A stretch of 64,000 bases of DNA, from IMG/VR virus record IMGVR_UViG_3300042474_001633, positions 96,283-160,282 of that record; one strand, given 5' to 3'. The position numbers were made by a program, and so were the translations under genes. This document shows, piece after piece, positions 1 through 64,000 of this stretch (its first letter is position 1; each line of letters starts with the position of its first letter). Below the pieces are notes generated by a model. That model saw only the letters and a program-made list of their open reading frames with translations. It was not told where the DNA came from and did no database searches. Origin of the DNA: a virus.

Positions 1-2140
1 CGGAAGCGGCAAATCGACAATGAGAAAAACAGGTGAAGCAAATATTCCTGGTGTTGATTCTTCCGTACATGTCGACGCGGACGAAATCAAAACAATCATT
101 CCGGAGGCAGTCGCAGCACATGCTGCAGGCGACACCGAGTGGGCAACGGTCGTACACGAAGAGTCGCGCGTGATTGCAGACATGGCTCTTCGTGTTGCTC
201 TTGAGCAGGACAAGGATGTCGTATACGACTCAACCGGTCAGTACAACAGGGGCTTTGGGACCCTCCAAGCCGCCAAAGATGCTGGCTACGAAATCGTGGC
301 ACACTATGTGGTTGCTCCAGAAAGCGTGCTCGAAGACCGTATTGATGAAAGACAAAAGACCGACCCAAGAAAGCTCGCAAAACACATCATCTCAGCGACG
401 ATAGGCCGAAACTTCTCCATTATTCCAGATGTTGCCAAAATGGCTGATGAGTTCTACTTATGGGGTTGGGACGGAGATTCAAAGGTTCTACTTGCAAGAA
501 AACAAAAAGGTGGCACGGTAGAGATTCTCGATACGCGAGCCTTTGCTCACGCAAACTTCTTTAACGACCACTCAGATAATCAACTCCTCGATAGGCCAGA
601 CTTGTCTCAATTCCCAGACATCAGGCCTCGTCGTTATGCGTCGAAGCAGTTGTACCAGGTCCATCAGATGTTTGCTGATGGAAGAACTGTTTCGGAAATC
701 GCAGAAGAAACAAAGATGACAAAGCGAGCAGTATTTGACACCCTGACCAAGGACGAGATTCTGAGTATCCCGTATGAAGAGCCACCAGCTCCAAGGACTC
801 TTCCAAAGAGCAATATCGGTCGTCCAGCATCGGAATACACGTATTCAGACGATTATTACTACGACGAATCAACTGGTGGTTACTACAACCCATTCCAGGC
901 TGATGATGAGCCTAATCCATTCTGGTTCGACGACCAGGGAATGAATCCTGTGCCTGGAGACATCGAAAGCCCTCTCACAGAAATTGCGATGGCTGACCCC
1001 TGGATGACAAACGTATTGGAAAATGCAGAGCAGTCAAAACCATACAGAGATATTGTCTCTAAATACCTTGCGGGCGATATCGATGATAATGAGCTGGCCG
1101 ATGCGCTCGGCGGGTTTGGACTAGACAATCAGCTTGACTACATTAAAGCAAATGCCTTCGACATAGCTGAAGTCTTTCCATTTGATGACGAAAAACTTGA
1201 CCCAATGACAGATGATGAAGTCACTCAATTTGCGCAGGACGTACTCGGTGATGCAATAACACAACAGACAGAAGACGTATTTTCTGAAATGTCCGCAACA
1301 GGAATAAAGCCGACCGACGCGCTTGGTAGAGCATGGGCCTACAACTATGGAATACCGATGAATTTTATGAAGAGCGCGTTTTCTAAATATAATCGCAAGG
1401 GGACGATTGCCGGCAAGATGGATAGTGATAATCCTTTTGGCGACATGTCAAAAACTCTCGATGACCTAGATGATGAGTTACAGGGATACCTGCAAGATGA
1501 CGACCTGTTCGGACAGACGATAAAGCATCCGCTCCTATTCTGGATAGGTCCGGTTACACCTAACATGATTGACTACATCAACAAGGGAATCGAAGCAAAG
1601 CGAGAAAGCCTCGATAGAGCCTTCAAGGCTAAGAACTGGTCCAGCTATATCTACACGCATGAACGTCCATATCGAATTGATGCATTTGAAGAAGTAATGG
1701 ACGAAATGACAGATGAGCAATATTGGGAAAATCTTTCAAGCATCTGGGTTGATAGTGAAAGCATCGGAATGGAATCTGACAGATGGCTTGAGCTTCTCCA
1801 GAGCAATCGCGGCTCCCGTGATTTCTTCATGAACGATGACGAGCGAGCGGAGCTTGGAAAACTTCCCAACAAATTTACCGTGTACCGTGGGTACTCAAGT
1901 GGCGACCCGGAGGAATTCGGTATGTCGTGGAGCACCAGTAAGGACGTGGCTGAATGGTTTGCGCGCAGGTTTGCCAGAGACGAAGACGACATAGTTCTGG
2001 AAGAACTTCAGGTTGCCAAGGAAGAAGTATTTGCTTATTTGACACGTCGCAGTGAGAAAGAAATAATTCTTGACATGCGCGTTGCTAAGAAAAATATGGT
2101 GAAGCGCACTAAACTCGGTCCAAAAAGCAGGGGGGAATAG
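1..2140 (+). CDS. Zeta-toxin-like kinase / HTH / ADP-ribosyltransferase fusion (5' partial)
   Basis: The frame is open to the left edge, and the six codons before the first ATG (position 20) encode GSGKST, a Walker A P-loop, so the start lies outside the window. After the P-loop come DADEIKTII and ESRVIADMA...VVYDST, matching the zeta-toxin/polynucleotide-kinase-like fold (about residues 1-190). GRTVSEIAEETKMTKRAVFDTL near residue 220 resembles a helix-turn-helix. An acidic middle region follows. The last 90 residues carry a mono-ADP-ribosyltransferase R-S-E signature: YRGY, then SWSTS, then SEKEIILD (ExE). The gene sits two genes upstream of the capsid gene, so an internal head protein injected with DNA, like T4 Alt, is an inference. 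Domain calls are by motif only. Confidence 0.72.
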   Translation, partial: GSGKSTMRKTGEANIPGVDSSVHVDADEIKTIIPEAVAAHAAGDTEWATVVHEESRVIADMALRVALEQDKDVVYDSTGQYNRGFGTLQAAKDAGYEIVAHYVVAPESVLEDRIDERQKTDPRKLAKHIISATIGRNFSIIPDVAKMADEFYLWGWDGDSKVLLARKQKGGTVEILDTRAFAHANFFNDHSDNQLLDRPDLSQFPDIRPRRYASKQLYQVHQMFADGRTVSEIAEETKMTKRAVFDTLTKDEILSIPYEEPPAPRTLPKSNIGRPASEYTYSDDYYYDESTGGYYNPFQADDEPNPFWFDDQGMNPVPGDIESPLTEIAMADPWMTNVLENAEQSKPYRDIVSKYLAGDIDDNELADALGGFGLDNQLDYIKANAFDIAEVFPFDDEKLDPMTDDEVTQFAQDVLGDAITQQTEDVFSEMSATGIKPTDALGRAWAYNYGIPMNFMKSAFSKYNRKGTIAGKMDSDNPFGDMSKTLDDLDDELQGYLQDDDLFGQTIKHPLLFWIGPVTPNMIDYINKGIEAKRESLDRAFKAKNWSSYIYTHERPYRIDAFEEVMDEMTDEQYWENLSSIWVDSESIGMESDRWLELLQSNRGSRDFFMNDDERAELGKLPNKFTVYRGYSSGDPEEFGMSWSTSKDVAEWFARRFARDEDDIVLEELQVAKEEVFAYLTRRSEKEIILDMRVAKKNMVKRTKLGPKSRGE

Positions 2141-2142
2141 CC

Positions 2143-2337
2143 GTGGCGAAAAAATCAAAACCTAAAGACGACTCAAATAACCCAATAGATGCAATCATTT
2201 TTGCGGCGTCTACATATAAAAAACTTGAGGAAGTTGGGGTGGACCCATCTCCAGCAAACATGGCTTTGTACAGAAAAATAAAAAGTCAAGTTGCAAAAAT
2301 TAGAGACTCTGGTCAAGGGGTTGTTTTACCAAACTGA
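2143..2337 (+). CDS. Small unknown protein
   Basis: A 64-residue ORF with a GTG start two bases after the preceding stop, so probably co-transcribed with it. The product is lysine-rich at the N-terminus, with a helical middle (NPIDAIIFAASTYKKLEEVG). No family is recognised. Its place between the kinase-ART gene and the capsid gene suggests a head-region accessory protein, but nothing in the sequence proves that. Confidence 0.55.
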   Translation: MAKKSKPKDDSNNPIDAIIFAASTYKKLEEVGVDPSPANMALYRKIKSQVAKIRDSGQGVVLPN

Positions 2338-2383
2338 ATTTATGTAGTAGTTATCAAAACATCCACTACACACAACAATTAGT

Positions 2384-2411
2384 TTGATACTGTAGGTACT
2401 AGACATATAAG
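2384..2411 (+). promoter_or_regulatory. Candidate promoter for the capsid gene
   Basis: TTGATA and TATAAG separated by 16 bases, inside the 148-base gap before the capsid gene. The transcript would have a leader of about 70 bases, ending in the strong AAGGAGAG ribosome binding site at about 2472. Confidence 0.4.
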
Positions 2412-2485
2412 GCTGGGTGCTCACCTGAGTCGAAGTGTTATGAATTCCAAACCAACTTCAAGACTCTAAAATAAGGAGAGTTAAA

Positions 2486-3826
2486 ATGTCATCGCACGAT
2501 GAATCAAGAGTGAAGGAGCTGCAAACAGCACTCCGCACAAAAATGGCTGAGAACAAGGCAATTGCCGATTCGTTCAAGGTCGAGGAAGGCACCGTAGTTG
2601 TGTCTTCAGAGCAGAAGACTGCGTTCGATAAGAACATGTCTGATATCCGCGAAATCAAGGGCCTCATTGAGGGTCTTGAGCAAATGAATGAAGTGTCAAG
2701 CTGGGGCAACTCAGAGTCCACATCATCGATTGCTCAGGCTCACGCTGCTGGCGCTGCTGACATCAATCAGCTGACATCGCGCGAAATCAAGACCATTGGT
2801 CAGATGTTCGTCGAGTCAAATGAGTTCAAGTCATTGGCTGGTGGTCGTAACGGCGCAAACATGGTTGCACCATGGCAGATTGCCGCATCGATGACCTCGT
2901 ACAACGTCAAGGACGTCTATTCGGCTTTGCCATCAGGTACACCTGGTTCGTTCGGCACAATCCAGAGAGACCCAATCGTCACTCCTCCAACCCGCACGAA
3001 GCGCGTCCGCGACCTGTTCCCAGTTCGCACGACATCAGCTGCCGTCATTGAGTACTTCCGCCAATTGGGCTTCACAACCCTCTCGGGCGGTGGCACAAAC
3101 AATGCGGCTGCAGTTGCCGAGCGTTCAGCTTCAGCAACGTTTGGCCTCAAGCCACAGTCGTCGTTCCAGTTCGTTGGTGAGCAGGCTCCAGTTCGCACTC
3201 TCGCGCACTGGGAAGCAGCACACCGTAACGTTCTTGCCGATGAGCCGCAGCTTCGCAGCATCATCGACAATGAGTTGATGTACGGCCTCCGTCTCCTCGA
3301 GGACAACCAGATTCTGAACGGCAACGGCTCGGGTGAAAACCTGACCGGCGTTCTTCAGACAGCTGGCATCCAAGACTACGACTGGTCGGCTGGTGCAAGT
3401 ACTCCAGTAGTAGACACCAAGGCAGATGCACTTCGCCGCGCGGCAACCTTGTCCTTCTTGGCTTACTATGAGCCAACGGGCATCGTTCTTCACCCGAACG
3501 ATTGGGAAGACATCGAATTGACCAAGGATGCAAACGGCCAGTACCTGGTCGCTGTATCAGTGGCAATGGGTGGCGAGCCACGAGTGTGGAGAATGCCAGT
3601 TATCGATACCCCAGCAATGACCGAGGGCACAGCTCTCGTCGGCGCCTTCGGTACCGGTGCTCAGCTCTACGACCGTGAGCAAGCAAGCATCCGAATCAGC
3701 GAACAGCACTCGGACTTCTTCATCCGCAACGCAATTGTCATCTTGGCAGAGCAAAGACTTGCTCTTGCTGTCAAGCGACCAGAAGCGTTCGTGAAGGTCA
3801 CGTTCGACAGTGCACCAGAGGCCTAA
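2486..3826 (+). CDS. Major capsid protein, HK97 fold
   Basis: This 446-residue product has the layout of HK97-type phage capsid proteins (Phage_capsid family). A charged, helical N-terminal segment of about 65 residues (VKELQTALRTKMAENKAIADSF) resembles the delta/scaffold domain. It is followed by a Gln/Ser linker and a core with capsid-typical stretches such as RVRDLFPVRTTSAAVIEYFRQ, LLEDNQILNGNGSGENLTGV and PTGIVLHPNDWEDIEL. A strong AAGGAGAG site precedes the ATG, and a terminator follows directly, so it can form a highly expressed single-gene unit. Cytidine-ending codons are richer here than in the small genes nearby, as expected for high expression. No separate protease or scaffold gene is visible in the window. 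Confidence 0.93.
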   Translation: MSSHDESRVKELQTALRTKMAENKAIADSFKVEEGTVVVSSEQKTAFDKNMSDIREIKGLIEGLEQMNEVSSWGNSESTSSIAQAHAAGAADINQLTSREIKTIGQMFVESNEFKSLAGGRNGANMVAPWQIAASMTSYNVKDVYSALPSGTPGSFGTIQRDPIVTPPTRTKRVRDLFPVRTTSAAVIEYFRQLGFTTLSGGGTNNAAAVAERSASATFGLKPQSSFQFVGEQAPVRTLAHWEAAHRNVLADEPQLRSIIDNELMYGLRLLEDNQILNGNGSGENLTGVLQTAGIQDYDWSAGASTPVVDTKADALRRAATLSFLAYYEPTGIVLHPNDWEDIELTKDANGQYLVAVSVAMGGEPRVWRMPVIDTPAMTEGTALVGAFGTGAQLYDREQASIRISEQHSDFFIRNAIVILAEQRLALAVKRPEAFVKVTFDSAPEA

Positions 3827-3853
3827 GCCTTAACTGATTAATAACCCGCGAGG

Positions 3854-3897
3854 GGCCCCACCAAAGCTGAAAAGCCTAGGTGGGGCCTTTCGTATTT
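3854..3897 (+). terminator. Intrinsic terminator after capsid gene
   Basis: GGCCCCACC pairs with GGTGGGGCC (3854-3862 / 3879-3887), followed by TTTCGTATTTTT. It lies 28 bases after the capsid stop codon. Confidence 0.85.
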
Positions 3898-3907
3898 TTG
3901 GGGAGAT

Positions 3908-4450
3908 ATGAGAGAAGATTTTTCTTTTAAATATGTTGGATTTCTTCCTTCATTTGACGAACTCCTCAAACTAGTTGAATCATTCAGTGACGAAGATTGG
4001 CGCAGATATAAAGACAGAAAAATTAGAGGTGGTGCTGCAGCCGAGAAAACCGATACGATACCGATAATTTATAATCCGAATCCATCCGCGGATAAACTTA
4101 TCCACCACGAAATACATAATGCGATTTCAAAATACATAGAGGAGCTTCGTATTCTGTGTATTCCAATTTTTGGCGAAACCTCCGTGAGGCAGTCAATGCT
4201 AACAAACCTCAGGGCAGGGGTGGAAATAAAGCGACACAGAGACATGGGGCCAATAACGGCGAAATCCCATAGAGTTCACCTAGCTGTAAAAACAAACGAA
4301 TTATGCCTGTTTTCAGTGGCTGAAGAATCAATGAATATAGCAGCCGGCCAGGCATGGGCAATAGACAATACGGACAAATACCACTCCGTCATCAACGGTG
4401 GCACAACTGACAGAATTCACCTAATCGTCGACCTTGTCAGCGTTGGCTAG
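3908..4450 (+). CDS. Aspartyl/asparaginyl beta-hydroxylase-like 2-oxoglutarate oxygenase
   Basis: This 180-residue protein carries the double-stranded beta-helix iron motif near residues 115-175: KRHRD (HxD), then DKYHSVIN (distal His), then DRIHLIVD, where the Arg would bind 2-oxoglutarate. The order and spacing fit the Asp_Arg_Hydrox family, which hydroxylates protein or peptide side chains. The ATG lies just after the capsid terminator, with GGGGAGAT as ribosome binding site. Capsid-adjacent oxygenases occur in other aquatic phages, but the substrate is unknown; a structural protein is one possibility. Iron-ligand residues all appear present. Confidence 0.7.
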   Translation: MREDFSFKYVGFLPSFDELLKLVESFSDEDWRRYKDRKIRGGAAAEKTDTIPIIYNPNPSADKLIHHEIHNAISKYIEELRILCIPIFGETSVRQSMLTNLRAGVEIKRHRDMGPITAKSHRVHLAVKTNELCLFSVAEESMNIAAGQAWAIDNTDKYHSVINGGTTDRIHLIVDLVSVG

Positions 4451-4464
4451 AGACCTTGTAATCT

Positions 4465-4833
4465 ATGCCACAATATATACATATGAATAATCATGGATTC
4501 GAAAAGCTCATAGCAGTGCTCACAAATGGTGCCAAACTCGTGGTTGAAAAGCCCGGCGACAAGATGGGCCAGCTTGTAGATGAAGAAAGAGACCTGGCGA
4601 ATGCCCTCTTGATGATTGCGAAAAAGTACGGCAAATTCAATGAAGACCGAACCGGAATCTGGGCCGGCTATACGCCAGCAAAAGAGAATGACAACAAGAG
4701 AATCGGAGTCAAATGCTCCAATTGCGTCCTGTATCAGGGCGGCTCCTCGTGCTCAATAATTTCCATGAACGTTGAGCCAGATGGATACTGTCGTTTTGCC
4801 ATCATTCCCGACGGAGTAGTTGCCAAACGCTAA
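4465..4833 (+). CDS. Unknown cysteine-containing protein
   Basis: A 122-residue product follows the oxygenase by 14 bases. The C-terminal half holds four cysteines in CSNCVLYQGGSSCSIIS...GYCRF, a C-x2-C-x8-C-x13-C pattern that could bind zinc or an iron-sulfur cluster (reminiscent of high-potential iron-sulfur proteins). The N-terminal half looks like a compact alpha/beta segment. An in-frame ATG at 4483 is an alternative start. Position suggests a late gene; function is unknown. Confidence 0.65.
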   Translation: MPQYIHMNNHGFEKLIAVLTNGAKLVVEKPGDKMGQLVDEERDLANALLMIAKKYGKFNEDRTGIWAGYTPAKENDNKRIGVKCSNCVLYQGGSSCSIISMNVEPDGYCRFAIIPDGVVAKR

Positions 4834-4886
4834 TCACCACGGCGGCTAGTGTCCGCTATGATTTGAAATCGCTCATAGGAGGTGGC

Positions 4887-5087
4887 ATGGAAGACGAAAT
4901 CGTAGAAATGAAAAAGCTCATCAACGACCTCATTACGGAAGTCAATCTGCTTAAGCTAAAAAATGCAAAAATTGAAGCTGCGCAAAAAATCCTTCGCACT
5001 GACGCACTCCGAATCAAAACCATGAGTGACAAGTACCTGCCAACAATTGGCGACATGATGGGGAACAACGGAAGAAAAGGCGCTTAG
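4887..5087 (+). CDS. Small coiled-coil protein
   Basis: A 66-residue product, MEDEIVEMKKLINDLITEV and on, with a heptad-like pattern of Leu/Ile/Val over the first 45 residues, predicting a coiled coil. The ATG at 4887 is chosen because AGGAGGTGG lies seven bases upstream; the frame is open further back only through a TTG. Function unknown. The gene ends 25 bases before a bidirectional hairpin shared with the convergent gene. Confidence 0.65.
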   Translation: MEDEIVEMKKLINDLITEVNLLKLKNAKIEAAQKILRTDALRIKTMSDKYLPTIGDMMGNNGRKGA

Positions 5088-5111
5088 CTTTACTTCTGTA
5101 AAGGAACTACT

Positions 5112-5150
5112 GAGGGACGGCACCCTCCAATGATAGGTATCCGTCCCTCC
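5112..5150. terminator. Hairpin between convergent genes
   Basis: GAGGGACGG (5112-5120) pairs with CCGTCCCTC (5141-5149). It sits between convergent genes ending at 5087 and 5167. No long T run follows, so termination strength is uncertain. Confidence 0.5.
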
Positions 5151-5166
5151 AGAGGTCCATGTCCAG

Positions 5167-5406
5167 TTAGTTCTGCCCTGGAGCAGACTTCAACTCTTCA
5201 AGCTCACGCTGATAGAGGTCATCAAACTCGTCCTTGTAGGAATTCTGGAGGATGATGGACGCACGACGGCGGGCTTCCTGGCGTTGACGGTTGGCAATCT
5301 TGGCACGCTCTTCGCGGTCCTTGATTTCCTCCTTGGTCATCTTCTTCTTGCTACGACCTCGGCTAATGAGGCCCGCTTTCTTCAATTGCTGGTATTTGCT
5401 AGTCAT
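5167..5406 (-). CDS. Small basic helical protein
   Basis: A 79-residue protein dominated by Lys/Arg/Glu (SKKKMTKEEIKDREERAKIA), predicted almost wholly helical, with an acidic C-terminus. The start codon follows AAGGAGCAATAA. No family is recognised; the composition is like small phage head or DNA-associated proteins. It is the only minus-strand gene in the first 7 kb. Confidence 0.65.
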   Translation of the reverse strand: MTSKYQQLKKAGLISRGRSKKKMTKEEIKDREERAKIANRQRQEARRRASIILQNSYKDEFDDLYQRELEELKSAPGQN

Positions 5407-5481
5407 TTATTGCTCCTTGGTTAGGTGTACCTTCTAGCGATAGCCACTCTAACCGATGGCTACCAGTAATGCAACCTCTTT

Positions 5482-5593
5482 GGATAAATTTATTTCGACT
5501 CATAGCCGGCTGATGATTTTTGGACCCATAGAGACAAATGACACATCTGTGAACAGGCTTGCAAAAGCGATTTTTTTCAGATAAATTTATCCA
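5482..5593. promoter_or_regulatory. Repeated palindrome before the nuclease-like gene
   Basis: GATAAATTTATCC (5580-5592), two bases before the next start codon, and GGATAAATTTAT (5482-5493), 100 bases upstream, match halves of the perfect palindrome GGATAAATTTATCC. A third copy, GGATAAATCTATCC, lies at 6773-6786. They could be operators for a small repressor; none is identified. Confidence 0.35.
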
Positions 5594-5594
5594 C

Positions 5595-6059
5595 ATGAGC
5601 AAGTTCTACGATATTCCAGGAAGGCAGTTTGACTTCCAAAAAGACCTGGAATATGGCGTCCAAGGAGAATCTCTCGTAAGTGAGTTTCTTGAGGCTATGT
5701 CTGGAGGGAACTTCGAGGTAAAAAGCGACCGATACAGGAACGGTCGAATGGTGATTGAAACAAATCAAAATCCTCGGGCCGCAAAAGACGAAAACGGGAA
5801 CCCAATCTGGGTACTTAGTGGAATCAATATCACCACAGCAAAATGGTGGGTGTATATATATGCACCTCAAGGGGCATTCGTGGTGATAGACGTATCTCGA
5901 CTCAAGCGCTTTTTACGGTTAAATAGTAATAAGTTCTGCGAAGAGAAGAAAATCAACCTGGGCGGCGCCGATAATCCAGCCAGGGGGTTCCTCTTGTACC
6001 CGGAGGATGTAATGGATATGCTCTACAACCACAACTATGACGAAAAGGAAGAGAAATGA
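5595..6059 (+). CDS. PD-(D/E)XK nuclease-like protein (tentative)
   Basis: Start ATG at 5595 (MSKFYDIPGRQFDF); 154 residues. The segment GESLVSEFLEAM...NFEVKSDRYRNGRMVIET has the order expected of a restriction-endonuclease-like core: a helix with an acidic residue, then FEVKSD (candidate E-x-K), then a strand ending in ET. Similar patterns occur in phage Holliday-junction resolvase and VRR-type nucleases, but the acidic residue before FEVK is not clear, so this stays tentative. It overlaps the next gene by 4 bases (ATGA), the first of three overlapping genes. Confidence 0.5.
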   Translation: MSKFYDIPGRQFDFQKDLEYGVQGESLVSEFLEAMSGGNFEVKSDRYRNGRMVIETNQNPRAAKDENGNPIWVLSGINITTAKWWVYIYAPQGAFVVIDVSRLKRFLRLNSNKFCEEKKINLGGADNPARGFLLYPEDVMDMLYNHNYDEKEEK

Positions 6060-6319
6060 CTAATCAAAACACCGAACTACAAGTGCATCTTGGAATAACA
6101 CTTGACGATATTGACAAAGATAAGGCCATAGAAAAACTCATCGAATCTTTCCTGTATCACGAGAAAATGGCTGATTCCAGCATCGCCGCAATTAGCAGCA
6201 AATCAGAGAACTCAAAAATCAATCACAACGTACTCTGGGACTCATTTGAAACAAACAACGCCCTTGCCTTCTCGCTACGTTCAATCCTGATGGCTTCTGT
6301 TCCAGACAACAAACAATGA
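6056..6319 (+). CDS. Small unknown protein
   Basis: An 87-residue helical, acidic protein overlapping both neighbours by 4 bases, which indicates translational coupling in the 5595-6525 operon. No motif is recognised beyond a helical stretch (DDIDKDKAIEKLIESFLYHEK). Confidence 0.6.
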   Translation: MTNQNTELQVHLGITLDDIDKDKAIEKLIESFLYHEKMADSSIAAISSKSENSKINHNVLWDSFETNNALAFSLRSILMASVPDNKQ

Positions 6320-6525
6320 AAGAAAGCATAAACGTAAACGTCTCAAAGATATTTAGTTCGTTTATTGATGAGGAACGCTGTGTGATGCATCGGAATACCA
6401 CAGACATGCTGATAAACCATATAAATCTATCCAACGAAGATTTGGACCGGCTAATTTTGCAGGGTGAGCACATCGTTAAAGCACGAGACGCACAAGCATT
6501 TCGCTTCAAGGACTGCTCTAACTAA
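6316..6525 (+). CDS. Small unknown protein
   Basis: A 69-residue product starting at the ATGA overlap with the preceding gene. It contains HRNTTDMLINHINLSNEDLDRLI, probably two helices. Last gene of the small coupled operon; function unknown. Confidence 0.55.
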   Translation: MKESINVNVSKIFSSFIDEERCVMHRNTTDMLINHINLSNEDLDRLILQGEHIVKARDAQAFRFKDCSN

Positions 6526-6613
6526 TTAACAGTCAATTAATCAAAAGTGATGCCAATAGTGGCTTGTGAAGCCATACACTAGTGCGCTCAATACAAAAGA
6601 AAGAAACGCGCAC

Positions 6614-6778
6614 ATGTCTGTACTCAATGAACTCATCCTTGCACTTAGAAAAGAACGCAAAAGTAGCTCGAGGCTCCACGACAGGGCGTCTATCGAAATG
6701 CGGGTTCGCAAAAGAGAGCACGACTTCTTCCTGAGTGGACGTCACACGTATTCAGCGAACACTCAGACAATTGGATAA
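6614..6778 (+). CDS. Small basic protein (low confidence)
   Basis: ATG at 6614 gives 54 residues rich in Arg and Lys (LRKERKSSSRLHDRASIEM). An upstream in-frame start at 6566 is possible. There is no clear ribosome binding site, and the stop lies beside the palindrome at 6773-6786. It may be a spurious ORF. Confidence 0.35.
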   Translation: MSVLNELILALRKERKSSSRLHDRASIEMRVRKREHDFFLSGRHTYSANTQTIG

Positions 6779-6786
6779 ATCTATCC

Positions 6787-7074
6787 GAAACTAAGTGAGC
6801 TAAAAAAATCTCACGCGCGCTCCCCCCCACCCGGCCGGTAGCCGGAAAGTTTGCAATCGGGGCTATCAGGTGAGACAACCAAACAGCCTTACCGACCGTT
6901 GCATTTATTGCGTTTAGATTCCTGACAGTGCAAGCAACAACTTACAAAACATCATCCAGAATATTGTCCAGATTACTGCTGACTATATAAGCTAGTTTTT
7001 GCTATAACAAACGACAACCATATAGCCAGACTGTTGCTTCGTCCAAATATACAAACGTCAGACTTGCTGCTGTG
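6787..7074. other. Non-coding gap
   Basis: About 290 bases without a convincing ORF. It holds a C-rich run (6823-6833), a small hairpin CCGGCCGGTAGCCGG and AT-rich sequence with CTATATAAGC near 6983. It lies downstream of both flanking genes, so it may contain terminators, but none is clear. Confidence 0.4.
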
Positions 7075-7713
7075 TTAATCGAATATCTGACAATAAAAGC
7101 CCGACTCAATTAGTCCGTGTGACAAAGTGTTGTAGAACTCTTGTGCATCGAATGGTTCTTGCTCTTGCTCTATCGAACTAATTACCTTGCTAAACATATT
7201 GGGATACTTGCCGTCCTGTGACCGCACCATTGTTGAGCCAGGTTCGTACTCCTCATCAGCCCATACGACCATACGTGGCACGTCATACTTGTAGGTCTTG
7301 ACCACGAATGTCACACGCTCTACGTCCACATGCATGACCGTTAGGCACTCGCCTACGTTGTACTCAGGGTCGACGAACGCCTCCCTCAACTCGACACCCT
7401 TTGTCAATGAAGGGTCATGGCTTACGTATGCCTCGGATACCAGAGTAAACTCGTCGATGCCCCAGCCCTTACGGGTGACCAAAGCAGCAGTCGCTATAGC
7501 ATCGAAGCGTTGCTCTGGTGTTGCCTTCTGTATGTCAGCCCTCAGCTGCATCATCAGCTTGAGTCTGTCGTCCTTCCAGCAGAAGATACTGATAGGTAGG
7601 TCCTCGCCTATGCCGAACTCTTTGACCGACTCATTCTTTGCCTCAACACCAGACATTAAAGCCAGAGCAATCTTGTCAAGACGATTATAGAATGAATCCA
7701 ACCTCACACTCAA
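7075..7713 (-). CDS. Unknown protein
   Basis: A protein of about 210 residues; the start is TTG at 7713 or GTG at 7707, both weak. It is mixed alpha/beta, with segments such as GWGIDEFTLVSEAYVSHDP and VDVERVTFVVKTYKYD that look like strands, and ends LIESGFYCQIFD. No family or catalytic motif is recognised. Isolated on the minus strand and divergent from the basic protein gene at 7772. Confidence 0.6.
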   Translation of the reverse strand: MSVRLDSFYNRLDKIALALMSGVEAKNESVKEFGIGEDLPISIFCWKDDRLKLMMQLRADIQKATPEQRFDAIATAALVTRKGWGIDEFTLVSEAYVSHDPSLTKGVELREAFVDPEYNVGECLTVMHVDVERVTFVVKTYKYDVPRMVVWADEEYEPGSTMVRSQDGKYPNMFSKVISSIEQEQEPFDAQEFYNTLSHGLIESGFYCQIFD

Positions 7714-7771
7714 CGCTACATCACGTCAAGGTTCCGCCAGAAGTGCCTACGGGTGTACTAGCGTTTACGCC

Positions 7772-7999
7772 ATGACAACAAAGAAAACATCCAGCAATAA
7801 GACAACGAAGAAGGCAGCGCCAAAGAAGAAGGCTGTTGCCAAGAAGAAGACTCCTGCAAAGAAGAAGCCAGATGCAGCCAAGGTTGAAGAAACCGTTGTT
7901 GTGCCTGTCGTCAAGCAAGAGCCAGCAGTTGTTATCTACGCAGGTGATGTAAAGAACCCCAAGACGAAGCGTCGCTTCCTCAGCTGGTTCAAGTTCTAA
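7772..7999 (+). CDS. Histone H1-like Lys/Ala/Pro-rich protein
   Basis: A 75-residue protein whose first 40 residues are a low-complexity Lys-rich tract (KKAAPKKKAVAKKKTPAKKK), like the C-terminal tail of bacterial H1-like and HU-like proteins of Actinobacteria. It is followed by a hydrophobic strand-rich part ending RRFLSWFKF. Probably binds DNA or another polyanion. Stop codons of this gene and the convergent one abut (7999/8000). Being so Lys-rich, it could be confused with a host nucleoid-protein fragment. Confidence 0.65.
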   Translation: MTTKKTSSNKTTKKAAPKKKAVAKKKTPAKKKPDAAKVEETVVVPVVKQEPAVVIYAGDVKNPKTKRRFLSWFKF

Positions 8000-8350
8000 C
8001 TAGAACTCATCATCTTCTAGTTCAGCAAAGTCCCTCTTGTCTCTGTGAGCAAGAAGGTCGACTGCTTGTAGGCCGTTGCTGGTTATGCGCCAAGCTCCCT
8101 CATACACGCTTTCCGCAAAACCCCTGCGCTCAAGAGTCCTTAGGATTCGAGCTGCATCAGAGGGGCCCTTGAAGAATCGAGGGAACATGTCCTTTGTTTG
8201 CTTCGCAGTAGCAGGCATGCCACGCTTCATCTTTAAATAATGCAATACTGACTTGGTTGGTGTAGAGCCTCGCTTAATAAACACTACGGGCTTAAAGTGT
8301 GGCAATCGATTCGGTTTTGAGATTATGTATCTCGAGCGACTCTTTGTCAT
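8000..8350 (-). CDS. Winged-helix-like DNA-binding protein
   Basis: ATG at 8350 (MTKSRSRYIISKPN) gives 116 residues. The middle reads SVLHYLKMKRGMPATAKQTKDMF...DAARILRTLERRGFAESVYEGAWRIT, a winged-helix pattern of helix, recognition helix and two-strand wing. The C-terminus is acidic. It may regulate the divergent leaderless gene at 8402; the start codons are 52 bases apart. Confidence 0.55.
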   Translation of the reverse strand: MTKSRSRYIISKPNRLPHFKPVVFIKRGSTPTKSVLHYLKMKRGMPATAKQTKDMFPRFFKGPSDAARILRTLERRGFAESVYEGAWRITSNGLQAVDLLAHRDKRDFAELEDDEF

Positions 8351-8389
8351 ACTGCAGCTTATCAATTTCCTACAGAAACACAACAGGTG

Positions 8390-8395
8390 TAGAAT
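8390..8395 (+). promoter_or_regulatory. -10 box of a leaderless gene
   Basis: TAGAAT ends six bases before the ATG at 8402, the same spacing seen at many later genes. The -35 region is weak (TTCCTA at 8367). Confidence 0.5.
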
Positions 8396-8401
8396 TGTCG
8401 A

Positions 8402-8719
8402 ATGTCAGACATGTTCTATTCGCAAGACACAATCTATGGCGATATCCAATTCCATAGAGCAACTAGGGAACCTTGCCTGGTCTGTGGACACCCTACGGGT
8501 GACTGCACACCAGAAGACCACAACCCACAGGATATCCACATAGCATTCGCATCAGTCGAATCTGCAACGCTTAGCGACATTCGCACAATATACGTCGACG
8601 AAGATATTTGGGGAGAAAGACAGATTACTCCTTTCACGACTGCTAGGGTACTGCTCGCAAGAAAGGGACAACAAGTCACGCTTGAAAAAGCTAAAGAGTT
8701 GGGAATAGAAATCAACTAG
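8402..8719 (+). CDS. Unknown protein with Cys pair
   Basis: A 105-residue protein with EPCLVCGHPTGDCTPEDH, a C-x2-C-x6-C cluster that may bind zinc. The C-terminal half contains ITPFTTARVLLARKGQQVT, a pattern seen in small phage proteins next to structural genes. The start lies just six bases after a -10 box, so the mRNA is probably leaderless. Located 67 bases before nrdJ. Confidence 0.6.
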   Translation: MSDMFYSQDTIYGDIQFHRATREPCLVCGHPTGDCTPEDHNPQDIHIAFASVESATLSDIRTIYVDEDIWGERQITPFTTARVLLARKGQQVTLEKAKELGIEIN

Positions 8720-8786
8720 ACGCATGACTTTGTTTTCTCATATAAACTTGTAAACCCACTCAATCCCTACGTAAAGGAAATTAATA

Positions 8787-10712
8787 ATGTCGTTGCTCAC
8801 TCCAGAATTCATTGCAAGCTATGCCAACAAGAAAACACCCTGGGGTTTTGGTGGACTTGGAGAAGTCGTTTACCTACGTACATACAGTCGCCCAATCGAG
8901 GAGATGAATCGCAATGAGACTTGGACCGAAACTGTCGTACGGGCTATCAACGGTGCTGTCGAAATTGGCACACCGCTCACACAACAAGAAGCAGAAACGC
9001 TATTCGACCACATGTTCAATCTGCGCTGCTCACTCTCCGGCCGAGCACTTTGGCAACTTGGAACGCCACTGGTCAAGAAGTTCAATGCGACGTCGCTAAA
9101 CAACTGCTACTTCACCAACATCGAAACAATCGAAGACTTTGAATTACTGTTTGAGTACCTAATGCTTGGTGGTGGCGTTGGATTCTCTGTTGAGCGCTCC
9201 AAGATTCACGACTTGCCAAAGGTTAAGTCAGGCGTGACAGTCACTCACGAACGCTCCAACGATGCAGACATCATCGTCCCAGATTCGCGTCAAGGTTGGA
9301 AGCGACTCTTGCATGCAGTGTTGAAGTCATATTTCGACACGGGTAAGTCTTTCTCATACTCCACAATTCTTATTCGTGAATTCGGTGCACCACTCAAGAC
9401 ATTCGGTGGCACAGCATCAGGTCCAGGCGCACTCATCGAAGGGATTGCAGACATATCAAAGGTGATGCAGAATCGTGAAGGCAAGAAGCTTCGCTCTATT
9501 GACGTACTTGACATTTGCAACATCATTGGTCGCATTGTCGTGTCTGGCTCGTCGCGCCGTTCAGCGCAGATTGCAATCGGAGACCCAGATGACGTGCTTT
9601 TCCTTCGTGCCAAGAATTGGTCTACGGGTACTGTCCCTGCATATCGCGCCAACTCCAACAACAGCATCTATGCAGACGCCTACGAAGAAATCATGCCAGA
9701 ACTGTGGAAGGGATACGATGGTTCAGGTGAGCCATATGGTCTCGTTAACCGCAAGCTTGCACGCACGTACGGTCGCCTTGGCGAGAAGATGACAGATAAC
9801 ACAATCGAGGGATTCAACCCCTGTGCGGAGATTGCTCTTGCTGATGGCGAGTCATGCAACCTCTCTACCATCTTCTTGCCAAACGTCGAATCAGTAGAGC
9901 AACTCAAGGAGATTTCGACACTCCTCTATAAGATTCAAAAGCAAATCACTCGTCTTGATTATCCGTATGCAAAGACCACAGAGATTGTTCGTAAAAACGC
10001 TCGTCTTGGTCAAAGCGTTACGGGTATCCTCCAGGTCGAAGAGGAAAAGATTCAGTGGCTTGATGAGGCCTATGTGAACCTCCGTGAGTTCGACAAGAAG
10101 TACTCAGCGGAGAATGGATGGCCAGAATCAGTACGCTTGACTACGGTCCAACCATCAGGGACGCTGGCCCTTCTCCCAGGCAATACACCTGGCATACACC
10201 CAGGATTTGCGCAGTACTACATTCGTCGTGTTCGTTTCGGTGCCGCCGACCCGCTAGTGGCAGGTTGCCGTGCTCGCGGGTACAAGGTGCTCTGGGATAT
10301 TGGCATAGATGGACGTGAAGACCACACCAAGTATGTGGTCGAGTTCCCATGCGAGTCACCAGAGGGCGCAGTGTTGGCAGCCAGCATGACTGCCATCGAA
10401 CAGCTTGAATGGGTCAAAAAGATGCAGACCGTATGGGCAGATAATGCCGTATCGGTAACTGTGTACTACCGCAAGGAAGAGCTTGACTCTATCCGTGAAT
10501 GGTTGTCCAAGAACTATGACAAAGGTGTAAAATCGGTGTCGTTCCTTCTCCACAGTGACCACAACTTCCCACTCCCTCCATACGAGGAGATAACCAAAGA
10601 TGAATACACAAAGATGGTCTCCAAAATCGACTTCAGCGTCCCCCTCGTATCATCACAGTCGGAGCTGTTGGACCTGGGAGACTGCAGTACGGGCGCCTGT
10701 CCGGTACGATAG
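8787..10712 (+). CDS. nrdJ: Adenosylcobalamin-dependent (class II) ribonucleotide reductase
   Basis: The 641-residue product matches the monomeric class II enzyme, which reduces ribonucleotides (triphosphates in this subtype) using B12. Visible motifs in order: LNNCYFTNIE (first redox cysteine), LMLGGGVGFSVERS, FNPCAEIALADGESCNLS (N-x-C-x-E radical and substrate site plus partner cysteine), VQPSGTLALLPGNTPGIHPGF, and GDCSTGACPVR at the C-terminus with the swinging-arm cysteines. Size fits the single-chain form. AAAGGAAAT precedes the ATG. Thioredoxin follows after five bases, a natural reductant partner, so the pair should supply dNTPs during phage replication. Confidence 0.95.
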   Translation: MSLLTPEFIASYANKKTPWGFGGLGEVVYLRTYSRPIEEMNRNETWTETVVRAINGAVEIGTPLTQQEAETLFDHMFNLRCSLSGRALWQLGTPLVKKFNATSLNNCYFTNIETIEDFELLFEYLMLGGGVGFSVERSKIHDLPKVKSGVTVTHERSNDADIIVPDSRQGWKRLLHAVLKSYFDTGKSFSYSTILIREFGAPLKTFGGTASGPGALIEGIADISKVMQNREGKKLRSIDVLDICNIIGRIVVSGSSRRSAQIAIGDPDDVLFLRAKNWSTGTVPAYRANSNNSIYADAYEEIMPELWKGYDGSGEPYGLVNRKLARTYGRLGEKMTDNTIEGFNPCAEIALADGESCNLSTIFLPNVESVEQLKEISTLLYKIQKQITRLDYPYAKTTEIVRKNARLGQSVTGILQVEEEKIQWLDEAYVNLREFDKKYSAENGWPESVRLTTVQPSGTLALLPGNTPGIHPGFAQYYIRRVRFGAADPLVAGCRARGYKVLWDIGIDGREDHTKYVVEFPCESPEGAVLAASMTAIEQLEWVKKMQTVWADNAVSVTVYYRKEELDSIREWLSKNYDKGVKSVSFLLHSDHNFPLPPYEEITKDEYTKMVSKIDFSVPLVSSQSELLDLGDCSTGACPVR

Positions 10713-10717
10713 TAGTC

Positions 10718-11035
10718 ATGGTCGAAAAAGTAACAAGCGATTCGCTTCCAGATTTCTTAGATGGCGACAAGCACGTCATCATTGACTTCTGGGCGCCTTG
10801 GTGTGGTCCGTGCAGCGTCATGAAACCGCAATTCGAGTCATTTGGGAAAAAACACTCTATGCACTTCAAGACCGGAACAGTAAATATCGACGATTACCCA
10901 GAGATTGCCCAGATATTCAATATCTTCAGTATTCCGACTATCGTAGTTTTCAAGGACGGCACGCCAGTCAAGACACTTACGGGCGCACGAGGCGAAAGCC
11001 AGCTTGAAAGAGAACTAAAAGAATACATGTCGTGA
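10718..11035 (+). CDS. trxA: Thioredoxin
   Basis: A 105-residue thioredoxin with the canonical active site FWAPWCGPCSVMKPQ near residues 25-38, the cis-proline region SIPTIVVFKDG, and the C-terminal GARGESQLERELKEYM helix. It starts five bases after nrdJ and probably reduces its C-terminal cysteines. Its stop overlaps the GTG of a small membrane protein gene. Confidence 0.95.
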   Translation: MVEKVTSDSLPDFLDGDKHVIIDFWAPWCGPCSVMKPQFESFGKKHSMHFKTGTVNIDDYPEIAQIFNIFSIPTIVVFKDGTPVKTLTGARGESQLERELKEYMS

Positions 11036-11205
11036 CCACTCTGATGTATTACGTCGGGTTTGGATTAGGTCTTTTCCATGGAGTCCTTATAGGTATGCTT
11101 GTATATAGACATAGCTATTTAAAGGATTTGGATAATGGACGAAAACCGAATGCTCACCAGCGTGCTGCAGTTAAGAGCAAGCGAGTTAAACAACGCGTTT
11201 CTTGA
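11032..11205 (+). CDS. Small membrane protein
   Basis: A GTG start overlapping the thioredoxin stop (GTGA) opens 57 codons: a hydrophobic segment YYVGFGLGLFHGVLIGMLVY, then a basic tail (NGRKPNAHQRAAVKSKRVKQ). It looks like a single-pass membrane protein with a cytosolic positive tail. It overlaps the next gene by 71 bases, which lowers confidence. Confidence 0.42.
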   Translation: MTTLMYYVGFGLGLFHGVLIGMLVYRHSYLKDLDNGRKPNAHQRAAVKSKRVKQRVS

Positions 11206-11974
11206 TGGCGTGCAAGGCGCAGGCCTAAAAGAAGCACGGGCCAGTTGGCTGAAGTTTAGGCAGCAAAACGAATTCGGCTCATACGCCAACCTCCTTACTC
11301 TTCCCAGTGTTCAGCACAAGCTGAAGAAGTCAAAGATATACACAGTTGGTCTGACGATTCAGCACGCCAATGTTTCCGGTATTGAGACATGTGCCTGGCG
11401 CGGCCATTGCACAAGCGTTTGCGTTCTAGACAACGGCAACGGGCGATACAACAGTGTGCAAAAAGCTCGCAATGTAAAGACCCAGTTCCTAGCCAAGCAC
11501 CCAACAGACTTTGTGCGCATACTTGGTTCCGAGATTAAGAAGCACTCCAATGAACAAGATACGGTGCTTGTCAGACTTAACGTAAATAGCGATTTGCGTT
11601 GGTACAACATTCTTACGTCTTTAGCCAACAACGAAGCCGGAATGGACAACGTATTTGTATATGACTACACCAAGAACCCAGCAATTCTAAGCGGAGACGG
11701 AATGGTTGGAAGTCGCTACAGAGTTGTCTATAGCGTCAACGAGAACAGCGACATGGACAAGGTTCAGTCATTCATACGCAATGGTGGAACCGCAGCCATC
11801 GTGACCAATAGACACAAGACGCAAAAGACTATGGATTCATACAACGGTCTTCCATTGGTAGACGGAGACCTGTCAGATGACAGATACAACGAGAAAGGCG
11901 TATGGGTGGACCTTGCAGCTAAGGGCAAAGCCAGAACCATGGGTGACGTTGGATTCGTTAGGAACCTGTACTAG
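11135..11974 (+). CDS. Gene-product-88-like phage protein
   Basis: A 279-residue protein resembling the actinophage Gene product 88 family: YTVGLTIQHANVSGIETCAW, then GHCTSVCVLDNGNGRY, then VQKARNVKTQFLAKHPTDF. The three closely spaced cysteines (C-x5-C-x3-C) suggest metal or iron-sulfur binding. Later, VLVRLNVNSDLRWYNI and NVFVYDYTKNPAIL recall the strand pattern of that family. Its function is not established. It overlaps the minus-strand ParB-like gene by four bases at the stops. Confidence 0.6.
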   Translation: MDENRMLTSVLQLRASELNNAFLDGVQGAGLKEARASWLKFRQQNEFGSYANLLTLPSVQHKLKKSKIYTVGLTIQHANVSGIETCAWRGHCTSVCVLDNGNGRYNSVQKARNVKTQFLAKHPTDFVRILGSEIKKHSNEQDTVLVRLNVNSDLRWYNILTSLANNEAGMDNVFVYDYTKNPAILSGDGMVGSRYRVVYSVNENSDMDKVQSFIRNGGTAAIVTNRHKTQKTMDSYNGLPLVDGDLSDDRYNEKGVWVDLAAKGKARTMGDVGFVRNLY

Positions 11975-12738
11975 TAGTCAGCGTGCGAGCGTACGAAATC
12001 CATAAGACGCTCAGCAGTTGTATTCCCGGCGTACACGGGTGAACTGCGCAGATAGCGTATGAACTGGTACCAGTCCTTCTGCTGTTCAGGGGTGTCAAAG
12101 ACAAGAGTGTATTGAACAATCGCTTGCGATGAAGTGCTTGCCCCAACTGCTGCACTACCACGGATTGCTGCATCTCCTGAATCTATGTTTGAATTAGCAG
12201 TGAACCTCTGCTCGCCATCTGCACCTTCTTCAACCTCGACATTGTCGAAATTGACAGTGTTCTGCATAACAGGAGCAATATAGCCTCTTTGCTCGTTCTC
12301 GTCTTCTTCGTTGTTCTTGGTTTGCCATTCAGTCATGGCGGCCATCTCAAAGTCATCCCACTTTAAGTCGTCCAGCAGTGCCGAATACTCGTTTCCAAGC
12401 TCCGCAATCATATCGATTACCTGACCCTGGTCGGTATTCCCGAGTTCCATGGTTCTATTGTCGGCAAGAGCAAAAGCTATAGCGCGCTGGTCGTCACCAT
12501 CCAACACAACAGCAGCTATCTCATTCCAACCAAGCTTCTTTGCGGCCTGTAGCTGGTGGTTACCGGCGATGACTGTGTACGTGCCATCCTCGTTGTCTTT
12601 CACAACGATTGGCTTAACCTGCCCAAACTCTGAATAGGATGCCGCAATCGCGTCGACATCACCTCTGCGTGGGTTGCCTTCGAGTGGGAGCAGCGAGTCG
12701 ATAGACATCGCCAGCTTCTTGATTGATGGATGTATCAT
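11971..12738 (-). CDS. ParB-like nuclease-domain protein
   Basis: A 255-residue protein whose residues 8-115 match the ParB/sulfiredoxin fold: DSLLPLEGNPRRGDVDAIA, then GQVKPIVVKDN, then VIAGNHQLQAAKKLGW, where GNHQ replaces the usual GxRR. ADNRTMELG follows, as in phage ParB-like proteins. The C-terminal 120 residues are unassigned. Such proteins in phages may bind CTP or DNA. It overlaps the HTH gene by four bases, so the two are coupled. Confidence 0.78.
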   Translation of the reverse strand: MIHPSIKKLAMSIDSLLPLEGNPRRGDVDAIAASYSEFGQVKPIVVKDNEDGTYTVIAGNHQLQAAKKLGWNEIAAVVLDGDDQRAIAFALADNRTMELGNTDQGQVIDMIAELGNEYSALLDDLKWDDFEMAAMTEWQTKNNEEDENEQRGYIAPVMQNTVNFDNVEVEEGADGEQRFTANSNIDSGDAAIRGSAAVGASTSSQAIVQYTLVFDTPEQQKDWYQFIRYLRSSPVYAGNTTAERLMDFVRSHADY

Positions 12739-13352
12739 TCCCCAGATTCTAGTTCAATCAGTTCGGCATCAATAGCAGCAGGTATGTCTTTGGCTTGCCC
12801 GAGAATACCGTCTACGTACTCTTTAGTGAGCACGCCGCTATTCCCCATTATCTCAAGCAACTTACGGGCTTCTGCTTCTGGGGAGAACTGCGTCTTGATG
12901 TCGTTTGCTACGGCACCAGCAAGGGTTGCCCTAATTGGCGCAGTTGCAGACACGTCCATCTGTACGTTGATGTTGTTCTGGTCCATGCCAAGCAGGCGCG
13001 AACGTCTATCAATTATGGAAAGCATGGTCTGAACCGCCTTCAGGTCTGGCTCAATCTGTATCTCTGTGCCATCGTCGGCCTTCACCTTTCGATACTGCGT
13101 TAAAGGCCACACCGACTGTTGCAATGCATCGAGTCTCTCTAGCTCCATCCGGAGAACTTCTGGGTAAGCCATCAAGGCTTCCTTGTTCAGCTTCTCTAGC
13201 TGTCTACGAATTGCCACGCCTACAGCAGACGTGGTCATACCAAACCTTCTGGCAATCTCATTGCTAGCCACACCGGCTTGCCTCATCTTAAATATGCGTA
13301 AATCCCTCTCTACGAGGAATTCTCGCGTTAAGGGCTTTTTTTCTGTGGCCAT
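12735..13352 (-). CDS. HTH protein, possibly small-terminase-like
   Basis: A 205-residue protein. The N-terminus holds a helix-turn-helix, RIFKMRQAGVASNEIARRFG followed by MTTSAVGVAIRRQLEKL. The middle is helical (ERLDALQQSVWPLTQYRKVK...VQTMLSIIDRRSRLLGMD), a layout found in phage small-terminase-like DNA-binding proteins. No large terminase is nearby, so a regulatory or replication role is just as likely. Transcribed with the primase-helicase gene upstream (gap two bases). Confidence 0.55.
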   Translation of the reverse strand: MATEKKPLTREFLVERDLRIFKMRQAGVASNEIARRFGMTTSAVGVAIRRQLEKLNKEALMAYPEVLRMELERLDALQQSVWPLTQYRKVKADDGTEIQIEPDLKAVQTMLSIIDRRSRLLGMDQNNINVQMDVSATAPIRATLAGAVANDIKTQFSPEAEARKLLEIMGNSGVLTKEYVDGILGQAKDIPAAIDAELIELESGE

Positions 13353-13354
13353 TA

Positions 13355-15190
13355 TTACTCCTTCATAAATTCTAGAACCTCAAATGGCAAGCGGAGGCTA
13401 CGTTTCATCTTTGTCGGCCATGCGCGCTTGTCACGGGCACCACGGAAATGCTTCACATCATAAACATAGCCTTCCGGACTCAGTGGGTCTGGCGTAATCG
13501 AGATACCGAATTCCGGCCAACGAGACCATACGGAAGAACCAAACGGACGAAGTTCACGTGTTGAATTGGAAGCACCAAGTGGCGCATGGTGTTCCAGCCA
13601 TAGCGCGCACCCATATACATCGCGGATGTGGTCCAGGAACTTTGCTACCTCAACAGCAAGAGCTTCGCTTGTTAGTGAGCCGTTGTCGACATACGCCTTG
13701 TACAAGGGTCCAAGGCAAATTAGCCCTGGCTTGATTTTATCCACGAGTTGCTCAACGAACGCCCTGTCCTTGGCTGAAGCCAAATCCAAACCAGAAGGAT
13801 GAATGTGTAGATGGGCGTCAACCGTCTTGGCGTGAGACAGGCGAATTGACTGCTCCATGATTGTTCGTGATGTGCGACGAATAATTCGTGCAGGGTTTTC
13901 TAGGTCAATTGTTAGCGTCGTCACGGGTGGCATTGGCTGAAATGTAAATGGATGCAATCCGGCAGCACAAGCTATTGCTACTTGACGCGCAAGCATCGTC
14001 TTTCCTACGCCCTCAGCGGCGACAACGATTACGCGCTCTTGCTTCTCCAGCAAACCTGGGATAATCCATTCGTAAGAGTCATCCTCTGCCTCAAGCAAGA
14101 ACTCCTGCCAGTTAACAGTGCGCCCATAGTCCTCAAACGAGGCCGTAGTGAAGCTACTTGCGGCATGCGTAATTCGACTGAGCTTCTGCTGCAAAGACAA
14201 ACGCTCGGATGCGACAATCTCCTGAATCTGTTCCAGGAGTTTGTCCTCTGGTTTTATCTCACTGGCCTCATTCTTTTCTTCATCCGACAGTTCCATTTCT
14301 TCTTGGACCACTTCATTGTCGGGCTCATCACTTACATACGACTCAAGTTTGAACATGGTCTCCATGTCAATGGCGTGCCCCATGGCGACGTGGTCGGATA
14401 TATCTTTTGCGTGCTTGGATACGAATACAGTTGCATTGCCACCGGCGGCATTGATTTCATCGCGAACGCTAATCGCATGTCGCTTGCCAGGGTCGTCATT
14501 ATCGGCAATAATGCAAACAGCAGTAGCTGCAGCCAGGGTCATCGTGTAGTCAGGCTGCCAAGCGTTCGCTCCGTTGGTCATGGTTGTTGCTGGTATACCG
14601 AACTTCTCAAGCATTGTGTCAGCGTCTTTTTCGCCCTCAACAAGCCATACATCTTCGTTGTTGGCAATTTCTTTTAACAGCTCAGGAAGGCGATACAGAA
14701 CCTTACGGGTGTCGTTTAGGTTGTACAGGTATTCGCCTGGATTATCCGGGTCAGGACGTCGATGCGCGAATGACTTCTTACCATCGTCGGTTTGATAGCG
14801 AAGTTTTTCATACAGAACGTTTCCATCTTCATCATGGTACTGATAGGTCTTGACGAGCTTTCGTTTCTGTTTTGGCGCCGACACAGGTGAAACACTAGCG
14901 GCTTTGAATGGCTTAGCTGATTTTTCCTTGCGCTCGTAGTCGTCGCGGTCTTTTGCAAATCCATCTTTGACCAGGTCAAGACCGCACGATTCGAATATCT
15001 TTTGTGCATCACAGAGGCCCTTATGGCAGTAAACAAGTGCTTCGTCATCGTTGCCAACTTTTACTGCAAGCGAGGGAGTATCGTCATCGTTTCTGCAAGG
15101 ACATGCCGCCATCCACTGCCCGTTGGCCTCTCGAACATTGCTAAGACGAGAAAGTAGTTTTGCTACTGGTTCAGATTGATAAAGGGCCAC
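13355..15190 (-). CDS. DNA primase-helicase (TOPRIM + RecA fold)
   Basis: The 611-residue product combines three modules. An N-terminal zinc-binding domain has CPCRNDDDTPSLAVKV...LVYCHKGLC. A TOPRIM domain has VWLVEGEKDADTML (catalytic Glu) and CIIADNDDPGKRH (DxD). A RepA/DnaB-like RecA ATPase has VVAAEGVGKTMLARQVAIA (Walker A) and LICLGPL (Walker B region), with LWLEHHAP as a later motif. It should unwind DNA and synthesise primers at the phage fork. Start is GTG at 15190, overlapping the WhiB gene by 20 bases, so the cluster is one operon. Confidence 0.88.
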   Translation of the reverse strand: MALYQSEPVAKLLSRLSNVREANGQWMAACPCRNDDDTPSLAVKVGNDDEALVYCHKGLCDAQKIFESCGLDLVKDGFAKDRDDYERKEKSAKPFKAASVSPVSAPKQKRKLVKTYQYHDEDGNVLYEKLRYQTDDGKKSFAHRRPDPDNPGEYLYNLNDTRKVLYRLPELLKEIANNEDVWLVEGEKDADTMLEKFGIPATTMTNGANAWQPDYTMTLAAATAVCIIADNDDPGKRHAISVRDEINAAGGNATVFVSKHAKDISDHVAMGHAIDMETMFKLESYVSDEPDNEVVQEEMELSDEEKNEASEIKPEDKLLEQIQEIVASERLSLQQKLSRITHAASSFTTASFEDYGRTVNWQEFLLEAEDDSYEWIIPGLLEKQERVIVVAAEGVGKTMLARQVAIACAAGLHPFTFQPMPPVTTLTIDLENPARIIRRTSRTIMEQSIRLSHAKTVDAHLHIHPSGLDLASAKDRAFVEQLVDKIKPGLICLGPLYKAYVDNGSLTSEALAVEVAKFLDHIRDVYGCALWLEHHAPLGASNSTRELRPFGSSVWSRWPEFGISITPDPLSPEGYVYDVKHFRGARDKRAWPTKMKRSLRLPFEVLEFMKE

Positions 15191-15566
15191 GAGGTCCTAA
15201 TTCTATTTGTTTGCGCATCTCCGAATACGGAGGATGAATATGCGCTCGCTCCATCGAATGCGCTCGTTGGATAGCCGTGCGAGCCCTGCTGCGTCGCTTA
15301 ACGGAAAGCCCACCCCATATACCATGAACGCTCGGATTATCTATTGCAAAGTCACCACACTTGCGCTTCTCGTCGCATGAATTGCAAATTTCTATTGCCC
15401 TCGCGGTGTTGTTGCGGATTGACGCGCCACCATCCTTTTCAGGAAACCACCACTCTGTTGGCAAACCAGCACACGCTGCATTCTTAAATACTGGGACATC
15501 GAGTGGCTCTGGCAGTTGCCAATTGCTGTTGACCAGATTAATCAGTGTCTTGCGGTCTATTGTCAT
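15171..15566 (-). CDS. WhiB-family iron-sulfur regulator
   Basis: A 131-residue protein with the WhiB arrangement of four cysteines: NAACAGLP, then ICNSCDEKRKCGDFA, followed by the HGIWGGL turn and a basic tail (KRRSRARTAIQRAH) that would bind DNA. WhiB proteins hold a [4Fe-4S] cluster and act with the housekeeping sigma factor; they are confined to Actinobacteria and their phages, which gives the host clue. First gene of the minus primase operon. Confidence 0.9.
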   Translation of the reverse strand: MTIDRKTLINLVNSNWQLPEPLDVPVFKNAACAGLPTEWWFPEKDGGASIRNNTARAIEICNSCDEKRKCGDFAIDNPSVHGIWGGLSVKRRSRARTAIQRAHSMERAHIHPPYSEMRKQIELGPRGPLSI

Positions 15567-15620
15567 ACTCCCCCTTGGATGCGTTTAGGTATCCTAACCC
15601 CAAGGGAAAGACATGTCAAC

Positions 15621-16103
15621 CTATTGAGACAGTTTCTTGAAAACCTTCCAAGCAATATTGCGCATTTGTTTGCGGAATCTTTTCTTCGGGCTTCCAGACT
15701 TAGAATAAAGCTCCACGAAATCACTCATTGCATGTTCCGATAGAAAAGCAACTTTGTGTATTAACTCTGAATACTGGTCAGAGTTCGCGTAGTAAGACCA
15801 TATCTCCTCATCGAATGTTTCATGACGATAAAACATGTAGTCGTCGAGAGCGTTCTTGTCGGCGATTATTTCAGTTCGCCAGCCCATCTTGCGCTCAACA
15901 CACGATAAGACCTCAAGCAATGTATTGGTCCCACCGAACTCATATGCATTTCTTACGAATGTGCCAATAACGCGACTCTCAAACATGCTTTTTTGCAACT
16001 CGGACATTGGTGAATCTTCGTCCCCATCTCGTTCATAGGACTCATCGTCAAGCCCTGCTATATCTTCTTCGTCCCACTCTGAGTAATCATCATTGGATGC
16101 CAT
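15621..16103 (-). CDS. Unknown acidic protein
   Basis: A 160-residue protein with a very acidic N-terminal 35 residues (SEWDEEDIAGLDDESYERDGD) and a basic C-terminus (KSGSPKKRFRKQMRNIAWK). No family is recognised. It is transcribed in line with the DUF932 gene, four bases away. Confidence 0.6.
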   Translation of the reverse strand: MASNDDYSEWDEEDIAGLDDESYERDGDEDSPMSELQKSMFESRVIGTFVRNAYEFGGTNTLLEVLSCVERKMGWRTEIIADKNALDDYMFYRHETFDEEIWSYYANSDQYSELIHKVAFLSEHAMSDFVELYSKSGSPKKRFRKQMRNIAWKVFKKLSQ

Positions 16104-16107
16104 CCAA

Positions 16108-17133
16108 CTAGGATATCACCACGCGATGTGCGAGCAACTTCTTTTGCGTAATTGCTGATGTGTCATCCATTGACGCAACTGCACTTGAAGCATTGTCTAC
16201 AGAACGATAGAAATCCAAGTACTCGACAACAGCGTTGTACGTCGACCAGGCATTAAATCCGAACTTGGCAGCGTTTCGGTCGTTTATATAAATAGAGCGA
16301 ATCGTTTCGTGAATGGAGTCGCGTGTTTTTCTCTGGCGCTCCGTTTCTTTGGCTGCTTGAGGGAAAACTGTGTTTATAACGTCATCGAGTTTCTTTGAAC
16401 CCATGGGAACTGGGATGCCCAGCATTCTCTCTGCCTCTATAGAAAACTCGCGTCCCCACGTGGATGAAAGCTTCAGTACATTGCGTGCGTCTTCAATTGT
16501 GGCATCAACATTTCTTGTGTGTCTTGCTACGAACACCCTCTCCGCTTTCTGTAAGCCGAGAACCACGGTATTACTACACACAGCGCGAATGTCAGTATTT
16601 GCATAGCGAATCGGCCATACGCCGTCGTGTCCCGAACTTACGACTAGATAGCGAGCAATCTTGTCATTAACACCCTGTGGGTCAATAACGATTCCGCCCA
16701 GTTCAACAGTTGCAAAGAATCGTGCACCATTCTTTAGAACACCAACGGTATCCATTACTGCATCACCGCTTGATGCGCCGACGATAGCGAGTGCGCGCTC
16801 TAGAACTTCGCGATTCTGACGCACCTCATAACGCGTGCCGACTGTTGCCAGGGGATTAAAAGAGCCATCAGTGTTCTGACGAACTGTTGCTCTGCTGTCT
16901 TCAATCACCAGGACGCTTCCGTCTGCATTGCGAATCAAGTTGCCTTCGTCATCAACGGCTGCTACGCGGGTGAGAATAACATCGAAGTCTGCTTCTGCGG
17001 CCTGGAGCATTGCCTCCATGGTCTGCAATCCGGCCATGGGTGTGCCAAGCCGATGCCATGGGGCTCTTCGGTCGCCGCCAAGGGCATATGCCATTCGGGC
17101 TTTTCCTTTAATTACTTCGAGTTCGTGTGCCAT
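16108..17133 (-). CDS. DUF932 phage/plasmid-like protein
   Basis: The 341-residue product matches the DUF932 (TIGR03299) family: APWHRLGTPM near the N-terminus, then ATVGTRYEVRQNREVLE, VATVELGG-like FFATVELGG, and YLVVSSGHDGVWPIRYANTDIRAVCSNTVVLG. Family members are common in actinophages and plasmids next to replication genes; the molecular function is unknown. A shared bidirectional terminator lies upstream at 17241-17280. Confidence 0.85.
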   Translation of the reverse strand: MAHELEVIKGKARMAYALGGDRRAPWHRLGTPMAGLQTMEAMLQAAEADFDVILTRVAAVDDEGNLIRNADGSVLVIEDSRATVRQNTDGSFNPLATVGTRYEVRQNREVLERALAIVGASSGDAVMDTVGVLKNGARFFATVELGGIVIDPQGVNDKIARYLVVSSGHDGVWPIRYANTDIRAVCSNTVVLGLQKAERVFVARHTRNVDATIEDARNVLKLSSTWGREFSIEAERMLGIPVPMGSKKLDDVINTVFPQAAKETERQRKTRDSIHETIRSIYINDRNAAKFGFNAWSTYNAVVEYLDFYRSVDNASSAVASMDDTSAITQKKLLAHRVVIS

Positions 17134-17240
17134 GTTTGTTTACCTGCACCTACCTTATCACCGAATACTCATGCACTAGGATGTCTTCATCACGCAAGAC
17201 ACGTTCCGACTCTCGCCGGACTTCGGACGTACTCCGTGTT

Positions 17241-17280
17241 TGGTGGGGTGACATCGAAATTGGTGTCACCCCACCATTTT
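17241..17280. terminator. Strong hairpin upstream of DUF932 gene, after MazG gene
   Basis: TGGTGGGGTGACA (17241-17253) pairs perfectly with TGTCACCCCACCA (17264-17276) and is flanked by TTTTA on the right. As the minus MazG gene ends at 17285, the hairpin should end that transcript. Confidence 0.75.
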
Positions 17281-17284
17281 ACAT

Positions 17285-17686
17285 TTATCGGTTATCGCCA
17301 CTTCCAGCAATCACGTTTCGTTCTAGCCTGCTTTGCAGCTTCTCTATATTCTGGGCAAGAACATCGCTCATCTTGACACCGACATGACTGGCAAGCATTG
17401 CGGCATACCAAATGACATCACCAATCTCTGCTGCAATCGCGCTCTTGTCTTCGTCAGAGAATATTCCGTCTTTGTCTCGTATGACTTTTTTAACCTTGCT
17501 CGCTATCTCGCCGGATTCTGACGTAATGCCGAGAGAAAGATATTCCCATGCTTTGTCTTGTGGGAATTGGGCAAACTTTCCAGCCAAGCTCTGATACGTG
17601 TCGATGCTGTCTCTCTTCTTGTCTTCGATTGTCTTTCGAGCAAGGGCTAGCGCTTCGGAATCTTCATTTGGTGTTGACATTTGCAA
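17285..17686 (-). CDS. MazG-like nucleotide pyrophosphohydrolase
   Basis: A 133-residue protein with the MazG/all-alpha NTP-PPase signature: GITSESGEIASKVKKVIRDK (ExxE-type helix) and AAEIGDVIWYAAMLASHVGV (ExxD helix). These acidic residues bind Mg and the triphosphate. Phage MazG proteins hydrolyse (d)NTPs or ppGpp-like nucleotides and are typical auxiliary genes; here it adds to the nucleotide-metabolism set with nrdJ and thyX. Confidence 0.85.
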   Translation of the reverse strand: MQMSTPNEDSEALALARKTIEDKKRDSIDTYQSLAGKFAQFPQDKAWEYLSLGITSESGEIASKVKKVIRDKDGIFSDEDKSAIAAEIGDVIWYAAMLASHVGVKMSDVLAQNIEKLQSRLERNVIAGSGDNR

Positions 17687-17737
17687 TTGCCTCCTGTATT
17701 TTAGATTTTGCTACACACTACAAGGGGGTACTCACCT

Positions 17738-18154
17738 ATGCAAACATTCGTTCCGTATCAATCTTTCGAGCAATCAGCGGCGTGTCTTGATTATCGCCGC
17801 CTAGGCAAGCAAAGAGTTGAAACACTGCAGATTCTCAACAGTCTGACCAAGCCCGGTTACGGGTGGTCAAATCATCCCGCTACCAAGATGTGGGTAGGTC
17901 ATGAAGCGGGTCTTTGTGCCTATGGGCTGGCTATCTGTGCCGACTGGATTAGTCGTGGCTACAAGGACACCTGCGCCGAGAAAATGCTTGCAATTGTGAC
18001 TCCAGACACATCTGATTTGCCTACCTGGTGGGGAGATGAAAAAATTCACGCTAGCCACCGTGCTAATTTGCTTCGAAAGTTACCGGAGCACTATGCTCAA
18101 TTTGGATGGACAGAAAACCCGGAAATGCCCTACGTTTGGCCTCGATTGGCTTAA
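17738..18154 (+). CDS. Pyrimidine-dimer DNA glycosylase-like repair enzyme
   Basis: Start ATG at 17738: MQTFVPYQSFEQSAACLDYR then RLGKQRVETLQIL is the signature of the pyrimidine-dimer glycosylase family found in bacteria and phages, related to T4 endonuclease V. The rest (NHPATKMWVGHEAGL, RKLPEHYAQFGW) also fits family members; length 138 residues is usual. It would start base-excision repair of UV lesions, useful for a sunlit-water phage. Divergent from the MazG gene. Confidence 0.8.
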   Translation: MQTFVPYQSFEQSAACLDYRRLGKQRVETLQILNSLTKPGYGWSNHPATKMWVGHEAGLCAYGLAICADWISRGYKDTCAEKMLAIVTPDTSDLPTWWGDEKIHASHRANLLRKLPEHYAQFGWTENPEMPYVWPRLA

Positions 18155-18243
18155 TAATTATTATGGCAACCTTAAGCTTCTACGTTGCCCTGGTTGTCGC
18201 GTCCCTCAAAAATACCTACAAACGAATACGCGGCTAATCACTA

Positions 18244-18316
18244 GGGCTAGTAGCTCAGTGGTTAGAGCAGCACTCTTATAAAGTGTTGGTCGCGGGTTCA
18301 ATTCCCGTCTAGCCCA
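18244..18316 (+). tRNA. tRNA-Ile (UAU)
   Basis: Full cloverleaf: acceptor GGGCTAG/CTAGCCC, D arm GCTC...GAGC, anticodon loop CTTATAA (UAU, reading AUA), T arm GCGGG TTCAATT CCCGT. No CCA is encoded. AUA is rare in GC-rich hosts. Confidence 0.93.
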
Positions 18317-18327
18317 CAAAGGAATGT

Positions 18328-18612
18328 ATGAATAACACCGTTGACGAAGTAACACAAGTACTCATGGAGGAATACTTTGGTATTGGCTCCACGCCAGAAA
18401 CAGCGCTTGATTCCCTTGCGGATGACATGGCCCAGAATCGCATTGACATTGGGGTATTTGACTGCACTCCGTTCGAGTTCATGCAGGCGGTCGGCAATGT
18501 CTTAAAGCGAATCCACGCCGGCAATAAGCACGAAACAGCCCACTGGCAACAAGAAGTGCTTGCTGCCCATAACAAACCGGAGGAAGAAGATTGGTGGTTT
18601 GCAATTCGATGA
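18328..18612 (+). CDS. Unknown protein
   Basis: A 94-residue protein starting 11 bases after the tRNA, with AAGGAATGT upstream. It contains ALDSLADDMAQNRIDIGVFDCT and EFMQAVGNVLKRIHAGN and ends WWFAIR. No family is recognised. Its stop overlaps the next ORF (ATGA). Confidence 0.6.
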   Translation: MNNTVDEVTQVLMEEYFGIGSTPETALDSLADDMAQNRIDIGVFDCTPFEFMQAVGNVLKRIHAGNKHETAHWQQEVLAAHNKPEEEDWWFAIR

Positions 18613-18692
18613 AACTAATCGCTAAAATCACTGGTCGCATAGCTCTTCTTGTGATTATGTTCTCCATAATCACATGGCATATCTCGGGGTGA
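18609..18692 (+). CDS. 27-residue membrane peptide
   Basis: Begins at the ATGA overlap with the previous gene. A basic start (MKLIAKITGR) is followed by a hydrophobic helix, IALLVIMFSIITW, typical of a single-pass peptide. The next gene starts three bases after it. Too short to be certain. Confidence 0.4.
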   Translation: MKLIAKITGRIALLVIMFSIITWHISG

Positions 18693-18695
18693 AAC

Positions 18696-19118
18696 ATGAA
18701 TGAATTACAGCTGCAGATAGAAGAACTCAAGAAAAAGATAGCTCCGGGATACTGGAAGGCAATAGATGTTGATGAGGGCTGGTATCAGCTGGTCGTAGAT
18801 TGCGATAAAGAACTAACCAGAGTGGACCCGAACTACCAGATTTACCAAGTCAAGGAAAAGTTTGGCGGCCTTCGCTTCTACACAAAGCCATCAAATATGG
18901 ATGACAAACATACACTGATACAAATCAGTAATATCATCTCCAAATACGAAGATATCGCATGGAAAACGTGTAGTGCCACAGGCAAACCGGGTGTTCTTAT
19001 GAAGTCAATCGGTGGATGGTTCAAGACGCTTAATCCCGAATATGCCGCCAATACACTTCATTATGCGAAATATTCGATAGTTGGAAAAATTCAAATAAAA
19101 ATGGAAGATTCTCTTTAG
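18696..19118 (+). CDS. Unknown phage protein (KEKFGGLRFY motif)
   Basis: A 140-residue protein. GWYQLVVDCDKELTRVDPNY followed by IYQVKEKFGGLRFY is a combination found in many unnamed phage and bacterial proteins, and ICS-type cysteines appear as KTCSATGKPG. Function unknown. Part of a plus-strand run of small genes with near-zero spacing. Confidence 0.65.
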   Translation: MNELQLQIEELKKKIAPGYWKAIDVDEGWYQLVVDCDKELTRVDPNYQIYQVKEKFGGLRFYTKPSNMDDKHTLIQISNIISKYEDIAWKTCSATGKPGVLMKSIGGWFKTLNPEYAANTLHYAKYSIVGKIQIKMEDSL

Positions 19119-19120
19119 CA

Positions 19121-19486
<366 letters not shown>

Positions 19487-19526
19487 ACAATAGATATCAT
19501 GGGAGCTATGAAAAAGATAAGCAGCA

Positions 19527-19727
19527 ATGTCTAACTTTACAAAAGCGGAAATCAAAGCGTTATTCGCAGAACTAGAGAAGCTAACTACCAATATGGACAT
19601 ACCGATATTCAGACGGACAGATGCGGCGTGGCTTCTCCGTAATGCTTCGATAAACAACGAGGACCACAAGAATTTGCAAAAGGTGCTAAAAATTGCCAAG
19701 ATACTTGCAGGGGAAAACAATGGATAA
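19527..19727 (+). CDS. Small unknown helical protein
   Basis: A 66-residue protein (MSNFTKAEIKALFAELEKL, RTDAAWLLRNASINNEDHKN) overlapping the next gene by eight bases. Predicted helical; possibly HTH-like but without a clear motif. Confidence 0.6.
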   Translation: MSNFTKAEIKALFAELEKLTTNMDIPIFRRTDAAWLLRNASINNEDHKNLQKVLKIAKILAGENNG

Positions 19728-19959
19728 CTTTGACGATTGGATGGCACACGGAATCAAAATGGGTTGGGCTGGTCCACCGGTGTGCTACACACACGATGGT
19801 CTGCCAATGTCCGAAGAAGAGGATGAAGAGTTTCAAGAAGGCGACCCGTGTATTCATATCGTTCGCCTATACGAAGACCCGGAACATAAATCAGCAATTG
19901 AAAAAGACCACAGCCCTTCGCAGTGGAGAAACATTTACAAGGAGGAAGACAATGGATAA
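19720..19959 (+). CDS. Small actinophage-type protein (THDGLP motif)
   Basis: ATG at 19720 gives 79 residues. VCYTHDGLPMSEEEDEEF then GDPCIHIVRLYED is a conserved pattern of small Actinobacteria and actinophage proteins of unknown role, with two cysteines that may bind a metal. GGGGAAAAC lies upstream. Overlaps both neighbours by eight bases, indicating coupling. Confidence 0.65.
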   Translation: MDNFDDWMAHGIKMGWAGPPVCYTHDGLPMSEEEDEEFQEGDPCIHIVRLYEDPEHKSAIEKDHSPSQWRNIYKEEDNG

Positions 19960-20101
19960 CATCTCGGTTGAGGAAGTCAAAGAGCTTCTCGACGACATGG
20001 TCGGGCAGGGCTTTATCGAAACCATGATTGACGATGATGGCGTCGAGCGCTACAGGCTCACCGAACTCGGTCGCCTGGAAATGGCTTTTCACTCGGAATG
20101 A
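19952..20101 (+). CDS. Small winged-helix-like protein
   Basis: A 49-residue product (MDNISVEEVKELLDDMVGQG ... RYRLTELGRLEMAF). The helix followed by YRLTELG is typical of a small winged-helix C-terminal half. AAGGAGGAAGAC precedes the start; the stop overlaps the next ATG by four bases. Confidence 0.55.
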   Translation: MDNISVEEVKELLDDMVGQGFIETMIDDDGVERYRLTELGRLEMAFHSE

Positions 20102-20430
20102 GCGTTAAATGCTCAGCGTGTGGAAATGATGTGGATGGAGAATCCGTCAATCATCATCTTCCGGATGTGGGTTTTGTTTTGCCATATCAAGAGTTCGGTT
20201 ACTACGGCGGGTTTACGGACACATTCGATGACTACTACGAAAAGCCACGTGAATGGCTTATGTGTCACGACTGTGTCGTCAAGCTGCTGGAAACCTTCCC
20301 GCTTCTCGCTCAGACAATCCCTCGTGGTGAACATCCATGCGACAAAGAGATTCCATGTTGCAACTGGGCTTGGCGTAGTCATGAAGACGGATTGCAATTC
20401 GGCAAAGATGGCCAATGGGTAAATGACTAG
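20098..20430 (+). CDS. Unknown protein with zinc-ribbon-like start
   Basis: A 110-residue protein starting MSVKCSACGNDV (C-x2-C) and continuing with WLMCHDCVVKLLE (C-x2-C), a likely zinc ribbon, then a third Cys group near HPCDKEIPCCNW. Function unknown. Overlaps the PAPS-reductase-like gene by eight bases. Confidence 0.65.
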   Translation: MSVKCSACGNDVDGESVNHHLPDVGFVLPYQEFGYYGGFTDTFDDYYEKPREWLMCHDCVVKLLETFPLLAQTIPRGEHPCDKEIPCCNWAWRSHEDGLQFGKDGQWVND

Positions 20431-21544
20431 GCAGCGACTATTCCTGGATATCAACTGCTTGGAAGCAGCCAGACAGCGAATACGGCACGTCTACGACACC
20501 TTTGACACTGTCTGCGTACAGTTCTCCGGGGGCAAGGATTCCACTGCAGTCCTATACCTTGCCAAGGAGATACATGACGAACGAGGCCTGGGGCCGGTAA
20601 AGGTCATCTTCCGCGATGAGGAGATGGTTAGCCCGATGGTTCTGGATTTCGTAGAGAAAGTCCGCAACTACGACTGGGTGGAAATGGAGTGGTATTGCCT
20701 CCCAGCAAGCGCAGAGGTCTGGGTACTGGGCCGAAGGGAGTATTGCCTCCTCTGGAGCCCTTACAGAGCGTCTCAGGGCCGTCTAACGCGTGATATGCCC
20801 TCATGGGCTATCCGTGCAGAGCACTTCGGCTTGGACCCCTCTGAGCCCATCCCAGAGCCATACGACTACTATATGATGCAAGGCAAGGTGGGTCGCACAG
20901 CGTTCATCACGGGCGTCCGCGCGAATGAGTCCATGATGCGTTATCGCTCCCTTGTCCAGAAGTTACATGAAAACTACATCGTGACGCCGTACCGCCTAAA
21001 ACGCTCCATCCCGCTTCGCTTTGCAAAGGTCATTTACGACTGGACTACCGATGATGTCCTCAAGTTCATATCTGAAGAACACAATGCCGAATACTGCGAG
21101 TACTACGACGCTGCGGCTCTTACCGGTTCCAATACGCGCGTAGGCATACCGCTCCACTCTGTAGCGATTCGTCGCCTCGGTGATGTGGTTGCTACGGAGC
21201 CGGAGTTCTATGACCAGCTTTACCGTTGTTGGCCACATATCGATGCTCAGCGCCGTATTTGGGCGGACTTTGACTTGGAGAAGTACATCATGCAGTATGC
21301 AGATGACGGGTGGGACGGTGTGCGCCGTTGTCTAGAAGAAAATATTGTTACTCCAGGTTTGAACACTCGGGCAAAAGCGTACTGCGCGGAGTTCCGTCGC
21401 AAGCACGCCAAAGACCCGCGGTCTTACCCAATTCACTGGTTGATACGAAACCTCCTTATTAGCGAATTTGCGAGTCGAGCAGTAACCCCAATTGGTCCGG
21501 GTACACGTGCGTACACGATTCAGCAGGAGATAGAAGCGGAATGA
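20423..21544 (+). CDS. PAPS-reductase-like ATP pyrophosphatase (PP-loop)
   Basis: The 373-residue product carries the PP-loop CVQFSGGKDSTAVLYLAKEI near residue 32, the adenylation motif of the phosphoadenosine phosphosulfate reductase/sulfurtransferase superfamily (also DndC and IbrA-type proteins). VKVIFRDEEMVSPMVLDFVE and FITGVRANESMMRYRS follow as expected. The substrate is unknown; phage relatives are linked to sulfur transfer or modification of nucleic acids, which I only infer. A tight cluster of small genes surrounds it. Confidence 0.8.
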   Translation: MTRQRLFLDINCLEAARQRIRHVYDTFDTVCVQFSGGKDSTAVLYLAKEIHDERGLGPVKVIFRDEEMVSPMVLDFVEKVRNYDWVEMEWYCLPASAEVWVLGRREYCLLWSPYRASQGRLTRDMPSWAIRAEHFGLDPSEPIPEPYDYYMMQGKVGRTAFITGVRANESMMRYRSLVQKLHENYIVTPYRLKRSIPLRFAKVIYDWTTDDVLKFISEEHNAEYCEYYDAAALTGSNTRVGIPLHSVAIRRLGDVVATEPEFYDQLYRCWPHIDAQRRIWADFDLEKYIMQYADDGWDGVRRCLEENIVTPGLNTRAKAYCAEFRRKHAKDPRSYPIHWLIRNLLISEFASRAVTPIGPGTRAYTIQQEIEAE

Positions 21545-21714
21545 GGGATTTCGAAGAATTAGACGGTGATGAACTTGATTACTGGCTGGAGATGGCAACT
21601 GAATATCTTGTGGCACATAACATAATTCCGTTGAGCGACGAAGTGTGGGCTACGGATAAGTACATGGATAAGATTTACGCAAAAGCAAACGAGCTATGGG
21701 ATGATGAGCAGTGA
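21541..21714 (+). CDS. Small acidic protein
   Basis: Begins at the ATGA overlap with the PP-loop gene and encodes 57 residues (MRDFEELDGDELDYWLEMAT...). Overlaps the following GTG start by four bases. Coupling to the enzyme gene supports expression; function unknown. Confidence 0.5.
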   Translation: MRDFEELDGDELDYWLEMATEYLVAHNIIPLSDEVWATDKYMDKIYAKANELWDDEQ

Positions 21715-21896
21715 CAACGAGGGACACCTACGATTTGGAGCAAGCAGAACTGCTCGACTCTTTTGAGCGCATGAAGGAAGTTTGGCAAGAAACCGCAAAA
21801 CAGCATGCGGCGATTCAGGTAAGTTTCTGGAAAGAGCTTGAAGACTTTAAGGCTTGGTGGGAACTTGAGAAGATTTCTTCTTTGCCCGAGGCTTAA
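21711..21896 (+). CDS. Small helical protein
   Basis: GTG start overlapping the previous stop; 61 residues, largely helical (LEQAELLDSFERMKEVWQET). Its last 50 bases overlap the convergent gene ending at 21847. Function unknown. Confidence 0.5.
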   Translation: MTTRDTYDLEQAELLDSFERMKEVWQETAKQHAAIQVSFWKELEDFKAWWELEKISSLPEA

Positions 21897-22011
21897 TACC
21901 AAGAGCGTTGTCACACCTTGCGATTTCTTTATCCAGAGCAATAATCTCTTTGTGTATTTGCGCTAACTCTTTCTCAAGCTGAGCAATTTCTGCATCTAGG
22001 TCTTTTGGCAT
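21847..22011 (-). CDS. Small coiled-coil protein
   Basis: ATG at 22011 (MPKDLDAEIAQLEKELAQIH) gives 54 residues with clear heptads and a basic tail (KPRAKKKSSQVPTKP). Last gene of the minus SNF2 cluster. It overlaps a convergent plus gene by 50 bases, so one of the two could be longer than real. Confidence 0.55.
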   Translation of the reverse strand: MPKDLDAEIAQLEKELAQIHKEIIALDKEIARCDNALGIKPRAKKKSSQVPTKP

Positions 22012-22018
22012 AACTGCA

Positions 22019-22474
22019 TCATACATCGAACACGTTGCTCTGAGGAAAAGCAATCCTTCTTGCTGATTCCGGGTCAAGGTATACCAAAACGTACAAGAGA
22101 TTCATGCCCTCTCCTTCATCACCCATCACAACATCGATAGTCTCCGGAGAAACTGCCAATGCATTCGCTAGGCCGGCACGTATAAAGCCAATCTCCTGTT
22201 CTGTCTGAGCAATGTCTTCTGCAATGTCGTCAATCCACGGCACCTCAATGGGCGGGTCAATTATTGTTGGTCGCGCCAAACTACTGAGCATCGATTCTGC
22301 TAACCCGGCTTTCACGCAATCAAGGCAAGCAATCTTTTTGGTTGATGCGGCGCGTTTGCGTATCTCCTTGTGACCGCAATCGAGCTTATGTATGTACTGA
22401 ACCTTGCTCCACTCACCGGTCTTGATTATCTCAACCACGGAGCGCTGTGGAGCGCTCTTACGGTTACTGCTCAT
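22019..22474 (-). CDS. Unknown protein with zinc-ribbon-like N-terminus
   Basis: A 151-residue protein. HKLDCGHKEIRKRAASTKKIACLDC has the spacing C-x-H...C-x2-C of a small zinc-binding domain seen in phage proteins. The remainder (VPWIDDIAEDIAQTEQEIGF, LLYVLVYLDPESARRIAFP) is unassigned. Overlaps its upstream neighbour by 11 bases. Confidence 0.6.
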   Translation of the reverse strand: MSSNRKSAPQRSVVEIIKTGEWSKVQYIHKLDCGHKEIRKRAASTKKIACLDCVKAGLAESMLSSLARPTIIDPPIEVPWIDDIAEDIAQTEQEIGFIRAGLANALAVSPETIDVVMGDEGEGMNLLYVLVYLDPESARRIAFPQSNVFDV

Positions 22475-22766
22475 TGAGGATTTGGTCTACGAACGCATCA
22501 AGATGAAGCTGTTCAACGATGTCGACAACACTCATGTTCTTGCCGTTTGGGAGCTCCACATAGGTTTTGCACAGTTGGTCAAACACATGGTCCTCGGTAA
22601 GCAGCTCCGTTGAACTTGCGGCAACAACGAATGTCTGTATTGCCTGTTTGCAGGCCGGCACGAACTCGACGGAAACGGGCGGGTAGTGGTTGCTCGTTAG
22701 ATGCCACTCAAGGGCCTGTTCTAGTTCGGCATATTGCGCTGCGTCGTAAGCGTTTAGATATCCCAT
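22464..22766 (-). CDS. Unknown protein
   Basis: A 100-residue protein, start overlapping the SNF2 stop by one base. Contains AAQYAELEQALEWHLTSNHYPPVS and helical stretches; no family recognised. Confidence 0.6.
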   Translation of the reverse strand: MGYLNAYDAAQYAELEQALEWHLTSNHYPPVSVEFVPACKQAIQTFVVAASSTELLTEDHVFDQLCKTYVELPNGKNMSVVDIVEQLHLDAFVDQILNEQ

Positions 22767-24694
22767 TATTGCTCACCGATTCCTTCCTTTAAGAAGTCCA
22801 ATACTATCTGCTGTGCGCTTGCGGTTTCATTAATCTCAGTGCCCTCCGTTGCCGCGTTGACAACCGAGCGTTTTGAATCAATTAAGTCGAATATCTCTTG
22901 GTCTATTGTTCCGTTGGCAATCATGTAAGTTGCCATTACAGAGCCTTTCTGACCGAGCCGGTGACAACGGCTGTATGTTTGGTCTACGTCCGCGGGCGTC
23001 CACGGTAACTCCACAAACAAAACATCTTGTGCTGCGGTAAGAGTGTGTCCGGTCTTTGCGGCCTGCATGGAGAGAACAATCACCGGAGCCTCATCGATGC
23101 TTCCTGTTTGGAATTTGGCTTTATGTTCCTGAACGTCCTCTACGGACATTCCGCCTTGAATCTTTAGCCCGCAATAGTGGTCGGCAATCATGTCCACGAT
23201 TTCTCTGTGGTGAGCCGCGACAACAACCTTGTCTCCGGATGCAATCTTGCCGTCAATCCATTCGAATACCGACTCCATCTTGGCTTTCGCGGCTAGACGG
23301 CGTAGTACCGATATCCGAACAAGGTGTTCGTTGGCTTCTGCACGAATCTTTGCGTGTACTGCGGCGTTCCAGATTGATGTACCCATCTCGAGGGCGACTT
23401 CTTTGGCTCGTCGGGTGATGTACTCGATAATGTCACGACGCGCTTGTTCATACTCTTTCATGCCTGCCGCAGAACCCGACACAACAACCTTGGAGTGGCG
23501 AACTGCGGGCAGGTCCAAAAGCACTTGGTCTTTGGTTCTACGGATGTAACATGTTGCACGGAGAGCGTCGTTCAGCTCTTCTAGGTTTGTCGCGCCATCT
23601 ATATGCCACTGTCCAAACCGGTCACGGAATGCGCCACAGTACCGTCGGTAGAAACCCCAAAGTCCGCCAAATTTATTTAGTTGTCCGAGAATGTCGAGTT
23701 GCGGTCCAAACTCGGCTGGCCTATTTGTTATCGGCGTGCCGGTAAGACACAGTACAAGTCCATCCTTATCGGCTGAGCGCGCCATCTTGATGGCTGACTT
23801 TGTTCGCTTTGCGGTCGGTGTCTTTGCATAATGCGATTCGTCGAATACGTAACTCGTGAATCCGGTTAGCGACTTAACCCAGTGGTCGATGTTTGAATAC
23901 CCGACAACAATTACATCAAACTTGTTTCGGTCGGGAAACTCTGAACGATTGGCTACGGTACCAACGCTACGGTGTGGAAGCCACTTATTGAATTCATCGC
24001 GCCAGTTAAGGACAAGTCCGGGTGGACACACGATGACCGCCGGGAAAGCATCCGCGTACTCAAGTGCTGCAATTGCCTGGATTGTCTTACCTAGCCCCAT
24101 GTCGTCGGCAATAAATGCACGTTTTGCGTTTGTCGCGTAAAGCACGCCGGCTTTTTGATACGGGAGAAGCTCGCCATTGAGCGAAGGTAAATCCAGCTCT
24201 GCAGAAGTCGATTTTGCGGCTGCTATCGACTCCGTCCGCGCGGCTTCTATCTGTGTTGCCATTTCGCTTATTTCACTTGGGACTTCATACCCAAAGGATT
24301 CCGCGAAACCGATTACAGAACGTACTGCGGTTAATGGAGCCTTCCATGCTTTTGACTCGGCGTCCCACGTAACTCCCGGTACTCCTTTTACTGCTCGAAC
24401 GCGTACTGGGTCGTAGCTAAAGCTCATGAACAACCAATCGTCCAAGTGGTAAACACCAGTTCTTTGAACCGTTTTATCGGGAAGCGTAAAAGTCAGCACG
24501 TCGTTGTCAATGTGAAAGTTGTGTTTGCTGGCGAAATCGCGTGCTTGCTGGAGACTTGACATCGGAACTCGCCACACACGGCTTACCTTGTCCCACTTTG
24601 CGCCGTCAATCTTCTTGATTTCTGTGACCTGCGCCGCGTCATACGGAAAGTCAAACACCAAATGGTCGTTGGAGAGGGCGAGTGTTTCGGGCAT
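22766..24694 (-). CDS. SNF2-family helicase with two HARP-like N-terminal repeats
   Basis: From ATG at 24694 (24703 also possible) the product has 642 residues. Helicase motifs in order: DDMGLGKTIQAIAAL (I), YVFDESHYAKT (II, DESH), LTGTPITNR (III), and VLFVELPWTPADVDQTYSRCHRLGQ (V-VI). The N-terminus contains two related units of about 65 residues, FDFPYDAAQVTEIKKIDGAKW with VWRVP, and FSYDPVRVRAVKGVPGVTW with AWKAP, resembling the HARP repeats of annealing helicases such as SMARCAL1. It probably remodels replication forks or annealed strands; that is inference from the family. Longest gene of its minus cluster. Confidence 0.85.
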   Translation of the reverse strand: MPETLALSNDHLVFDFPYDAAQVTEIKKIDGAKWDKVSRVWRVPMSSLQQARDFASKHNFHIDNDVLTFTLPDKTVQRTGVYHLDDWLFMSFSYDPVRVRAVKGVPGVTWDAESKAWKAPLTAVRSVIGFAESFGYEVPSEISEMATQIEAARTESIAAAKSTSAELDLPSLNGELLPYQKAGVLYATNAKRAFIADDMGLGKTIQAIAALEYADAFPAVIVCPPGLVLNWRDEFNKWLPHRSVGTVANRSEFPDRNKFDVIVVGYSNIDHWVKSLTGFTSYVFDESHYAKTPTAKRTKSAIKMARSADKDGLVLCLTGTPITNRPAEFGPQLDILGQLNKFGGLWGFYRRYCGAFRDRFGQWHIDGATNLEELNDALRATCYIRRTKDQVLLDLPAVRHSKVVVSGSAAGMKEYEQARRDIIEYITRRAKEVALEMGTSIWNAAVHAKIRAEANEHLVRISVLRRLAAKAKMESVFEWIDGKIASGDKVVVAAHHREIVDMIADHYCGLKIQGGMSVEDVQEHKAKFQTGSIDEAPVIVLSMQAAKTGHTLTAAQDVLFVELPWTPADVDQTYSRCHRLGQKGSVMATYMIANGTIDQEIFDLIDSKRSVVNAATEGTEINETASAQQIVLDFLKEGIGEQ

Positions 24695-24713
24695 CAACGT
24701 CATGATACAACTT

Positions 24714-24785
24714 GCGGGGCTCGAATACAAAGCCCGAAAACCAGATGTTGTTGCGCTGAGTTCTTCGGACTGACACGAGGCGACC
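24714..24785 (+). repeat. Degenerate copy (E0) of the accessory-region element
   Basis: GCGGGGCTCG at 24714-24723 and GAGTTCTTC at 24758-24766 match the first two parts of the dispersed element, but the GACGGTGGCGKATGA box is absent. It lies just before the start of the SNF2 gene, at the left limit of the array. Confidence 0.5.
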
Positions 24786-24803
24786 TGAGCGAACGCAAAC
24801 AAA

Positions 24804-24834
24804 AAGCCCGCCTGCGGGGGGCGCAAGCGGGCTT
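24804..24834 (-). terminator. Terminator of the 17-residue peptide gene
   Basis: AAGCCCGC and GCGGGCTT enclose an inner TGCG/CGCA stem, with A and C opposite each other on the plus strand (a G-U pair in minus RNA). In minus RNA it is followed by a U-rich run. Confidence 0.7.
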
Positions 24835-24857
24835 CTTGTTTTCTTTTGTTGGCTGTT

Positions 24858-24911
24858 TTATGCGACCATTATTGCGAGAAAAATCATGGTACAAACTACG
24901 GTATACGACAC
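24858..24911 (-). CDS. 17-residue hydrophobic peptide (A)
   Basis: GTG start after AAGGGAG; the frame encodes VSYTVVCTMIFLAIMVA and stops. It has its own promoter (24942-24970) and terminator (24804-24834), so it is a complete transcription unit holding nothing else. All residues after position 3 are hydrophobic or small, predicting a membrane peptide. Role unknown. Two other 17-residue hydrophobic peptides occur at 27875 and 43402. Confidence 0.5.
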   Translation of the reverse strand: MSYTVVCTMIFLAIMVA

Positions 24912-24941
24912 GCTAACTCCCTTCTTGTAGTGGTCAAAACG

Positions 24942-24970
24942 ATAGTAGCCACTTACTTAGTAGTTGTCAA
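24942..24970 (-). promoter_or_regulatory. Sigma-70-type promoter
   Basis: On minus: TTGACA, 17 bases, TACTAT. It drives the 17-residue peptide gene. Confidence 0.75.
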
Positions 24971-25075
24971 GCATTGACCTTCGTCACAGACACGAACACA
25001 CAAGTGTGCCAATAGTCACAAAAGTATGTTATCGGTATGGTTCCGAGACTTACTCATCCGTATCGGTCTTGGCTG

Positions 25076-25321
25076 TTAGAGCGAGTCTGAACGAGTCAGC
25101 ACTGTATCGGATGACTCACGGGTCAGTTCGTATCCGAGCGAGTAGCAGCGTGAGCAGACATCACTTAAAGCACCTACCAGCGCATCAGTTTTTTCCTCTG
25201 TCCATGTTGATTCGGCTGCTTCGGCTTCGGCTGCCTCCACTAGGGCTATCAGTCGGCTTAGAACAAGTTTGACTTCGCTTGCTCGCTTCGTCAGTTTCGT
25301 AATGTCGGTTTTTGTTGTCAT
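25076..25321 (-). CDS. Small helical protein
   Basis: An 81-residue protein with a long amphipathic helix (TKRASEVKLVLSRLIALVEA) and an Ala/Glu-rich stretch. The ATG lies six bases after a -10 box, so the mRNA should be leaderless. No obvious terminator follows. Function unknown. Confidence 0.6.
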   Translation of the reverse strand: MTTKTDITKLTKRASEVKLVLSRLIALVEAAEAEAAESTWTEEKTDALVGALSDVCSRCYSLGYELTRESSDTVLTRSDSL

Positions 25322-25327
25322 GTGTCA

Positions 25328-25356
25328 ATACTAGGGGCATTTATCGCCCATGTCAA
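25328..25356 (-). promoter_or_regulatory. Leaderless promoter
   Basis: On minus: TTGACA, 17 bases, TAGTAT, then six bases to ATG. The spacer holds GGGCGATAAATGCCC, an inverted repeat that could be an operator. Confidence 0.8.
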
Positions 25357-25533
25357 GTTCTAGACTGTGCAGTTAGACACACCCACCTGACCACCCACCC
25401 GTCTGACTTGCCGCCATCGTCACAGAAGCGGACAAGCAAGCAAGTCCCTCGAAGAACTCCTCGAGCTGGCGGCCGGCCCTCGAGAGCTGGTTGTTTTGAC
25501 GGGGCTCTAACCTGCCACGAGACATCTAGTTGC
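25357..25533. other. Spacer between promoter and element box
   Basis: No ORF. Includes a CTCGAG...CTCGAG inverted repeat around GGCGGCCGGCC (25461-25487) and the CGGGGCT motif of element E1 at 25500-25506. Confidence 0.4.
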
Positions 25534-25548
25534 GACGGTGGCGGATGA
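25534..25548 (+). repeat. Element box E1
   Basis: GACGGTGGCGGATGA, a perfect consensus copy; CGGGGCT lies 28 bases before it. Followed by the terminator of the next minus gene. Confidence 0.85.
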
Positions 25549-25569
25549 CGGACGTGAACGGGTACAGCA

Positions 25570-25605
25570 GAAAGCCCCACCTGCCGTTGGGCAAGTAGGG
25601 CTTTC
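25570..25605 (-). terminator. Terminator of gene 25622-25864
   Basis: AAAGCCC...GGGCTTT outer stem and TGCC/GGCA inner stem, separated by a C/A pair on plus that becomes G-U in minus RNA. Confidence 0.75.
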
Positions 25606-25621
25606 TTGGGGGTCGTTGTGA

Positions 25622-25864
25622 TTATTGTGCTTGCTTTATTGCTTCGGACGCATCAAGAATGGCATTTTCCATTACTTTATGCGTAGCCGTTGCGAACAAT
25701 TCGGCGAGCGTTGCTGGCAAAGTGACTAGGTACTTTAGGATTTCTACCTGCTCATCTTTCAGCAATAGTTCTGTAGTGTCGTTGCTAATTTGCTCAAGCA
25801 TTTCGGCAATAGACATACACTCGTCCGCTATCTCTGTAAGCGTTTCTGCTGGCGTTTGGCTCAT
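25622..25864 (-). CDS. Small unknown helical protein
   Basis: The ATG at 25864 (MSQTPAETLTEIADECMSIA) is chosen because AAAGGGGGG precedes it; the frame is open upstream through the promoter. 80 residues, three helices, acidic. It has its own promoter and terminator, and six iteron-like repeats stand upstream. Function unknown. Confidence 0.65.
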   Translation of the reverse strand: MSQTPAETLTEIADECMSIAEMLEQISNDTTELLLKDEQVEILKYLVTLPATLAELFATATHKVMENAILDASEAIKQAQ

Positions 25865-25885
25865 TTTCCCCCCTTTCTGATACCT

Positions 25886-25915
25886 ATTGTATGGGGCACA
25901 AGTACCCCACGTCAA
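25886..25915 (-). promoter_or_regulatory. Sigma-70-type promoter with palindromic spacer
   Basis: On minus: TTGACG, 18 bases, TACAAT. The spacer GGGGTACTTGTGCCCC is an inverted repeat, a possible operator. Confidence 0.75.
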
Positions 25916-25949
25916 GTTTATTTCACGTGACATTGGGCACACGCTATTT

Positions 25950-26078
25950 GTGTCGGGCGTCACACTTGCGTTTGATGTGTCGGCGGTCACGTCCTGCGTG
26001 TCGGGCGTCACACAGCCCTACTATGTGCCGGCAGTCACACTACGTGTCGGGCGTCACACTACGTGTCGGCGGTCACAC
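25950..26078. repeat. Six direct repeats of GTGTCGGGCGTCACAC
   Basis: Copies begin at 25950, 25977, 25998, 26025, 26044 and 26063, with consensus GTGYCGGSVGTCAC. Steps are 27, 21, 27, 19 and 19 bases. They lie 35-165 bases upstream of the promoter of the minus gene at 25864. Iterons or a cooperative regulator array are possible. Confidence 0.8.
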
Positions 26079-26149
26079 CGGCGAACAAGTGTTCGGTCAG
26101 CAGCGAAACCGGAGAAATTTTCCGCCGCCGGCTTCCGGTTCGCCTTCGC

Positions 26150-26211
26150 GGGGACATCGCAATAGCGGGGCTGCGATGTCCCCGACGACTTCTTCTGACG
26201 GTGGCGGATGA
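26150..26211 (+). repeat. Element E2: hairpin plus box
   Basis: A perfect 12-bp stem, GGGGACATCGCA with TGCGATGTCCCC (26150-26161/26172-26183), exposes the loop ATAGCGGGGC. TTCTTC follows, then the consensus box GACGGTGGCGGATGA at 26197-26211. Confidence 0.85.
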
Positions 26212-26304
26212 CGAAGGAACTGAGTTGCTGAAGCAGTTTTGGATACACGAAGTCGGCTTTGATGTCGGGAAGCAAACATCCAAGTCAGGTTGTTGGAAAC
26301 TTTC

Positions 26305-26333
26305 TTGACAAACCGCATCTCACTTGCTAACAC
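26305..26333 (+). promoter_or_regulatory. Promoter of 34-residue gene
   Basis: TTGACA, 17 bases, TAACAC. It lies 20 bases before the ATG, with GAGGA between. Confidence 0.6.
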
Positions 26334-26353
26334 GGAACGTGCGAGGAACTCTG

Positions 26354-26458
26354 ATGGCGTCAAACACGAGAGTCCCGCCAAAACCAGAACCAAACCAAAA
26401 ACCACGAGTGGCTGGGTGTTCTTGGGCAACAAAAAACCCGCCCTTTTGGGCGGGCTAG
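26354..26458 (+). CDS. 34-residue proline-rich peptide
   Basis: ATG after GAGGAACTCTG; product MASNTRVPPKPEPNQKPR followed by a Trp/Cys tail ending FWAG. It has a promoter just upstream, and the terminator hairpin forms from its own last codons. Proline- and lysine-rich at the start. Function unknown; a complete, very small plus-strand unit. Confidence 0.45.
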   Translation: MASNTRVPPKPEPNQKPRVAGCSWATKNPPFWAG

Positions 26459-26466
26459 TTGATTTT
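26431..26466. terminator. Bidirectional terminator
   Basis: AACCCGCCC (26436-26444) pairs with GGGCGGG (26448-26454). A-run on the left and T-run on the right allow use by both the plus 34-residue gene and the minus 37-residue gene. Confidence 0.75.
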
Positions 26467-26529
26467 TACCCTGCTAGTAGAACTAAAAGGCAAAAAAAGA
26501 TTACATAAGTTGTGGCTTGGGACAAAACA

Positions 26530-26643
26530 TCACCCCCAATTCTCCTTTTTCCATTTTTCCCACTCTTGTTGCTTTCGCTCTATGTAGTCACCGAGCGGTA
26601 TTGCGATAAGAATTGAGACGGCGATTATTTGATGTATCTTCAC
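26530..26643 (-). CDS. 37-residue single-pass membrane protein
   Basis: GTG start after AAAGGGGGTGAA. Hydrophobic segment IIAVSILIAIPLGDYI then a charged amphipathic tail (ERKQQEWEKWKKENWG). It has its own promoter and shares a terminator. The layout resembles small holin-like or regulatory membrane peptides; function not known. Confidence 0.55.
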   Translation of the reverse strand: MKIHQIIAVSILIAIPLGDYIERKQQEWEKWKKENWG

Positions 26644-26672
26644 TTCACCCCCTTTACTTTTCTATTTAGTAA

Positions 26673-26701
26673 AGAGTAGTAAGTGGTACGCAGATAGTCA
26701 A
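26673..26701 (-). promoter_or_regulatory. Sigma-70-type promoter
   Basis: On minus: TTGACT, 17 bases, TACTCT, 29 bases before the GTG of the 37-residue gene. Confidence 0.7.
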
Positions 26702-26846
26702 GCACTCACACGCACTTCTGTCAAGTTACTACCAAAGTCATGCGTCACAGGCTTTGACCACCAAGAAAGTTGACAACAGGTCGGGTCTAGCCGTTCATGT
26801 GTTCGCAATTGACGACATCACGAGTTCTTCGCCTGGGACTGAGGAC

Positions 26847-26907
26847 ACCCCCGTTTGGTAGCGGGGCTGCCAGACGGGGGTCATCTTCTACCGACGGTGG
26901 GGCATGA
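26847..26907 (+). repeat. Element E3: hairpin plus box
   Basis: Stem ACCCCCGTTTGG/CCAGACGGGGGT (26847-26858/26870-26881), with one G-T pair, around loop TAGCGGGGCTG; then CATCTTCTACC and the box GACGGTGGGGCATGA at 26893-26907. A second GAGTTCTTC lies just upstream at 26822-26830. Confidence 0.85.
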
Positions 26908-27026
26908 GTCCCTTCCGTTCGACCTGATGAACACCTGTGGGCGAACACCTGTTTGTTCCAACCGATGTGACGAACTTCATGCCGTACAAGTTGCTTTTTG
27001 TCCCATCTACGGGCTAGCGTGTTGCT

Positions 27027-27644
27027 ATGGCAACACGCCACCTTACACACGACACCGAGACGGCTGTTTTAGAAGTCGCCAAGGACTTTTGGCTTCGTGA
27101 GGTCGTGCCCGTGACCGTACCGAACGCCTGCATACTGGCTTCTCGTATTCTCACGGTTGCCCTAAACAAGTACGGGGTCGCTGCTAACGCAACCCAACTT
27201 GACGCTGTCTGCTGGAACGATGAGGGCTACCGCCTACGCAATGACGTAGTTGCTTCCCGAGAGAGCAAGACCGCTTGGTCAGTAGGCGTAATGTCTAAAC
27301 CGAGTGACCAATGGATTACCAATGAGATTGCTTCGGGTCGTAATCCATTTGAGCGAGATTTCTTTGGACACCTTGTAGTGGAGACTGAGCACCACTTCAT
27401 TGACTTCACTGCTGGTCAATTTGACCGCCCTCAACACGGCATCGTGACTGGTTCACCCCTCATCGTGCCCAACTCCCATCTCGTAGAGACAAAAGACGGG
27501 TGGAAAGTACCGATTATCAAGGGCGTCTACACGATTCGTGACGCCAAGTACCCTGCCTCACCACGCAATGCACCCGACTGGCACACGAACTACAAGCGTG
27601 ATGCCAAGCGACTGATTGACGAACTACGCCCATTGTTGGGCTAG
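27027..27644 (+). CDS. Unknown protein, one of few plus genes in the array
   Basis: A 205-residue protein. Segments include TETAVLEVAKDFWLREVVPV and ACILASRILTVALNKYGVAA (helices), then FFGHLVVETEHHFIDFTAGQFDRP, where EHHFIDFTAGQFDRP recalls the strand after the catalytic pair in papain-like cysteine proteases of the transglutaminase type; a catalytic Cys might be in QLDAVCWNDEG. This is tentative. It lies between element boxes E3 and E4 and has a weak promoter (TTGCTT/TAGCGT) ending a few bases before the ATG. Confidence 0.65.
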   Translation: MATRHLTHDTETAVLEVAKDFWLREVVPVTVPNACILASRILTVALNKYGVAANATQLDAVCWNDEGYRLRNDVVASRESKTAWSVGVMSKPSDQWITNEIASGRNPFERDFFGHLVVETEHHFIDFTAGQFDRPQHGIVTGSPLIVPNSHLVETKDGWKVPIIKGVYTIRDAKYPASPRNAPDWHTNYKRDAKRLIDELRPLLG

Positions 27645-27751
27645 TTCCTCGCTTTTCCCCTTCCGTCTGGCTGATGTCGCGCGCCTACGCTTTGCCGCCG
27701 CAACAGCGTGAGAGGAAACTAATACGATTTTCTCTCATGGCTTCTTCGGGT
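27645..27751. other. Gap with hairpin after the plus gene
   Basis: TGAGAGGAAA and TTTTCTCTCA (about 27709-27738) form a stem, a likely terminator of the plus gene, just before element E4. Confidence 0.4.
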
Positions 27752-27801
27752 GCGGGGCTGTCATGTCTTTCCAGAGTTCTTCTTACGACGGTGGCGGATG
27801 A
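27752..27801 (+). repeat. Element E4
   Basis: GCGGGGCTGTCA at 27752-27763, GAGTTCTTCTTAC, then box GACGGTGGCGGATGA at 27787-27801. No long stem around the loop motif in this copy. Confidence 0.8.
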
Positions 27802-27814
27802 ACGGGAATAGCAA

Positions 27815-27853
27815 AACGGGCAGACACACTCGCAGTGAGTGCGCCTGCCCGTT
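27815..27853 (-). terminator. Terminator
   Basis: AACGGGCAG pairs with CTGCCCGTT, with an inner CACTC/GAGTG stem. Ends the two-gene minus unit 27875-28338. Confidence 0.75.
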
Positions 27854-27874
27854 AGTCGGGGGTTCGCTGTGTGG

Positions 27875-27928
27875 TTACTGGCTAAGTATCAGTGCGATAA
27901 CAAACACGACGATTGCCGTCGCTATCAC
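27875..27928 (-). CDS. 17-residue hydrophobic peptide (B)
   Basis: GTG start overlapping the stop of the preceding gene (GTGA). Product VIATAIVVFVIALILSQ, a pure transmembrane-like helix. The transcript ends 20 bases later at a strong terminator. Same length as peptides A and C but not similar in sequence. Confidence 0.5.
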   Translation of the reverse strand: MIATAIVVFVIALILSQ

Positions 27929-28338
27929 TCCGAGTCTTCGTCTAGTGCGTAACGAACGGTGTAGCCACGCCCCATTGGGACATCGTGGTGCGCTAAGTTC
28001 AGGTGCAACACTTCTCCCGATAGTTGCCAGCGCAGACGCCAAGTGTCGTTGACTGTGACCGCACGGATGAAGTCGGGAATGGTTTCCGCTGTGAACTCTC
28101 CCGATACCGAACGATTCCATAGTGGCAGTCCGTCAATCGTGAAGTTGCAGGTCGGGTTGGCGTCGTACCATCCCTTTATTCCTTCTGTGAAGTGAAAAAC
28201 GGCAGTCTCCCAGCAATCGCCATAGCAATAGTCTGCAGGCTCATCCGTGTACTCTTCCCTTATCGGGTCATACTTCATGCAGTCGCAACTGTTTTGGATT
28301 ACTCCATCCCAGTCACTCTGTGTTTTGGTTGTTGTCAT
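27925..28338 (-). CDS. Unknown cysteine-rich protein
   Basis: A 137-residue protein starting at a leaderless promoter. The N-terminal third has five cysteines (NSCDCMKYDP, ADYCYGDCWETAVF) that could bind metal. A C-terminal beta-rich part (RLRWQLSGEVLHLNLAHHDV) follows. No family recognised. Couples to the 17-residue peptide at its 3' end. Confidence 0.65.
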   Translation of the reverse strand: MTTTKTQSDWDGVIQNSCDCMKYDPIREEYTDEPADYCYGDCWETAVFHFTEGIKGWYDANPTCNFTIDGLPLWNRSVSGEFTAETIPDFIRAVTVNDTWRLRWQLSGEVLHLNLAHHDVPMGRGYTVRYALDEDSE

Positions 28339-28344
28339 GCGCTA

Positions 28345-28373
28345 AGAATAAGACATAAGTAGTACTTTGTCAA
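28345..28373 (-). promoter_or_regulatory. Leaderless promoter
   Basis: On minus: TTGACA, 17 bases, TATTCT, six bases, ATG. Confidence 0.8.
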
Positions 28374-28487
28374 GTCATGTCGTGCGTGCTTGTGGTCACG
28401 CTTGAGGTTCGGCCGGCAGTTGGTGTCGCCCCAGCCGGCAACCGGACTCTCAGTCGCACGCCGGCTCTCCGGACGCGGGGGCAAGCT

Positions 28488-28539
28488 GCGGGGCTGTCAA
28501 GTCCGACGGCATCTTCTACCTTCTGACGGTGGCGTATGA
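28488..28539 (+). repeat. Element E5
   Basis: GCGGGGCTGTCA at 28488-28499, CATCTTCTACCTTCT, then box GACGGTGGCGTATGA at 28525-28539. GGAC/GTCC may close a weak stem around the motif. Confidence 0.8.
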
Positions 28540-28579
28540 GCCGACACGAGCAACAACGGCGAACGGGTACGAACGACAA

Positions 28580-28612
28580 CGGGCGCACCTACCGAATTGG
28601 TAGATGCGCCCG
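28580..28612 (-). terminator. Terminator
   Basis: CGGGCGCA/TGCGCCCG outer stem, CTACC/GGTAG inner stem, C/A mismatch on plus between them (G-U in minus RNA). Confidence 0.75.
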
Positions 28613-28646
28613 TGTTGGGGGTTGGTTTGGGGATTTGGCTAGTGCA

Positions 28647-29018
28647 TTACTTCCAAGTAGATAGGTCAAGCACCACTTCTGCGAGTTGGTCGCAGTAGAT
28701 GTGCGACTGTTCCGCTTCTACGACTTCCGTGTGTGCCATTTTCCCTGTTTGTATGTAGCGGATACGCTTGACTATGTAGGTGTCTGAATAATCAAGCACC
28801 ACTTCTATGCGTCGGGTTGAGGTAATCGGCAGGATTACGCCGACTGTCTCGCCTTCCTTATCTTCTAGGCAAGCCATACGCCCGCCCGATACGGCAAGCA
28901 CTACCATTTTCCCGATTTGGTTCATTACTTCGCTAGTGTCGCACGGTCGCCCGTCACGCACTATGCCTATTAGGTGACAAGACGAACTGCCCTTGCCCCA
29001 TTTGAGTGTGTTTGTCAT
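28647..29018 (-). CDS. Unknown protein
   Basis: A 123-residue beta-rich protein (GKMVVLAVSGGRMACLEDKE, TRRIEVVLDYSDTYIVKRIRY). Leaderless start six bases after the -10. The strand pattern might be a small barrel; no family recognised. Confidence 0.65.
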   Translation of the reverse strand: MTNTLKWGKGSSSCHLIGIVRDGRPCDTSEVMNQIGKMVVLAVSGGRMACLEDKEGETVGVILPITSTRRIEVVLDYSDTYIVKRIRYIQTGKMAHTEVVEAEQSHIYCDQLAEVVLDLSTWK

Positions 29019-29024
29019 AGTTCT

Positions 29025-29053
29025 ATCGTAGGGCAGTTGTGGGTCTTTGTCAA
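29025..29053 (-). promoter_or_regulatory. Leaderless promoter
   Basis: On minus: TTGACA, 17 bases, TACGAT, six bases, ATG. Confidence 0.8.
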
Positions 29054-29141
29054 GTTTCTAATCTGTGGTTGTGGTCACGGCGCAGGTTTCTGCTCTCAGG
29101 TTGCGAGGTTCTCCGCCGCTGCCGCCAGACGGCGACTGGGA

Positions 29142-29207
29142 CTGGGGGCGTTGGCTAGCGGGGCTGGCGAACGCCCCCAGAGTTCTTCTTACGACGGTGG
29201 CGTATGA
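29142..29207 (+). repeat. Element E6: hairpin plus box
   Basis: CTGGGGGCGTT/AACGCCCCCAG stem (29142-29152/29170-29180), extended by GC pairs, with loop core AGCGGGGCT. GAGTTCTTCTTAC then box GACGGTGGCGTATGA at 29193-29207. Confidence 0.88.
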
Positions 29208-29227
29208 GTTGCGTGAATACACAAAAA

Positions 29228-29255
29228 AACCGCCTAGCCATTACGACTAGACGGT
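29228..29255 (-). terminator. Terminator
   Basis: ACCG-C-CTAG with CTAG-A-CGGT; again a plus-strand C/A mismatch that is G-U in minus RNA. U-rich after the stem in minus RNA. Confidence 0.7.
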
Positions 29256-29280
29256 CTTTCGGAGGGTGGTTATTCGTTGG

Positions 29281-29493
29281 TCAGTTGCTCACTTCCCAAA
29301 CTCCTTCTGCTTCATTTAGAACATTTTCCTCAATGTTCCATTCGCTTTCTTCCCAACGGATTTCTTCTTTCATAATCAGTGCGATTTTGTCTGTAAACTC
29401 TCGCATAATCGCTTCCGCTTGTTCTTTGCTATCCGCTTTTATTTCCGTGATAGCGATAGACAAGTCTGTTGAGTAGTACTTTTCTACGCTCAT
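29281..29493 (-). CDS. Small unknown protein
   Basis: A 70-residue protein, ATG preceded by AAAGGGGGGAA. Contains STDLSIAITEIKADSKEQAEA then acidic helices. Second gene of a two-gene unit. Confidence 0.6.
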   Translation of the reverse strand: MSVEKYYSTDLSIAITEIKADSKEQAEAIMREFTDKIALIMKEEIRWEESEWNIEENVLNEAEGVWEVSN

Positions 29494-29510
29494 TTCCCCC
29501 CTTTCTTTTA

Positions 29511-29696
29511 CTAGTTTTTAGGACAGTCCTCGTATGGGTTTTCATTACCCTCGTTATCCTCGCACGGACACCAACCGAATAGTCCTACTTGTGTTTCGTG
29601 CGTGAGTTCGGCTAAGTCTCCCCAAGACGGCGAGCCACCGAGTTGGTCTATGACCAAACTCCAATAGTCCACGAATAGTTTTTCTTTTCCGTTCAC
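29511..29696 (-). CDS. Small unknown protein with Cys motif
   Basis: GTG start seven bases after a -10 box (leaderless). 61 residues ending FGWCPCEDNEGNENPYEDC, a short Cys/acid-rich tail. Followed by the gene at 29281-29493 in the same unit. Confidence 0.6.
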   Translation of the reverse strand: MNGKEKLFVDYWSLVIDQLGGSPSWGDLAELTHETQVGLFGWCPCEDNEGNENPYEDCPKN

Positions 29697-29703
29697 TATT
29701 GTT

Positions 29704-29732
29704 ATTTTAGGACATAAGTATCCCTAAGTCAA
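29704..29732 (-). promoter_or_regulatory. Leaderless promoter with palindromic spacer
   Basis: On minus: TTGACT, 17 bases, TAAAAT, seven bases, GTG. Spacer AGGGATACTTATGTCCT is an inverted repeat close to the spacer of the promoter at 25886. Confidence 0.75.
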
Positions 29733-29802
29733 GTTTTGTGGCAACAGTCACATTACATTCCTCGGCGCAGCGAACCTCAATAAGTATGAGAGAGAGGAAG
29801 TT

Positions 29803-29976
29803 ATGCCAACGGACGACAACCGAACATACGAACAGATAGCAACCGAGACTTGCGAGTTGATTTGCGCTCTACAAGACGCTGTTGGGGTTCTTTTCCCTTG
29901 GCGTATGTATGACTGCGACAAGATAACTGTATCCAACGACACCATCAAGTTGCTTCTCGAAGCCATCAAGGACTGA
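29803..29976 (+). CDS. Small helical protein
   Basis: ATG after AGAGAGGAAG; 57 residues (MPTDDNRTYEQIATETCELI... KLLLEAIKD). A plus gene between minus units, ending 35 bases before the CGGGGCT of element E7. Function unknown. Confidence 0.55.
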   Translation: MPTDDNRTYEQIATETCELICALQDAVGVLFPWRMYDCDKITVSNDTIKLLLEAIKD

Positions 29977-30010
29977 ACCTGCTCGACCGGACATCCGGTT
30001 TTGTAATCCA

Positions 30011-30061
30011 GCGGGGCTGGCAAGTCCCTGCCTGAGTTCTTCTTTTGACGGTGGCGGATGA
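30011..30061 (+). repeat. Element E7
   Basis: CCAGCGGGGCTGG small hairpin at 30008-30020, GAGTTCTTCTTTT, box GACGGTGGCGGATGA at 30047-30061. Confidence 0.85.
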
Positions 30062-30075
30062 CGGGCAAAAAAATA

Positions 30076-30109
30076 AGGGGCGCACCTGCCTTTCAGCAAG
30101 TGCGCCCCT
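30076..30109 (-). terminator. Terminator
   Basis: AGGGGCGCAC...GTGCGCCCCT, inner TGC/GCA; in minus RNA the loop is GAAA. Followed by A-run on plus (U-run in minus RNA). Confidence 0.8.
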
Positions 30110-30123
30110 TTGGGGGTTGGCTA

Positions 30124-30516
30124 TCAGTAAGCGAGTGTGCGAGTGAGCAAATCTTTTACTAGGGCGTTGTTATCAACCCAGTGGTCAATGTTGCGAACTA
30201 CCTGAGCCTCAAACTCGGCAAACGACTTATCGCCATAGCGCCCAACTGGGTTGGTGTGGATTACCTGCGCTGGATACTCAGGGTTGAATACCTCAAACGC
30301 AGTGACGGTGAACCCTACGCTCGGTTGCCATACGACACGGCGTATCGTTGCTTCGTACTGCTTGCGCTTGGAGTTGTGGCTGAACTCAAGTTCTACCTGC
30401 TCACCCCATAGGTCTGTCTCGCCCATGCGCTGAATGTTCAGGTCTTGCGACTGCCAGACATAAGTAACCTTTCGGTCACGCTCTTGGCGCTTCGCTCGTG
30501 GGAATACTGTAATCAC
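30124..30516 (-). CDS. Unknown protein
   Basis: A 130-residue protein with GTG start after AAAAGGAGAG. Strand-rich middle (WGEQVELEFSHNSKRKQYEA, SVGFTVTAFEVFNPEYPAQV) and helical C-terminus. Single-gene unit. No family recognised. Confidence 0.65.
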   Translation of the reverse strand: MITVFPRAKRQERDRKVTYVWQSQDLNIQRMGETDLWGEQVELEFSHNSKRKQYEATIRRVVWQPSVGFTVTAFEVFNPEYPAQVIHTNPVGRYGDKSFAEFEAQVVRNIDHWVDNNALVKDLLTRTLAY

Positions 30517-30544
30517 TTGCTCTCCTTTTCTAGTAGGTGAGGTA

Positions 30545-30574
30545 AGTGTACCTGCTATGGCATACGACTGTCAA
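30545..30574 (-). promoter_or_regulatory. Sigma-70-type promoter
   Basis: On minus: TTGACA, 18 bases, TACACT. Confidence 0.65.
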
Positions 30575-30653
30575 GTTGTTGCGCTGGTCGTGCGTCACAC
30601 ACGGCTGGCGAGGCGAGTTGGCTGCGAAGGTCGCACCTGACGACGGCTGCGGC

Positions 30654-30728
30654 GACGGGGACATCACTCGGCGGCCCCGCGCCCGCCGACCAACCCGCGT
30701 TCTTCTTCTACCCGACGGTGGTGGATGA
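30654..30728 (+). repeat. Element E8 (divergent)
   Basis: CGGGG...CCCCG pairing replaces the usual CGGGGCT motif; GTTCTTCTTCTACCC then box GACGGTGGTGGATGA at 30714-30728. Confidence 0.75.
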
Positions 30729-30736
30729 ATAGAAAA

Positions 30737-30768
30737 AGCCCCCACCCACATTTCTGCGGATGGGGGCT
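30737..30768 (-). terminator. Terminator
   Basis: AGCCCCCA/TGGGGGCT outer stem, inner CC/GG, C/A mismatch on plus between them. Confidence 0.75.
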
Positions 30769-30780
30769 AGTTCGTGGGGA

Positions 30781-31191
30781 TTACTTTGTAGCGAACGCAC
30801 CTTCGTATCGGTGTTCACCAATAAAAGAGATGGCTTTGTCGCCCTCTATCTTGTAAGCGAAGATGGCTTTGTCGCCAAGTACATAGACATACTCTGCCCA
30901 TGCGAACTCGGTGTCACTCTGCGTGAACCACTTTACTGATGTTATGTCGTTGTGTGCTTCGCCATACCCTTCCACTACCTTCCACTCGGTTTCACGAGTT
31001 TCGTAGTTCGGGTCAATGACAGACCATGAAAGGTTGTCGTGGAGAAGTGTCTGTCGGACTTTCTCTACGCCGTCACGGATTACGAGTTCCGTGAGTTGGG
31101 GTATCTTGACTGATGGGTAGCCATCCCAATGAGAGTAGCGACCACGCCACCCATCACCGAACGGTTCAGCGATAATGCTACGAGTTGCCAT
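30781..31191 (-). CDS. Unknown protein (MATRSIIAE family-like)
   Basis: A 136-residue protein: MATRSIIAEPFGDGWRGRYS then HWDGYP, a start found in many unnamed actinophage and actinobacterial proteins. The C-terminal half is strand-rich (EFAWAEYVYVLGDKAIFAYK). Last gene of the coupled operon 31762-30781. Confidence 0.7.
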   Translation of the reverse strand: MATRSIIAEPFGDGWRGRYSHWDGYPSVKIPQLTELVIRDGVEKVRQTLLHDNLSWSVIDPNYETRETEWKVVEGYGEAHNDITSVKWFTQSDTEFAWAEYVYVLGDKAIFAYKIEGDKAISFIGEHRYEGAFATK

Positions 31192-31327
31192 TTGCTACTA
31201 CCTCGCCTTCGGTTTCCCATTTGGATACTTCTTCCATGACATCATTGAGCGATTTCATAACAGCGATAATCCTGTCAAATAAATAGTCTTTGATGTCTTT
31301 GCTTACGACAACCTTACGAGTTTCCAT
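31178..31327 (-). CDS. Small unknown protein
   Basis: 49 residues (METRKVVVSKDIKDYLFDRI...) overlapping both neighbours by 14 bases. One strand then helices. Supported mainly by its place in a coupled operon. Confidence 0.5.
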   Translation of the reverse strand: METRKVVVSKDIKDYLFDRIIAVMKSLNDVMEEVSKWETEGEVVANGNS

Positions 31328-31547
31328 TTGTTACCACCTTGTCTGATGATGTGTCCCATACGGACACGGGGATTTCTTCGTAACTGTCCAAGCCCTCAAT
31401 GAGCGAGAGAGTAGAACCGCAGTCCCAAGTGACTGATAAGACGGTTGCGCCCCAAAAGTCCACAGATTTATTGGTGACAGTTCCCTCGTCGCCCGCTTTC
31501 AGGCGGGTGTACGGGTCATCCGTTGAGATTAGACGAATACGCATCAC
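31314..31547 (-). CDS. Small SH3-like beta protein (tentative)
   Basis: 77 residues: MMRIRLISTDDPYTRLKAGDEGTVTNKSV, a pattern of two strands with a Gly turn typical of small beta-barrel domains in phage proteins of the DUF4314 type. Overlaps the XRE gene by four bases. Confidence 0.6.
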   Translation of the reverse strand: MMRIRLISTDDPYTRLKAGDEGTVTNKSVDFWGATVLSVTWDCGSTLSLIEGLDSYEEIPVSVWDTSSDKVVTNGNS

Positions 31548-31762
31548 AGACCTTTGAGAAGTTCTGCTGGCTTTACGCCTACGGCTTCACACAAACGGAA
31601 CAAGGTGTCAAGGTTTGGTGCGAAGTGTCCGTTCTCAATGCGGTTCACGGTCTTGCGGTCAATGCCTGACGCTTTTGCGAGTTCCTCTTGCGTTAGTTCG
31701 TTTTCCAGTCGCAGTTCGTACAAACGCTCTGCGACTATTTTTTCTTTCTTTGTCTTTGTCAT
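31544..31762 (-). CDS. XRE-family helix-turn-helix regulator
   Basis: ATG at 31762 (MTKTKKEKIVAERLYELRLE) after GGAAAGAAA gives 72 residues. LTQEELAKASGIDRKTVNRIENG is a clear HTH_3 DNA-binding helix pair, then PNLDTLFRLCEAVGVKPAEL. A compact single-domain repressor or activator. A natural candidate to bind the direct repeats at the promoter 32404-32432. Confidence 0.85.
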   Translation of the reverse strand: MTKTKKEKIVAERLYELRLENELTQEELAKASGIDRKTVNRIENGHFAPNLDTLFRLCEAVGVKPAELLKGL

Positions 31763-31802
31763 TTTCTTTCCTTTTTTGTTTGGTTGGTTATTGGTATTAC
31801 AT

Positions 31803-32378
31803 CTAACAGATAGAGAAGCCACCGCAAGTTTTTAGAAAGCGAGCGAAAGCACGAATGTTTTCTACATCTATTGAGTAGTTGGCAGAGCGTGGTTCTGTCT
31901 CACCCTTGCCACTACAGCCATTACAGGTCTGTGAGATTTCTGTCTCATTTTCCTCAATGGGCAACTTGGTGTATTTAGGAAGTTTTTGACCGTCCCCAAA
32001 TACATCTGCCATAAAGTCGTAGTCGTAAGGGTTACGAGTTTTCCCAGTTTCTTTGTTTTTGTACCACAAGCGCATACCTGTTGCCATACAATGTAAGCAC
32101 TTGCGCTTTGGCAGAGAGTTGATGTGGTCGTTACGCTCTTTGACATACTTATCTGCCGTACCGTCTTTTAGGCTTTTGTAAAGACGCTTGGAGAGTTCTT
32201 CGCTGTCCAATGCGTCAAGTCCGTCACCATCATTGGAGTAAGCGTATTTTACTTTTTTACAGATTTCGGGTGAGATAGTAGAGCAGTAATCCCACAGAGG
32301 CGACCACCACCACACATTGTTGCGGAAGTATCCGCCTTTTTCATCTGTTGGGTTTTTACCCATTACATCCATGCCCAT
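31803..32378 (-). CDS. Unknown protein with two CxxCxGxG zinc motifs
   Basis: ATG at 32378 (MGMDVMGKNPTDEKGGYFRN) follows GAAAGGAGAC; 191 residues. The N-terminal GMDVMGKNP...GYFRNNVWWWSPLWDYC marks a widespread unnamed phage family. CLHCMATG and CNGCSGKG form a DnaJ-like zinc-binding pair. First gene of the operon that includes the XRE regulator. Confidence 0.7.
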   Translation of the reverse strand: MGMDVMGKNPTDEKGGYFRNNVWWWSPLWDYCSTISPEICKKVKYAYSNDGDGLDALDSEELSKRLYKSLKDGTADKYVKERNDHINSLPKRKCLHCMATGMRLWYKNKETGKTRNPYDYDFMADVFGDGQKLPKYTKLPIEENETEISQTCNGCSGKGETEPRSANYSIDVENIRAFARFLKTCGGFSIC

Positions 32379-32394
32379 TGACTGTCTCCTTTCA

Positions 32395-32432
32395 TGTACC
32401 ATAAAGATAGCGTCGTGTACCATAAAACGCAA
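32395..32432 (-). promoter_or_regulatory. Promoter with two direct repeats
   Basis: On minus: TTGCGT, 17 bases, TATCTT. TGTACCATAAA occurs on plus at 32395-32405, overlapping the -10, and at 32416-32426, within the spacer; the two are 21 bases (two helical turns) apart. Confidence 0.7.
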
Positions 32433-32524
32433 GTCCTATTCATGTGTCTTTTGACACGGATGAAAAGAGGGGTTGAGATAATTTCTCCTACGCAGATAGT
32501 GCTAATTCGGCAACCCAGAACCCA

Positions 32525-32575
32525 ACGGGGCTCGCACGCAGCAAGGAAAGTTCTTCTGGCGACGGTGGGGCATGA
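32525..32575 (+). repeat. Element E9
   Basis: ACGGGGCTCGCA at 32525-32536, GTTCTTCTGGC, box GACGGTGGGGCATGA at 32561-32575. CAGAAC/GTTCT pairing may enclose the motif. Confidence 0.8.
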
Positions 32576-32602
32576 GTTTCGTTCAGCACAGAAATCAAAT
32601 GC

Positions 32603-32631
32603 TTGACTTTTCTAAATGACTTGACTACATT
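32603..32631 (+). promoter_or_regulatory. Leaderless promoter
   Basis: TTGACT, 17 bases, TACATT, six bases, ATG. Confidence 0.8.
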
Positions 32632-32637
32632 ACATCT

Positions 32638-32922
32638 ATGCGTACTTATCACTATTACGAGGTTCGCTCAATGGTTCGTTTCGTGTTTTGGGGAACGGTG
32701 GCATTGGGTTCGTTTCTGTTGGTCAAGAGTTCGGTGGATAGTTGGGATAACTATTCCTGCGAGCCAACGCAGGTAGTCGTAGAACAGTACGACACGCTTT
32801 GGGCTATCGTTGAGCGAAACTGCGAAGGCTCAATACAAAGTGCCGTAGATGACCTAGTTGAGAAGCGTGGTACGGAACTCGTACGCATTGGTCAAGTAGT
32901 AGAACTAACAAGCAAGCCCTAG
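32638..32922 (+). CDS. Membrane-anchored LysM-like protein
   Basis: 94 residues. A transmembrane segment, MVRFVFWGTVALGSFLLVKS, is followed by a LysM-like domain: VVVEQYDTLWAIVERNCEGS then IQSAVDDLVEKRGTELVRIGQVVEL. LysM binds peptidoglycan, so the protein may sit outside the membrane and touch the cell wall. Leaderless start. A downstream zinc-ribbon gene shares the transcript. Confidence 0.65.
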   Translation: MRTYHYYEVRSMVRFVFWGTVALGSFLLVKSSVDSWDNYSCEPTQVVVEQYDTLWAIVERNCEGSIQSAVDDLVEKRGTELVRIGQVVELTSKP

Positions 32923-32929
32923 GAGAGAA

Positions 32930-33091
32930 ATGATAACCAGCCCACCCGATTTGTCTGCCTGCGACAAGTGCGACAAGCCAACCCCGTTTAGACACGGACA
33001 CTACATTGGTGTTGTGTTCGGAGAAATAAGAGTATGTTCTGGGTGTCTCGCCAAAATGACAGAACACCCTTGCGTTAGCGATAAACGCTAA
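32930..33091 (+). CDS. Small zinc-ribbon-like protein
   Basis: ATG after AGGAGAGA; 53 residues with CDKCDKPTPFRHGHY and RVCSGCLAK, two C-x2-C pairs typical of a zinc ribbon. Co-transcribed with the LysM-like gene. Confidence 0.6.
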   Translation: MITSPPDLSACDKCDKPTPFRHGHYIGVVFGEIRVCSGCLAKMTEHPCVSDKR

Positions 33092-33141
33092 GTGTCGGTT
33101 TTTATCTGCGTTTTAGTAGTGATGTTGTTCCTGTTGTCTAA

Positions 33142-33333
33142 CTAGAACAGGGTTTCTTCCTGCCCTTTGGGTGGGCTTTCCACGCATACTCGGTGTGCGT
33201 AGCGATACAGAGGGTCGGTCTGCCTGACCCCACTCGTCTTTCCAACAGGTATCCAGCAAGTCACTTGATGGTATGTTCCCGCCCCTTTCGGGTCTATCTT
33301 GCCCCCGCAGACGACGCACGAGTAGAGGTTCAT
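33142..33333 (-). CDS. Small zinc-binding-like protein
   Basis: ATG at 33333 (MNLYSCVVCGGKIDPKGAGT) gives 63 residues with C-x2-C, then QVTCW and HRVCVE as further ligands. A -10-like TATGAT and TTGCGC 18 bases further upstream lie within element E10. Confidence 0.5.
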   Translation of the reverse strand: MNLYSCVVCGGKIDPKGAGTYHQVTCWIPVGKTSGVRQTDPLYRYAHRVCVESPPKGQEETLF

Positions 33334-33345
33334 GGGTTCATCATA

Positions 33346-33396
33346 CCGGGGCTGTCGGGTGAAGCGCAACTTCTTCTATCCGACGGTGGCGTATGA
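33346..33396 (+). repeat. Element E10
   Basis: CCGGGGCTGTC at 33346-33356, CTTCTTCTATCC, box GACGGTGGCGTATGA at 33382-33396. Confidence 0.85.
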
Positions 33397-33426
33397 CGAA
33401 CCACAAGCAAGTGGGTACAAACGAAA

Positions 33427-33458
33427 GGGGCGCACCTGCCTTTCGGCAAGTACGCCCC
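33427..33458 (-). terminator. Terminator
   Basis: GGGGCG/CGCCCC outer stem, TGCC/GGCA inner stem, GAAA loop in minus RNA and one G-U pair. Confidence 0.8.
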
Positions 33459-33482
33459 TATCGGAAGCGAGGTTGAGTTCGC

Positions 33483-33947
33483 TTAGTTATTCTTGGAAGT
33501 GAGTTTCGTGATAGCCGTAATCAAAGCGTCTGCGAGAGAACCTTTCGCCTTGCCTTCGTCGGTGATGATTTCATCTTCGTCAGAGAAGCCGAGTGCGCTT
33601 CCTGCTTCCAAGTCCTTGTTCACCAAGGTAATCAGGCGACAACGACGACGCTGTGGGTGCTGTGAAGGTTGGAGTTTGTTCTCTCGCTTTGCCTTCTTGT
33701 CATCGTCGTCTTGTATTGGCGCAGCCCAACCACAAGTCTCAACTCCGATACCGATTTCGTCTGCGTTTAGGGTCTTTCCCCCTGCGAGGTCAAGTGCGTC
33801 GTACACATCACCTGATGTGACAAGAACACGACTAAACCCTTCTGCCGAGATAGCGAAGATACGAGCCTTCTTCATCTCATAGGGGTCGTCGTGGTGTGTG
33901 GCTAGTTCGTGCCACACCTCTGTTGCTGTTTCTGTTAGTGGTTTCAT
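33483..33947 (-). CDS. Unknown protein
   Basis: A 154-residue alpha/beta protein (ARIFAISAEGFSRVLVTSGDVYDALDLAGG; QHPQRRRCRLITLVNKDLEA). RBS GAAGGGAAAGG upstream. Single-gene unit with own promoter and terminator. No family recognised. Confidence 0.65.
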   Translation of the reverse strand: MKPLTETATEVWHELATHHDDPYEMKKARIFAISAEGFSRVLVTSGDVYDALDLAGGKTLNADEIGIGVETCGWAAPIQDDDDKKAKRENKLQPSQHPQRRRCRLITLVNKDLEAGSALGFSDEDEIITDEGKAKGSLADALITAITKLTSKNN

Positions 33948-33982
33948 CTACCTTTCCCTTCTGTGTAGTGGTAGTAAGGTAC

Positions 33983-34012
33983 AACCTACAAGGGGCAACT
34001 ATGGTCTGTCAA
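33983..34012 (-). promoter_or_regulatory. Sigma-70-type promoter
   Basis: On minus: TTGACA, 18 bases, TAGGTT. Confidence 0.65.
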
Positions 34013-34137
34013 GTCATTTCATTGTGGTTTCCGACACTCGCTCGCAAGGCTCGCCTAACAAGTTATCTGTAAGGCGCACCTAACATTGTTAGCATTTGCG
34101 CTAACACCCAGACGACCTGAGTTCTTCTGGGACATCT

Positions 34138-34200
34138 GGGGACATCTGCCCGGGGCTGTCAGGTGTCCCCCATCTTCTACTTACCGACGGTGGCGTATGA
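34138..34200 (+). repeat. Element E11: hairpin plus box
   Basis: GGGGACATCTG/CAGGTGTCCCC stem (34138-34148/34160-34170) with one G-T pair, loop CCCGGGGCTGT. CATCTTCTACTTACC then box GACGGTGGCGTATGA at 34186-34200. Confidence 0.88.
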
Positions 34201-34217
34201 GTGGGTACAAAGAAGAA

Positions 34218-34247
34218 GGGCGCACCCCCCTTTCGGAGAGTGCGCCC
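34218..34247 (-). terminator. Terminator
   Basis: GGGCGCAC/GTGCGCCC stem with inner C-G pairs and GAAA loop in minus RNA. Confidence 0.75.
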
Positions 34248-34279
34248 TGTTCTGGGGGTCGGGAAGTAGAAGGGTGAGA

Positions 34280-35293
34280 CTACCCAACCAACCCAGAAAT
34301 GTCATCAGGAACTTTGTTCTTGCCCAATGCGAACATGAGTGCCTGTGCTGAAACGCTGTATGATTTCGTGAGTTCGGCTATGAAGTTTTCTTTTGCTTCT
34401 TCATCATCACCTGTCATCACGGCTTCCATTTTTGCCATGAAGGTATCAAGGTCAAGTTCGCCTTTCTCAGACTTGTGAGTTATTGCTTGCCAGCACTCTT
34501 TCGTCACCTTCATCATAAATGACTTCCCCATGAACTCTGCCACTTGCTTTTTCATCTTCTTGGCTATCTTCTTGTCTTTGGGGCAGTCATCTGTGGCAAC
34601 CTGCCACACGGTAAGGAAGTTTGGAACTTTCTTCATGTTGAGAGAAGAAACATCTTCCGCCGTGAGGAGTGGGTTATCGGAGTTATTTATGGCTTCGCTT
34701 GCTTCGTTGAGGGTATCCCACGCTTGGCAATACTTCATAAACGCACCAAAGGTGTCTGCCACAAGACCCTGTGGCTTGTCATCTTCGCCACCGTCGCAAT
34801 AGGTGTAATCGGCTTCTTCGTACATAGGAAGTCCGTCATCACCGTACTTGTAGAAACAGGTAGCCGTGACTGCTTCGCCTGTGCTTGCGAACAGCGTTGC
34901 GATAATACCTTCGCACACATCAGTATCAGGCTTCTCGGCAAACTCTTTTTCCAGAGTTCCACGAGGTGCTGTTAGGTCTTGCTCGGTGATAGTGGCTCGT
35001 CGGGCAAAGCCTTCGGTGATAAACATAATCCACACAAAGTTGGTCATGCCTTCTTGGTGAAGGTCGCTCAACGCATAAGGAAGTTCATCAACAGGGTGAT
35101 TATCGCTTATGTCCAAATGAACAACAGCACCACCTATTGCCTTGTTGCCTTCGTCATCTTCTATGGGAACACCGACTACGAGGAAAGGTGATACATCAGA
35201 CGCACCCTTGTTCTCTCGGCACATTTCCGTCTTGTTGTGTTTGACCATTTCTACCGTCTGGGTAGCACAGCCAACTAACATTTCTTTTTTCAT
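34280..35293 (-). CDS. Unknown 337-residue protein
   Basis: ATG at 35293 (MKKEMLVGCATQTVEMVKHN) with AGAAGGGG upstream. The N-terminal half reads as a folded alpha/beta domain (PFLVVGVPIEDDEGNKAIGGAVVHLDISDN, TNFVWIMFITEGFARRATI); the second half is helical and Lys-rich (DCPKDKKIAKKMKKQVAEFM). The largest gene of the minus cassette region. No family recognised. Confidence 0.7.
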   Translation of the reverse strand: MKKEMLVGCATQTVEMVKHNKTEMCRENKGASDVSPFLVVGVPIEDDEGNKAIGGAVVHLDISDNHPVDELPYALSDLHQEGMTNFVWIMFITEGFARRATITEQDLTAPRGTLEKEFAEKPDTDVCEGIIATLFASTGEAVTATCFYKYGDDGLPMYEEADYTYCDGGEDDKPQGLVADTFGAFMKYCQAWDTLNEASEAINNSDNPLLTAEDVSSLNMKKVPNFLTVWQVATDDCPKDKKIAKKMKKQVAEFMGKSFMMKVTKECWQAITHKSEKGELDLDTFMAKMEAVMTGDDEEAKENFIAELTKSYSVSAQALMFALGKNKVPDDISGLVG

Positions 35294-35330
35294 TACATAA
35301 CCCCTTCTATTGGTTATTGGTTGTGTGTAG

Positions 35331-35359
35331 AGTGTAAGTAATAGGCATACAGAAGTCAA
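35331..35359 (-). promoter_or_regulatory. Sigma-70-type promoter
   Basis: On minus: TTGACT, 17 bases, TACACT, placed directly after the stop of the upstream gene. Confidence 0.75.
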
Positions 35360-35372
35360 GTCACTTATTGTG

Positions 35373-35645
35373 TTATTCGTCACCTAGCCACTTCTCAACG
35401 GCTTCGTCGGTCATCAGGTTCGCTTCATCTTGCGCCACCTTCGCTTCCCACTCGGCTATGCCCTTATCGGTGTGTTTGCTCAACATCTTTGCTACTTCTA
35501 ACAGGTTCGCTATGTCCTGCTCTTTGTATTCGTACTCACGGCGCACAAGCGTCACAATACGGTCTGAAATGGCTTTGTGGACTTCGCACATCTGCTGAAA
35601 GGTCAGAGTGATAGTTCCTGTGTAGTTGCTTGGTTCATGTTCCAT
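35373..35645 (-). CDS. Unknown helical protein
   Basis: ATG at 35645 (MEHEPSNYTGTITLTFQQMC) gives 90 residues with a long charged helix (VRREYEYKEQDIANLLEVAK). Three 12-bp direct repeats stand just upstream. Function unknown. Confidence 0.6.
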   Translation of the reverse strand: MEHEPSNYTGTITLTFQQMCEVHKAISDRIVTLVRREYEYKEQDIANLLEVAKMLSKHTDKGIAEWEAKVAQDEANLMTDEAVEKWLGDE

Positions 35646-35681
35646 GCCTTCTTTACGCACAGTACGACTAGATGTGTGATG

Positions 35682-35717
35682 TGCGAGATTTAGTACGAGA
35701 TTTAGTGCGAGATTTGG
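35682..35717. repeat. Three tandem 12-bp repeats
   Basis: TGCGAGATTTAG, TACGAGATTTAG and TGCGAGATTTGG in a row, 37 bases upstream of the start at 35645. Probably operator sites for that gene. Confidence 0.7.
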
Positions 35718-35761
35718 AGTTAGTCCGAACCAGATGACAACTGAGCCGTCGGTTGCTTGGA

Positions 35762-35818
35762 AGCCCCGACCCACGCCGCCGCCAAACGGGGCTCGCACTT
35801 GCCGACGGTGGTGTATGA
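35762..35818 (+). repeat. Element E12
   Basis: AGCCCCG (35762-35768) pairs with CGGGGCT (35787-35793); box GACGGTGGTGTATGA at 35804-35818. Here the motif itself forms the stem. Confidence 0.82.
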
Positions 35819-35855
35819 AGGGCAGGGGGTTTAGCACTAAGTCACCGAGCGATAG

Positions 35856-35884
35856 TTGCCACACAAGTAGCGATTAGGTACAAT
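35856..35884 (+). promoter_or_regulatory. Leaderless promoter
   Basis: TTGCCA, 17 bases, TACAAT, six bases, ATG. Confidence 0.75.
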
Positions 35885-35890
35885 AGGTAC

Positions 35891-36046
35891 ATGAGCAAGC
35901 GCAAGATACGAGCCACATGGTCTGACCAAGACCATCAGGCGTTCGCAGACGGGTTCAGGTTTCGTGCTGTGCGCTTCTTAGACCGACGCAAGCAAACTGC
36001 TAAGTACCTGTGTCGTGACCGTGTTTCACGCTTCCGTGACGAGTGA
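35891..36046 (+). CDS. Small Arg-rich protein
   Basis: 51 residues, MSKRKIRATWSDQDHQAFAD and an Arg-rich second half (FRAVRFLDRRKQTAKYL). Basic, possibly nucleic-acid binding. Leaderless start after element E12. Confidence 0.55.
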   Translation: MSKRKIRATWSDQDHQAFADGFRFRAVRFLDRRKQTAKYLCRDRVSRFRDE

Positions 36047-36067
36047 CGAAGTTCACACGCTAATACC

Positions 36068-36096
36068 TTGACATTGGGTAGTGCGCCCTGTACCTT
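36068..36096 (+). promoter_or_regulatory. Sigma-70-type promoter
   Basis: TTGACA, 17 bases, TACCTT, 38 bases before the next ATG. Confidence 0.75.
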
Positions 36097-36134
36097 ACAT
36101 AGTGTCATACACACCTACAAGGAAGGGATAGCAA

Positions 36135-36554
36135 ATGACACTATCAGCAGAGCAAACAGCCCGACTGTTTCTGAACGCCCGACAAGCGTTTATGGAAGCA
36201 GAGAAGGCAAAGAAAGAAGCCGAAACGGAACTCCGTAAGGCTCTGGCAAGCGTCGGAGTGAACGAAGTAGTCGTAGATGGTCAGTCAGTCCAAATCGTAG
36301 ATGTTCTCACCGTCACCTACGACGCAGACAAGTTGGCACAGGTAGTCAAGCCCACCGTGTTCCGTAAGGTCACAAAGGCAGTCGTGGACAAGGACTTGAT
36401 GAAGTCGGCTCTCGCAGTCGGTCTTATTGACCAACTCACGGCAGACGAAGTTTCTACCGTCAAGCCGAGTTCACAGGTGCGTGTGTACGCACTCTCACCC
36501 GACGCTAAGAAGTCACAGGTGGCAAACACCACCACTTCCAAGAAGTCGGCGTAA
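36135..36554 (+). CDS. Unknown protein
   Basis: A 139-residue protein. N-terminal coiled helix (RQAFMEAEKAKKEAETELRK) then VGVNEVVVDGQSVQIVDVLTV, a strand pair as in phage proteins that follow a scaffold-like helix. C-terminus Ser/Lys-rich. AAGGAAGGG upstream. It precedes the AAA/VWA pair but has a separate promoter. Confidence 0.65.
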   Translation: MTLSAEQTARLFLNARQAFMEAEKAKKEAETELRKALASVGVNEVVVDGQSVQIVDVLTVTYDADKLAQVVKPTVFRKVTKAVVDKDLMKSALAVGLIDQLTADEVSTVKPSSQVRVYALSPDAKKSQVANTTTSKKSA

Positions 36555-36609
36555 TCCCCAAGCAGGTAGTGACGCACTCTGGCTTTATTGTCAGGGTGCG
36601 TCACAATGC

Positions 36610-36638
36610 TTGACAAGTAATAAATGAATAACTACTAT
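36610..36638 (+). promoter_or_regulatory. Sigma-70-type promoter for the AAA/VWA operon
   Basis: TTGACA, 17 bases, TACTAT, with AAGGAG before the ATG at 36679. Confidence 0.78.
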
Positions 36639-36678
36639 CGCAGTACCTACCAACTAACACTTACAAGGAGTAAGCGAA

Positions 36679-37416
36679 ATGACAAAGACAAAAGTAGTAA
36701 GTAATCTGCCGAAGTGCTGGCAGACAGTCCAAGACGCACTAGAAGCAGGAATAGACCGTGTAATCCTGTTCGGCACAGCAGGTGTCGGCAAGACCTACGC
36801 AGGTCTGAACTACGGCAAACTTGATGGTGGCGCACACCGTCTTATTTGTACCGACGAAATGACCAACGCAGATGTGACGGGTTGCTGGCAACCAACAGCG
36901 TCGGGTTCTTGGTCGTGGCTGGAAGGCGCAGGTATCAAAGCGTGGCAAGGCAACGGCAAAGTCGGTGGTCGTTTGGTCATTGACGAAATAGACAAGGCTG
37001 GTGGTGATGTGTTCGCAACACTTCTCGCCATTACCGACACGCCAGAGAGCGCACAATGGGAACACCCACAGACACACAAGGTAATCAAGCCATTAGAGGG
37101 CTTCTCCGTTGTGATGACTACCAATGTTGAGGACATGAACGAGTTGCCAATGGCACTCAAAGACCGTTTCCCCGTTGCTATTCGTATCAACGAGCCACAC
37201 CCCGAAGCACTCTTGCGTATGAGCGAGGACTTGCGTGACTACGCTCGTCAGATGTGTGACGCTGGTGAGCGTCGTATCTCGTTGCGTTCTTTCTACGCAT
37301 ACGACAAGTTGCGAACTTCACTAGGCGCAAAGAAATCGGCAGAAATCGTGTTCGGCAACCGAGCAAAGTCGTTCCTTGACGCTATCCAAGTGGACACAGG
37401 CAAAAAGGTTGTCTGA
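36679..37416 (+). CDS. MoxR-like AAA+ ATPase
   Basis: A 245-residue ATPase with Walker A ILFGTAGVGKTYAGLNYG near residue 30, Walker B RLVIDEIDKAG, and sensor motif FSVVMTTNVEDMNELPMALK followed by DRFPVAIRINEPHP, the arginine-finger region. The size and motifs fit the MoxR/CoxD branch, which usually works with a VWA-domain protein. The next gene encodes exactly that, overlapping by one base. Together they probably form a chaperone or remodelling machine; the target is not known. Confidence 0.85.
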   Translation: MTKTKVVSNLPKCWQTVQDALEAGIDRVILFGTAGVGKTYAGLNYGKLDGGAHRLICTDEMTNADVTGCWQPTASGSWSWLEGAGIKAWQGNGKVGGRLVIDEIDKAGGDVFATLLAITDTPESAQWEHPQTHKVIKPLEGFSVVMTTNVEDMNELPMALKDRFPVAIRINEPHPEALLRMSEDLRDYARQMCDAGERRISLRSFYAYDKLRTSLGAKKSAEIVFGNRAKSFLDAIQVDTGKKVV

Positions 37417-39014
37417 TGTCCAAGAACGAAACAAATAACGGCTATCAAGTAGTGGGGGTCACAACCCCCACTCAGGTAGTTCCAGACGCAGAGATGTTGC
37501 GTCGTAATGACACCAACGCTGGTAAGTGGACTATCCACTCGTCTAGCGCACAGGCAGGTGAGCCAAAGACGGCAGTAGCAGAGCGTCAGATGTTCGTTCC
37601 AACTTATGATGACGAACACTCACGCCATGTGCGAGCGCACGAAATGTTCCACGCCAAAGTTTCACCAACTACGAAACAATGGGAAAAAATCTGGACTAAG
37701 CGAGAGTGGGCAGGCGAGCGAACACTTACGGCTTGCGAGGAGTTGCGAGTAAATACGCTTATGCGTGACGCTGGCTTTGAGCCACACCTACACTTACAAG
37801 ACGGTTCGGAAATGCGAAATGGTATCCAAATGGCTACGCATAACGACTTCCAAACAGCAGTCTTGGCGAGTATCTCGCTAGGCAACACGGCTGGATTAGA
37901 GCCGTTTCTGGCAGGTGTCGGACAGGTTCGCCCAGAGTGGGTAGATGTTCTTTCTAAAATCACGGAAAACGGCGTGAAGTTCTACAACTCTATTCGTGAA
38001 CGCAACGACAAGGCAGACAAAGAGGAACAAGAGTGGCGAAAAATCCCAGACCTTTCTGCCACAGGGAGTAAAGCACCCGAACACGGTTTCGGCTACACAG
38101 AGCAACTCGCTAAGTGGGTAGAAACAATGGTCGGTGCTATCGGAACGCCACCACCAAAGCCAGAAAAGACCAAAGAGGGCGCAGAGAGCAAGGGCGAGAA
38201 GTCTGGCGAGGGCAAGAAGTCCGACGAGGGCAAAAATGATGACGGTGACGGAAGTGAACTGTCTAAGTTGCTAAAAGCCATTTCCAAGTCGGGCAAGTAT
38301 CACCGAGAGGAACGACAGAGTTGGGGTCGTGGCACAGTACCTAATCGTGGCGCACCTGACAGTTGGGGAACGCTAAAAATCGGTACGCCACCATTGGTGC
38401 GTAATGTCATTGGTGCTATCGGCAAAAAGCGTATTGCGTCACCAACAGGTCGTAATCCACGCCGTATGTCTCGCCTACTGACAGACCCAGAGCGTCGTAT
38501 CTTTGACCGTATCGTGAAAGGTGAAGGTGGAGTGGTACTCGTAGATACGAGTGGCTCTATGTCTTTGTCGGCAGACGAAGTGAAACAAATCGTGCTTCAC
38601 GCACCGTCGGCTCTCGTAGCGCAATACTCTGGTGGTCGCTCATCACGCCCGAACCTGTATGTCATAGCGAACAAGGGCAAGATGTGTGAGAAACTTCCCA
38701 GCCCGAACGGTATGAACGAAGTGGACTTACCAGCGTTGCGTTGGGCAGTCAAGAGCAAGCAACGCCCAACTTCACCTGTCATCTGGGTTTCAGATGGTGG
38801 AGTGACGGGGAAGCGTGATACTTGGTGTACCGACTTGGTGATGGAAGTTATCAAGTTCTGTCAGAAAGAAAATGTCTTTGTCGTACCAACGCCAGCAGAC
38901 GCAATAGAACTTCTGAAAAAAATCCAACGCCGTGAAAAGGTCACAAGTGTTATTCCCGAACTATTGGCGAATACATACAAAGAAGTGACCAACCGAACTC
39001 TCGTCTTGCGATAG
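37416..39014 (+). CDS. VWA-domain protein with HExxH metallopeptidase-like motif
   Basis: The 532-residue product starts at the last base of the ATPase gene. HVRAHEMFHAKVS (near residue 73) gives HExxH, as in the putative metallopeptidase domain of DUF2201-type proteins. A charged low-complexity linker (KPEKTKEGAESKGEKSGEGK) divides the protein. The C-terminal VWA domain has GGVVLVDTSGSMSLS, the DxSxS metal-ion-dependent adhesion site, and VIWVSDGGVTGK. MoxR plus VWA pairs are widespread but poorly understood; a phage copy is notable. Confidence 0.82.
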   Translation: MSKNETNNGYQVVGVTTPTQVVPDAEMLRRNDTNAGKWTIHSSSAQAGEPKTAVAERQMFVPTYDDEHSRHVRAHEMFHAKVSPTTKQWEKIWTKREWAGERTLTACEELRVNTLMRDAGFEPHLHLQDGSEMRNGIQMATHNDFQTAVLASISLGNTAGLEPFLAGVGQVRPEWVDVLSKITENGVKFYNSIRERNDKADKEEQEWRKIPDLSATGSKAPEHGFGYTEQLAKWVETMVGAIGTPPPKPEKTKEGAESKGEKSGEGKKSDEGKNDDGDGSELSKLLKAISKSGKYHREERQSWGRGTVPNRGAPDSWGTLKIGTPPLVRNVIGAIGKKRIASPTGRNPRRMSRLLTDPERRIFDRIVKGEGGVVLVDTSGSMSLSADEVKQIVLHAPSALVAQYSGGRSSRPNLYVIANKGKMCEKLPSPNGMNEVDLPALRWAVKSKQRPTSPVIWVSDGGVTGKRDTWCTDLVMEVIKFCQKENVFVVPTPADAIELLKKIQRREKVTSVIPELLANTYKEVTNRTLVLR

Positions 39015-39135
39015 AGCCGAGATAGGGCTAGTCGGGGAAAACACGCTTACTCCCCCGACTAGCCCGAAAAAACACGCAATAGGAAGCGATTACAGCCGAG
39101 TTAGCGAACGACTTGATACACAGATAGGGGCATAA

Positions 39136-39354
39136 ATGAGCGACATACCAAAGGTGATACGAGTAGTTCGTATCTGGAAATACGACACAGACGAAGTGCG
39201 TAATGAAATCAGCGAGATGAACGGCGAGCCAGCCACAGACGCAGAAGTGCTTGACCTGATAACGGAGTGGACTTACGAGGACTTCTACAAGCCTGTTGGC
39301 GAAGGCGAACTAATGTGGCTTGATGATGAGACAGGAGAACAAGTCAATGTCTGA
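39136..39354 (+). CDS. Small unknown protein
   Basis: 72 residues, MSDIPKVIRVVRIWKYDTDE then acidic helices (LDLITEWTYEDFYKP). GGGGCATAA precedes the ATG. Overlaps the next gene by eight bases. Confidence 0.6.
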   Translation: MSDIPKVIRVVRIWKYDTDEVRNEISEMNGEPATDAEVLDLITEWTYEDFYKPVGEGELMWLDDETGEQVNV

Positions 39355-39487
39355 ACAAACTCTCACGCCAGAGGAACGCAAAGAACTGAAAGAACAGTTG
39401 GAACACGCACTCAAAGCAGACCCCGACAGCCTGTTGCGAGCAGTAGCAGAAGCAGTTGTCAAGATGAACCCACCGATAGACGAGTGA
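39347..39487 (+). CDS. Small helical protein
   Basis: 46 residues (MSEQTLTPEERKELKEQLEH) with AGGAGAAC upstream. Charged amphipathic helices. Its stop overlaps the following GTG. Confidence 0.55.
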   Translation: MSEQTLTPEERKELKEQLEHALKADPDSLLRAVAEAVVKMNPPIDE

Positions 39488-39666
39488 AGCACATCTTCTC
39501 TATCTCGTTCTTAGTACCTGACTGTACGAACGCCAACCCACACGAAGCGTGGGAACAAGAGAAGGATAAGATTATGTTTGCCCTACGGAAACGACTTCAC
39601 GAACTCACCGACGACGACGGAGAATACATAGCGAGCATTGACCACCTCGTTTCTTACGAGGACTAA
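39484..39666 (+). CDS. Small unknown protein
   Basis: GTG start in the GTGA overlap; 60 residues, KHIFSISFLVPDCTNANPHE, strand then helix. Ends six bases before the box of element E13. Confidence 0.5.
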   Translation: MKHIFSISFLVPDCTNANPHEAWEQEKDKIMFALRKRLHELTDDDGEYIASIDHLVSYED

Positions 39667-39672
39667 CTCTTT

Positions 39673-39687
39673 GACGGTGGCGTATGA
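39673..39687 (+). repeat. Element box E13
   Basis: GACGGTGGCGTATGA without any hairpin, squeezed between convergent genes (stops at 39666 and 39690). CTCTTT precedes it. Confidence 0.85.
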
Positions 39688-39689
39688 CT

Positions 39690-39944
39690 TTACTTGTTAG
39701 AGAATAACTGCTTGTCGTAAGAGCGAAACACTACATAGATGTACGCTACAACGACGCACCAACGGTATGACAGGATTTCAGTAATCACATCTGCTTGTCT
39801 AAGAACCAAAAGCAAACACCACAGCATTAGCCCATAGATAGCCCCTGCTAACGCCAGCCCACCAAGAGTTGTAAGCAGAATACTGCTTACCGTCTTGTGA
39901 TTTGGGTCTGGGTATGGTCTGACTTTGGGGAACTGATTAGGCAT
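39690..39944 (-). CDS. Two-span membrane protein
   Basis: 84 residues with two hydrophobic spans, SSILLTTLGGLALAGAIYGL running on to MLWCLLLVL, and CVVVAYIYVVF. Overlaps the next gene by eight bases. Function unknown. Confidence 0.6.
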   Translation of the reverse strand: MPNQFPKVRPYPDPNHKTVSSILLTTLGGLALAGAIYGLMLWCLLLVLRQADVITEILSYRWCVVVAYIYVVFRSYDKQLFSNK

Positions 39945-40320
39945 TTGTCAGAACACTTGTACGACGAAGTATCTGATGAACTCTCTGCCGTGACAAACCG
40001 TATTCATCAGCAATACTTTGTAGCGAGCGACCTGTGTTTCTAGCGTCAAGCATGGCTTCATCTCTCTGAGCGTCGCCTGTTGGCCCCGGCTTGCACGGCC
40101 CCCAAGACCAACGCGGGAACTGCTCGAGTTGAGCCTGTCTGTCCTGCGCTAACTTTCCACCCCTGTACTTCATGCGAAGATAACTCACCCATGAGCCAAG
40201 TGACACAACAACCCCATCAACTTCCACTTTCGCAGATGCTGGAACGAGCGCATGACCATTATTGGACACGAATAGTTCCAAAGCCTTTATGTTTCTTGAC
40301 CATTTCTCTGTTGTTCTCAT
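39937..40320 (-). CDS. Helicase-associated-domain plus HTH protein
   Basis: ATG at 40320 (MRTTEKWSRNIKALELFVSN), 127 residues. The first part, GHALVPASAKVEVDGVVVSLGSWVSYLRMKYRGGKL, matches the helicase-associated (HA) domain common in actinobacterial proteins. The C-terminal GRSLQSIADEYGLSRQRVHQ is a clear HTH. Probably a DNA-binding protein. The TATTAG near 40336 may be its -10. Confidence 0.7.
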   Translation of the reverse strand: MRTTEKWSRNIKALELFVSNNGHALVPASAKVEVDGVVVSLGSWVSYLRMKYRGGKLAQDRQAQLEQFPRWSWGPCKPGPTGDAQRDEAMLDARNTGRSLQSIADEYGLSRQRVHQILRRTSVLTNA

Positions 40321-40412
40321 AGTCAAGAGGCTAATACAAAGTTGCCTTACGTGGCGGACGTCGCCGCAGCCGGCCGCAGCTCGAGCCGGTTCTCCGGTGA
40401 AACCGCGTGTTT

Positions 40413-40457
40413 ACGGGGCTCGCATCCGGCATCCGGTTTATCGACGGTGGCGGATGA
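40413..40457 (+). repeat. Element E14
   Basis: ACGGGGCTCGCA at 40413-40424, then box GACGGTGGCGGATGA at 40443-40457. CCGG inverted repeats surround it; CTCGAG occurs on both sides (40380, 40466). Confidence 0.82.
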
Positions 40458-40535
40458 CCAGGCGCTCGAGGAAAAATCCTTCGAGTTGCAAATTGCGATT
40501 ATCACCTGTACTGTGCACAGCCGAAAGGAGAAACC

Positions 40536-40748
40536 ATGAAGACATACACAAAGCAAGATGTTGAGAAAGTCAACCCCAAAAGCCTTATTGGCAAAACTGG
40601 GCTCATGACTCTGGACGACCTTACTGTCGGTGTGAATATCACTGATGCTCGGGTTCGTTTCGGGCACATTGACCTTCTTGTTGAGCCGATTAATGGCTCA
40701 GGAGAGAAGTGGGTGGAAAAGCACCGCGTGACAACAGTCACTAAATAA
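40536..40748 (+). CDS. Small unknown protein
   Basis: 70 residues, strand-rich (GLMTLDDLTVGVNITDARVRFGHIDLLVEP). AAAGGAGAAACC upstream. Single gene between element E14 and the promoter at 40753. Confidence 0.6.
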   Translation: MKTYTKQDVEKVNPKSLIGKTGLMTLDDLTVGVNITDARVRFGHIDLLVEPINGSGEKWVEKHRVTTVTK

Positions 40749-40752
40749 ATAC

Positions 40753-40782
40753 TTGACACGTAATAGTGGTGGTGTGTAGGGT
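40753..40782 (+). promoter_or_regulatory. Sigma-70-type promoter
   Basis: TTGACA, 18 bases, TAGGGT, before a five-gene operon (40817-42010). Confidence 0.65.
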
Positions 40783-40816
40783 GCACCCCACAGTAACTAT
40801 CTAACTAAGGAGAATC

Positions 40817-41005
40817 ATGCGAGAACTATACCTACGTCTTGAAGTCCCCGATGAGGTTGACCCAGAGGAAGTTGTTGAGACCATGTCTCTTGATTACTAC
40901 TACGGGAATCGTGAAGTAATGGAAGAACGCTTTCCCGACCAAGACATCATGAGCAAAATCATTATTCACATAGTTAAAGGGGAAGTCAATGTCGTCGCTC
41001 AGTGA
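40817..41005 (+). CDS. Small acidic protein
   Basis: 62 residues (MRELYLRLEVPDEVDPEEVV), a strand then helices, after AAGGAGAATC. First gene of a coupled operon; overlaps the next by 17 bases. Confidence 0.6.
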   Translation: MRELYLRLEVPDEVDPEEVVETMSLDYYYGNREVMEERFPDQDIMSKIIIHIVKGEVNVVAQ

Positions 41006-41180
41006 AGTTAAAGAAAGTCTAGAACACGCCGTTCATGTTTTGAACGGGATTTTAGATGATGTTAAAACTGGTGTCTACACCAAAGAGCAAGCAGCGCTTG
41101 ATTATGAAACGCTGATTATGACCGAGGGTCTTGATTTCATTTCTGCCATCTTGGGTTATTCGGAATCGGAGGAAGTATGA
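40989..41180 (+). CDS. Small helical protein
   Basis: 63 residues (MSSLSEVKESLEHAVHVLNG), helical. Overlaps both neighbours. Function unknown. Confidence 0.58.
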   Translation: MSSLSEVKESLEHAVHVLNGILDDVKTGVYTKEQAALDYETLIMTEGLDFISAILGYSESEEV

Positions 41181-41428
41181 AACTCAACACGCCAATCAAC
41201 AGTACACCGCGTACGGTTAAATTAATTTCGCTTCCTGGGACAAAAATGCCATGGGGAATCAGTATTTTGTTTACCGATGGTGAATCTTCCGAATCAATTG
41301 ATTGGTTCTTTGATTCAGAAGAAGAGATGCACGCAGCACAAGAGATGTGGGAAACACTGATTTATGCTGCAGGTGAATTCAATTCAGCAATTGATGATGA
41401 ACAAGAGGACGAAGATGATTCTGAATAA
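41177..41428 (+). CDS. Small acidic protein
   Basis: 83 residues; PRTVKLISLPGTKMPWGISI and FTDGESSESIDWFFDSEEEM, ending in an acidic tail. Starts at the ATGA overlap. Confidence 0.58.
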   Translation: MKLNTPINSTPRTVKLISLPGTKMPWGISILFTDGESSESIDWFFDSEEEMHAAQEMWETLIYAAGEFNSAIDDEQEDEDDSE

Positions 41429-41651
41429 CGAAACCCGTGAAAAGGTTTGTCGTGCGTTCATGATTCTTTATGCCCGTGCATATTTCTTTAAACAGGGATA
41501 TCGAAACGGCGGTCTGCCGTGTTGGCATTGCCGATTCATTATGGCGGACAAACTAGAAGCCTTGGGTCCGTTTTATCCCGTATGGATTAACTGTACAAAC
41601 CCCGAGTATGGAGGCGTAAAGAATGCTGGCTGTAACTGGGGGGAAGTATGA
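41415..41651 (+). CDS. Small Cys-containing protein
   Basis: ATG at 41415 gives 78 residues. GGLPCWHCRFIMADKLEALG then INCTNPEYGG and AGCNW provide four Cys and a His, a likely zinc site. Overlaps neighbours by 14 and four bases. Confidence 0.55.
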   Translation: MILNNETREKVCRAFMILYARAYFFKQGYRNGGLPCWHCRFIMADKLEALGPFYPVWINCTNPEYGGVKNAGCNWGEV

Positions 41652-42010
41652 CTTGCTATGACAAAGAAGAGTGCGTTGACTGCGGCGTCAACTGCATGGA
41701 AATTGATGAGTACTACATGGTTACCCATGCGTGTTGGAAACGAGCGGGAATGGACCGCTACGGGGGGATGCTCTGTATCGGCTGCCTAGAGAAGCGCCTT
41801 GGTAAACAACTGCAGCCGCGCAATTTTATAGACTGCCCGCTGAACTGGCGCAACGTATGCATCCCCGAATACGCGTCCATGCGACTGGCGTCACGACTAC
41901 TCGGCGGCCCGAATTCGAAGTGGCGTAAAGGCGCGCTCGAGGTTCTCGAGTCGATGGTCCGCGGCGAAAACGAATTGTTCGAATCCAAGACTTTAATTTC
42001 ACTTGGTTAA
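41648..42010 (+). CDS. Cys-rich, probably zinc-binding protein
   Basis: 120 residues. ECVDCGVNCMEIDEYYMVTHACW then MLCIGCLEKRLGKQLQPRNFIDCPLN gives paired Cys groups around a helix, a layout of small phage zinc proteins. GC-rich codons in the second half differ from the AT-rich first half. Ends three bases before the box of element E15. Confidence 0.62.
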   Translation: MTCYDKEECVDCGVNCMEIDEYYMVTHACWKRAGMDRYGGMLCIGCLEKRLGKQLQPRNFIDCPLNWRNVCIPEYASMRLASRLLGGPNSKWRKGALEVLESMVRGENELFESKTLISLG

Positions 42011-42013
42011 CCG

Positions 42014-42028
42014 AACGGTGGTGGATGA
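42014..42028 (+). repeat. Element box E15
   Basis: AACGGTGGTGGATGA, preceded by CCG; the next promoter's TTGACA starts two bases after it. No hairpin. Confidence 0.82.
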
Positions 42029-42029
42029 C

Positions 42030-42058
42030 TTGACAAACAATTAATTTAAATGTAAGGT
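42030..42058 (+). promoter_or_regulatory. Sigma-70-type promoter
   Basis: TTGACA, 17 bases, TAAGGT, immediately after box E15. Confidence 0.75.
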
Positions 42059-42095
42059 ATTAAAACTAATAGCCATCAAAGAGGAGGCTTAAGCA

Positions 42096-42527
42096 ATGTC
42101 CATTGGACCAACCACCACCACGGGGGAGTCAGAAATCCGAGCCCGTGTCGAACTCACTGAGACACATTTAATTACGCGTTATTACTCCGTCTGCGAAGGA
42201 GACTTGCCAGAGAACTGGAGCAAACTCTCCCCGGATGAGCAGGCAATATTTCTCAAAATCAACTCTCGCCATATTCGAGATAATGTCGATGAAATTCAAG
42301 AACGCACGGACGGCGTCTATTTGACTTGGGACAAGAGTCATCCCCAGTGGACGGTTACCTTTACGTACACAAACACTGAAGTTGTCTCGGCACCCAATCG
42401 AGAGGCTGCAATTGAAGTTGCACGAGATGCAATCGCCCAAACATATGGCAAAGACAATCGAGACGGCGCTGCGCGCGTGCTGGGTAACGCGGACGTTGAT
42501 GTCGAGACTGGGAACTACGGAATATGA
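42096..42527 (+). CDS. Unknown protein
   Basis: 143 residues: IRARVELTETHLITRYYSVC and HPQWTVTFTYTNTEVVSAPNREAAIEVARDAI, alternating strands and a helix. GAGGAGGC upstream. Overlaps the next gene by four bases. Confidence 0.62.
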   Translation: MSIGPTTTTGESEIRARVELTETHLITRYYSVCEGDLPENWSKLSPDEQAIFLKINSRHIRDNVDEIQERTDGVYLTWDKSHPQWTVTFTYTNTEVVSAPNREAAIEVARDAIAQTYGKDNRDGAARVLGNADVDVETGNYGI

Positions 42528-42805
42528 AAACGTTAACTCTTCCGCGGGAATTCGCGACCGGTGTCTACGTGGCATCGCCAGACACTGGGAAAGAACGCGT
42601 GTACATGTTTGAACGAATCATCGATGAGGAGTACGAAAAGGTAAACGCCTGGTTGGCTGCGCATCCTGCAGCAGGTCCTGAGGAGATACTCATCATGCTT
42701 CATGACATCGCACTCGAGTGGGCGGCTGAAGACCTTGGCTTCGACGAGCTCGACGTGCTGTCCCCTCGAGCGGCCGCTAAATTGGAAATCGCATATGCAA
42801 AATAA
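42524..42805 (+). CDS. Small unknown protein
   Basis: 93 residues, helical C-terminal half (AAGPEEILIMLHDIALEWAA). Coupled to the previous gene by ATGA. Confidence 0.58.
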   Translation: MKTLTLPREFATGVYVASPDTGKERVYMFERIIDEEYEKVNAWLAAHPAAGPEEILIMLHDIALEWAAEDLGFDELDVLSPRAAAKLEIAYAK

Positions 42806-42820
42806 AAGTATCGCTAGCCG

Positions 42821-42835
42821 AACGGTGGTGGATGA
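42821..42835 (+). repeat. Element box E16
   Basis: AACGGTGGTGGATGA; its ATG (42832) is in frame with the next gene, so the box may overlap that start. Confidence 0.82.
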
Positions 42836-42840
42836 ACCTC

Positions 42841-43185
42841 ATGATTGACAAAGAAAAAGTAAACGCGTCGATGGAGTCTGTGTACATATACGACAAGTTG
42901 ACCGGTGCCGGCTTTCCACTCACTGAAGACATCATGTGCGTTGATATCTCTGATTTATCTCCGGATGAACGCCTGGCTATCTCGGCGAATCAAATGGACG
43001 ACGTCATAGCAAAACATGGCACTACGCTGATTAGTCAACTAGTATTAGCTACTGAGGTCCTTGGCTTCGTTTTAAATGAGCTGTTTGCCAATCAGCCGCA
43101 ACACGTGCAAGACCAAGTCATGTCCAGCGTTAAAAGCGCGCTACTAAAAATCACACGTCCAGGAGGGGACAATGCATCTTTATGA
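42841..43185 (+). CDS. Unknown protein
   Basis: ATG at 42841 or, in frame, the box ATG at 42832. About 114 residues, helical (TLISQLVLATEVLGFVLNEL). No clear ribosome binding site apart from the G-rich box. Overlaps the next gene by 14 bases. Confidence 0.58.
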   Translation: MIDKEKVNASMESVYIYDKLTGAGFPLTEDIMCVDISDLSPDERLAISANQMDDVIAKHGTTLISQLVLATEVLGFVLNELFANQPQHVQDQVMSSVKSALLKITRPGGDNASL

Positions 43186-43402
43186 ATCTATGAACCTTCG
43201 CGAAACACTGCAGGTGGTGCGCGCTACCAGGGTATACCCGGTCAGCCGGCTGCGAATCGGTTCTCCATGTAAATTTATTCGAAAGCTGGACCTGCTGGTC
43301 CACATCGTGGTGCCCGAGCTCATCGAGAACATCATGCCGCGCTGCGCGCGTTACCTACGTAGAACATCGCCTCGCTGGGGCCGAAGCTGGAGGGGATGGT
43401 AA
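43172..43402 (+). CDS. Small basic protein
   Basis: 76 residues with GGAGGGGAC upstream. Middle VRATRVYPVSRLRIGSPCKF then a hydrophobic helix (LLVHIVVPELIENIM) and an Arg-rich end (RRTSPRWGRSWRGW). Shares one base with the next start. Confidence 0.5.
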   Translation: MHLYESMNLRETLQVVRATRVYPVSRLRIGSPCKFIRKLDLLVHIVVPELIENIMPRCARYLRRTSPRWGRSWRGW

Positions 43403-43455
43403 TGATTAACTACATCGTATTCTGCGTAGTATTAGCTTGCGTGCTAGCGAACTAA
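43402..43455 (+). CDS. 17-residue hydrophobic peptide (C)
   Basis: ATG overlapping the previous stop (TAATG), with GGAGGGG upstream. Product MINYIVFCVVLACVLAN, a membrane-helix-like peptide. Third peptide of exactly this length in the accessory region. Confidence 0.5.
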   Translation: MINYIVFCVVLACVLAN

Positions 43456-43481
43456 TAAACAATGGTGTACTATAAAAAATC

Positions 43482-43637
43482 ATGAAAGAAAGCAAGACCA
43501 AATATTGGCGCTGCCCAATGTGCAGCCTTGAAGTGACGACACACGTTGGAATAATCGGCTCGCCGGAATGCGGCAGCAAGAGTCACTCGACTAAGCGCGT
43601 CGCAATGGAGCAAGTTAAAAAATTAATCTCCGCTTAG
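43482..43637 (+). CDS. Small zinc-finger-like protein
   Basis: 51 residues, YWRCPMCSLEV then SPECGSKSH, a C-x2-C...C-x4-H zinc ribbon, and a helix. TACTAT ends eight bases before the ATG (leaderless type). Lies before box E17. Confidence 0.58.
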   Translation: MKESKTKYWRCPMCSLEVTTHVGIIGSPECGSKSHSTKRVAMEQVKKLISA

Positions 43638-43655
43638 GAGTATCGCATACCAATT

Positions 43656-43670
43656 GACGGTGGCGGATGA
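43656..43670 (+). repeat. Element box E17
   Basis: GACGGTGGCGGATGA; no CGGGGCT or hairpin precedes it. Confidence 0.85.
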
Positions 43671-43689
43671 TTTGTGGTAGAAATACCAG

Positions 43690-44184
43690 ATGCTTACACT
43701 TACATCATGGAATGACGCCGCTGCACAAAAAACTAAAAGTATCTTCGGGGCTGTTGAAGACAACCTTGTCGTCGTAGCTGGTATTCGCCAGTCCTTCGAA
43801 CGACTTTCTACGTCATATTTTCGAGACACCGCGTTTGATTCGACTGAAACTAAAACAAATGTTCATGCACTCTGGCGAGAGGTTGGTGCAAAAGCAATTA
43901 AATGGGGCAAAAGCAACAACATCGACATCACACCGGATGCTCTGGTTTCCACGTTGATTCGCAAGCAGCGGGACTATGGACACCACAACATTGCTAAATA
44001 CGGCCGCCAGGGCCTCATCATTCGAGTCCACGACAAACTCGCCAGGTTAGAGAACTTGACGAAGAGTGGCACAATTGTCTCAGCCCAAAATGAACCAATT
44101 TCTGACACAGTTCTTGATATTGCCGGCTACTCAGCAATCGGCATGATGTGGGAACACGACTTGTTCTTATTGCCTCTCGTGTAA
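43690..44184 (+). CDS. DUF1599-like / nucleotide-modification-associated protein
   Basis: 164 residues. LIRKQRDYGHHNIAKYGRQGLIIRVHDKLARLENL and the later DTVLDIAGYSAIGMM match the DUF1599-type domain often found with nucleotide modification enzymes, related to all-alpha NTP pyrophosphatases. The repeated acidic and basic pairs are conserved in that family. Substrate unknown. Stands alone after box E17; no clear promoter. Confidence 0.68.
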   Translation: MLTLTSWNDAAAQKTKSIFGAVEDNLVVVAGIRQSFERLSTSYFRDTAFDSTETKTNVHALWREVGAKAIKWGKSNNIDITPDALVSTLIRKQRDYGHHNIAKYGRQGLIIRVHDKLARLENLTKSGTIVSAQNEPISDTVLDIAGYSAIGMMWEHDLFLLPLV

Positions 44185-44189
44185 AAAGT

Positions 44190-44285
44190 GTGGTGGGGGG
44201 AGTCATTAGACCACCTACCAATCCTCTAACTGCAACCCCCACCACGTGCTGTGAGGGAAGAGAAGGGGAAAACCCCTCGCAGCAC
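44190..44285. other. Two adjacent large hairpins
   Basis: GTGGTGGGGG/CCCCCACCAC (44190-44199/44236-44245) and directly after it GTGCTGTGAGGG/CCCTCGCAGCAC (44246-44257/44274-44285). The first may end the gene at 44184, but no T run follows; stacked stems suggest a structured RNA or DNA site. Confidence 0.65.
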
Positions 44286-44296
44286 TGTTAAGAGTA

Positions 44297-44373
44297 GCTC
44301 TTCCGGTTTTCGCTGCGGCGGAACCCCAACGGGGCTCTCATTTGCCCTAAATCTTCGACGGTGGCGGAAGAGC
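44297..44373 (+). repeat. Element E18, enclosed by an outer stem
   Basis: GCTCTTCCG/CGGAAGAGC (44297-44305/44365-44373) closes around ACGGGGCTCTCA (44329-44340) and box GACGGTGGCGGAAGA (44357-44371), where AAGA replaces the usual ATGA. Last box of the array. Confidence 0.75.
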
Positions 44374-44738
44374 CGGCGGCAGGATTACAAGAGCTGTCAT
44401 CAATCGACGCCCAATACACCTTAAACGTGCAGCAAAGTCAACTCGTCGTATCGGGCTGAACGATTCTCATTTTCCGATAAAGCAGTAAGTACTACAACAA
44501 GTTTCCCTTCGAGAATGCGGCAGCTAACGCTGCGCATTTCGAGGGGTGAATCATATTTTTGGAAGAACGATTGTTTTACCGACACACCCACAGACAAGCT
44601 GTATCGTCTTCCCAGTTACTGGTTGTACTCGTATCTCAACCAGGTGTCATCCCCGTGGATAACTACTAACCCAAATAGAAATATAGCGAAAAAAATTCAA
44701 CCGTGTCAAGGACCACTTTTGGTGACTGTTGTCACATA
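44374..44738. other. Non-coding segment with a long hairpin
   Basis: No convincing gene. A near-perfect 18-bp stem (44505-44524/44529-44546) with loop TAAC and two bulged G residues is followed by ATCATATTTTT, which fits an intrinsic terminator or an RNA 3' end. AT-rich to the right. Together with the upstream hairpins it could be a non-coding RNA or replication-related region. Confidence 0.5.
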
Positions 44739-44767
44739 TTGACAATTGTGTCTAGAGTCTGTATCCT
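44739..44767 (+). promoter_or_regulatory. Near-leaderless promoter
   Basis: TTGACA, 17 bases, TATCCT, seven bases, ATG. An inverted repeat GTGACTGTTGTCAC at 44722-44735 lies just upstream. Confidence 0.75.
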
Positions 44768-44774
44768 GGCCGGC

Positions 44775-45227
44775 ATGCCTACTGCTAAACGCCGCAAAAT
44801 ACCCCAGCAGGTCCTCGAGCAGGCCGCCACAGTCCATACAGACGTCGTTACGGCCCTCTGGGAGCTCTGGAGGGGTGTACACACTGCTAAGAACGGCAGA
44901 GGCAACAAGCTGAACCCAAAACGCGTAGAAGACATCTCCGTCGCTGTAATTGCCTATGGATTCGAAGCGTGCGTGCGCGCAATCATAGGAAGTTACTTCT
45001 CCCCCTGGCACATGGGCGACAATCCTGCACAAAAGCGCTACACGTCCATTCATCTAGTTCTTCGATACGGCGAACAGTGGCGAGTAGCTAAGTTCGGAAA
45101 GCTCTATCAAGAAAACCTACAAGACGCGCAAGAGCTACGCCGGCAACATGGGACACTGGTAAACGAGGTAGTAGAACGACCTAGTATTAGTCCGACGGTG
45201 GTAGAAGAAGTAGTGGAGGCAAAGTAG
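44775..45227 (+). CDS. Replication-module protein (WHMG motif)
   Basis: 150 residues. SVAVIAYGFEACVRAIIGSYFSPWHMGDNP then QKRYTSIHLVLRYGEQWRVAKF matches a motif found at the C-terminus of many phage replication-initiation proteins (wHTH or DnaD-like), which usually precede a helicase loader. The next gene, overlapping by one base, is loader-like. N-terminus basic. Function is inferred from these two points. Confidence 0.58.
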   Translation: MPTAKRRKIPQQVLEQAATVHTDVVTALWELWRGVHTAKNGRGNKLNPKRVEDISVAVIAYGFEACVRAIIGSYFSPWHMGDNPAQKRYTSIHLVLRYGEQWRVAKFGKLYQENLQDAQELRRQHGTLVNEVVERPSISPTVVEEVVEAK

Positions 45228-45697
45228 TGGACGAAAAAGAACTAGAGAAAATTGTTGTACAAATCCACATACACTGGAACTCCGCCCTTACGAATGTAGC
45301 CAATAAAAGGAAAGAGATACTTGAGGTGTGGAGTAGTGCATTACATGATTTACCTCATGATGCGATTGCCCGCGCAGTGCGTGAACTTTCATTAACAGAA
45401 ACATTCATTCCCCGCCCAGCACAAGTACGCAAAAAAGCAATCCAGATTTCCGGTAAATTAGTTCCACCACCTGAGCCGGCAGCAGCCTGGGTGGAAGTAC
45501 AAAAGCTCGCCAGAAGCGTCACCAGCGGAGCTGTGGACTTAAAATCAATCGACCCGTGTGTGCTTGCAGCTATTCACAAGATGGGTGGAATAGCAGACAT
45601 CGCCCACAACACAAACGGCGACAGGACGCAATTCTTTGACGTGTATAAGACTGTTGTAACAGAATGGGAGTCCCAGGCATACGCCTTTGTGGACTAA
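45227..45697 (+). CDS. Helicase loader-like protein
   Basis: 156 residues with the pattern of phage loader/inhibitor proteins of the G39P type: KRKEILEVWSSALHDLPHDAIARAVRELSL, then ETFIPRPAQVRKKAI. The C-terminal part (AAAWVEVQKLARSV, LDPCVLAAIHKMGG-like) also fits. Would load the replicative helicase. Starts with GTG overlapping the previous stop. Confidence 0.6.
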   Translation: MDEKELEKIVVQIHIHWNSALTNVANKRKEILEVWSSALHDLPHDAIARAVRELSLTETFIPRPAQVRKKAIQISGKLVPPPEPAAAWVEVQKLARSVTSGAVDLKSIDPCVLAAIHKMGGIADIAHNTNGDRTQFFDVYKTVVTEWESQAYAFVD

Positions 45698-45706
45698 GAT
45701 TCGCCT

Positions 45707-45889
45707 ATGCGCAAACGCATGGGGAGACCAACAAAAACAGCTACTGGTAAATTCTCTACTATTACCATTCGCATTCCGGCAGATAAGAAAAACTTCATAA
45801 CCGATTTGGCTGATGGCTACGACATGACCATCACTGAATATCTGCTCACACTTGTGGAACGCGATGCCTCTCGAACCCCAACGCGCTAA
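45707..45889 (+). CDS. Ribbon-helix-helix-like protein
   Basis: 60 residues: basic start (MRKRMGRPTKTATGK), strand FSTITIRIPADKKN and helix FITDLADGYDMTITEYLLTL, the ribbon-helix-helix layout of small DNA-binding regulators. Overlaps the next gene by 26 bases. Confidence 0.6.
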   Translation: MRKRMGRPTKTATGKFSTITIRIPADKKNFITDLADGYDMTITEYLLTLVERDASRTPTR

Positions 45890-46208
45890 CGACCCAGACG
45901 GCAAGTACAACTTAAACGTCGTCATACCTGGTTGGCTCAAAAACCAAATCGTCGACCACTGCAAAAAGCTTGGCGTCAGTATTCAAGACTGGGTGGGCAC
46001 GCGCATAATGCTCGACATACGTGAAGAGCGAGGATTGCCGGCCGCACCAGAAGCTGTAAAGGGAATACCAGACGTGGTAGACGTAGTACGTGAATGGGTT
46101 ACTGGCGAACGATTAATACAACCCTGCGGAAAAACTGACTGTAATCCGGAGTGGCAGCAACTACAAAAGATGAAATTCTGCAAGAAATGCGGCGTGCGCG
46201 GACTTTAG
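45864..46208 (+). CDS. RHH-like protein with C-terminal Cys cluster
   Basis: ATG at 45864 gives 114 residues. KYNLNVVIPGWLKNQIVDHC then KKLGVSIQDWVGTRIML is a second ribbon-helix-helix. The C-terminus, QPCGKTDCNPEW...MKFCKKCGVRGL, adds a zinc ribbon. Possibly a pair with the preceding gene. Convergent with the WhiB gene. Confidence 0.6.
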   Translation: MPLEPQRANDPDGKYNLNVVIPGWLKNQIVDHCKKLGVSIQDWVGTRIMLDIREERGLPAAPEAVKGIPDVVDVVREWVTGERLIQPCGKTDCNPEWQQLQKMKFCKKCGVRGL

Positions 46209-46215
46209 CGGTGTT

Positions 46216-46539
46216 TTAATCGCCCCACATTTGCGAGAGTGTCGGTCTAGTCGGTCCAACGCCTCTCCTCTTCTGTTCTGTTTGCAGCTGTCTGGAGGTC
46301 ATCCCTGCCCAGATGCCGTGCATGTCTGCTACTGGGAACTCCAGTGCGTAGTTAAGACACTGAGTCGATACCGGACATGCTGCGCATAGTGCTCTGGCCT
46401 CTGGAATGTAACTAATGTCCTTATGGGACTTAGGAAACATCATGTGTGTCAAGCCCTTACACTCAGCGAAGTACATCCAGCCTTTATCTTGGATATCACT
46501 TGCTGTTGGTGCGTTTGTTATTTCTTGTTCGTCCGGCAT
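46216..46539 (-). CDS. WhiB-family iron-sulfur regulator (second copy)
   Basis: 107 residues. Cluster ligands: FAECKGL, then RALCAACPVSTQCLNYAL; then HGIWAGM and a basic tail (QTEQKRRGVGPTRPTLSQMW). Shorter tail than the copy at 15171 and a different sequence, so the phage holds two distinct WhiB proteins. Overlaps the HslV-like gene by 44 bases. Confidence 0.9.
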   Translation of the reverse strand: MPDEQEITNAPTASDIQDKGWMYFAECKGLTHMMFPKSHKDISYIPEARALCAACPVSTQCLNYALEFPVADMHGIWAGMTSRQLQTEQKRRGVGPTRPTLSQMWGD

Positions 46540-47191
46540 TTTGACTAACTTTCTTTATCGGTATCGGTTGTTTGTCTTTCGTGCCGGAACTATCTTGTAC
46601 ATAGGTGTGGTATGGGGCACCTGTGTGAACATCGTATTTTGCTGCTGTTGATATGGCTTTTGTGGCTGCACCTCTTGCTGCTGGTATGTCAAGTGACTTT
46701 TTCTTATTGAGTAGGACGTGAAGCGCGCCTAGTGCGTAGTCTCCACCTGAGCCAATTGCGTAATACCCATTTGAGTCAGAGCACCATGCATAGTCTCCGT
46801 CAAGCACATATACAACACCATGTATCACTACCAGAACGGTTGAATCATGTTGTGCGATATGAGAAGCTTCTCGTTCTGGAGTGGCGTATCCCTGCTTTTC
46901 GAACGTCTCCCTCAGTACTGGTATGAACTTATTGGTAATAAAGGCGTCAAGCTTTTTGCCCTTCAAGTTACTTGGAGGTGTAGGTGGAGTGAATGCGTGA
47001 TGCAAGATATTGATTGCTCTCACATCTCCAGCTGCCCCCAGAAGATAAGGTCCATTCTGAGAGACCTTGGATAGATTGCCACCCAAGTGGGAGATAGCTG
47101 ATGTTGCTCCGTTCTCCATCATGGAAACGATTCTTGAGTCAGCTGTTACTACAGCAAAGCCATCTCCCTGTATTGCCACTATGGTTGTCAT
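46496..47191 (-). CDS. HslV/proteasome-like Ntn hydrolase
   Basis: 231 residues starting MTTIVAIQGDGFAVVTADSR, closely like HslV, in which Thr2 becomes the nucleophile after removal of Met1. VSQNGPYLLGAAGDVRAI and YAIGSGGDYALGALHVLL match the beta-subunit core. The last 45 residues (PIPIKKVSQNAGRTRNNKRT) are a basic extra tail. No HslU-type unfoldase is in view except the MoxR-like ATPase at 36679. Probably a self-compartmentalising peptidase; target unknown. Confidence 0.78.
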   Translation of the reverse strand: MTTIVAIQGDGFAVVTADSRIVSMMENGATSAISHLGGNLSKVSQNGPYLLGAAGDVRAINILHHAFTPPTPPSNLKGKKLDAFITNKFIPVLRETFEKQGYATPEREASHIAQHDSTVLVVIHGVVYVLDGDYAWCSDSNGYYAIGSGGDYALGALHVLLNKKKSLDIPAARGAATKAISTAAKYDVHTGAPYHTYVQDSSGTKDKQPIPIKKVSQNAGRTRNNKRTNSK

Positions 47192-47270
47192 CTCTAGGTG
47201 TTCCTCTATTCTTGGGTAATGCGTATTCGGTATTCAGGAACCGCGATGAAATAATTGCGGCCGGAGGGAC

Positions 47271-48446
47271 CTACTTGGCTTTGTACTCTATTCCACGAAG
47301 CATTCCCCATCCGCTATAGATGTGCATGGCTTCGTAGGAGAACTTGTGGTCGCCCTTGTCTTCATAGGAGACAACACCTAGGCCCTGTTGCCAGTCTTCG
47401 ACAACTGTTAACGGGCGTCCGTCGAGGTCTATTCCACCTTTTGTGGACGGCACAGCGCCATTGACTTTAGCGAGACAGCCAGGAGATGCCGCCATAATGG
47501 TTTTGGCCCCCTCGAAGTCTCTTCTAGTCTTGAACGCAGTTTCTATGCGGTGGATGTGTCCATAGAGGACCGAAGTCTTCTCGGAGTTGAGATACATGTG
47601 GGCAGTTGAGCCGTTAGATTTAACTCTGGTGCCGTGAATGACACGAAGCTTTTCGTTAATCCAGAACTCGCCAGCTGGGTATCCTGGTCGGTATTCAATC
47701 TTGAAGTCGTCAAAACGACAGAGGCTTGGAACAGACATTACTGGCCACGACTTAGGGCTATCCCCCTTGCGTAGTCCGAACGTGGCCTTGGCATTGTCTA
47801 GGATGAAGTTGGGCAAACGCTCTTCGTGGTTACCGGCAAGCCATACGATTTTGGCATGTGGAGCAGCAGCTCGAAGTTGCGCTGCCAGGACAGTAGCCCT
47901 GTCTATCGACGCTTGGGTGGTAAGCGCAAAAGCAGGACTGGTTCGGTACTTGCCCAGTTCGGGGAAGTCGATGTTGTCCCCTACACAAACCACAAGTTCT
48001 GGCTTGATATCAGCAATCACCTGGAGGGCGACCGAGATAGCGAGTTCGTCATGGGTGGATTCAAGGGTTCCATCTTCTTTTCGGTAGTATCCGATTTGAG
48101 CGTCTGGAACGATGACCGCCTGCTTGTAGGGTTTTGTGACCTTTTTCACAGCCGGCATTTTGGGCAGGCTGATTGCTGGACCTGGTTGAACTACCGGCCA
48201 AGAAGGACCCTCTTCAAACGCAGGGCTGAACTGGAAGTGCCAAAGGTCATGGACCTCTGCCTCCCCCTCAAGGTTTTTAATCAACGTCTGAGAGGTTGAG
48301 ACCTTCTTGATTTCCCCGATATCATCAGGGTCTATACCCTTCTTGCGAAGAGTCTCAGCCAGGGCGCTCAAGAACTGCTGCCGCTGTTTGTCAAGTTCTG
48401 GCTTGTGGGCGATTTTGGTCAGTTTGGAAGCTAGTTCTTTACTCAT
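47271..48446 (-). CDS. Metallophosphoesterase
   Basis: ATG at 48446 (MSKELASKLTKIAHKPELDK), 391 residues. Motifs of calcineurin-like phosphoesterases in order: VIVPDAQIGYYR (DxQ/DxH position), VVCVGDNIDFPE (GDxxD-like), WLAGNHEERLP (GNHE), VIHGTRV (H), VLYGHIHRIE (GHxH). The N-terminal 110 residues are an extra domain. Family members act on nucleic acids or nucleotides; substrate not known. Phage versions usually sit among replication genes. Confidence 0.82.
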   Translation of the reverse strand: MSKELASKLTKIAHKPELDKQRQQFLSALAETLRKKGIDPDDIGEIKKVSTSQTLIKNLEGEAEVHDLWHFQFSPAFEEGPSWPVVQPGPAISLPKMPAVKKVTKPYKQAVIVPDAQIGYYRKEDGTLESTHDELAISVALQVIADIKPELVVCVGDNIDFPELGKYRTSPAFALTTQASIDRATVLAAQLRAAAPHAKIVWLAGNHEERLPNFILDNAKATFGLRKGDSPKSWPVMSVPSLCRFDDFKIEYRPGYPAGEFWINEKLRVIHGTRVKSNGSTAHMYLNSEKTSVLYGHIHRIETAFKTRRDFEGAKTIMAASPGCLAKVNGAVPSTKGGIDLDGRPLTVVEDWQQGLGVVSYEDKGDHKFSYEAMHIYSGWGMLRGIEYKAK

Positions 48447-48700
48447 TTTGTCCCCTTGATTGGAAAGCATTTGCACTGGTCTCTTGTTTCTTCACGGAAG
48501 CAATGACGATGCCCGCGAATGGCTTCACGAGAAATCAAGATTCCTTCAGTTTTTAGGGCATCAGAGATTGTCTTGTCCCCAACCTCACTGCTCATTACCT
48601 GTCCAAATGCTTCTTGGGTGTCGTCATCCATGGTCTGGACAACCTCCCCAACTCGACATGGCATTCGAGACATAAGGTCCAAAAGTGTGTTCTTAAGCAT
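48443..48700 (-). CDS. Small HTH-like protein
   Basis: 85 residues; DKTISDALKTEGILISREAIRGHR resembles a helix-turn-helix where the recognition helix is ISREAIRGHR. Start overlaps the phosphoesterase ATG by four bases, so the two are coupled. Confidence 0.58.
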   Translation of the reverse strand: MLKNTLLDLMSRMPCRVGEVVQTMDDDTQEAFGQVMSSEVGDKTISDALKTEGILISREAIRGHRHCFREETRDQCKCFPIKGTK

Positions 48701-48839
48701 TATTTACTCCCCCTTTGTAGATTGAGCGACACTGTGCGACACTGGATTATTAGGGCGGCGCAATGTGCAAACGTGCATGGTGTATATTAAACCACAGCAT
48801 TGTAGTTTTAGCAAGGACCATGACTGGGGATTGATTCGA

Positions 48840-49286
48840 ATGAAGGAAAACATAGGAGCTAATAAGCAGTTGTTTACTCCGATAGAACTGCTTATAAAAG
48901 AGAGCTCTCACTTGGGGCCAGAAGAGCTGGCAAAAAGGATAGTCAATGCTGTATCCAGCACTCAGGGAATTAGCTATAGCGTCACAGAGGAAATAAGCCT
49001 GCTGACTGCGCCGGCTCGCGTACTTATCACGGTTGTTCAGCAGCCGCGAATTACCGTGAGAGCGCTGGCGATTTACTTGGGGGTTTCAGAGGCGGCAGTC
49101 TTGAAATCATTAAAAATGCTCCTAGACAACAACCTCATAGCAAAGACAAAAGTCAACGGAAAAAATAATTACTCAATTGTTAAAGAATCGTTCGAAAAAC
49201 ACAGTGATATCACTCATCTTTTGGCTGCTGCCGGCACCATCGAAAAGATGGGACAATCAGTAGAGGATGACGACATCTTCCAATGA
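48840..49286 (+). CDS. Winged-helix (MarR/ArsR-like) DNA-binding protein
   Basis: ATG at 48840 (MKENIGANKQLFTPIELLIK); an upstream in-frame ATG at 48777 is also possible. 148 residues. ARVLITVVQQPRITVRALAIYLGVSEAAVLKSLKMLLDNNLIAKTKV is a typical winged helix. Acidic C-terminus. Overlaps the next gene by 20 bases. Confidence 0.65.
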   Translation: MKENIGANKQLFTPIELLIKESSHLGPEELAKRIVNAVSSTQGISYSVTEEISLLTAPARVLITVVQQPRITVRALAIYLGVSEAAVLKSLKMLLDNNLIAKTKVNGKNNYSIVKESFEKHSDITHLLAAAGTIEKMGQSVEDDDIFQ

Positions 49287-49479
49287 CCCCTATGACATTT
49301 TGGAAAGACTTATGAATTACCGTCCAAATAACTACCCAGAAGCAGAAACCAACCGAAGAGCAGCCGCGGAAATACAGAACTTGAGAAAACGCCTTGAAGA
49401 ATCAGAACGGAGAAATTCAGAACTCTCTAGTAGGGTGGAAGAATTACTTAAGGAGAAAATTAATGGTTGGCGTCGATAA
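49267..49479 (+). CDS. Small coiled-coil protein
   Basis: 70 residues; AAEIQNLRKRLEESERRNSE and on forms a coiled coil. Overlaps both neighbours (20 and 17 bases). Confidence 0.58.
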   Translation: MTTSSNDPYDILERLMNYRPNNYPEAETNRRAAAEIQNLRKRLEESERRNSELSSRVEELLKEKINGWRR

Positions 49480-49795
49480 CCCAGAAGAGAAGGATAATCT
49501 TGATGCGGCCGTAGATGCCGTAGCCAGCACAATGTCCTTTAGTCGAAAGAAACATGGCGCCGGAAATCCTGGTGAACCAACGCAAAAGCAGGTGTTGATT
49601 CGCGCTACAGAAAAAGACCATGAACGCTGGAAGCAAACCGCGGAAATAAAAGGTCTATCATTGGCTGAAATGGTAAGGGAACTATGCAACAAGGCCGCTA
49701 GCGAAGCGCTTGACTGTCAGCACCCGGCGGAAATGCGCAAAACGTACCCTTGGGCCGACATTTGCACCAAGTGCAACACAAGGTTAAGGGGTTAA
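49463..49795 (+). CDS. Ribbon-helix-helix-like protein with Cys pair
   Basis: ATG after AAGGAGAAAAT; 110 residues. KQVLIRATEKDHERWKQTAE then GLSLAEMVRELCNKAA is RHH-like; the end CQHPAEMRKTY...ICTKCNTRL is a zinc-ribbon half. Similar architecture to the gene at 45864. Confidence 0.58.
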   Translation: MVGVDNPEEKDNLDAAVDAVASTMSFSRKKHGAGNPGEPTQKQVLIRATEKDHERWKQTAEIKGLSLAEMVRELCNKAASEALDCQHPAEMRKTYPWADICTKCNTRLRG

Positions 49796-49801
49796 TCTAT
49801 A

Positions 49802-50044
49802 ATGGAAACCATGAATCAGGATATTTACTATAAGTCTTTCAATGACTTTCTCGCAGATGCGAGCATAGTTTACGAAAAGTTGAAGGGCGATGGATTCGGC
49901 TACCGCTACGGGCAAGTGTATTTCAATCTCTTGTGGGAACACCGACCTGATATTTCAGAGAAAATACGCGGAACATCGCTGGACCCATTCCATAAGGACG
50001 CTGTGCTTTCTGCTACTCATCAATTTGTCGAAACATCGTGGTAA
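49802..50044 (+). CDS. Small unknown protein
   Basis: 80 residues (FNDFLADASIVYEKLKGDGF, YGQVYFNLLWEHRPDI). LWEHRPDI with a preceding helix recalls small phage proteins of unknown role. Six bases before the oxygenase gene. Confidence 0.6.
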   Translation: METMNQDIYYKSFNDFLADASIVYEKLKGDGFGYRYGQVYFNLLWEHRPDISEKIRGTSLDPFHKDAVLSATHQFVETSW

Positions 50045-50050
50045 GACAGA

Positions 50051-50878
50051 ATGTCTGTCAGGGTTATTTCCGGTTTGGGCATAGGCGACATTCCTCGTAC
50101 GCCTGCAACCCCTTTCACTGATAAACCAACCCCTGTTGCGGATGGAATACTCCTAGAGGAAGCCATCAAGCTGGGTCAGCCATTTGGGTACATACAGGAA
50201 CAAGGTGGGCGACTTATTCAAAATGTAGTCCCAGTGCACAAACTTGAACTTGACCAAATTTCATCTTCTTCGAAAGTGGAGTTGGAGATGCATACGGAAA
50301 CTGCATTCCATCCCTACATGCCTAAATACGTATTGTTGCTTTGCCTGAGAGGTGATATCACGGCAGAGACCACTTATGCGGTTTTGGACGACATACTTGA
50401 TGGCTTAGATGAATCGGTGCTATCAGTATTGAAAACTGATAGCTTTTATACAAGCATCGACCAGAGCTTCCGCACCAACACTGAACCGAATATATTTATT
50501 CGTAAACAGATTTTAAGTGATGATGAACAGAAACTTGTTTATGACTCCACACTGATGAAACCAATAGGAGCGGAAGCAGAACACGCTCTAATTGAAACAA
50601 GCAAAGCGATACAGAGAGCGAAGCGCAGCGTCGTGCTGTCAACGGGTGACTTACTAGTAATAGATAACCATCGCACCGTGCACGGACGAAAACCATTTCA
50701 GCCAAGGTATGACGGAATGGACAGATGGGTAAAGAGATGTCTGGTTCACGATAGCTTCCCTCCGGACGGCGAATACAGTGGGCGTGTCATCACGACAACA
50801 CTCGAACAGTTTGGTATGCCTGAATTAGAGTTGAGCCATGCGTCGGTAGCTCAATCGGATAGAGCAACAGACTTCTAA
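50051..50878 (+). CDS. TauD/clavaminate synthase-like 2-oxoglutarate oxygenase
   Basis: 275 codons. LEMHTETAFHPYMPKYVLLLCL contains the HTE form of the H-x-D/E iron motif used by clavaminate synthase, and GDLLVIDNHRTVHGRKPFQPRYDG contains the distal His; RWVKRCLVHD gives the 2-oxoglutarate-binding Arg. Members hydroxylate free amino acids such as arginine or lysine derivatives. The last 13 codons and the stop lie inside the tRNA-Arg gene. Confidence 0.78.
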   Translation: MSVRVISGLGIGDIPRTPATPFTDKPTPVADGILLEEAIKLGQPFGYIQEQGGRLIQNVVPVHKLELDQISSSSKVELEMHTETAFHPYMPKYVLLLCLRGDITAETTYAVLDDILDGLDESVLSVLKTDSFYTSIDQSFRTNTEPNIFIRKQILSDDEQKLVYDSTLMKPIGAEAEHALIETSKAIQRAKRSVVLSTGDLLVIDNHRTVHGRKPFQPRYDGMDRWVKRCLVHDSFPPDGEYSGRVITTTLEQFGMPELELSHASVAQSDRATDF

Positions 50879-50916
50879 TCTGTAGGTTGCAGGTTCGATT
50901 CCTGCCCGACGCGCCA
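50840..50916 (+). tRNA. tRNA-Arg (UCU)
   Basis: Acceptor GCGTCGG/CCGACGC, anticodon loop CTTCTAA (UCU, reading AGA), T arm GCAGG TTCGATT CCTGC, encoded CCA. Overlaps the 3' end of the oxygenase gene. Confidence 0.95.
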
Positions 50917-50936
50917 AACGCAACCAAGGAGAAAAA

Positions 50937-51602
50937 ATGAGTGAATTCGGTTTTGTCCGGCTCGATGGCTGCATGGCAGACGACCTTTCGGTGGTTAACT
51001 CTGCTCGAGTTTCTTTTGCTCAGTCATCAGAAGAACTAGATGATAAAGCAAAGGGACTTATCAATTTCTTAATGAGGGAAAGACACGGAACCCCATTTGA
51101 ACATAACTCGTTTAGATTTCATGTCAAGTGTCCGCTGTTTGTTGCCCGAGAATGGTTCCGCCACCGCATCGGTTCATTTAATGAGTTTTCTGCGAGGTAC
51201 AGCTTTGTTGAAGACGATTTCTTTGCGCCAGAGAAAAAGCATGTGCGCACTCAAGCCGGCAAACCGGGAGCGTATAAATTCGAGCCCGTCGAAGAGGAAT
51301 TAGCCGAACACACGATTCTGCACATTGAAGAAGTAAACGCGTACTGCTACGAGGCATATCAACAACTAGTCGAAAAGGGTGTAGCAAAGGAGCTGGCAAG
51401 AGTTGTTCTGCCAGTAAGCATGTATACGCAGTTCTACTGGACAGTCAATGCCCGGGCCCTAATGAACTTCCTTTCGCTCAGAAATCACGACGCTGCTCAG
51501 ATTGACATTCGTCTCTACGCAAAAGAAGTTGAAGAAATTTTCAAAAGACAAATGCCCGCTACATACGATGCATGGATTGATAACGCCCGTGTGACTCCAT
51601 AA
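50937..51602 (+). CDS. thyX: FAD-dependent thymidylate synthase
   Basis: 221 residues with the diagnostic ThyX motif FRHRIGSFNEFSARY (RHRxxSxNExSxRY class). LMRERHGTPFEHNSFRFHVKCPLFVAREWF precedes it, and FYWTVNARALMNFLSLRN holds the C-terminal catalytic region. It makes dTMP from dUMP using FAD and methylene-tetrahydrofolate, completing the deoxynucleotide set with nrdJ. AAGGAGAAAAA is the ribosome binding site. Confidence 0.95.
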   Translation: MSEFGFVRLDGCMADDLSVVNSARVSFAQSSEELDDKAKGLINFLMRERHGTPFEHNSFRFHVKCPLFVAREWFRHRIGSFNEFSARYSFVEDDFFAPEKKHVRTQAGKPGAYKFEPVEEELAEHTILHIEEVNAYCYEAYQQLVEKGVAKELARVVLPVSMYTQFYWTVNARALMNFLSLRNHDAAQIDIRLYAKEVEEIFKRQMPATYDAWIDNARVTP

Positions 51603-51610
51603 AGAACATT

Positions 51611-51686
51611 GGGGAGTAGCTCAGTTGGCAGAGCAGCGGACTGTTAATCCGCTTGTCGTAGGTTCGAGCCCTACCTCCCCAGCCAA
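51611..51686 (+). tRNA. tRNA-Asn (GUU)
   Basis: Acceptor TGGGGAG/CTCCCCA, anticodon loop CTGTTAA, T arm GTAGG TTCGAGC CCTAC, discriminator G and encoded CCA. Confidence 0.95.
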
Positions 51687-51702
51687 GGTGTAAAATAGGC
51701 AA

Positions 51703-52341
51703 ATGCCGGAACTAAACGCAAACACTCCGCAAATAGAATGCTATGTCCGCGGCAATTATCTCAGAAATCAAAAAGACTCCCATGAGCAGTATTTCCCATG
51801 CGTGATATTTGGGGTTACATCAATTCAGGGACGCTCTCCACTGTTTCATTTCTTGATGGAAGATGGTGGTGTCTGGTGGAGAATGCCGATATCGGCCTTT
51901 TGTTCGGAGCCTAATGTTCCAGAGGTGGATATACACGATTTGGTTTTATGGAATTCATTTAGCGCACACATAACCGTCACCGAATTTCAGGCAATGCGAA
52001 ACATGCGAATGACGTACGTGGCCAGAAGTGGTGAATTTGTAAATGGAAGATATCTATTTACACTCGATTGGCATGCACCAGACGACAATGTAATCAATCT
52101 TGGTTTTAGCGTTAACCCAGGTCAACACAAATGCGGACATGTAATGCTGAGAGATGATGGGAACTTTGCCATTCAGCCAAACAACAGGGTTAGATTGTTT
52201 GACCCATCATTTACCACTAAAGACGGTAATCTTATAAAGCGATTAGTAAATACAAGATTGTGGGATGTTGAAGATGCCAAAAAATGGCGGACAGCTGATA
52301 ATGATGAGTATTACTACGATATTGAAGTAACCGAGGAATAA
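51703..52341 (+). CDS. Unknown protein
   Basis: 212 residues, strand-rich and compact (CYVRGNYLRNQKDSHEQYFP, FHFLMEDGGVWWRMPISAFC, YLFTLDWHAPDDNVINLGFS). It contains HKCGHVMLRDDGNFAIQPNN. Not assigned to any family. Overlaps the next gene by one base; no promoter seen, so it may be read from the tRNA/thyX transcript. Confidence 0.68.
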   Translation: MPELNANTPQIECYVRGNYLRNQKDSHEQYFPCVIFGVTSIQGRSPLFHFLMEDGGVWWRMPISAFCSEPNVPEVDIHDLVLWNSFSAHITVTEFQAMRNMRMTYVARSGEFVNGRYLFTLDWHAPDDNVINLGFSVNPGQHKCGHVMLRDDGNFAIQPNNRVRLFDPSFTTKDGNLIKRLVNTRLWDVEDAKKWRTADNDEYYYDIEVTEE

Positions 52342-52523
52342 TGAAAGTCTGGATTAACCATATGAATCACGACCACTCATCCACATCTAATTTTTTAATG
52401 ATTAGCGAAATGAACTTAATGTGGGCATTGATGGTGTTAATGGCTGCCCATCATTTTTGGATGTGGAAAAAATCAAAAGGTTGTCACTGTCATAAAAACT
52501 GTAAATCAAAGAACGCAAGTTAA
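52341..52523 (+). CDS. Small His/Met/Cys-rich membrane protein
   Basis: 60 residues. A Met-rich hydrophobic span (LMWALMVLMAAHHFWMW) with His on both sides (HMNHDHSS), and a CHCHKNC tail, suggesting metal binding. Its stop (TAA) overlaps the ATG of the ferredoxin fragment. Confidence 0.6.
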   Translation: MKVWINHMNHDHSSTSNFLMISEMNLMWALMVLMAAHHFWMWKKSKGCHCHKNCKSKNAS

Positions 52524-52555
52524 TGAGAGCTTGGATTGACCAAGACCTATGTTGA
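52523..52555 (+). pseudogene. 5' fragment of a ferredoxin gene
   Basis: MRAWIDQDLC then stop. The first 30 bases equal the start of the intact ferredoxin gene at 53382 except for one base (GCT vs GTT). The fragment was coupled to the gene before it. The map ATG lies inside it at 52549. Confidence 0.8.
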
Positions 52556-53385
52556 GCGTTCCTGACCACATTGTGAAGCCGCCGTACGCAGAGACTGGCA
52601 AGGTCACGCGCTGGCAAGAATCTGCAGTGAAGTCACCTGAAATTATTGAACGCATGCGCATTGCATGTTCTGCTGCTGCAGAAGTACTGCGCCTTGCAGG
52701 AGAATTTGTTCGTCCAGGAATTACGACGGATGACATTGATGTTTATGTGCACAACTTGTGCATCGAGCGCGGTGCATACCCGAGCCCATTGAATTATTTA
52801 GGCTATCCAAAGAGTGCGTGCACTTCAGTGAACGAAGTGATTTGTCATGGAATTCCCGATTCACGCGTACTGCAAGAAGGCGACATCATTAACCTTGATG
52901 TCACGTGCTACATGAATGGCGTTCATGGCGACACCAATGCAACATTTGCAGTAGGCGAGATTGACGACGAGAGCCGCAACCTAATTTCTGTAACCGAAGA
53001 GTGCACATGGCGCGGCATTGAAGCCGTTGTTCCTGGTCGCCCACTAAGTGACATTGGAAAAGCCATTGAAACCCGAGCAAAACAAGACCAAATGAGCGTT
53101 ATTCGCGCCTTTGTTGGTCACGGAATTGGCGAGCAGTTTCACACCGACATTCAGGTGTTGCACTACTACGACAAGAGCAACAACACCATCATGCGCCCTG
53201 GCATGACATTCACGATTGAGCCGATGATTTCACTTGGCACATGGCAGCACCGCATGTGGAACGACGGCTGGACAGCAGTCACCGCAGACGGCAAGCGCAC
53301 CGCGCAATTTGAACACACCGTGTTGGTCACTGAAACTGGTGTTGATGTATTGACAGGTGGACCACTCACCAAAGGGAAAAAATGA
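52549..53385 (+). CDS. map: Methionine aminopeptidase, type I
   Basis: 278 residues. Metal ligands occur in the family order: NLDVTCYMNGVHGDTNATF (two Asp), FVGHGIGEQFHTD (His), FTIEPMI (Glu), AQFEHTVLVT (Glu). N-terminus carries the actinobacterial-type extension (IVKPPYAETGKVTRW). It removes initiator Met from proteins. Codon use favours GCA, CGC and GTG and differs from neighbours, suggesting recent capture from a host. Inserted within a ferredoxin 5' end, its start sits in the fragment and its stop overlaps the ferredoxin start. Confidence 0.93.
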   Translation: MLSVPDHIVKPPYAETGKVTRWQESAVKSPEIIERMRIACSAAAEVLRLAGEFVRPGITTDDIDVYVHNLCIERGAYPSPLNYLGYPKSACTSVNEVICHGIPDSRVLQEGDIINLDVTCYMNGVHGDTNATFAVGEIDDESRNLISVTEECTWRGIEAVVPGRPLSDIGKAIETRAKQDQMSVIRAFVGHGIGEQFHTDIQVLHYYDKSNNTIMRPGMTFTIEPMISLGTWQHRMWNDGWTAVTADGKRTAQFEHTVLVTETGVDVLTGGPLTKGKK

Positions 53386-53630
53386 GAGTTTGGATTGACC
53401 AAGACCTATGTACTGGAGATGGACTATGCGCGGAGATAGCCCCAGATGTTTTTCATATGATGCCGGACGGTCTTGCGTATGTAAAAGAAGGGGACAAGAT
53501 TTATGCGGCCGCTGTGGGGAACCCAGAAGGCGCGGCTGGATTAGCATCCTTCTTAGACGACAGGCTTGAAGACGTTATTGAGTCGGCTGAGGAATGCCCT
53601 GGCGAGTGCATTTTTATAGAAGTTGACTAA
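53382..53630 (+). CDS. Small [3Fe-4S]/[4Fe-4S] ferredoxin
   Basis: 82 residues. MRVWIDQDLCTGDGLCAEIA then PDVFHMMPDGLAYV and ESAEECPGECIFIEVD: cysteines at 10, 16 and in ECP, with Asp/Gly where the second Cys of a [4Fe-4S] motif would be, so a [3Fe-4S] type used by actinobacterial P450 systems is likely. A middle stretch (AAAVGNPEGAAGLASFLDDR) is longer than usual. No P450 or reductase gene is seen. A terminator hairpin follows. Confidence 0.88.
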   Translation: MRVWIDQDLCTGDGLCAEIAPDVFHMMPDGLAYVKEGDKIYAAAVGNPEGAAGLASFLDDRLEDVIESAEECPGECIFIEVD

Positions 53631-53646
53631 GGCGATTATTCATTAA

Positions 53647-53690
53647 TGGGCGTGATGAGAGTCAATCCCACCACGCCCACTTTTCCTTAC
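53647..53690. terminator. Bidirectional terminator
   Basis: TGGGCGTG (53647-53654) pairs with CACGCCCA (53672-53679), followed by CTTTTCCTT. Between convergent genes. Confidence 0.75.
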
Positions 53691-53697
53691 TTGAGTG

Positions 53698-54219
53698 CTA
53701 CTTTCCTGCGATAATCCAGTTGCACTGTTGTCCAGTGGCCGCACAGGAGGTATAGCGGATTACCTGCTGTGCAGTTATTGCGTTATTCCCTGCATTTCGC
53801 AGAGCATCTACGGTCTTTTTAAGACCTGTCAATTCTCCTAAAATGAATGTTTGGTTTGCGCGGACAGTGTCATCAAGGTTTTTAATAGATTCTTTGAAAG
53901 CCAAAATATCCTCTTGCATTAAACCCAAAGCCAAGCCTTGTGCGTCAATTTTTACGTCTACAGCGGCAATTTGTTCAGACAGAACCTTGTCATTTTCATT
54001 CAAGGTGTCTTGACCGCTTTTGAGTCCATCAAGTTTTTCTTGTGAATCTTTGTTGTACTGGTCAATGATTGCTGATTGTTTTTCAAGGCGCATCATAAGT
54101 GCATCTTTTGAGTCGTTAATGCTTTTCATCGTGAAGATGGTTCCGATGAACCCACAAACAACTACGGCGATAGCCGCAATATATGTAGGTTTGATGTTCA
54201 TGTTCATTTTCATTTTCAT
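53698..54219 (-). CDS. Membrane-anchored coiled-coil protein
   Basis: 173 residues. Met/Lys-rich start, one transmembrane segment (YIAAIAVVVCGFIGTIFTM), then a long heptad-type coiled coil (QSAIIDQYNKDSQEKLDGLK ... VDIKIDAQG) and a C-terminal Cys pair (YTSCAATGQQCNWII). Likely a surface or envelope spacer. Six bases from the secreted protein gene upstream. Confidence 0.68.
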   Translation of the reverse strand: MKMKMNMNIKPTYIAAIAVVVCGFIGTIFTMKSINDSKDALMMRLEKQSAIIDQYNKDSQEKLDGLKSGQDTLNENDKVLSEQIAAVDVKIDAQGLALGLMQEDILAFKESIKNLDDTVRANQTFILGELTGLKKTVDALRNAGNNAITAQQVIRYTSCAATGQQCNWIIAGK

Positions 54220-54224
54220 TCTCC

Positions 54225-55529
54225 TTAAACTGCGATGCAGTTTTTGTTGTAGGTGTTTGTATTTTTATTCAACCAGCATTTGTATTTAACCTTACTGGTA
54301 GATTTTGTAGAATAGTAAATCCAATTTTTTACCCCACCGTTATGAGAGCATGCTCCTGAACTCGTGGCCGTGGAAATCTTACCGCTAAAACACAATGCCC
54401 CTGTTTTTATTTTTGCGGTGGATGTTTTATTCATCCACACATATTTCCATGGCACAACATAGGGCACTTTTGCAGGTATTGCGGCAGAAACTCCTGGATT
54501 TATAGTCTTTGGCAAAGTTATTACTGGAGATTGAATAACTGGAGAAGTTGTTACCGGAGGTTGAACTTTTGGCAAAATTGCCACTTGGGTTGGGGCAACT
54601 TGGGTTTTTTGTTGAACAACTGGAACAGAAGTTGTAGTTGTAGTTTGAACTGTATTCAGAGAAGAACAACCACCAGCAGGTACTGGATAAACCGCACTAG
54701 GAGGATAGGTGTAATACAAACTATCAAGGGTTGCTTGGTGCCACGTGTGGGCATTATAGGGTTGGCAATAATTACGCCATCGTGGGAGTGTGGTGGTAGT
54801 GGCGGGAGCAACAGTCGTCACAGTGGCCACAGGAACGGTGGTAGTTGTTGTTACAGCTGATGGGTAAGAATATAGCTGATTGCAACCACCAGTCGGAGCA
54901 GGCGACATATACAAAGGTCCGGAATTAATTTTTTGCTCATGCGTCATAGATTGCCATACAGCTAAAGACATTGATTTGTAAGCTGGATTATTGGGTACAG
55001 AACTAGGAGAATAAAACCAAGTGACAGTGTCATGAATTTGTTGTCCAGAAGTACTTTTTATACAAACAGTTGGTGCAATAGTAGTCGTAGTAGTTGGAGC
55101 AATGGTAGTTGTTGTAGTTGGTGCGACATAAGAAGAAATAACTACAGAACTGTTTGAACTTATATCAAACTTGGTCACCCCATCGCTTGAAGACAAGGTC
55201 ATTCTGGGTGTCCAAACACCAGCAGGGGAACTTTGATTTAATAAAAAACTAAATGTGTAGGTGTATGAGTTTCGGACCGGTGTTGCTGTTGCCGCAATAC
55301 AAGAACCACCATTGCATAAATAACCTAAAGCATTTGCAGTGTTATGAATATATGGAGATTGGCATGACGCCGAAACTGTCCACGTAACTCCCGTCGAACC
55401 TGCAGAAAGAACAGCAGAGCTAGGCGAAATGGATTCTGAAGTGATTGCGCAAGATGTGGCATTAGCAGGCGAGGCAAACGCAAACATTGAAACAAAAACA
55501 AATACGGTAAACGCCAATAGTTTTTTCAC
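54225..55529 (-). CDS. Secreted Thr-rich protein with C-terminal DUF3761-like domain
   Basis: 434 residues. Signal peptide MKKLLAFTVFVFVSMFAFAS with an ANA-type cleavage site. Then a beta domain (ESISPSSAVLSAGSTGVTWT), Pro/Thr linkers (TTTTTIAPTTTTTIAPT), repeated Cys-containing segments (QLYSYPSAVT, GGCSSL), and a C-terminal TGALCFSGKISTATSSGACS then HNGGVKNWIYYS that resembles the DUF3761 domain. Such linker-rich exported proteins are typical of Actinobacteria; a host-derived surface protein carried by the phage is plausible. Confidence 0.72.
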   Translation of the reverse strand: MKKLLAFTVFVFVSMFAFASPANATSCAITSESISPSSAVLSAGSTGVTWTVSASCQSPYIHNTANALGYLCNGGSCIAATATPVRNSYTYTFSFLLNQSSPAGVWTPRMTLSSSDGVTKFDISSNSSVVISSYVAPTTTTTIAPTTTTTIAPTVCIKSTSGQQIHDTVTWFYSPSSVPNNPAYKSMSLAVWQSMTHEQKINSGPLYMSPAPTGGCNQLYSYPSAVTTTTTVPVATVTTVAPATTTTLPRWRNYCQPYNAHTWHQATLDSLYYTYPPSAVYPVPAGGCSSLNTVQTTTTTSVPVVQQKTQVAPTQVAILPKVQPPVTTSPVIQSPVITLPKTINPGVSAAIPAKVPYVVPWKYVWMNKTSTAKIKTGALCFSGKISTATSSGACSHNGGVKNWIYYSTKSTSKVKYKCWLNKNTNTYNKNCIAV

Positions 55530-55630
55530 TTTTTATCTTTCTCTAGTAGGTATTTATTAGTAGACTCCTACTATACAGCGACCTTAATTAAAACACAACT
55601 TATTTTTTAAGCCTTTGTTTATAAGGCATT

Positions 55631-55717
55631 CAGTCAGCAGAAGACCGCCTTGGTGACGACGTTATAGAGGCAGCCGAAGAGTGCACTGGTGAATGTATTT
55701 TTATAGGGGCTGACTAG
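55631..55717 (+). pseudogene. 3' fragment of a ferredoxin gene
   Basis: Frame encodes QSAEDRLGDDVIEAAEECTG then ECIFIGAD and stop, close to the end of the intact ferredoxin (DDRLEDVIESAEECPGECIF) but clearly another copy. No start or N-terminus nearby. Confidence 0.8.
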
Positions 55718-55728
55718 TCACTTTATTG

Positions 55729-55881
55729 TTATTTTTTCTTAGCCGTGCTATAATTTGGCTCTGCCTTTAGTAGTTCGATTTCGTCTTCTAATTCAGCCAT
55801 CCGAGAATCCAAAATCTCCATTTTGCGGTTGCAGACTGCTATCTTTTCAACTATTTGAGACAATGACAAATTTTCTTTCAT
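55729..55881 (-). CDS. Small coiled-coil protein
   Basis: ATG at 55881 (MKENLSLSQIVEKIAVCNRK) gives 50 residues: leucine-zipper-like helix MAELEDEIELLKAEPNYSTA and a Lys tail. GAGAC-type weak ribosome binding site. Function unknown. Confidence 0.5.
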   Translation of the reverse strand: MKENLSLSQIVEKIAVCNRKMEILDSRMAELEDEIELLKAEPNYSTAKKK

Positions 55882-55945
55882 TAACCAAATACTACACGCA
55901 CCAGCCGGCAATGTGTATCGTAAATTACACATCGTGCAACGATTC

Positions 55946-56020
55946 GCCCTTGTAGCTCAGTGGCAGAGCAACCGCCTTGTAAGCGGTAGGTCGTGGGTTC
56001 AACTCCCACCGAGGGCTCCA
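55946..56020 (+). tRNA. tRNA-Thr (UGU)
   Basis: Acceptor GCCCTTG/CGAGGGC, anticodon loop CTTGTAA (UGU, reading ACA), T arm GTGGG TTCAACT CCCAC, encoded CCA. Confidence 0.95.
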
Positions 56021-56023
56021 TAT

Positions 56024-56146
56024 CTAATTAAACAAAAACCCACCTATTAACAGGACAATCCCAATCAGCGGACCCAAGCCAATCCAGACAAGCAATGAAA
56101 GCACACTTGGGATGTGAGGTTTCCGGGTGTTTGAAGAAAAGGACAC
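56024..56146 (-). CDS. 40-residue membrane protein, possible small holin
   Basis: GTG overlapping the stop of the lysozyme-like gene. Basic N-terminus (SFSSNTRKPHIPS) and a long hydrophobic stretch (VLSLLVWIGLGPLIGIVLLI). Coupling to a cell-wall hydrolase and a single span are consistent with a holin or antiholin, but short length leaves this open. Confidence 0.48.
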   Translation of the reverse strand: MSFSSNTRKPHIPSVLSLLVWIGLGPLIGIVLLIGGFLFN

Positions 56147-56742
56147 TACATGCCCCAATTAGAAAGCCCGCCTTTTGAATTCTCCATCAGCCATCGAGCA
56201 AACTTTAAATTGCAATCAAGTGTTTTGAGCCCTTGCATGCGATTTTCAATAGCCCACTCACCACACACTTCTGCTACTCGCGAACGCCATGAAGAATTAA
56301 CCTGAAGGAGACCGGTATCGTACGACTTATCACTATTTAGGTGATACGTCATATTTCCATTGGAATCCCACTCCGCGTTCTGCGCCTTGACACGACAGCG
56401 GCTCTCTCTCCATGCAATGTAGGACCATGTCTCAATTGGGAATAACCCATAGTCCGCAAATGCAGCTTCCCATTTCGGACAGCGCTTTTCTGGGTCCTGC
56501 GGAACCTCGTTGCGCTTACCTGTGTGGTCGTTTTTGACTGGAGGATATTTGGGTGATTGCTTGACGGCATCTTGATTGGCTGCCAATAGAGTTTCGACAC
56601 CACCCTCTTTTGCTGCCCAGCCCTCATATACGATGGCTGGACTGTTACCTAGCGGAATTTCGTTCACAGTCGCCGGACTGGGGATTGCTACTCCAATCAT
56701 AAAAATCAATATGGATATGGCATAGCCCTGTAATGTGTTCAA
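56146..56742 (-). CDS. Lysozyme-like / lytic transglycosylase-type protein
   Basis: 198 residues. N-terminal signal or anchor (GYAISILIFMIGVAIPSPA). Catalytic-domain pattern: KWEAAFADYGLFPIETWSYIAWRESRCRVKA, with WRES supplying the catalytic Glu, then YDTGLLQVNSSWRS and a C-terminal helix CNLKFARWLM. Cleaves peptidoglycan glycan strands; with a signal peptide it may act from outside the membrane without a holin. Separate from the lysis genes at 60.2-61.6 kb. Confidence 0.72.
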   Translation of the reverse strand: MNTLQGYAISILIFMIGVAIPSPATVNEIPLGNSPAIVYEGWAAKEGGVETLLAANQDAVKQSPKYPPVKNDHTGKRNEVPQDPEKRCPKWEAAFADYGLFPIETWSYIAWRESRCRVKAQNAEWDSNGNMTYHLNSDKSYDTGLLQVNSSWRSRVAEVCGEWAIENRMQGLKTLDCNLKFARWLMENSKGGLSNWGM

Positions 56743-56940
56743 GTGTTTTCCTTTGGTCGTTGGATAAGACGCGACGGAGGTGGCCCGTCGATTGGTTAGT
56801 TAGTTGCTAACTCCATATATAAATTATACCCCCTTACGTAATGTAATTGTCATTTTTGGGGTGTTTTGGGTCGTTTGTTTACTTGTGAAACCCGCATGGC
56901 TATTGGGTTTCGGTGATGAATAAAAAAATATGCCCACAAA
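56743..56940. other. Intergenic gap
   Basis: Contains GTAAGGGGG-like and AT-rich sequence (complement TATAATTTATATATGG near 56815) that probably includes the promoter of the lysozyme-like gene. No gene seen. Confidence 0.4.
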
Positions 56941-56947
56941 TGCAAAA

Positions 56948-56969
56948 ACCCACCCCTTTCGGGGTGGGT
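56948..56969 (-). terminator. Terminator of the SSB gene
   Basis: ACCCACCCC/GGGGTGGGT with a GAAA loop in minus RNA, followed by U residues. It lies 20 bases after the SSB stop. Confidence 0.85.
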
Positions 56970-56988
56970 AATGCAGGATTGGAACCTA

Positions 56989-57468
56989 CTAGAACGGTTC
57001 TTCTTCCAACTGCTCTTGGGTTGTATTGCGAACTGGCAGCTTTGGCTTTACTGCAGCTGGGCGTGTTGCTGTCTTGGTTGCCGTTGACGCAACAGAAGTT
57101 TCCCCCTGGCTGCCGCCTTTTCGTCGTTCAAACGAATCGACAGAAATGAGCCCTAGTCCAATTTGGTTTGCGGTCACAACATAGGTGTTGCGCTTTTCTC
57201 CGGTCTCTTTGTCGTCCCAAGTCTTCTGTTCGATGAGACCCTTGACTGTAACGCGAACTCCCTTTGTCAAAACACGAACCACATCTTCAGCAAGGTATTT
57301 CCATGCTTCTACTTTGAAGTAGCTGGTTTGTTCTTTCTTCTCTCCGTTTGCGTCATTCCAGACGCGATTTACCGCGACCGAAAATTCAGCTTTTGCAGTT
57401 CCAGAATCGAAATATCGAATTTCTGGGTCTGCGGTCAAATTACCCATAAGGGTGATTTCTGCTGACAT
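56989..57468 (-). CDS. ssb: Single-stranded DNA-binding protein
   Basis: 159 residues. OB-fold pattern typical of SSB: EITLMGNLTADPEIRYFDSG, KAEFSVAVNRVWND, TSYFKVEAWKYLAEDVVRVL, KGVRVTVKGLIEQKTWDD. Ends with an acidic tip (EQLEEEPF), used to recruit partner proteins. Coats ssDNA at the phage fork. Ribosome binding site GGAGCAATAA. Confidence 0.93.
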   Translation of the reverse strand: MSAEITLMGNLTADPEIRYFDSGTAKAEFSVAVNRVWNDANGEKKEQTSYFKVEAWKYLAEDVVRVLTKGVRVTVKGLIEQKTWDDKETGEKRNTYVVTANQIGLGLISVDSFERRKGGSQGETSVASTATKTATRPAAVKPKLPVRNTTQEQLEEEPF

Positions 57469-57566
57469 TTATTGCTCCTATTCCTCGTTGTTTGTGCCCG
57501 TGGGCTTGGTTATTAAACTATACACAGGTCTTTGGGCTTTTGCAACCCCACTGGTAACCTTTGGAT

Positions 57567-57797
57567 ATGGCACCAGACGCAAATAACGCTCGCTACCAGG
57601 TTCTAGTCCACATCCAAGAAAACCTCATGGATATGGTGGACGACGGGAAAATTGCTGGAGAAGAGCTGGTGGAACTCAATAATTCCATGGGTGAAATTGC
57701 CGCTGCTGTCCTAGATTGTCTAAGTTTTGAAATCGAAGCTTTAGACGAGAACAAAGCCGCAACAGCGAAAATCAAACTAAAAGACCTACTCGATTAG
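57567..57797 (+). CDS. Small acidic helical protein
   Basis: ATG at 57567 (MAPDANNARYQVLVHIQENL) gives 76 residues; helices with a regular Glu pattern (ELVELNNSMGEIAAAVLDCL). The only plus gene between 55.7 and 64 kb. Abuts the convergent gene. Confidence 0.55.
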   Translation: MAPDANNARYQVLVHIQENLMDMVDDGKIAGEELVELNNSMGEIAAAVLDCLSFEIEALDENKAATAKIKLKDLLD

Positions 57798-58124
57798 CTA
57801 TTGGGCTAATGCCCAAGCTGAAAAAAATTCGTCAGTGGTTGGGATAACCCAAACTTGACACATGTCGAAACCCATCTGCGGTTCTCCAGTCACTGCCCAC
57901 GCAATCGAAATTTTTGAAGCTGGTTCACACATTCCAACATTGCACTCCAAACCAAAACGGTAGATGAACCATTCAACTATGCACTCTTCGGAATGCTTCC
58001 TGCAATCCGCGTTGGGTTCCTGGTGAGGACATTCGAATCCAACTACTACTAAATCGTTTTTTTCTATGCGCAAGCTGATTGAGTGGCCGTCGTTATTCCA
58101 AACCAATTCTGATTCATTCTGCAT
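57798..58124 (-). CDS. Unknown Cys-containing protein
   Basis: 108 residues; SISLRIEKNDLVVVGFECPHQEPNADCRKHSEECIV has several Cys/His, then strands (ISIAWAVTGEPQMGFDMCQV). Possibly metal-binding. Function unknown. Confidence 0.6.
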   Translation of the reverse strand: MQNESELVWNNDGHSISLRIEKNDLVVVGFECPHQEPNADCRKHSEECIVEWFIYRFGLECNVGMCEPASKISIAWAVTGEPQMGFDMCQVWVIPTTDEFFSAWALAQ

Positions 58125-58193
58125 TTGGGCTCCCAGATAAATTTAGAATTAGTGACCCATCTCTTGACGCAGTCGCCCTAACTCAATTTTATA

Positions 58194-58595
58194 CTACTTG
58201 GCTTTGAACTCCGTCCAAGTCTTGTCGCCTACTCCGTAGTACTCCCTGGCATAGCCAGACTGGATTATGTCTGTATTTAGACACGCGGTCGTTGGGTCAT
58301 TAATGTTTTCGGACGAGTAAATCTTTGCCAGAATACGCCCGTACTTGTCATTCTTGTCTGGGATTGTGTTTACAAAAACCCACTCGTGATTAGTAAACCA
58401 GTCTTGGGTGAACTGCTTTGCTTTTAAACCAAGGGCTTTTTCCTGCAGGTCTTTTGTTCGAGACTCTGGAGTGTTGACTCCAAATAGACGGACACGAATT
58501 TCATGATGAATTTTAAAACCTAGGTCAATACTTAAATCTACCGTGTCACCGTCAATCACTTTTAGAACCTTTGCTCCGTACCAAAACCTATTCAT
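58194..58595 (-). CDS. Thermonuclease-like (SNase) nuclease
   Basis: ATG at 58595 (MNRFWYGAKVLKVIDGDTVD), 133 residues. KVIDGDTVDLSIDLGF, RVRLFGVNTPESRTKDLQEKAL and DKYGRILAKIY are the staphylococcal-nuclease motifs with calcium-binding Asp and catalytic Arg/Glu residues in place. It would cut DNA or RNA. No signal peptide, so it acts in the cell or virion. Confidence 0.85.
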   Translation of the reverse strand: MNRFWYGAKVLKVIDGDTVDLSIDLGFKIHHEIRVRLFGVNTPESRTKDLQEKALGLKAKQFTQDWFTNHEWVFVNTIPDKNDKYGRILAKIYSSENINDPTTACLNTDIIQSGYAREYYGVGDKTWTEFKAK

Positions 58596-58726
58596 GGTTA
58601 ACCCTGTTTTCCTCGACTGTCTCGTCGTCGTTGGTGTCGACAACGTACCGATTGGTGCGCTCATCGAATTTTAGCCATCTTCGAGCTCTGCGCTCGGATA
58701 GATTATTTCCCCCAGAGAGAGGGAGA

Positions 58727-59071
58727 TTAGTTTGACTCGGACAACAACCCATCAGCCGCCTCGCAATGCTTCTTGGCTTTGTCTAGAACAGAAAACCATC
58801 TTGGGTCAATCGTCTCACCAAAATTAGTTAGTTCTCTACATATCTTGTTATATAAACCCTTGTCGCTAAACTCTTTAAATGTCTCCAAGAATTTATCACT
58901 TGAGGTGCTTGTGTGAATATCGTTTGCCGCATAGGGGTGTTTGAACCGGATAAATTCTGCATCCTTCATCGGTACACAAATACTGTAAATCGAGTTCGCG
59001 GCATTAGAGAAAGCTATTTCCTCTGAATTTTTTTCTTCCCTAAGTTGTTTTTTCTTTGGCGGTCCAGCCAT
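58727..59071 (-). CDS. Unknown protein
   Basis: 114 residues, charged N-terminus (MAGPPKKKQLREEKNSEEIA), helical rest. No family recognised. After its stop a second open frame of 38 codons (to 58588) without a start codon continues with protein-like sequence. Confidence 0.62.
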   Translation of the reverse strand: MAGPPKKKQLREEKNSEEIAFSNAANSIYSICVPMKDAEFIRFKHPYAANDIHTSTSSDKFLETFKEFSDKGLYNKICRELTNFGETIDPRWFSVLDKAKKHCEAADGLLSESN

Positions 59072-59074
59072 GTT

Positions 59075-59374
59075 CTATTCCTCGCTATCCGGAATACCAT
59101 TGCCGTTTTTATCTTCGGCATTTCTTCCAGTAGATATCATAAGTCCTGCGAGGGTGCCCGTAATGAACGTAGCAACACTTGACAGAACGCCGAAAAACAT
59201 TTTGTCATTTTCCGCTTGTACGCCAATCGGCTGTGTAACAAATACCAACGCCCAAAGAACGCCCACGGTCGTAATTAGAAGCACAAAACCAAGCATGCAA
59301 CCGATAATAAACTTAAGCCTTGCATCAAGTTCTGCCGGTGTCAGTCTTGGGCGATTATTCATTCTGTCTAACAT
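59075..59374 (-). CDS. Two-span membrane protein with EF-hand-like tail
   Basis: 99 residues. Two transmembrane spans (FIIGCMLGFVLLITTVGVLW; FFGVLSSVATFITGTLAGLM) and a C-terminal DKNGNGIPDSEE calcium-binding-like loop. Sits among lysis-region genes; perhaps a holin-type or envelope protein. Confidence 0.65.
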   Translation of the reverse strand: MLDRMNNRPRLTPAELDARLKFIIGCMLGFVLLITTVGVLWALVFVTQPIGVQAENDKMFFGVLSSVATFITGTLAGLMISTGRNAEDKNGNGIPDSEE

Positions 59375-60049
59375 TTACGCACCGAATGCCTTGGTGAATC
59401 CTTCAGGGCAAGTCTTCTTGCATATCAAATCTGAAATAAATGGCGAAACCGCCCATCCGATTGCAAGCCAAACACCTGCTGGCGTTTCCCACGCTTCTGG
59501 GTGTTTCAAACCTTCAGCCAAACAATTTGAAATTATGTTGTCCAATAGTGAGTGGTCAACATTGTTGCTGACTTCGGGTATCATCAAAAATGCATCAGCA
59601 ATTATTTCAGTCATTGCTTTCACCACGACTGCTTTTTCTGCTTTGTCTATTGTTTGTGCTATCACGGATAGAGTGGTAGATGTTGCTAAACCTTCAGGTT
59701 GTTCTGGTCCAAATGCAGCAAGCACCAACCCATTGACTAGCGCAGTTACTGCTAGGTTGCAAGCGTTTGCATCAACCCAGGCGACTGCATCCTTTACGCC
59801 GACTTCTACTCTTTCCCAACCTTCTTCAAGTGCTGGAAGAACATATTTGTTCCATTCCATAGCCAAAATGTCTTCAACCCTATGGTTAACTTCAGGATGG
59901 TCATGGATGTACTTAATTGCCTCAGGAGCAAGTCCCCATGTCTCACAAGTTGAACATGGACCATCGCCACCAAAGCCGTACCATCTCACATAGTCATCGC
60001 TACAATCTGAACGATGATAAACAATCCCGTCGCCATTTTTATCAGCCAT
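59375..60049 (-). CDS. Unknown protein with EF-hand-like start
   Basis: 224 residues. Begins MADKNGDGIVYHRSDCSDDY, an EF-hand-like loop, then CSTCETWGL. The rest is mainly helical with hydrophobic parts (NLAVTALVNGLVLAAFGPEQ; GVWLAIGWAVSPFISDLICK). No family recognised. Overlaps the lipoprotein gene upstream by eight bases. Confidence 0.65.
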   Translation of the reverse strand: MADKNGDGIVYHRSDCSDDYVRWYGFGGDGPCSTCETWGLAPEAIKYIHDHPEVNHRVEDILAMEWNKYVLPALEEGWERVEVGVKDAVAWVDANACNLAVTALVNGLVLAAFGPEQPEGLATSTTLSVIAQTIDKAEKAVVVKAMTEIIADAFLMIPEVSNNVDHSLLDNIISNCLAEGLKHPEAWETPAGVWLAIGWAVSPFISDLICKKTCPEGFTKAFGA

Positions 60050-60266
60050 TTGAATCTCCTGTGTCTCGTGTAATTTCTATGGTTGTTTCTGTCGGGTCAA
60101 ACCCAAGCAATATTTCGGTGCACATGTTGTCAACTAAACAAATAGGGGGATGACAATTTGGGTCTTCCCAATTCTCTGGGTCCTGACATGAATACCTGTA
60201 GCTTCCGTTATATCCACAAGATGAAGTTACAAGAATTAAAAAAACACTAAAAAAAATCTTTTTCAT
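60042..60266 (-). CDS. Small lipoprotein
   Basis: 74 residues; MKKIFFSVFLILVTSSCGYN is a lipoprotein signal with lipobox VTSSC. Cys-rich after it (CQDPENWEDPNCHPPICLVD). Phage lipoproteins can act in superinfection exclusion or lysis control; here that is inference. Shares one base with the holin-like gene. Confidence 0.68.
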   Translation of the reverse strand: MKKIFFSVFLILVTSSCGYNGSYRYSCQDPENWEDPNCHPPICLVDNMCTEILLGFDPTETTIEITRDTGDSNG

Positions 60267-60520
60267 TAGTCTTTTGAAATTTTCTTAACCGAATTATCAA
60301 CCTTATTGAAAACACTATTTATCTCGTCAAGACTCAATTTGCCGTCATTCAAGAAGGCTCTAGACAGGCCCTCGACTACGGTTGCTACTCCGGCGATTCC
60401 CGCCATGAATACAGATTTCCAAATTGGAACACCAGCTATTGTGCCGGCACCAACAACACCAAGACCGCTAGCGGCAAAAGTCGCAAATATGCGAAGAACT
60501 ATGTTTTGTAGTTGTTCCAT
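60266..60520 (-). CDS. Holin-like protein
   Basis: 84 residues. Hydrophobic segments FATFAASGLGVVGAGTIAGV and WKSVFMAGIAGVATVVEGLS, then a charged tail, the layout of actinophage holins. It lies two genes downstream of the endolysin, with coupled overlaps of one base. Confidence 0.68.
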   Translation of the reverse strand: MEQLQNIVLRIFATFAASGLGVVGAGTIAGVPIWKSVFMAGIAGVATVVEGLSRAFLNDGKLSLDEINSVFNKVDNSVKKISKD

Positions 60521-60831
60521 TATTTGCCTTTCGTTTTGTTTGAGCCTTTTTGAAACTCTTGTTCGGCGTGAGTAGCAAGGTGATTAAACAAAACTTCATC
60601 ATGTTGCTCAATCTTGTTAGCTAACCGAGAGATATTTTCACCGAGATTGCTTTCGACCCTGTCGATTGAGCGACCCAGATTCGAGCCGATGTCCTCAACT
60701 CTTTTGACTAATGCATTATGTTCATTGGTGTTGTTTTCCCACTTTTCTTCATCCTTGCGCCCTCGTCGTTCAATAACTGCAACTAGAACTAGGGATGCTG
60801 CACCGATTAGGCCCACAAGAACTTCCATCAC
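60520..60831 (-). CDS. Membrane-anchored coiled-coil protein (DUF2746-like)
   Basis: 103 residues. N-terminal span (VLVGLIGAASLVLVAVIERR) and long coiled coil (RVEDIGSNLGRSIDRVESNL ... ANKIEQHDEVL). Similar proteins sit next to holins in actinophage lysis cassettes. Overlaps the endolysin stop by four bases. Confidence 0.68.
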   Translation of the reverse strand: MMEVLVGLIGAASLVLVAVIERRGRKDEEKWENNTNEHNALVKRVEDIGSNLGRSIDRVESNLGENISRLANKIEQHDEVLFNHLATHAEQEFQKGSNKTKGK

Positions 60832-61595
60832 AAACCAAGCAGTTCTCTAACTTTTGGACCAGTCACAGAGTCTGCTGCAAGCTTATTTGCAACTTTGAAT
60901 GCCTTTATTGCTGCGTCTGTTGCGGCATCTTTTTGGCCATTTATTTCCCCCTTATAGAAACCCTTGGCCTTCAATGCCTCTTGCAGCTTCCTAACGTCAT
61001 CTCCACCTGCTGCAGTGGCTGCAGCAGGTGGTCCACCTGCCGGCGCCGTAACTCCGTTAGCGTCCATCCATGCCTTAACAGAAGCTGGAATATTGTCACC
61101 GCTTACGTAGCGAAGATGCCATGGCTCGCTCGGAACAACCTCCCACGAGAAACCAAATTCCTTGACGTTTGCAATCAACCAGTTGAGACGCTTCGGTTCA
61201 GATGCCGAATGAACATCAACGGCCAAACCGAGGTTATGCTGCGATTTACCCGGTGTGGCAAGCATCGCCATGCCCTTCTTGAGATACCAAGTCTTGCCTT
61301 CAAATGTCTTAGTGCTGGTTCCGTCCACTTTGTCAAGTGTGTAGCGGCTCAGAAAACCTTTTTTTTGACTTTCGTAATCGCGATATGTATCGCCGCTGGA
61401 AGTCGGTTTTAGTTCAACGCCTTCAGCCTTGGCCTTCTCCACCATTGCCGTCCATGCAGATGCGGCAATCCAATGCATTTTCCCACCACCAGGGACTGCT
61501 TTCAAAAGATTGGCGGGAAGTTTTCCTGGCTCAACGCCCTTAAGGTCTTTCGGAAGGACTACGGGTACGATGTAATTCCATGCAACTTTGCTCAT
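60828..61595 (-). CDS. Endolysin: M15 peptidase plus peptidoglycan-binding domain
   Basis: 255 residues. The VanY/M15 D-Ala-D-Ala carboxypeptidase core shows SGDTYRDYESQKKGFLSRY, SQHNLGLAVDVHSAS (H and D zinc ligands) and SEPWHLRYV (third ligand His). After an Ala/Pro linker, DVRKLQEALKAKGFYKGEIN and the rest form a peptidoglycan-binding domain. No signal peptide, so it needs a holin such as the one at 60266. Confidence 0.9.
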   Translation of the reverse strand: MSKVAWNYIVPVVLPKDLKGVEPGKLPANLLKAVPGGGKMHWIAASAWTAMVEKAKAEGVELKPTSSGDTYRDYESQKKGFLSRYTLDKVDGTSTKTFEGKTWYLKKGMAMLATPGKSQHNLGLAVDVHSASEPKRLNWLIANVKEFGFSWEVVPSEPWHLRYVSGDNIPASVKAWMDANGVTAPAGGPPAAATAAGGDDVRKLQEALKAKGFYKGEINGQKDAATDAAIKAFKVANKLAADSVTGPKVRELLGL

Positions 61596-61667
61596 TTTAG
61601 CTCCAGTACTTTTAGCTAGTTACATAAGTTTATATCAAAAATAACTACACCAAAAGCACTGAAACAA

Positions 61668-64000
61668 TTATTCGTCGTCTGGTTCCTTCATATGCAAGTA
61701 CATTGATGCAGTAAATGCCAAGACCGTTCCCCATAGGGCAATTTGTTGCGTTAATCCAGAGAGGGTGAAGTACATAACCGTGGCACCAGCAAGGGTGAAA
61801 CCAGATGCCATAACTCCGTAAACAAACTTTCTTGTAAAGTTCTTCCAGTCCATAACTCTCACTCCATCCTCATATTTGTAAATAGATATCTGCTTAATCC
61901 AATCTGGGCCTTCGCCTTCGATTGCTCCACCCTCTTCTGTCTCTTCTTCTTCTTTCCGAGCCGCGACATCTTGTCGTGGTGCAGAAGGAGTTGAAGGTCC
62001 AGGGGTTGGTATTCCACCACCAGCAGCAGCCAGAGCCACAGTGCTAGTCACCAAGTTTACCGCAATCACGCTTCGTCTCGTACCAACATCTATAGAAGAA
62101 CCTAATGCGATATACGTATCAAACACACCGGCGAACACATTGATTTCTTCTTCAAATGATTCCTTAACATCGGTTGGGGCTTCGGTGAGCGCCTCTGAAA
62201 TTTCAGCACCAGCCTCTTCGGAAACTTCGGAAACAACTATTGCATTAAACACTGCGGATGCTTGTTCGCCGTCAATGCTTTCAAGAACTTTTGCACTCGT
62301 TGCAAGTTCGGTTGCTTGTCCTGACTCAATGCCACCTTCTTGCTCGATTACCAACGTAACGACTTGTCCGACCTGCTCGCTCGTAATTGTGTCGGATTCC
62401 AACACGTCCACGATTACTCCAACTGACTCGGCATCTAGTTCGTTACCCAATACAGCGGTAAAGGTTTCAATCAAAACCTCAGTGCTTACTTCTTCGTCAA
62501 ATACCGCACCAAGAACAGTGTTCAACAACTCTGAGGTGATTTCGTCCGCCAACACATCAACGATGAGGTCAATTGTTTCCGCATCGGAAAGGTCATCGTC
62601 AAACACGCTGTCAAAAATTGCTTCTGTTTCTGCTTGGCTAAGATTTGTTTCAAGCAAGTCGTCAAGTACGGTCATAGTGTCTGCAACGGAAATGTCCTCG
62701 TCAAATACTGCGTCCATAACTTTGTCTAGGTCGCCAGAACTAAGCGGACCATCAAAGATTGATTCCAAAGCCGTCACCATATTCTCAGCGGAAGTATCCT
62801 CCGAGAATGCTGAATCCAAAACTGCCGTTAACTGTTCGCTAGTGATGTCTGCATCCAGCATCGTTGTTAGTGCTTCGGTGAATACATCTGCTGAAACATC
62901 TTCGGTGAAGACGGCTTCTAGGACATTGTCAAACTGGGTGTCGGTAAGTTCTGCGCCGAGGAGTGTGTCAAGAACAGCGCCAACCTCGTCAGCCTCAATA
63001 TCGGTTGTAAACGTATCCTCAAGAATATCGTCTAATTGACCAGTAGAAATTGTTTCTCCCTCTTCTGGGAGGATAAACTCGTCTGGTGGAATTACTACTA
63101 TTACCGGTTCGGTTTCTGTTGGGTCTATTCCAATTGGTTCTGAGTATTCTGGAATTGTCTCTGTTGGCAATTCGATTTCAGGTTCTGTTTCTACGGGAAG
63201 CGGCACCGTTGTGGATTCTGTTTCAGGCTCTGGGTATTGCGGGAGTGGCACTGTTGTACCGTTTGGGGGAGTCGCGACGACAGGAGCGACGGTCGTACTG
63301 GTCGTAGTTGTAGTAGTAGATAAAGTAGTTGTCGGGTCAAGAACAGTTGCATCAACGGTTACTTCAGGACCATAGGTGCAACTACCAGTTCCGACCCCAA
63401 CACACTGACCGCTCATTGCTTTAATACCGAAACGAACTGGTCCGTATCCAGTCGTGACAGGATTGCTTCCAGAGAACATCCCAGTGCTCAACGAGTAGTT
63501 GGTTCCTTGATTAGTCCAAACTCCCCAACCACCTGATGTTGCTCCACCAATTACGGTTAGGTCGTAAAAACTAACCGCGTAACCGTAGATAGCGGTATTG
63601 CTTGCCGCCGATGCATCCCAATCAAGGTCAACACTGCCATCTGGGTTTGCAACGGCAGTCAAGTTTGTAACTGGATTCAGGTAGGCCGCAGTAATTGTGT
63701 TGTTGGACTCCACATATCCAGAGCCCGAGAAATTATTTGTGTTTAGCGCAGTGACACCAAATGTGTTTCCAGTGGCTGTGGAGAAAGAGTTCGCACTTAC
63801 TCCGTTGTGCACGGAGGAGCCGTTATTCCAGTTGTTAGCAAACTGAATAGCGGTCGTGTTGCCATTGAATGTGTTACCTGAAACCGTTTGGTTGCCAGCA
63901 CCAACCGGCCAAGAGGTGGGAATCCACGATGAGAAGTACACGCCAACACCGTTTGAAGTAAATGTTGAATTCAGAACTTGCTGACGGTTGAGCCCTCCTA
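61668..64000 (-). CDS. Large surface protein: beta-helix, Thr/Pro linker, helical repeats, C-terminal membrane anchor (5' partial)
   Basis: The frame stays open to the right edge, so the start lies outside. N-terminal part: NosD-like beta-helix repeats (TVSGNTFNGNTTAIQFANNW). Then an FN3-like domain (VTNLTAVANPDGSVDLDWDA), a Thr/Pro/Glu linker, and about 280 residues of acidic helical repeats of near 37-residue period (LTDTQFDNVLEAVFTEDVSA, ITSEQLTAVLDSAFSEDTSA). The C-terminus has two or three transmembrane segments (YGVMASGFTLAGATVMYFTL). Layout suggests a membrane-anchored or receptor-interacting protein, unusual for phage. Confidence 0.7.
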   Translation of the reverse strand, partial: GGLNRQQVLNSTFTSNGVGVYFSSWIPTSWPVGAGNQTVSGNTFNGNTTAIQFANNWNNGSSVHNGVSANSFSTATGNTFGVTALNTNNFSGSGYVESNNTITAAYLNPVTNLTAVANPDGSVDLDWDASAASNTAIYGYAVSFYDLTVIGGATSGGWGVWTNQGTNYSLSTGMFSGSNPVTTGYGPVRFGIKAMSGQCVGVGTGSCTYGPEVTVDATVLDPTTTLSTTTTTTSTTVAPVVATPPNGTTVPLPQYPEPETESTTVPLPVETEPEIELPTETIPEYSEPIGIDPTETEPVIVVIPPDEFILPEEGETISTGQLDDILEDTFTTDIEADEVGAVLDTLLGAELTDTQFDNVLEAVFTEDVSADVFTEALTTMLDADITSEQLTAVLDSAFSEDTSAENMVTALESIFDGPLSSGDLDKVMDAVFDEDISVADTMTVLDDLLETNLSQAETEAIFDSVFDDDLSDAETIDLIVDVLADEITSELLNTVLGAVFDEEVSTEVLIETFTAVLGNELDAESVGVIVDVLESDTITSEQVGQVVTLVIEQEGGIESGQATELATSAKVLESIDGEQASAVFNAIVVSEVSEEAGAEISEALTEAPTDVKESFEEEINVFAGVFDTYIALGSSIDVGTRRSVIAVNLVTSTVALAAAGGGIPTPGPSTPSAPRQDVAARKEEEETEEGGAIEGEGPDWIKQISIYKYEDGVRVMDWKNFTRKFVYGVMASGFTLAGATVMYFTLSGLTQQIALWGTVLAFTASMYLHMKEPDDE

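What the first reader, a model, noticed from the sequence alone, without database searches (positions are those of the whole stretch)
52523..53411. map gene inserted precisely in a ferredoxin gene between 30-bp direct repeats
The first 30 bases of the ferredoxin gene (53382-53411) are duplicated, one base different, at 52523-52552. Between them lies map, starting inside the left copy and ending over the right copy's start. Recombination between the repeats would delete map and restore an intact, coupled ferredoxin gene. The map codon use differs from its neighbours. This captures a cellular gene gain at base resolution.
Basis: partly seen in the sequence, partly recalled or inferred. Interest (0 to 1): 0.76.

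Follow-up and report, generated by a model that had tools for sequence, protein, structure and literature searches.

The report
Host gene captured between ferredoxin-start scars
A lake phage took a protein-processing gene (methionine aminopeptidase) from its probable actinobacterial host, and both DNA joints are still readable base by base; related phages now carry the gene in several genome positions, most of them joined at the first 30 bases of a ferredoxin gene, so a rarely seen step of phage evolution can be followed directly.

Summary
In detail: 52523-52552 and 53382-53411 match at 29/30, with map (52549-53385) between them. The reading holds and can be sharpened.
(1) Donor: the map body is 96% aa / 89% nt identical, without gaps, to the chromosomal map of freshwater Ilumatobacteraceae. 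The tree puts both phage maps in one clade inside that host genus clade. The host's SEC-C zinc motif was left behind.
(2) Joints: both show microhomology (left TATGT to CCTATGT, 5-7 nt; right ACTGGYGG, 5-8 nt). The right joint is not in ferredoxin but in the 3' tail of another phage gene, 'X', which directly precedes ferredoxin in many relatives. The implied duplication is 59 bp, of which the window keeps 30.
(3) Empty sites exist: orf60-ferredoxin, X-ferredoxin, and L378 (98% identical to L015's flank).
(4) The cassette spread: the same map occurs in six left and six right contexts, always with ferredoxin-start scars where the ends are visible, even in a 159-kb record with no detectable ferredoxin gene.
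(5) orf60, just upstream, is a second cassette beginning with 20 bases of ferredoxin start, so the window holds a tandem array.
Best model: microhomology-mediated capture, then exchange at the ferredoxin-start seam. Single-step template switching is favoured but not proven.

The parts
51703..52341 (+). orf212, upstream neighbour (phage protein, phrog_3704)
   Evidence: in L036 a 90% aa homologue is followed directly by ferredoxin
52341..52523 (+). orf60, the body of a second, older cassette; its first 20 bases are a ferredoxin-start copy (here ATGAAAGTCTGGATTAACCA; ATGAAAGTTTGGATTGACCA in relatives)
   Evidence: L372/L373/L374/L376 keep the ferredoxin start 20/20; four left contexts
52523..52552 (+). 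left ferredoxin-start copy
   Evidence: flank-specific alleles in L012-L015
52523..52555 (+). leader ORF MRAWIDQDLC-stop, overlapping the map start codon (ATGTTGA), probable translational coupling
   Evidence: sequence; same overlap in all five ferredoxin-type left junctions
52546..52552 (+). left capture joint, microhomology CCTATGT (5-7 nt shared by ferredoxin start and host map)
52549..53385 (+). map: type I methionine aminopeptidase without SEC-C motif; metal ligands D117, D128, H191, E224, E255 present
52553..53352 (+). host-derived body of map (Ilumatobacteraceae)
53353..53360 (+). right capture joint, ACAGGTGG here, ACTGGTGG in L009 (host ACTGGCGG, gene X ACTGGYGG)
53361..53381 (+). tail of phage gene X (encodes the map C-terminus PLTKGKK; carries AAAGGG, probable ribosome-binding site of ferredoxin)
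   Evidence: 29-nt tail has 20-23 identities with X-ferredoxin loci against 6-10 with unrelated flanks
53382..53411 (+). right ferredoxin-start copy
53382..53630 (+). intact ferredoxin (single-cluster, Fer4_15/Fer4_13)

Best explanation
A phage of freshwater Ilumatobacteraceae whose gene X lay directly before ferredoxin gained about 800 nt of the chromosomal host map. Shown: the left joint fuses the ferredoxin start to an internal Met codon of host map at a shared (CC)TATGT; the right joint fuses host map to the 3' tail of gene X at a shared ACTGG(Y)GG. So map lies between an upstream ferredoxin start and a downstream X-tail plus ferredoxin. Inferred: this arose by template switching during replication or repair (copying from ferredoxin into host map at microhomology and back onto the phage 59 nt upstream of the departure point), or by two separate microhomology joints. 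Result: a new phage gene encoding a catalytic-only MAP without the SEC-C motif, its start codon overlapping the stop of a 10-codon ferredoxin leader, and ferredoxin with its start and ribosome-binding site preserved. Shown: the cassette then appeared in other phages with different ferredoxin-start alleles on its left. Inferred: it moved by recombination at the ferredoxin-start seam, plus occasional further short-homology joints (L008, L009). orf60 has the same anatomy, so the seam has been used at least twice.
For: Donor: host map L105/L106 96% aa, 89% nt over 802 nt without gaps, chromosomal (next gene coaA-like by my reading). Tree: the two phage maps together 100/98, in an 11-row clade with that host genus 100/100. 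Purifying selection: phage-host dN 0.023, dS 0.56; phage-phage dN 0.012, dS 0.18. Microhomology 5-7 and 5-8 nt; random host/phage breakpoints reach 5 in 0.5% and 7 in 0.035%. X-tail: 20-23 of 29 nt against 6-10 for unrelated flanks; X-ferredoxin adjacency in L020, L021, L023, L024, L029, L030, L039, L041, L051. Empty sites: joined window flanks align to L056/L082/L090/L372 over about 420 nt; L378 is L015's left flank at 98.25% over 400 nt with intact ferredoxin; L053/L055 for L012 at 86%. Spread: the first 102-120 nt of map are identical in L011-L014 while the 30-nt left copies differ. L008 keeps ferredoxin-start scars on both sides, yet its 158.7-kb record has no ferredoxin match. A collection-wide search for ferredoxin starts that do not continue as ferredoxin after codon 10 found only map fusions. 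SEC-C: PF02810 in host, absent in phage.
Against: The exact donor and recipient are not sampled (best host 89% nt), so microhomology lengths rest on proxies; L105 has CCAATG instead of CCTATG at the left joint. L014's left copy, the candidate for the original 59-bp duplication, is no closer to the right copies than other X-ferredoxin alleles, so a one-step event is not demonstrated. L012-L015 end within map, so their right sides are unseen. No RecA or RecT family protein was found in the phage record; host enzymes or another annealing protein would be needed.
Confidence: 0.85

Rival explanations
1. Two-step capture: host map was first joined to an X tail (replacing X) in one phage, and its 5' end was joined to a ferredoxin start in another event or phage; the flanking duplication is a by-product, not the footprint of one event.
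For: The left and right alleles do not match specifically (L014 left against right copies 20-21/29). Independent short-homology joints clearly occur in this population: L008 right joint TTGACCAA with gene A, L009 right joint CAA with an orf212-like gene.
Against: Needs two rare joints on the same host gene; the overlapping 59-nt duplication is explained more simply by one template-switch event.
Confidence: 0.35
2. The ferredoxin start is the recognition site of a site-specific recombinase or endonuclease (TTGGATTGACCAA has TTGG/CCAA arms), and map and orf60 are gene cassettes moved by it.
For: Breakpoints of orf60 (GACCA|), L008 right and L009 right (GACCAA|) cluster within 1-2 nt, and L008's unit is bounded by TTTGGATTGACCAA. 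Two unrelated genes share the anatomy.
Against: No recombinase in the cassettes. L009's native target has no such core (L185: CCCTGGACAACACAAATG). The map left joint lies 9 nt further on. The core is simply codons 4-7 (WIDQ) of ferredoxin. Gene A's TTGACCAA is native coding sequence.
Confidence: 0.1
3. Assembly or amplification chimera.
For: All records are metagenomic contigs; several end inside map.
Against: Three assemblies agree over 6.7-10 kb; the map reading frame is intact and under purifying selection. Contig ends inside map are expected where several genomes in one sample share it.
Confidence: 0.03

Closest known systems
[quoted passage not shown] 2008, J Bacteriol 190:2172; seen only as a citation in PMC9262239 and PMC3203893, text not held)
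   Same: Phage of an actinobacterium; by the title, host DNA acquired by illegitimate recombination.
   Different: Here donor, empty sites, microhomology at both joints and later spread in other phages are all visible, with a flanking duplication of a phage gene start. The Giles details could not be compared.
Host-to-baculovirus integration by microhomology (PMC4735498)
   Same: Host DNA joined to viral DNA at microhomologies of 1-20 bp, longer than chance.
   Different: Host insertions observed within insect-virus populations; here a gene kept under selection in phages.
T4-type mobile regulatory cassettes / PeSLs (described through PMC4503421) and phage mosaicism by relaxed homologous recombination (PMC3945230, PMC2327257)
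   Same: Short shared sequences act as seams for gene shuffling; minimal pairing length 23-27 bp for Red-beta fits a 30-bp seam.
   Different: The seam here is protein-coding (start of ferredoxin), duplicated on both sides of the cargo, not an intergenic promoter/stem-loop.
Mycobacterial MetAP1c (PDB 1y1n, 3iu7)
   Same: Type I MAP catalytic domain aligned over residues 4-269.
   Different: The phage copy derives from a SEC-C-bearing host MAP by truncation at an internal Met.

Membership tests
Host gene captured by a phage through illegitimate (microhomology) recombination | Gene nests within a cellular clade of the likely host group | tested here: met
   11-row clade 100/100 with Ilumatobacteraceae genus
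Host gene captured by a phage through illegitimate (microhomology) recombination | Short identity shared by both parents at the joints | tested here: met
   5-7 and 5-8 nt, chance 0.5% or less each, using proxy parents
Host gene captured by a phage through illegitimate (microhomology) recombination | Uninterrupted phage site exists | tested here: met
   L056/L082/L090/L372, L378, X-ferredoxin loci
Single-event template switching | Both copies of the 59-nt duplication present and derived from one another | tested here: inconclusive
   L014 has X tail plus ferredoxin start on the left, but allele match is not specific and its right side is unseen
Integron-type or site-specific gene cassette | Recombinase acting at a fixed core present in every target | tested here: not met
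   Native target of L009 (L185) lacks the core; the cassettes hold only map or orf60
Transposon | Terminal inverted repeats or transposase | tested here: not met
   No inverted repeats bound the insert; its single gene is map
T4-type PeSL regulatory cassette | Seam is an intergenic promoter/stem-loop | tested here: not met
   Seam is the first 10 codons of ferredoxin; promoter activity not tested
Type I methionine aminopeptidase (M24A) | Catalytic fold and five metal ligands D, D, H, E, E | tested here: met
   PF00557; ligand motifs at 115, 126, 190, 222, 253
Type I methionine aminopeptidase (M24A) | Enzyme activity | not testable with these tools
   needs assay

The most novel reading that the evidence does not exclude
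The 5' end of this ferredoxin gene is a recurrent seam at which freshwater actinophages accumulate and exchange promoterless gene cassettes in tandem, each starting with 20-30 bases of ferredoxin start, which also provides translational coupling: an integron-like array without an integrase. The clustered breakpoints at GACCA/A could even mark an unknown enzyme's site.
Probability: 0.3. Interest if true: 0.8.

Novelty: new variant of a known kind. Interest (0 to 1): 0.64.

Why it matters
How phages pick up host genes without an integrase is an old question with few cases where donor, recipient, joints, uninterrupted site and later spread can all be read. Here they can, down to a few bases, and the event shows how a truncated cellular gene became a phage gene: the start codon overlaps a ferredoxin leader, and the ferredoxin ribosome-binding site is kept in the borrowed tail. 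The duplicated gene start then looks like a ready homology arm that helps the new gene move between phages, a testable route from capture to spread.

Tried and rejected
A fixed 11-12 bp core (GGATTGACCAA) as integration site was my first reading of L008/L009. It was dropped when the native genes showed that L008's right joint is an 8-nt match native to gene A and that L009's native gene lacks the core.
Reduced synonymous diversity of ferredoxin codons 5-8 (0.08 against 0.39 mean) could hint at a recombination seam, but other single codons are equally low and only four codons count; not used.
A seam at the start only: ferredoxin's downstream neighbours vary as much as its upstream ones (16 and 16 clusters among about 80 loci), so the ferredoxin gene itself is mobile at both ends.
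INPHARED phages hold no match to this ferredoxin and only under-60% maps.
A closer donor in the host genus (23 genomes) was not found.
No RecA, RecT or peptide deformylase in the phage record.
Papers on phage MAP as an auxiliary gene: none found.
L004-L007 (74-77% maps in viral contigs) fall among host maps in the tree and carry no ferredoxin-start scar, so they are probably cellular sequence.

Full report
OBSERVATION. The repeat is real: 52522-52552 and 53381-53411, 31 nt with one mismatch, spacing 859. Map (52549-53385) starts inside the left copy and its stop overlaps the right copy's ATG. It is a Peptidase_M24 protein and the downstream gene is a complete single-cluster ferredoxin. The window is 96283-160282 of a 160-kb viral record with HK97 capsid, primase/helicase, B12-dependent ribonucleotide reductase, ThyX, SSB and a VanY-type lysis protein. 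Two other assemblies, L002 and L003, carry the same arrangement at 99.96% over 10 kb and 99.99% over 6.7 kb.

EMPTY SITE. In L056, L082, L090 and L372, orf60 is followed directly by an intact ferredoxin. The window with map and one repeat removed aligns to them over about 420 nt at 85-88%, with at most one small gap. L022, 97.8% identical to the window up to about 51697, has ferredoxin directly after the tRNA-Asn, without orf212, orf60 or map.

DONOR. The body of map matches the chromosomal map of freshwater Ilumatobacteraceae MAGs (L105, L106) at 96% aa and 89% nt over 802 nt without gaps. In a DNA tree of 46 rows the two full phage maps form one clade (100/98) inside an 11-row clade with that host genus (100/100); whether they are nested in or sister to the sampled species is unresolved (77/80). 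Phage-host dS is about 0.56 with dN 0.023, comparable with dS between host species (0.35-0.75), so the capture is not very recent and the gene has stayed under purifying selection. A search of 23 genomes of the host genus found no closer donor. The host protein has an N-terminal SEC-C motif (PF02810), lost in the phage because the joint falls at an internal Met (SPM|LSVPDH); the catalytic domain and its metal ligands are complete.

LEFT JOINT. Ferredoxin GACCAAGACCTATGT|ACTGG and host AGCCCTATGT|TGAGCG give phage GACCAAGACCTATGT|TGAGCG: 7 shared nt with the window's ferredoxin allele, 5 with CTTATGT alleles.

RIGHT JOINT. It is not in ferredoxin. Host homology ends at TTGACTGGCGG|CATTGG; the phage continues ACCAATCACCAAAGGGAAAAAATGAGAG, which is the tail of a phage gene, here called X (protein end TGGPITKEK), followed by ferredoxin. 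X directly precedes ferredoxin in L020, L021, L023, L024, L029, L030, L039, L041 and L051. The 29-nt tail shares 20-23 positions with these and 6-10 with unrelated flanks. Shared sequence at the joint: ACTGG(Y)GG, 5-8 nt. Random breakpoints in these parents reach 5 nt in 0.5% and 7 nt in 0.035% of trials. The duplicated stretch in the original X-ferredoxin context would be 29 + 30 = 59 nt; L014 has this whole stretch (X tail + ferredoxin start) on the left of map.

SPREAD. The same map occurs with left flanks of the window type, L008/L011, L012, L013, L014 and L015, and with right flanks of the window type, L010, L027, L008/L276, L266/L275 and L009. The left ferredoxin-start copies differ by flank, while the adjacent 102-120 nt of map are identical in L011-L014. 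Uninterrupted counterparts exist: L378 for L015 (98.25% over 400 nt), L053/L055 for L012 (86%), X-ferredoxin loci for L014, and L291 for L008 (96%, intact holin); no close counterpart was found for L013. A pattern scan of the whole viral collection for ferredoxin starts that do not continue as ferredoxin after codon 10 returned only map fusions, so this left joint is probably one event. L008 carries map between a truncated holin and a truncated gene A, with ferredoxin-start scars on both sides and no ferredoxin in its 158.7-kb record. Its right joint is an 8-nt match, TTGACCAA, native to gene A (KLDQHIRDH). L009's right joint lies in an orf212-like gene with CAA shared. These are further short-homology joints of the moved cassette.

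SECOND CASSETTE. orf60 in L372, L373, L374 and L376 starts with ATGAAAGTTTGGATTGACCA, 20/20 the start of ferredoxin alleles, and is followed by ferredoxin. In the window this start has 18/20. Its four left contexts (nuclease gene..DHLEGK gene, an intergenic stretch ending ggtatacttcctat, orf212) resemble sequence that elsewhere directly precedes ferredoxin (L048-L050, L071/L072/L077, L080/L081/L087, L036). So the window is an array: [start|orf60][start|map][ferredoxin]. A further pattern scan found no third cassette of this kind.

MECHANISM. Shown: donor, joints, empty sites, allele-switch at the seam. Inferred: template switching for the capture (or two separate joints), homologous exchange at the 30-bp seam for the spread. 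The seam is in the range of the 23-27 bp minimal pairing length reported for Red-beta (PMC3945230). No RecA or RecT homologue was found in the phage record. Inferred function: a phage-encoded catalytic-only MAP that trims N-terminal Met of proteins made during infection, translated by reinitiation after the 10-codon leader whose stop overlaps the map ATG.

COMPARISON. Host-gene capture by illegitimate recombination is known as a concept (Giles; microhomology in baculovirus, PMC4735498), as is seam-driven shuffling (PeSLs, through PMC4503421; PMC2327257). The combination read at base level, with a coding gene start as the duplicated seam, is a new variant.

Noticed in passing
window 52341-52523: orf60 (HHFWMW...CHCHKNC, no family match) is itself a ferredoxin-start cassette; no form without the ferredoxin start was found, so its origin is unknown.
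   Followed up: partly
L008 5896-7743: Map cassette sits between a truncated holin and a truncated gene A tail, beside diverged copies of the A-B-holin module.
   Followed up: partly
ferredoxin start position 20-21 in window, L008, L009, L372: Three separate joints (orf60 left, L008 right, L009 right) break at GACCA/A of the ferredoxin start; coincidence of local homology or a preferred break point.
   Followed up: partly
window 46496-47191 (-): Weak proteasome-subunit match (PF00227, E=2.5e-6) in a phage of a probable actinobacterial host.
   Followed up: no
window 51703-52341: orf212 matches phrog_3704 labelled 'ferredoxin' (3e-55) but Pfam finds no iron-sulphur domain; the label may be wrong.
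   Followed up: no
L014 4093-4485: Gene X (Cys-rich, ends TGGPITKEK) recurs in many of these phage loci without Pfam or PHROG match, often directly before ferredoxin.
   Followed up: partly
window 30063, 33413, 34203: Repeated hairpin GGGGCGCACCTGCCTTTC.., probably shared terminators.
   Followed up: partly
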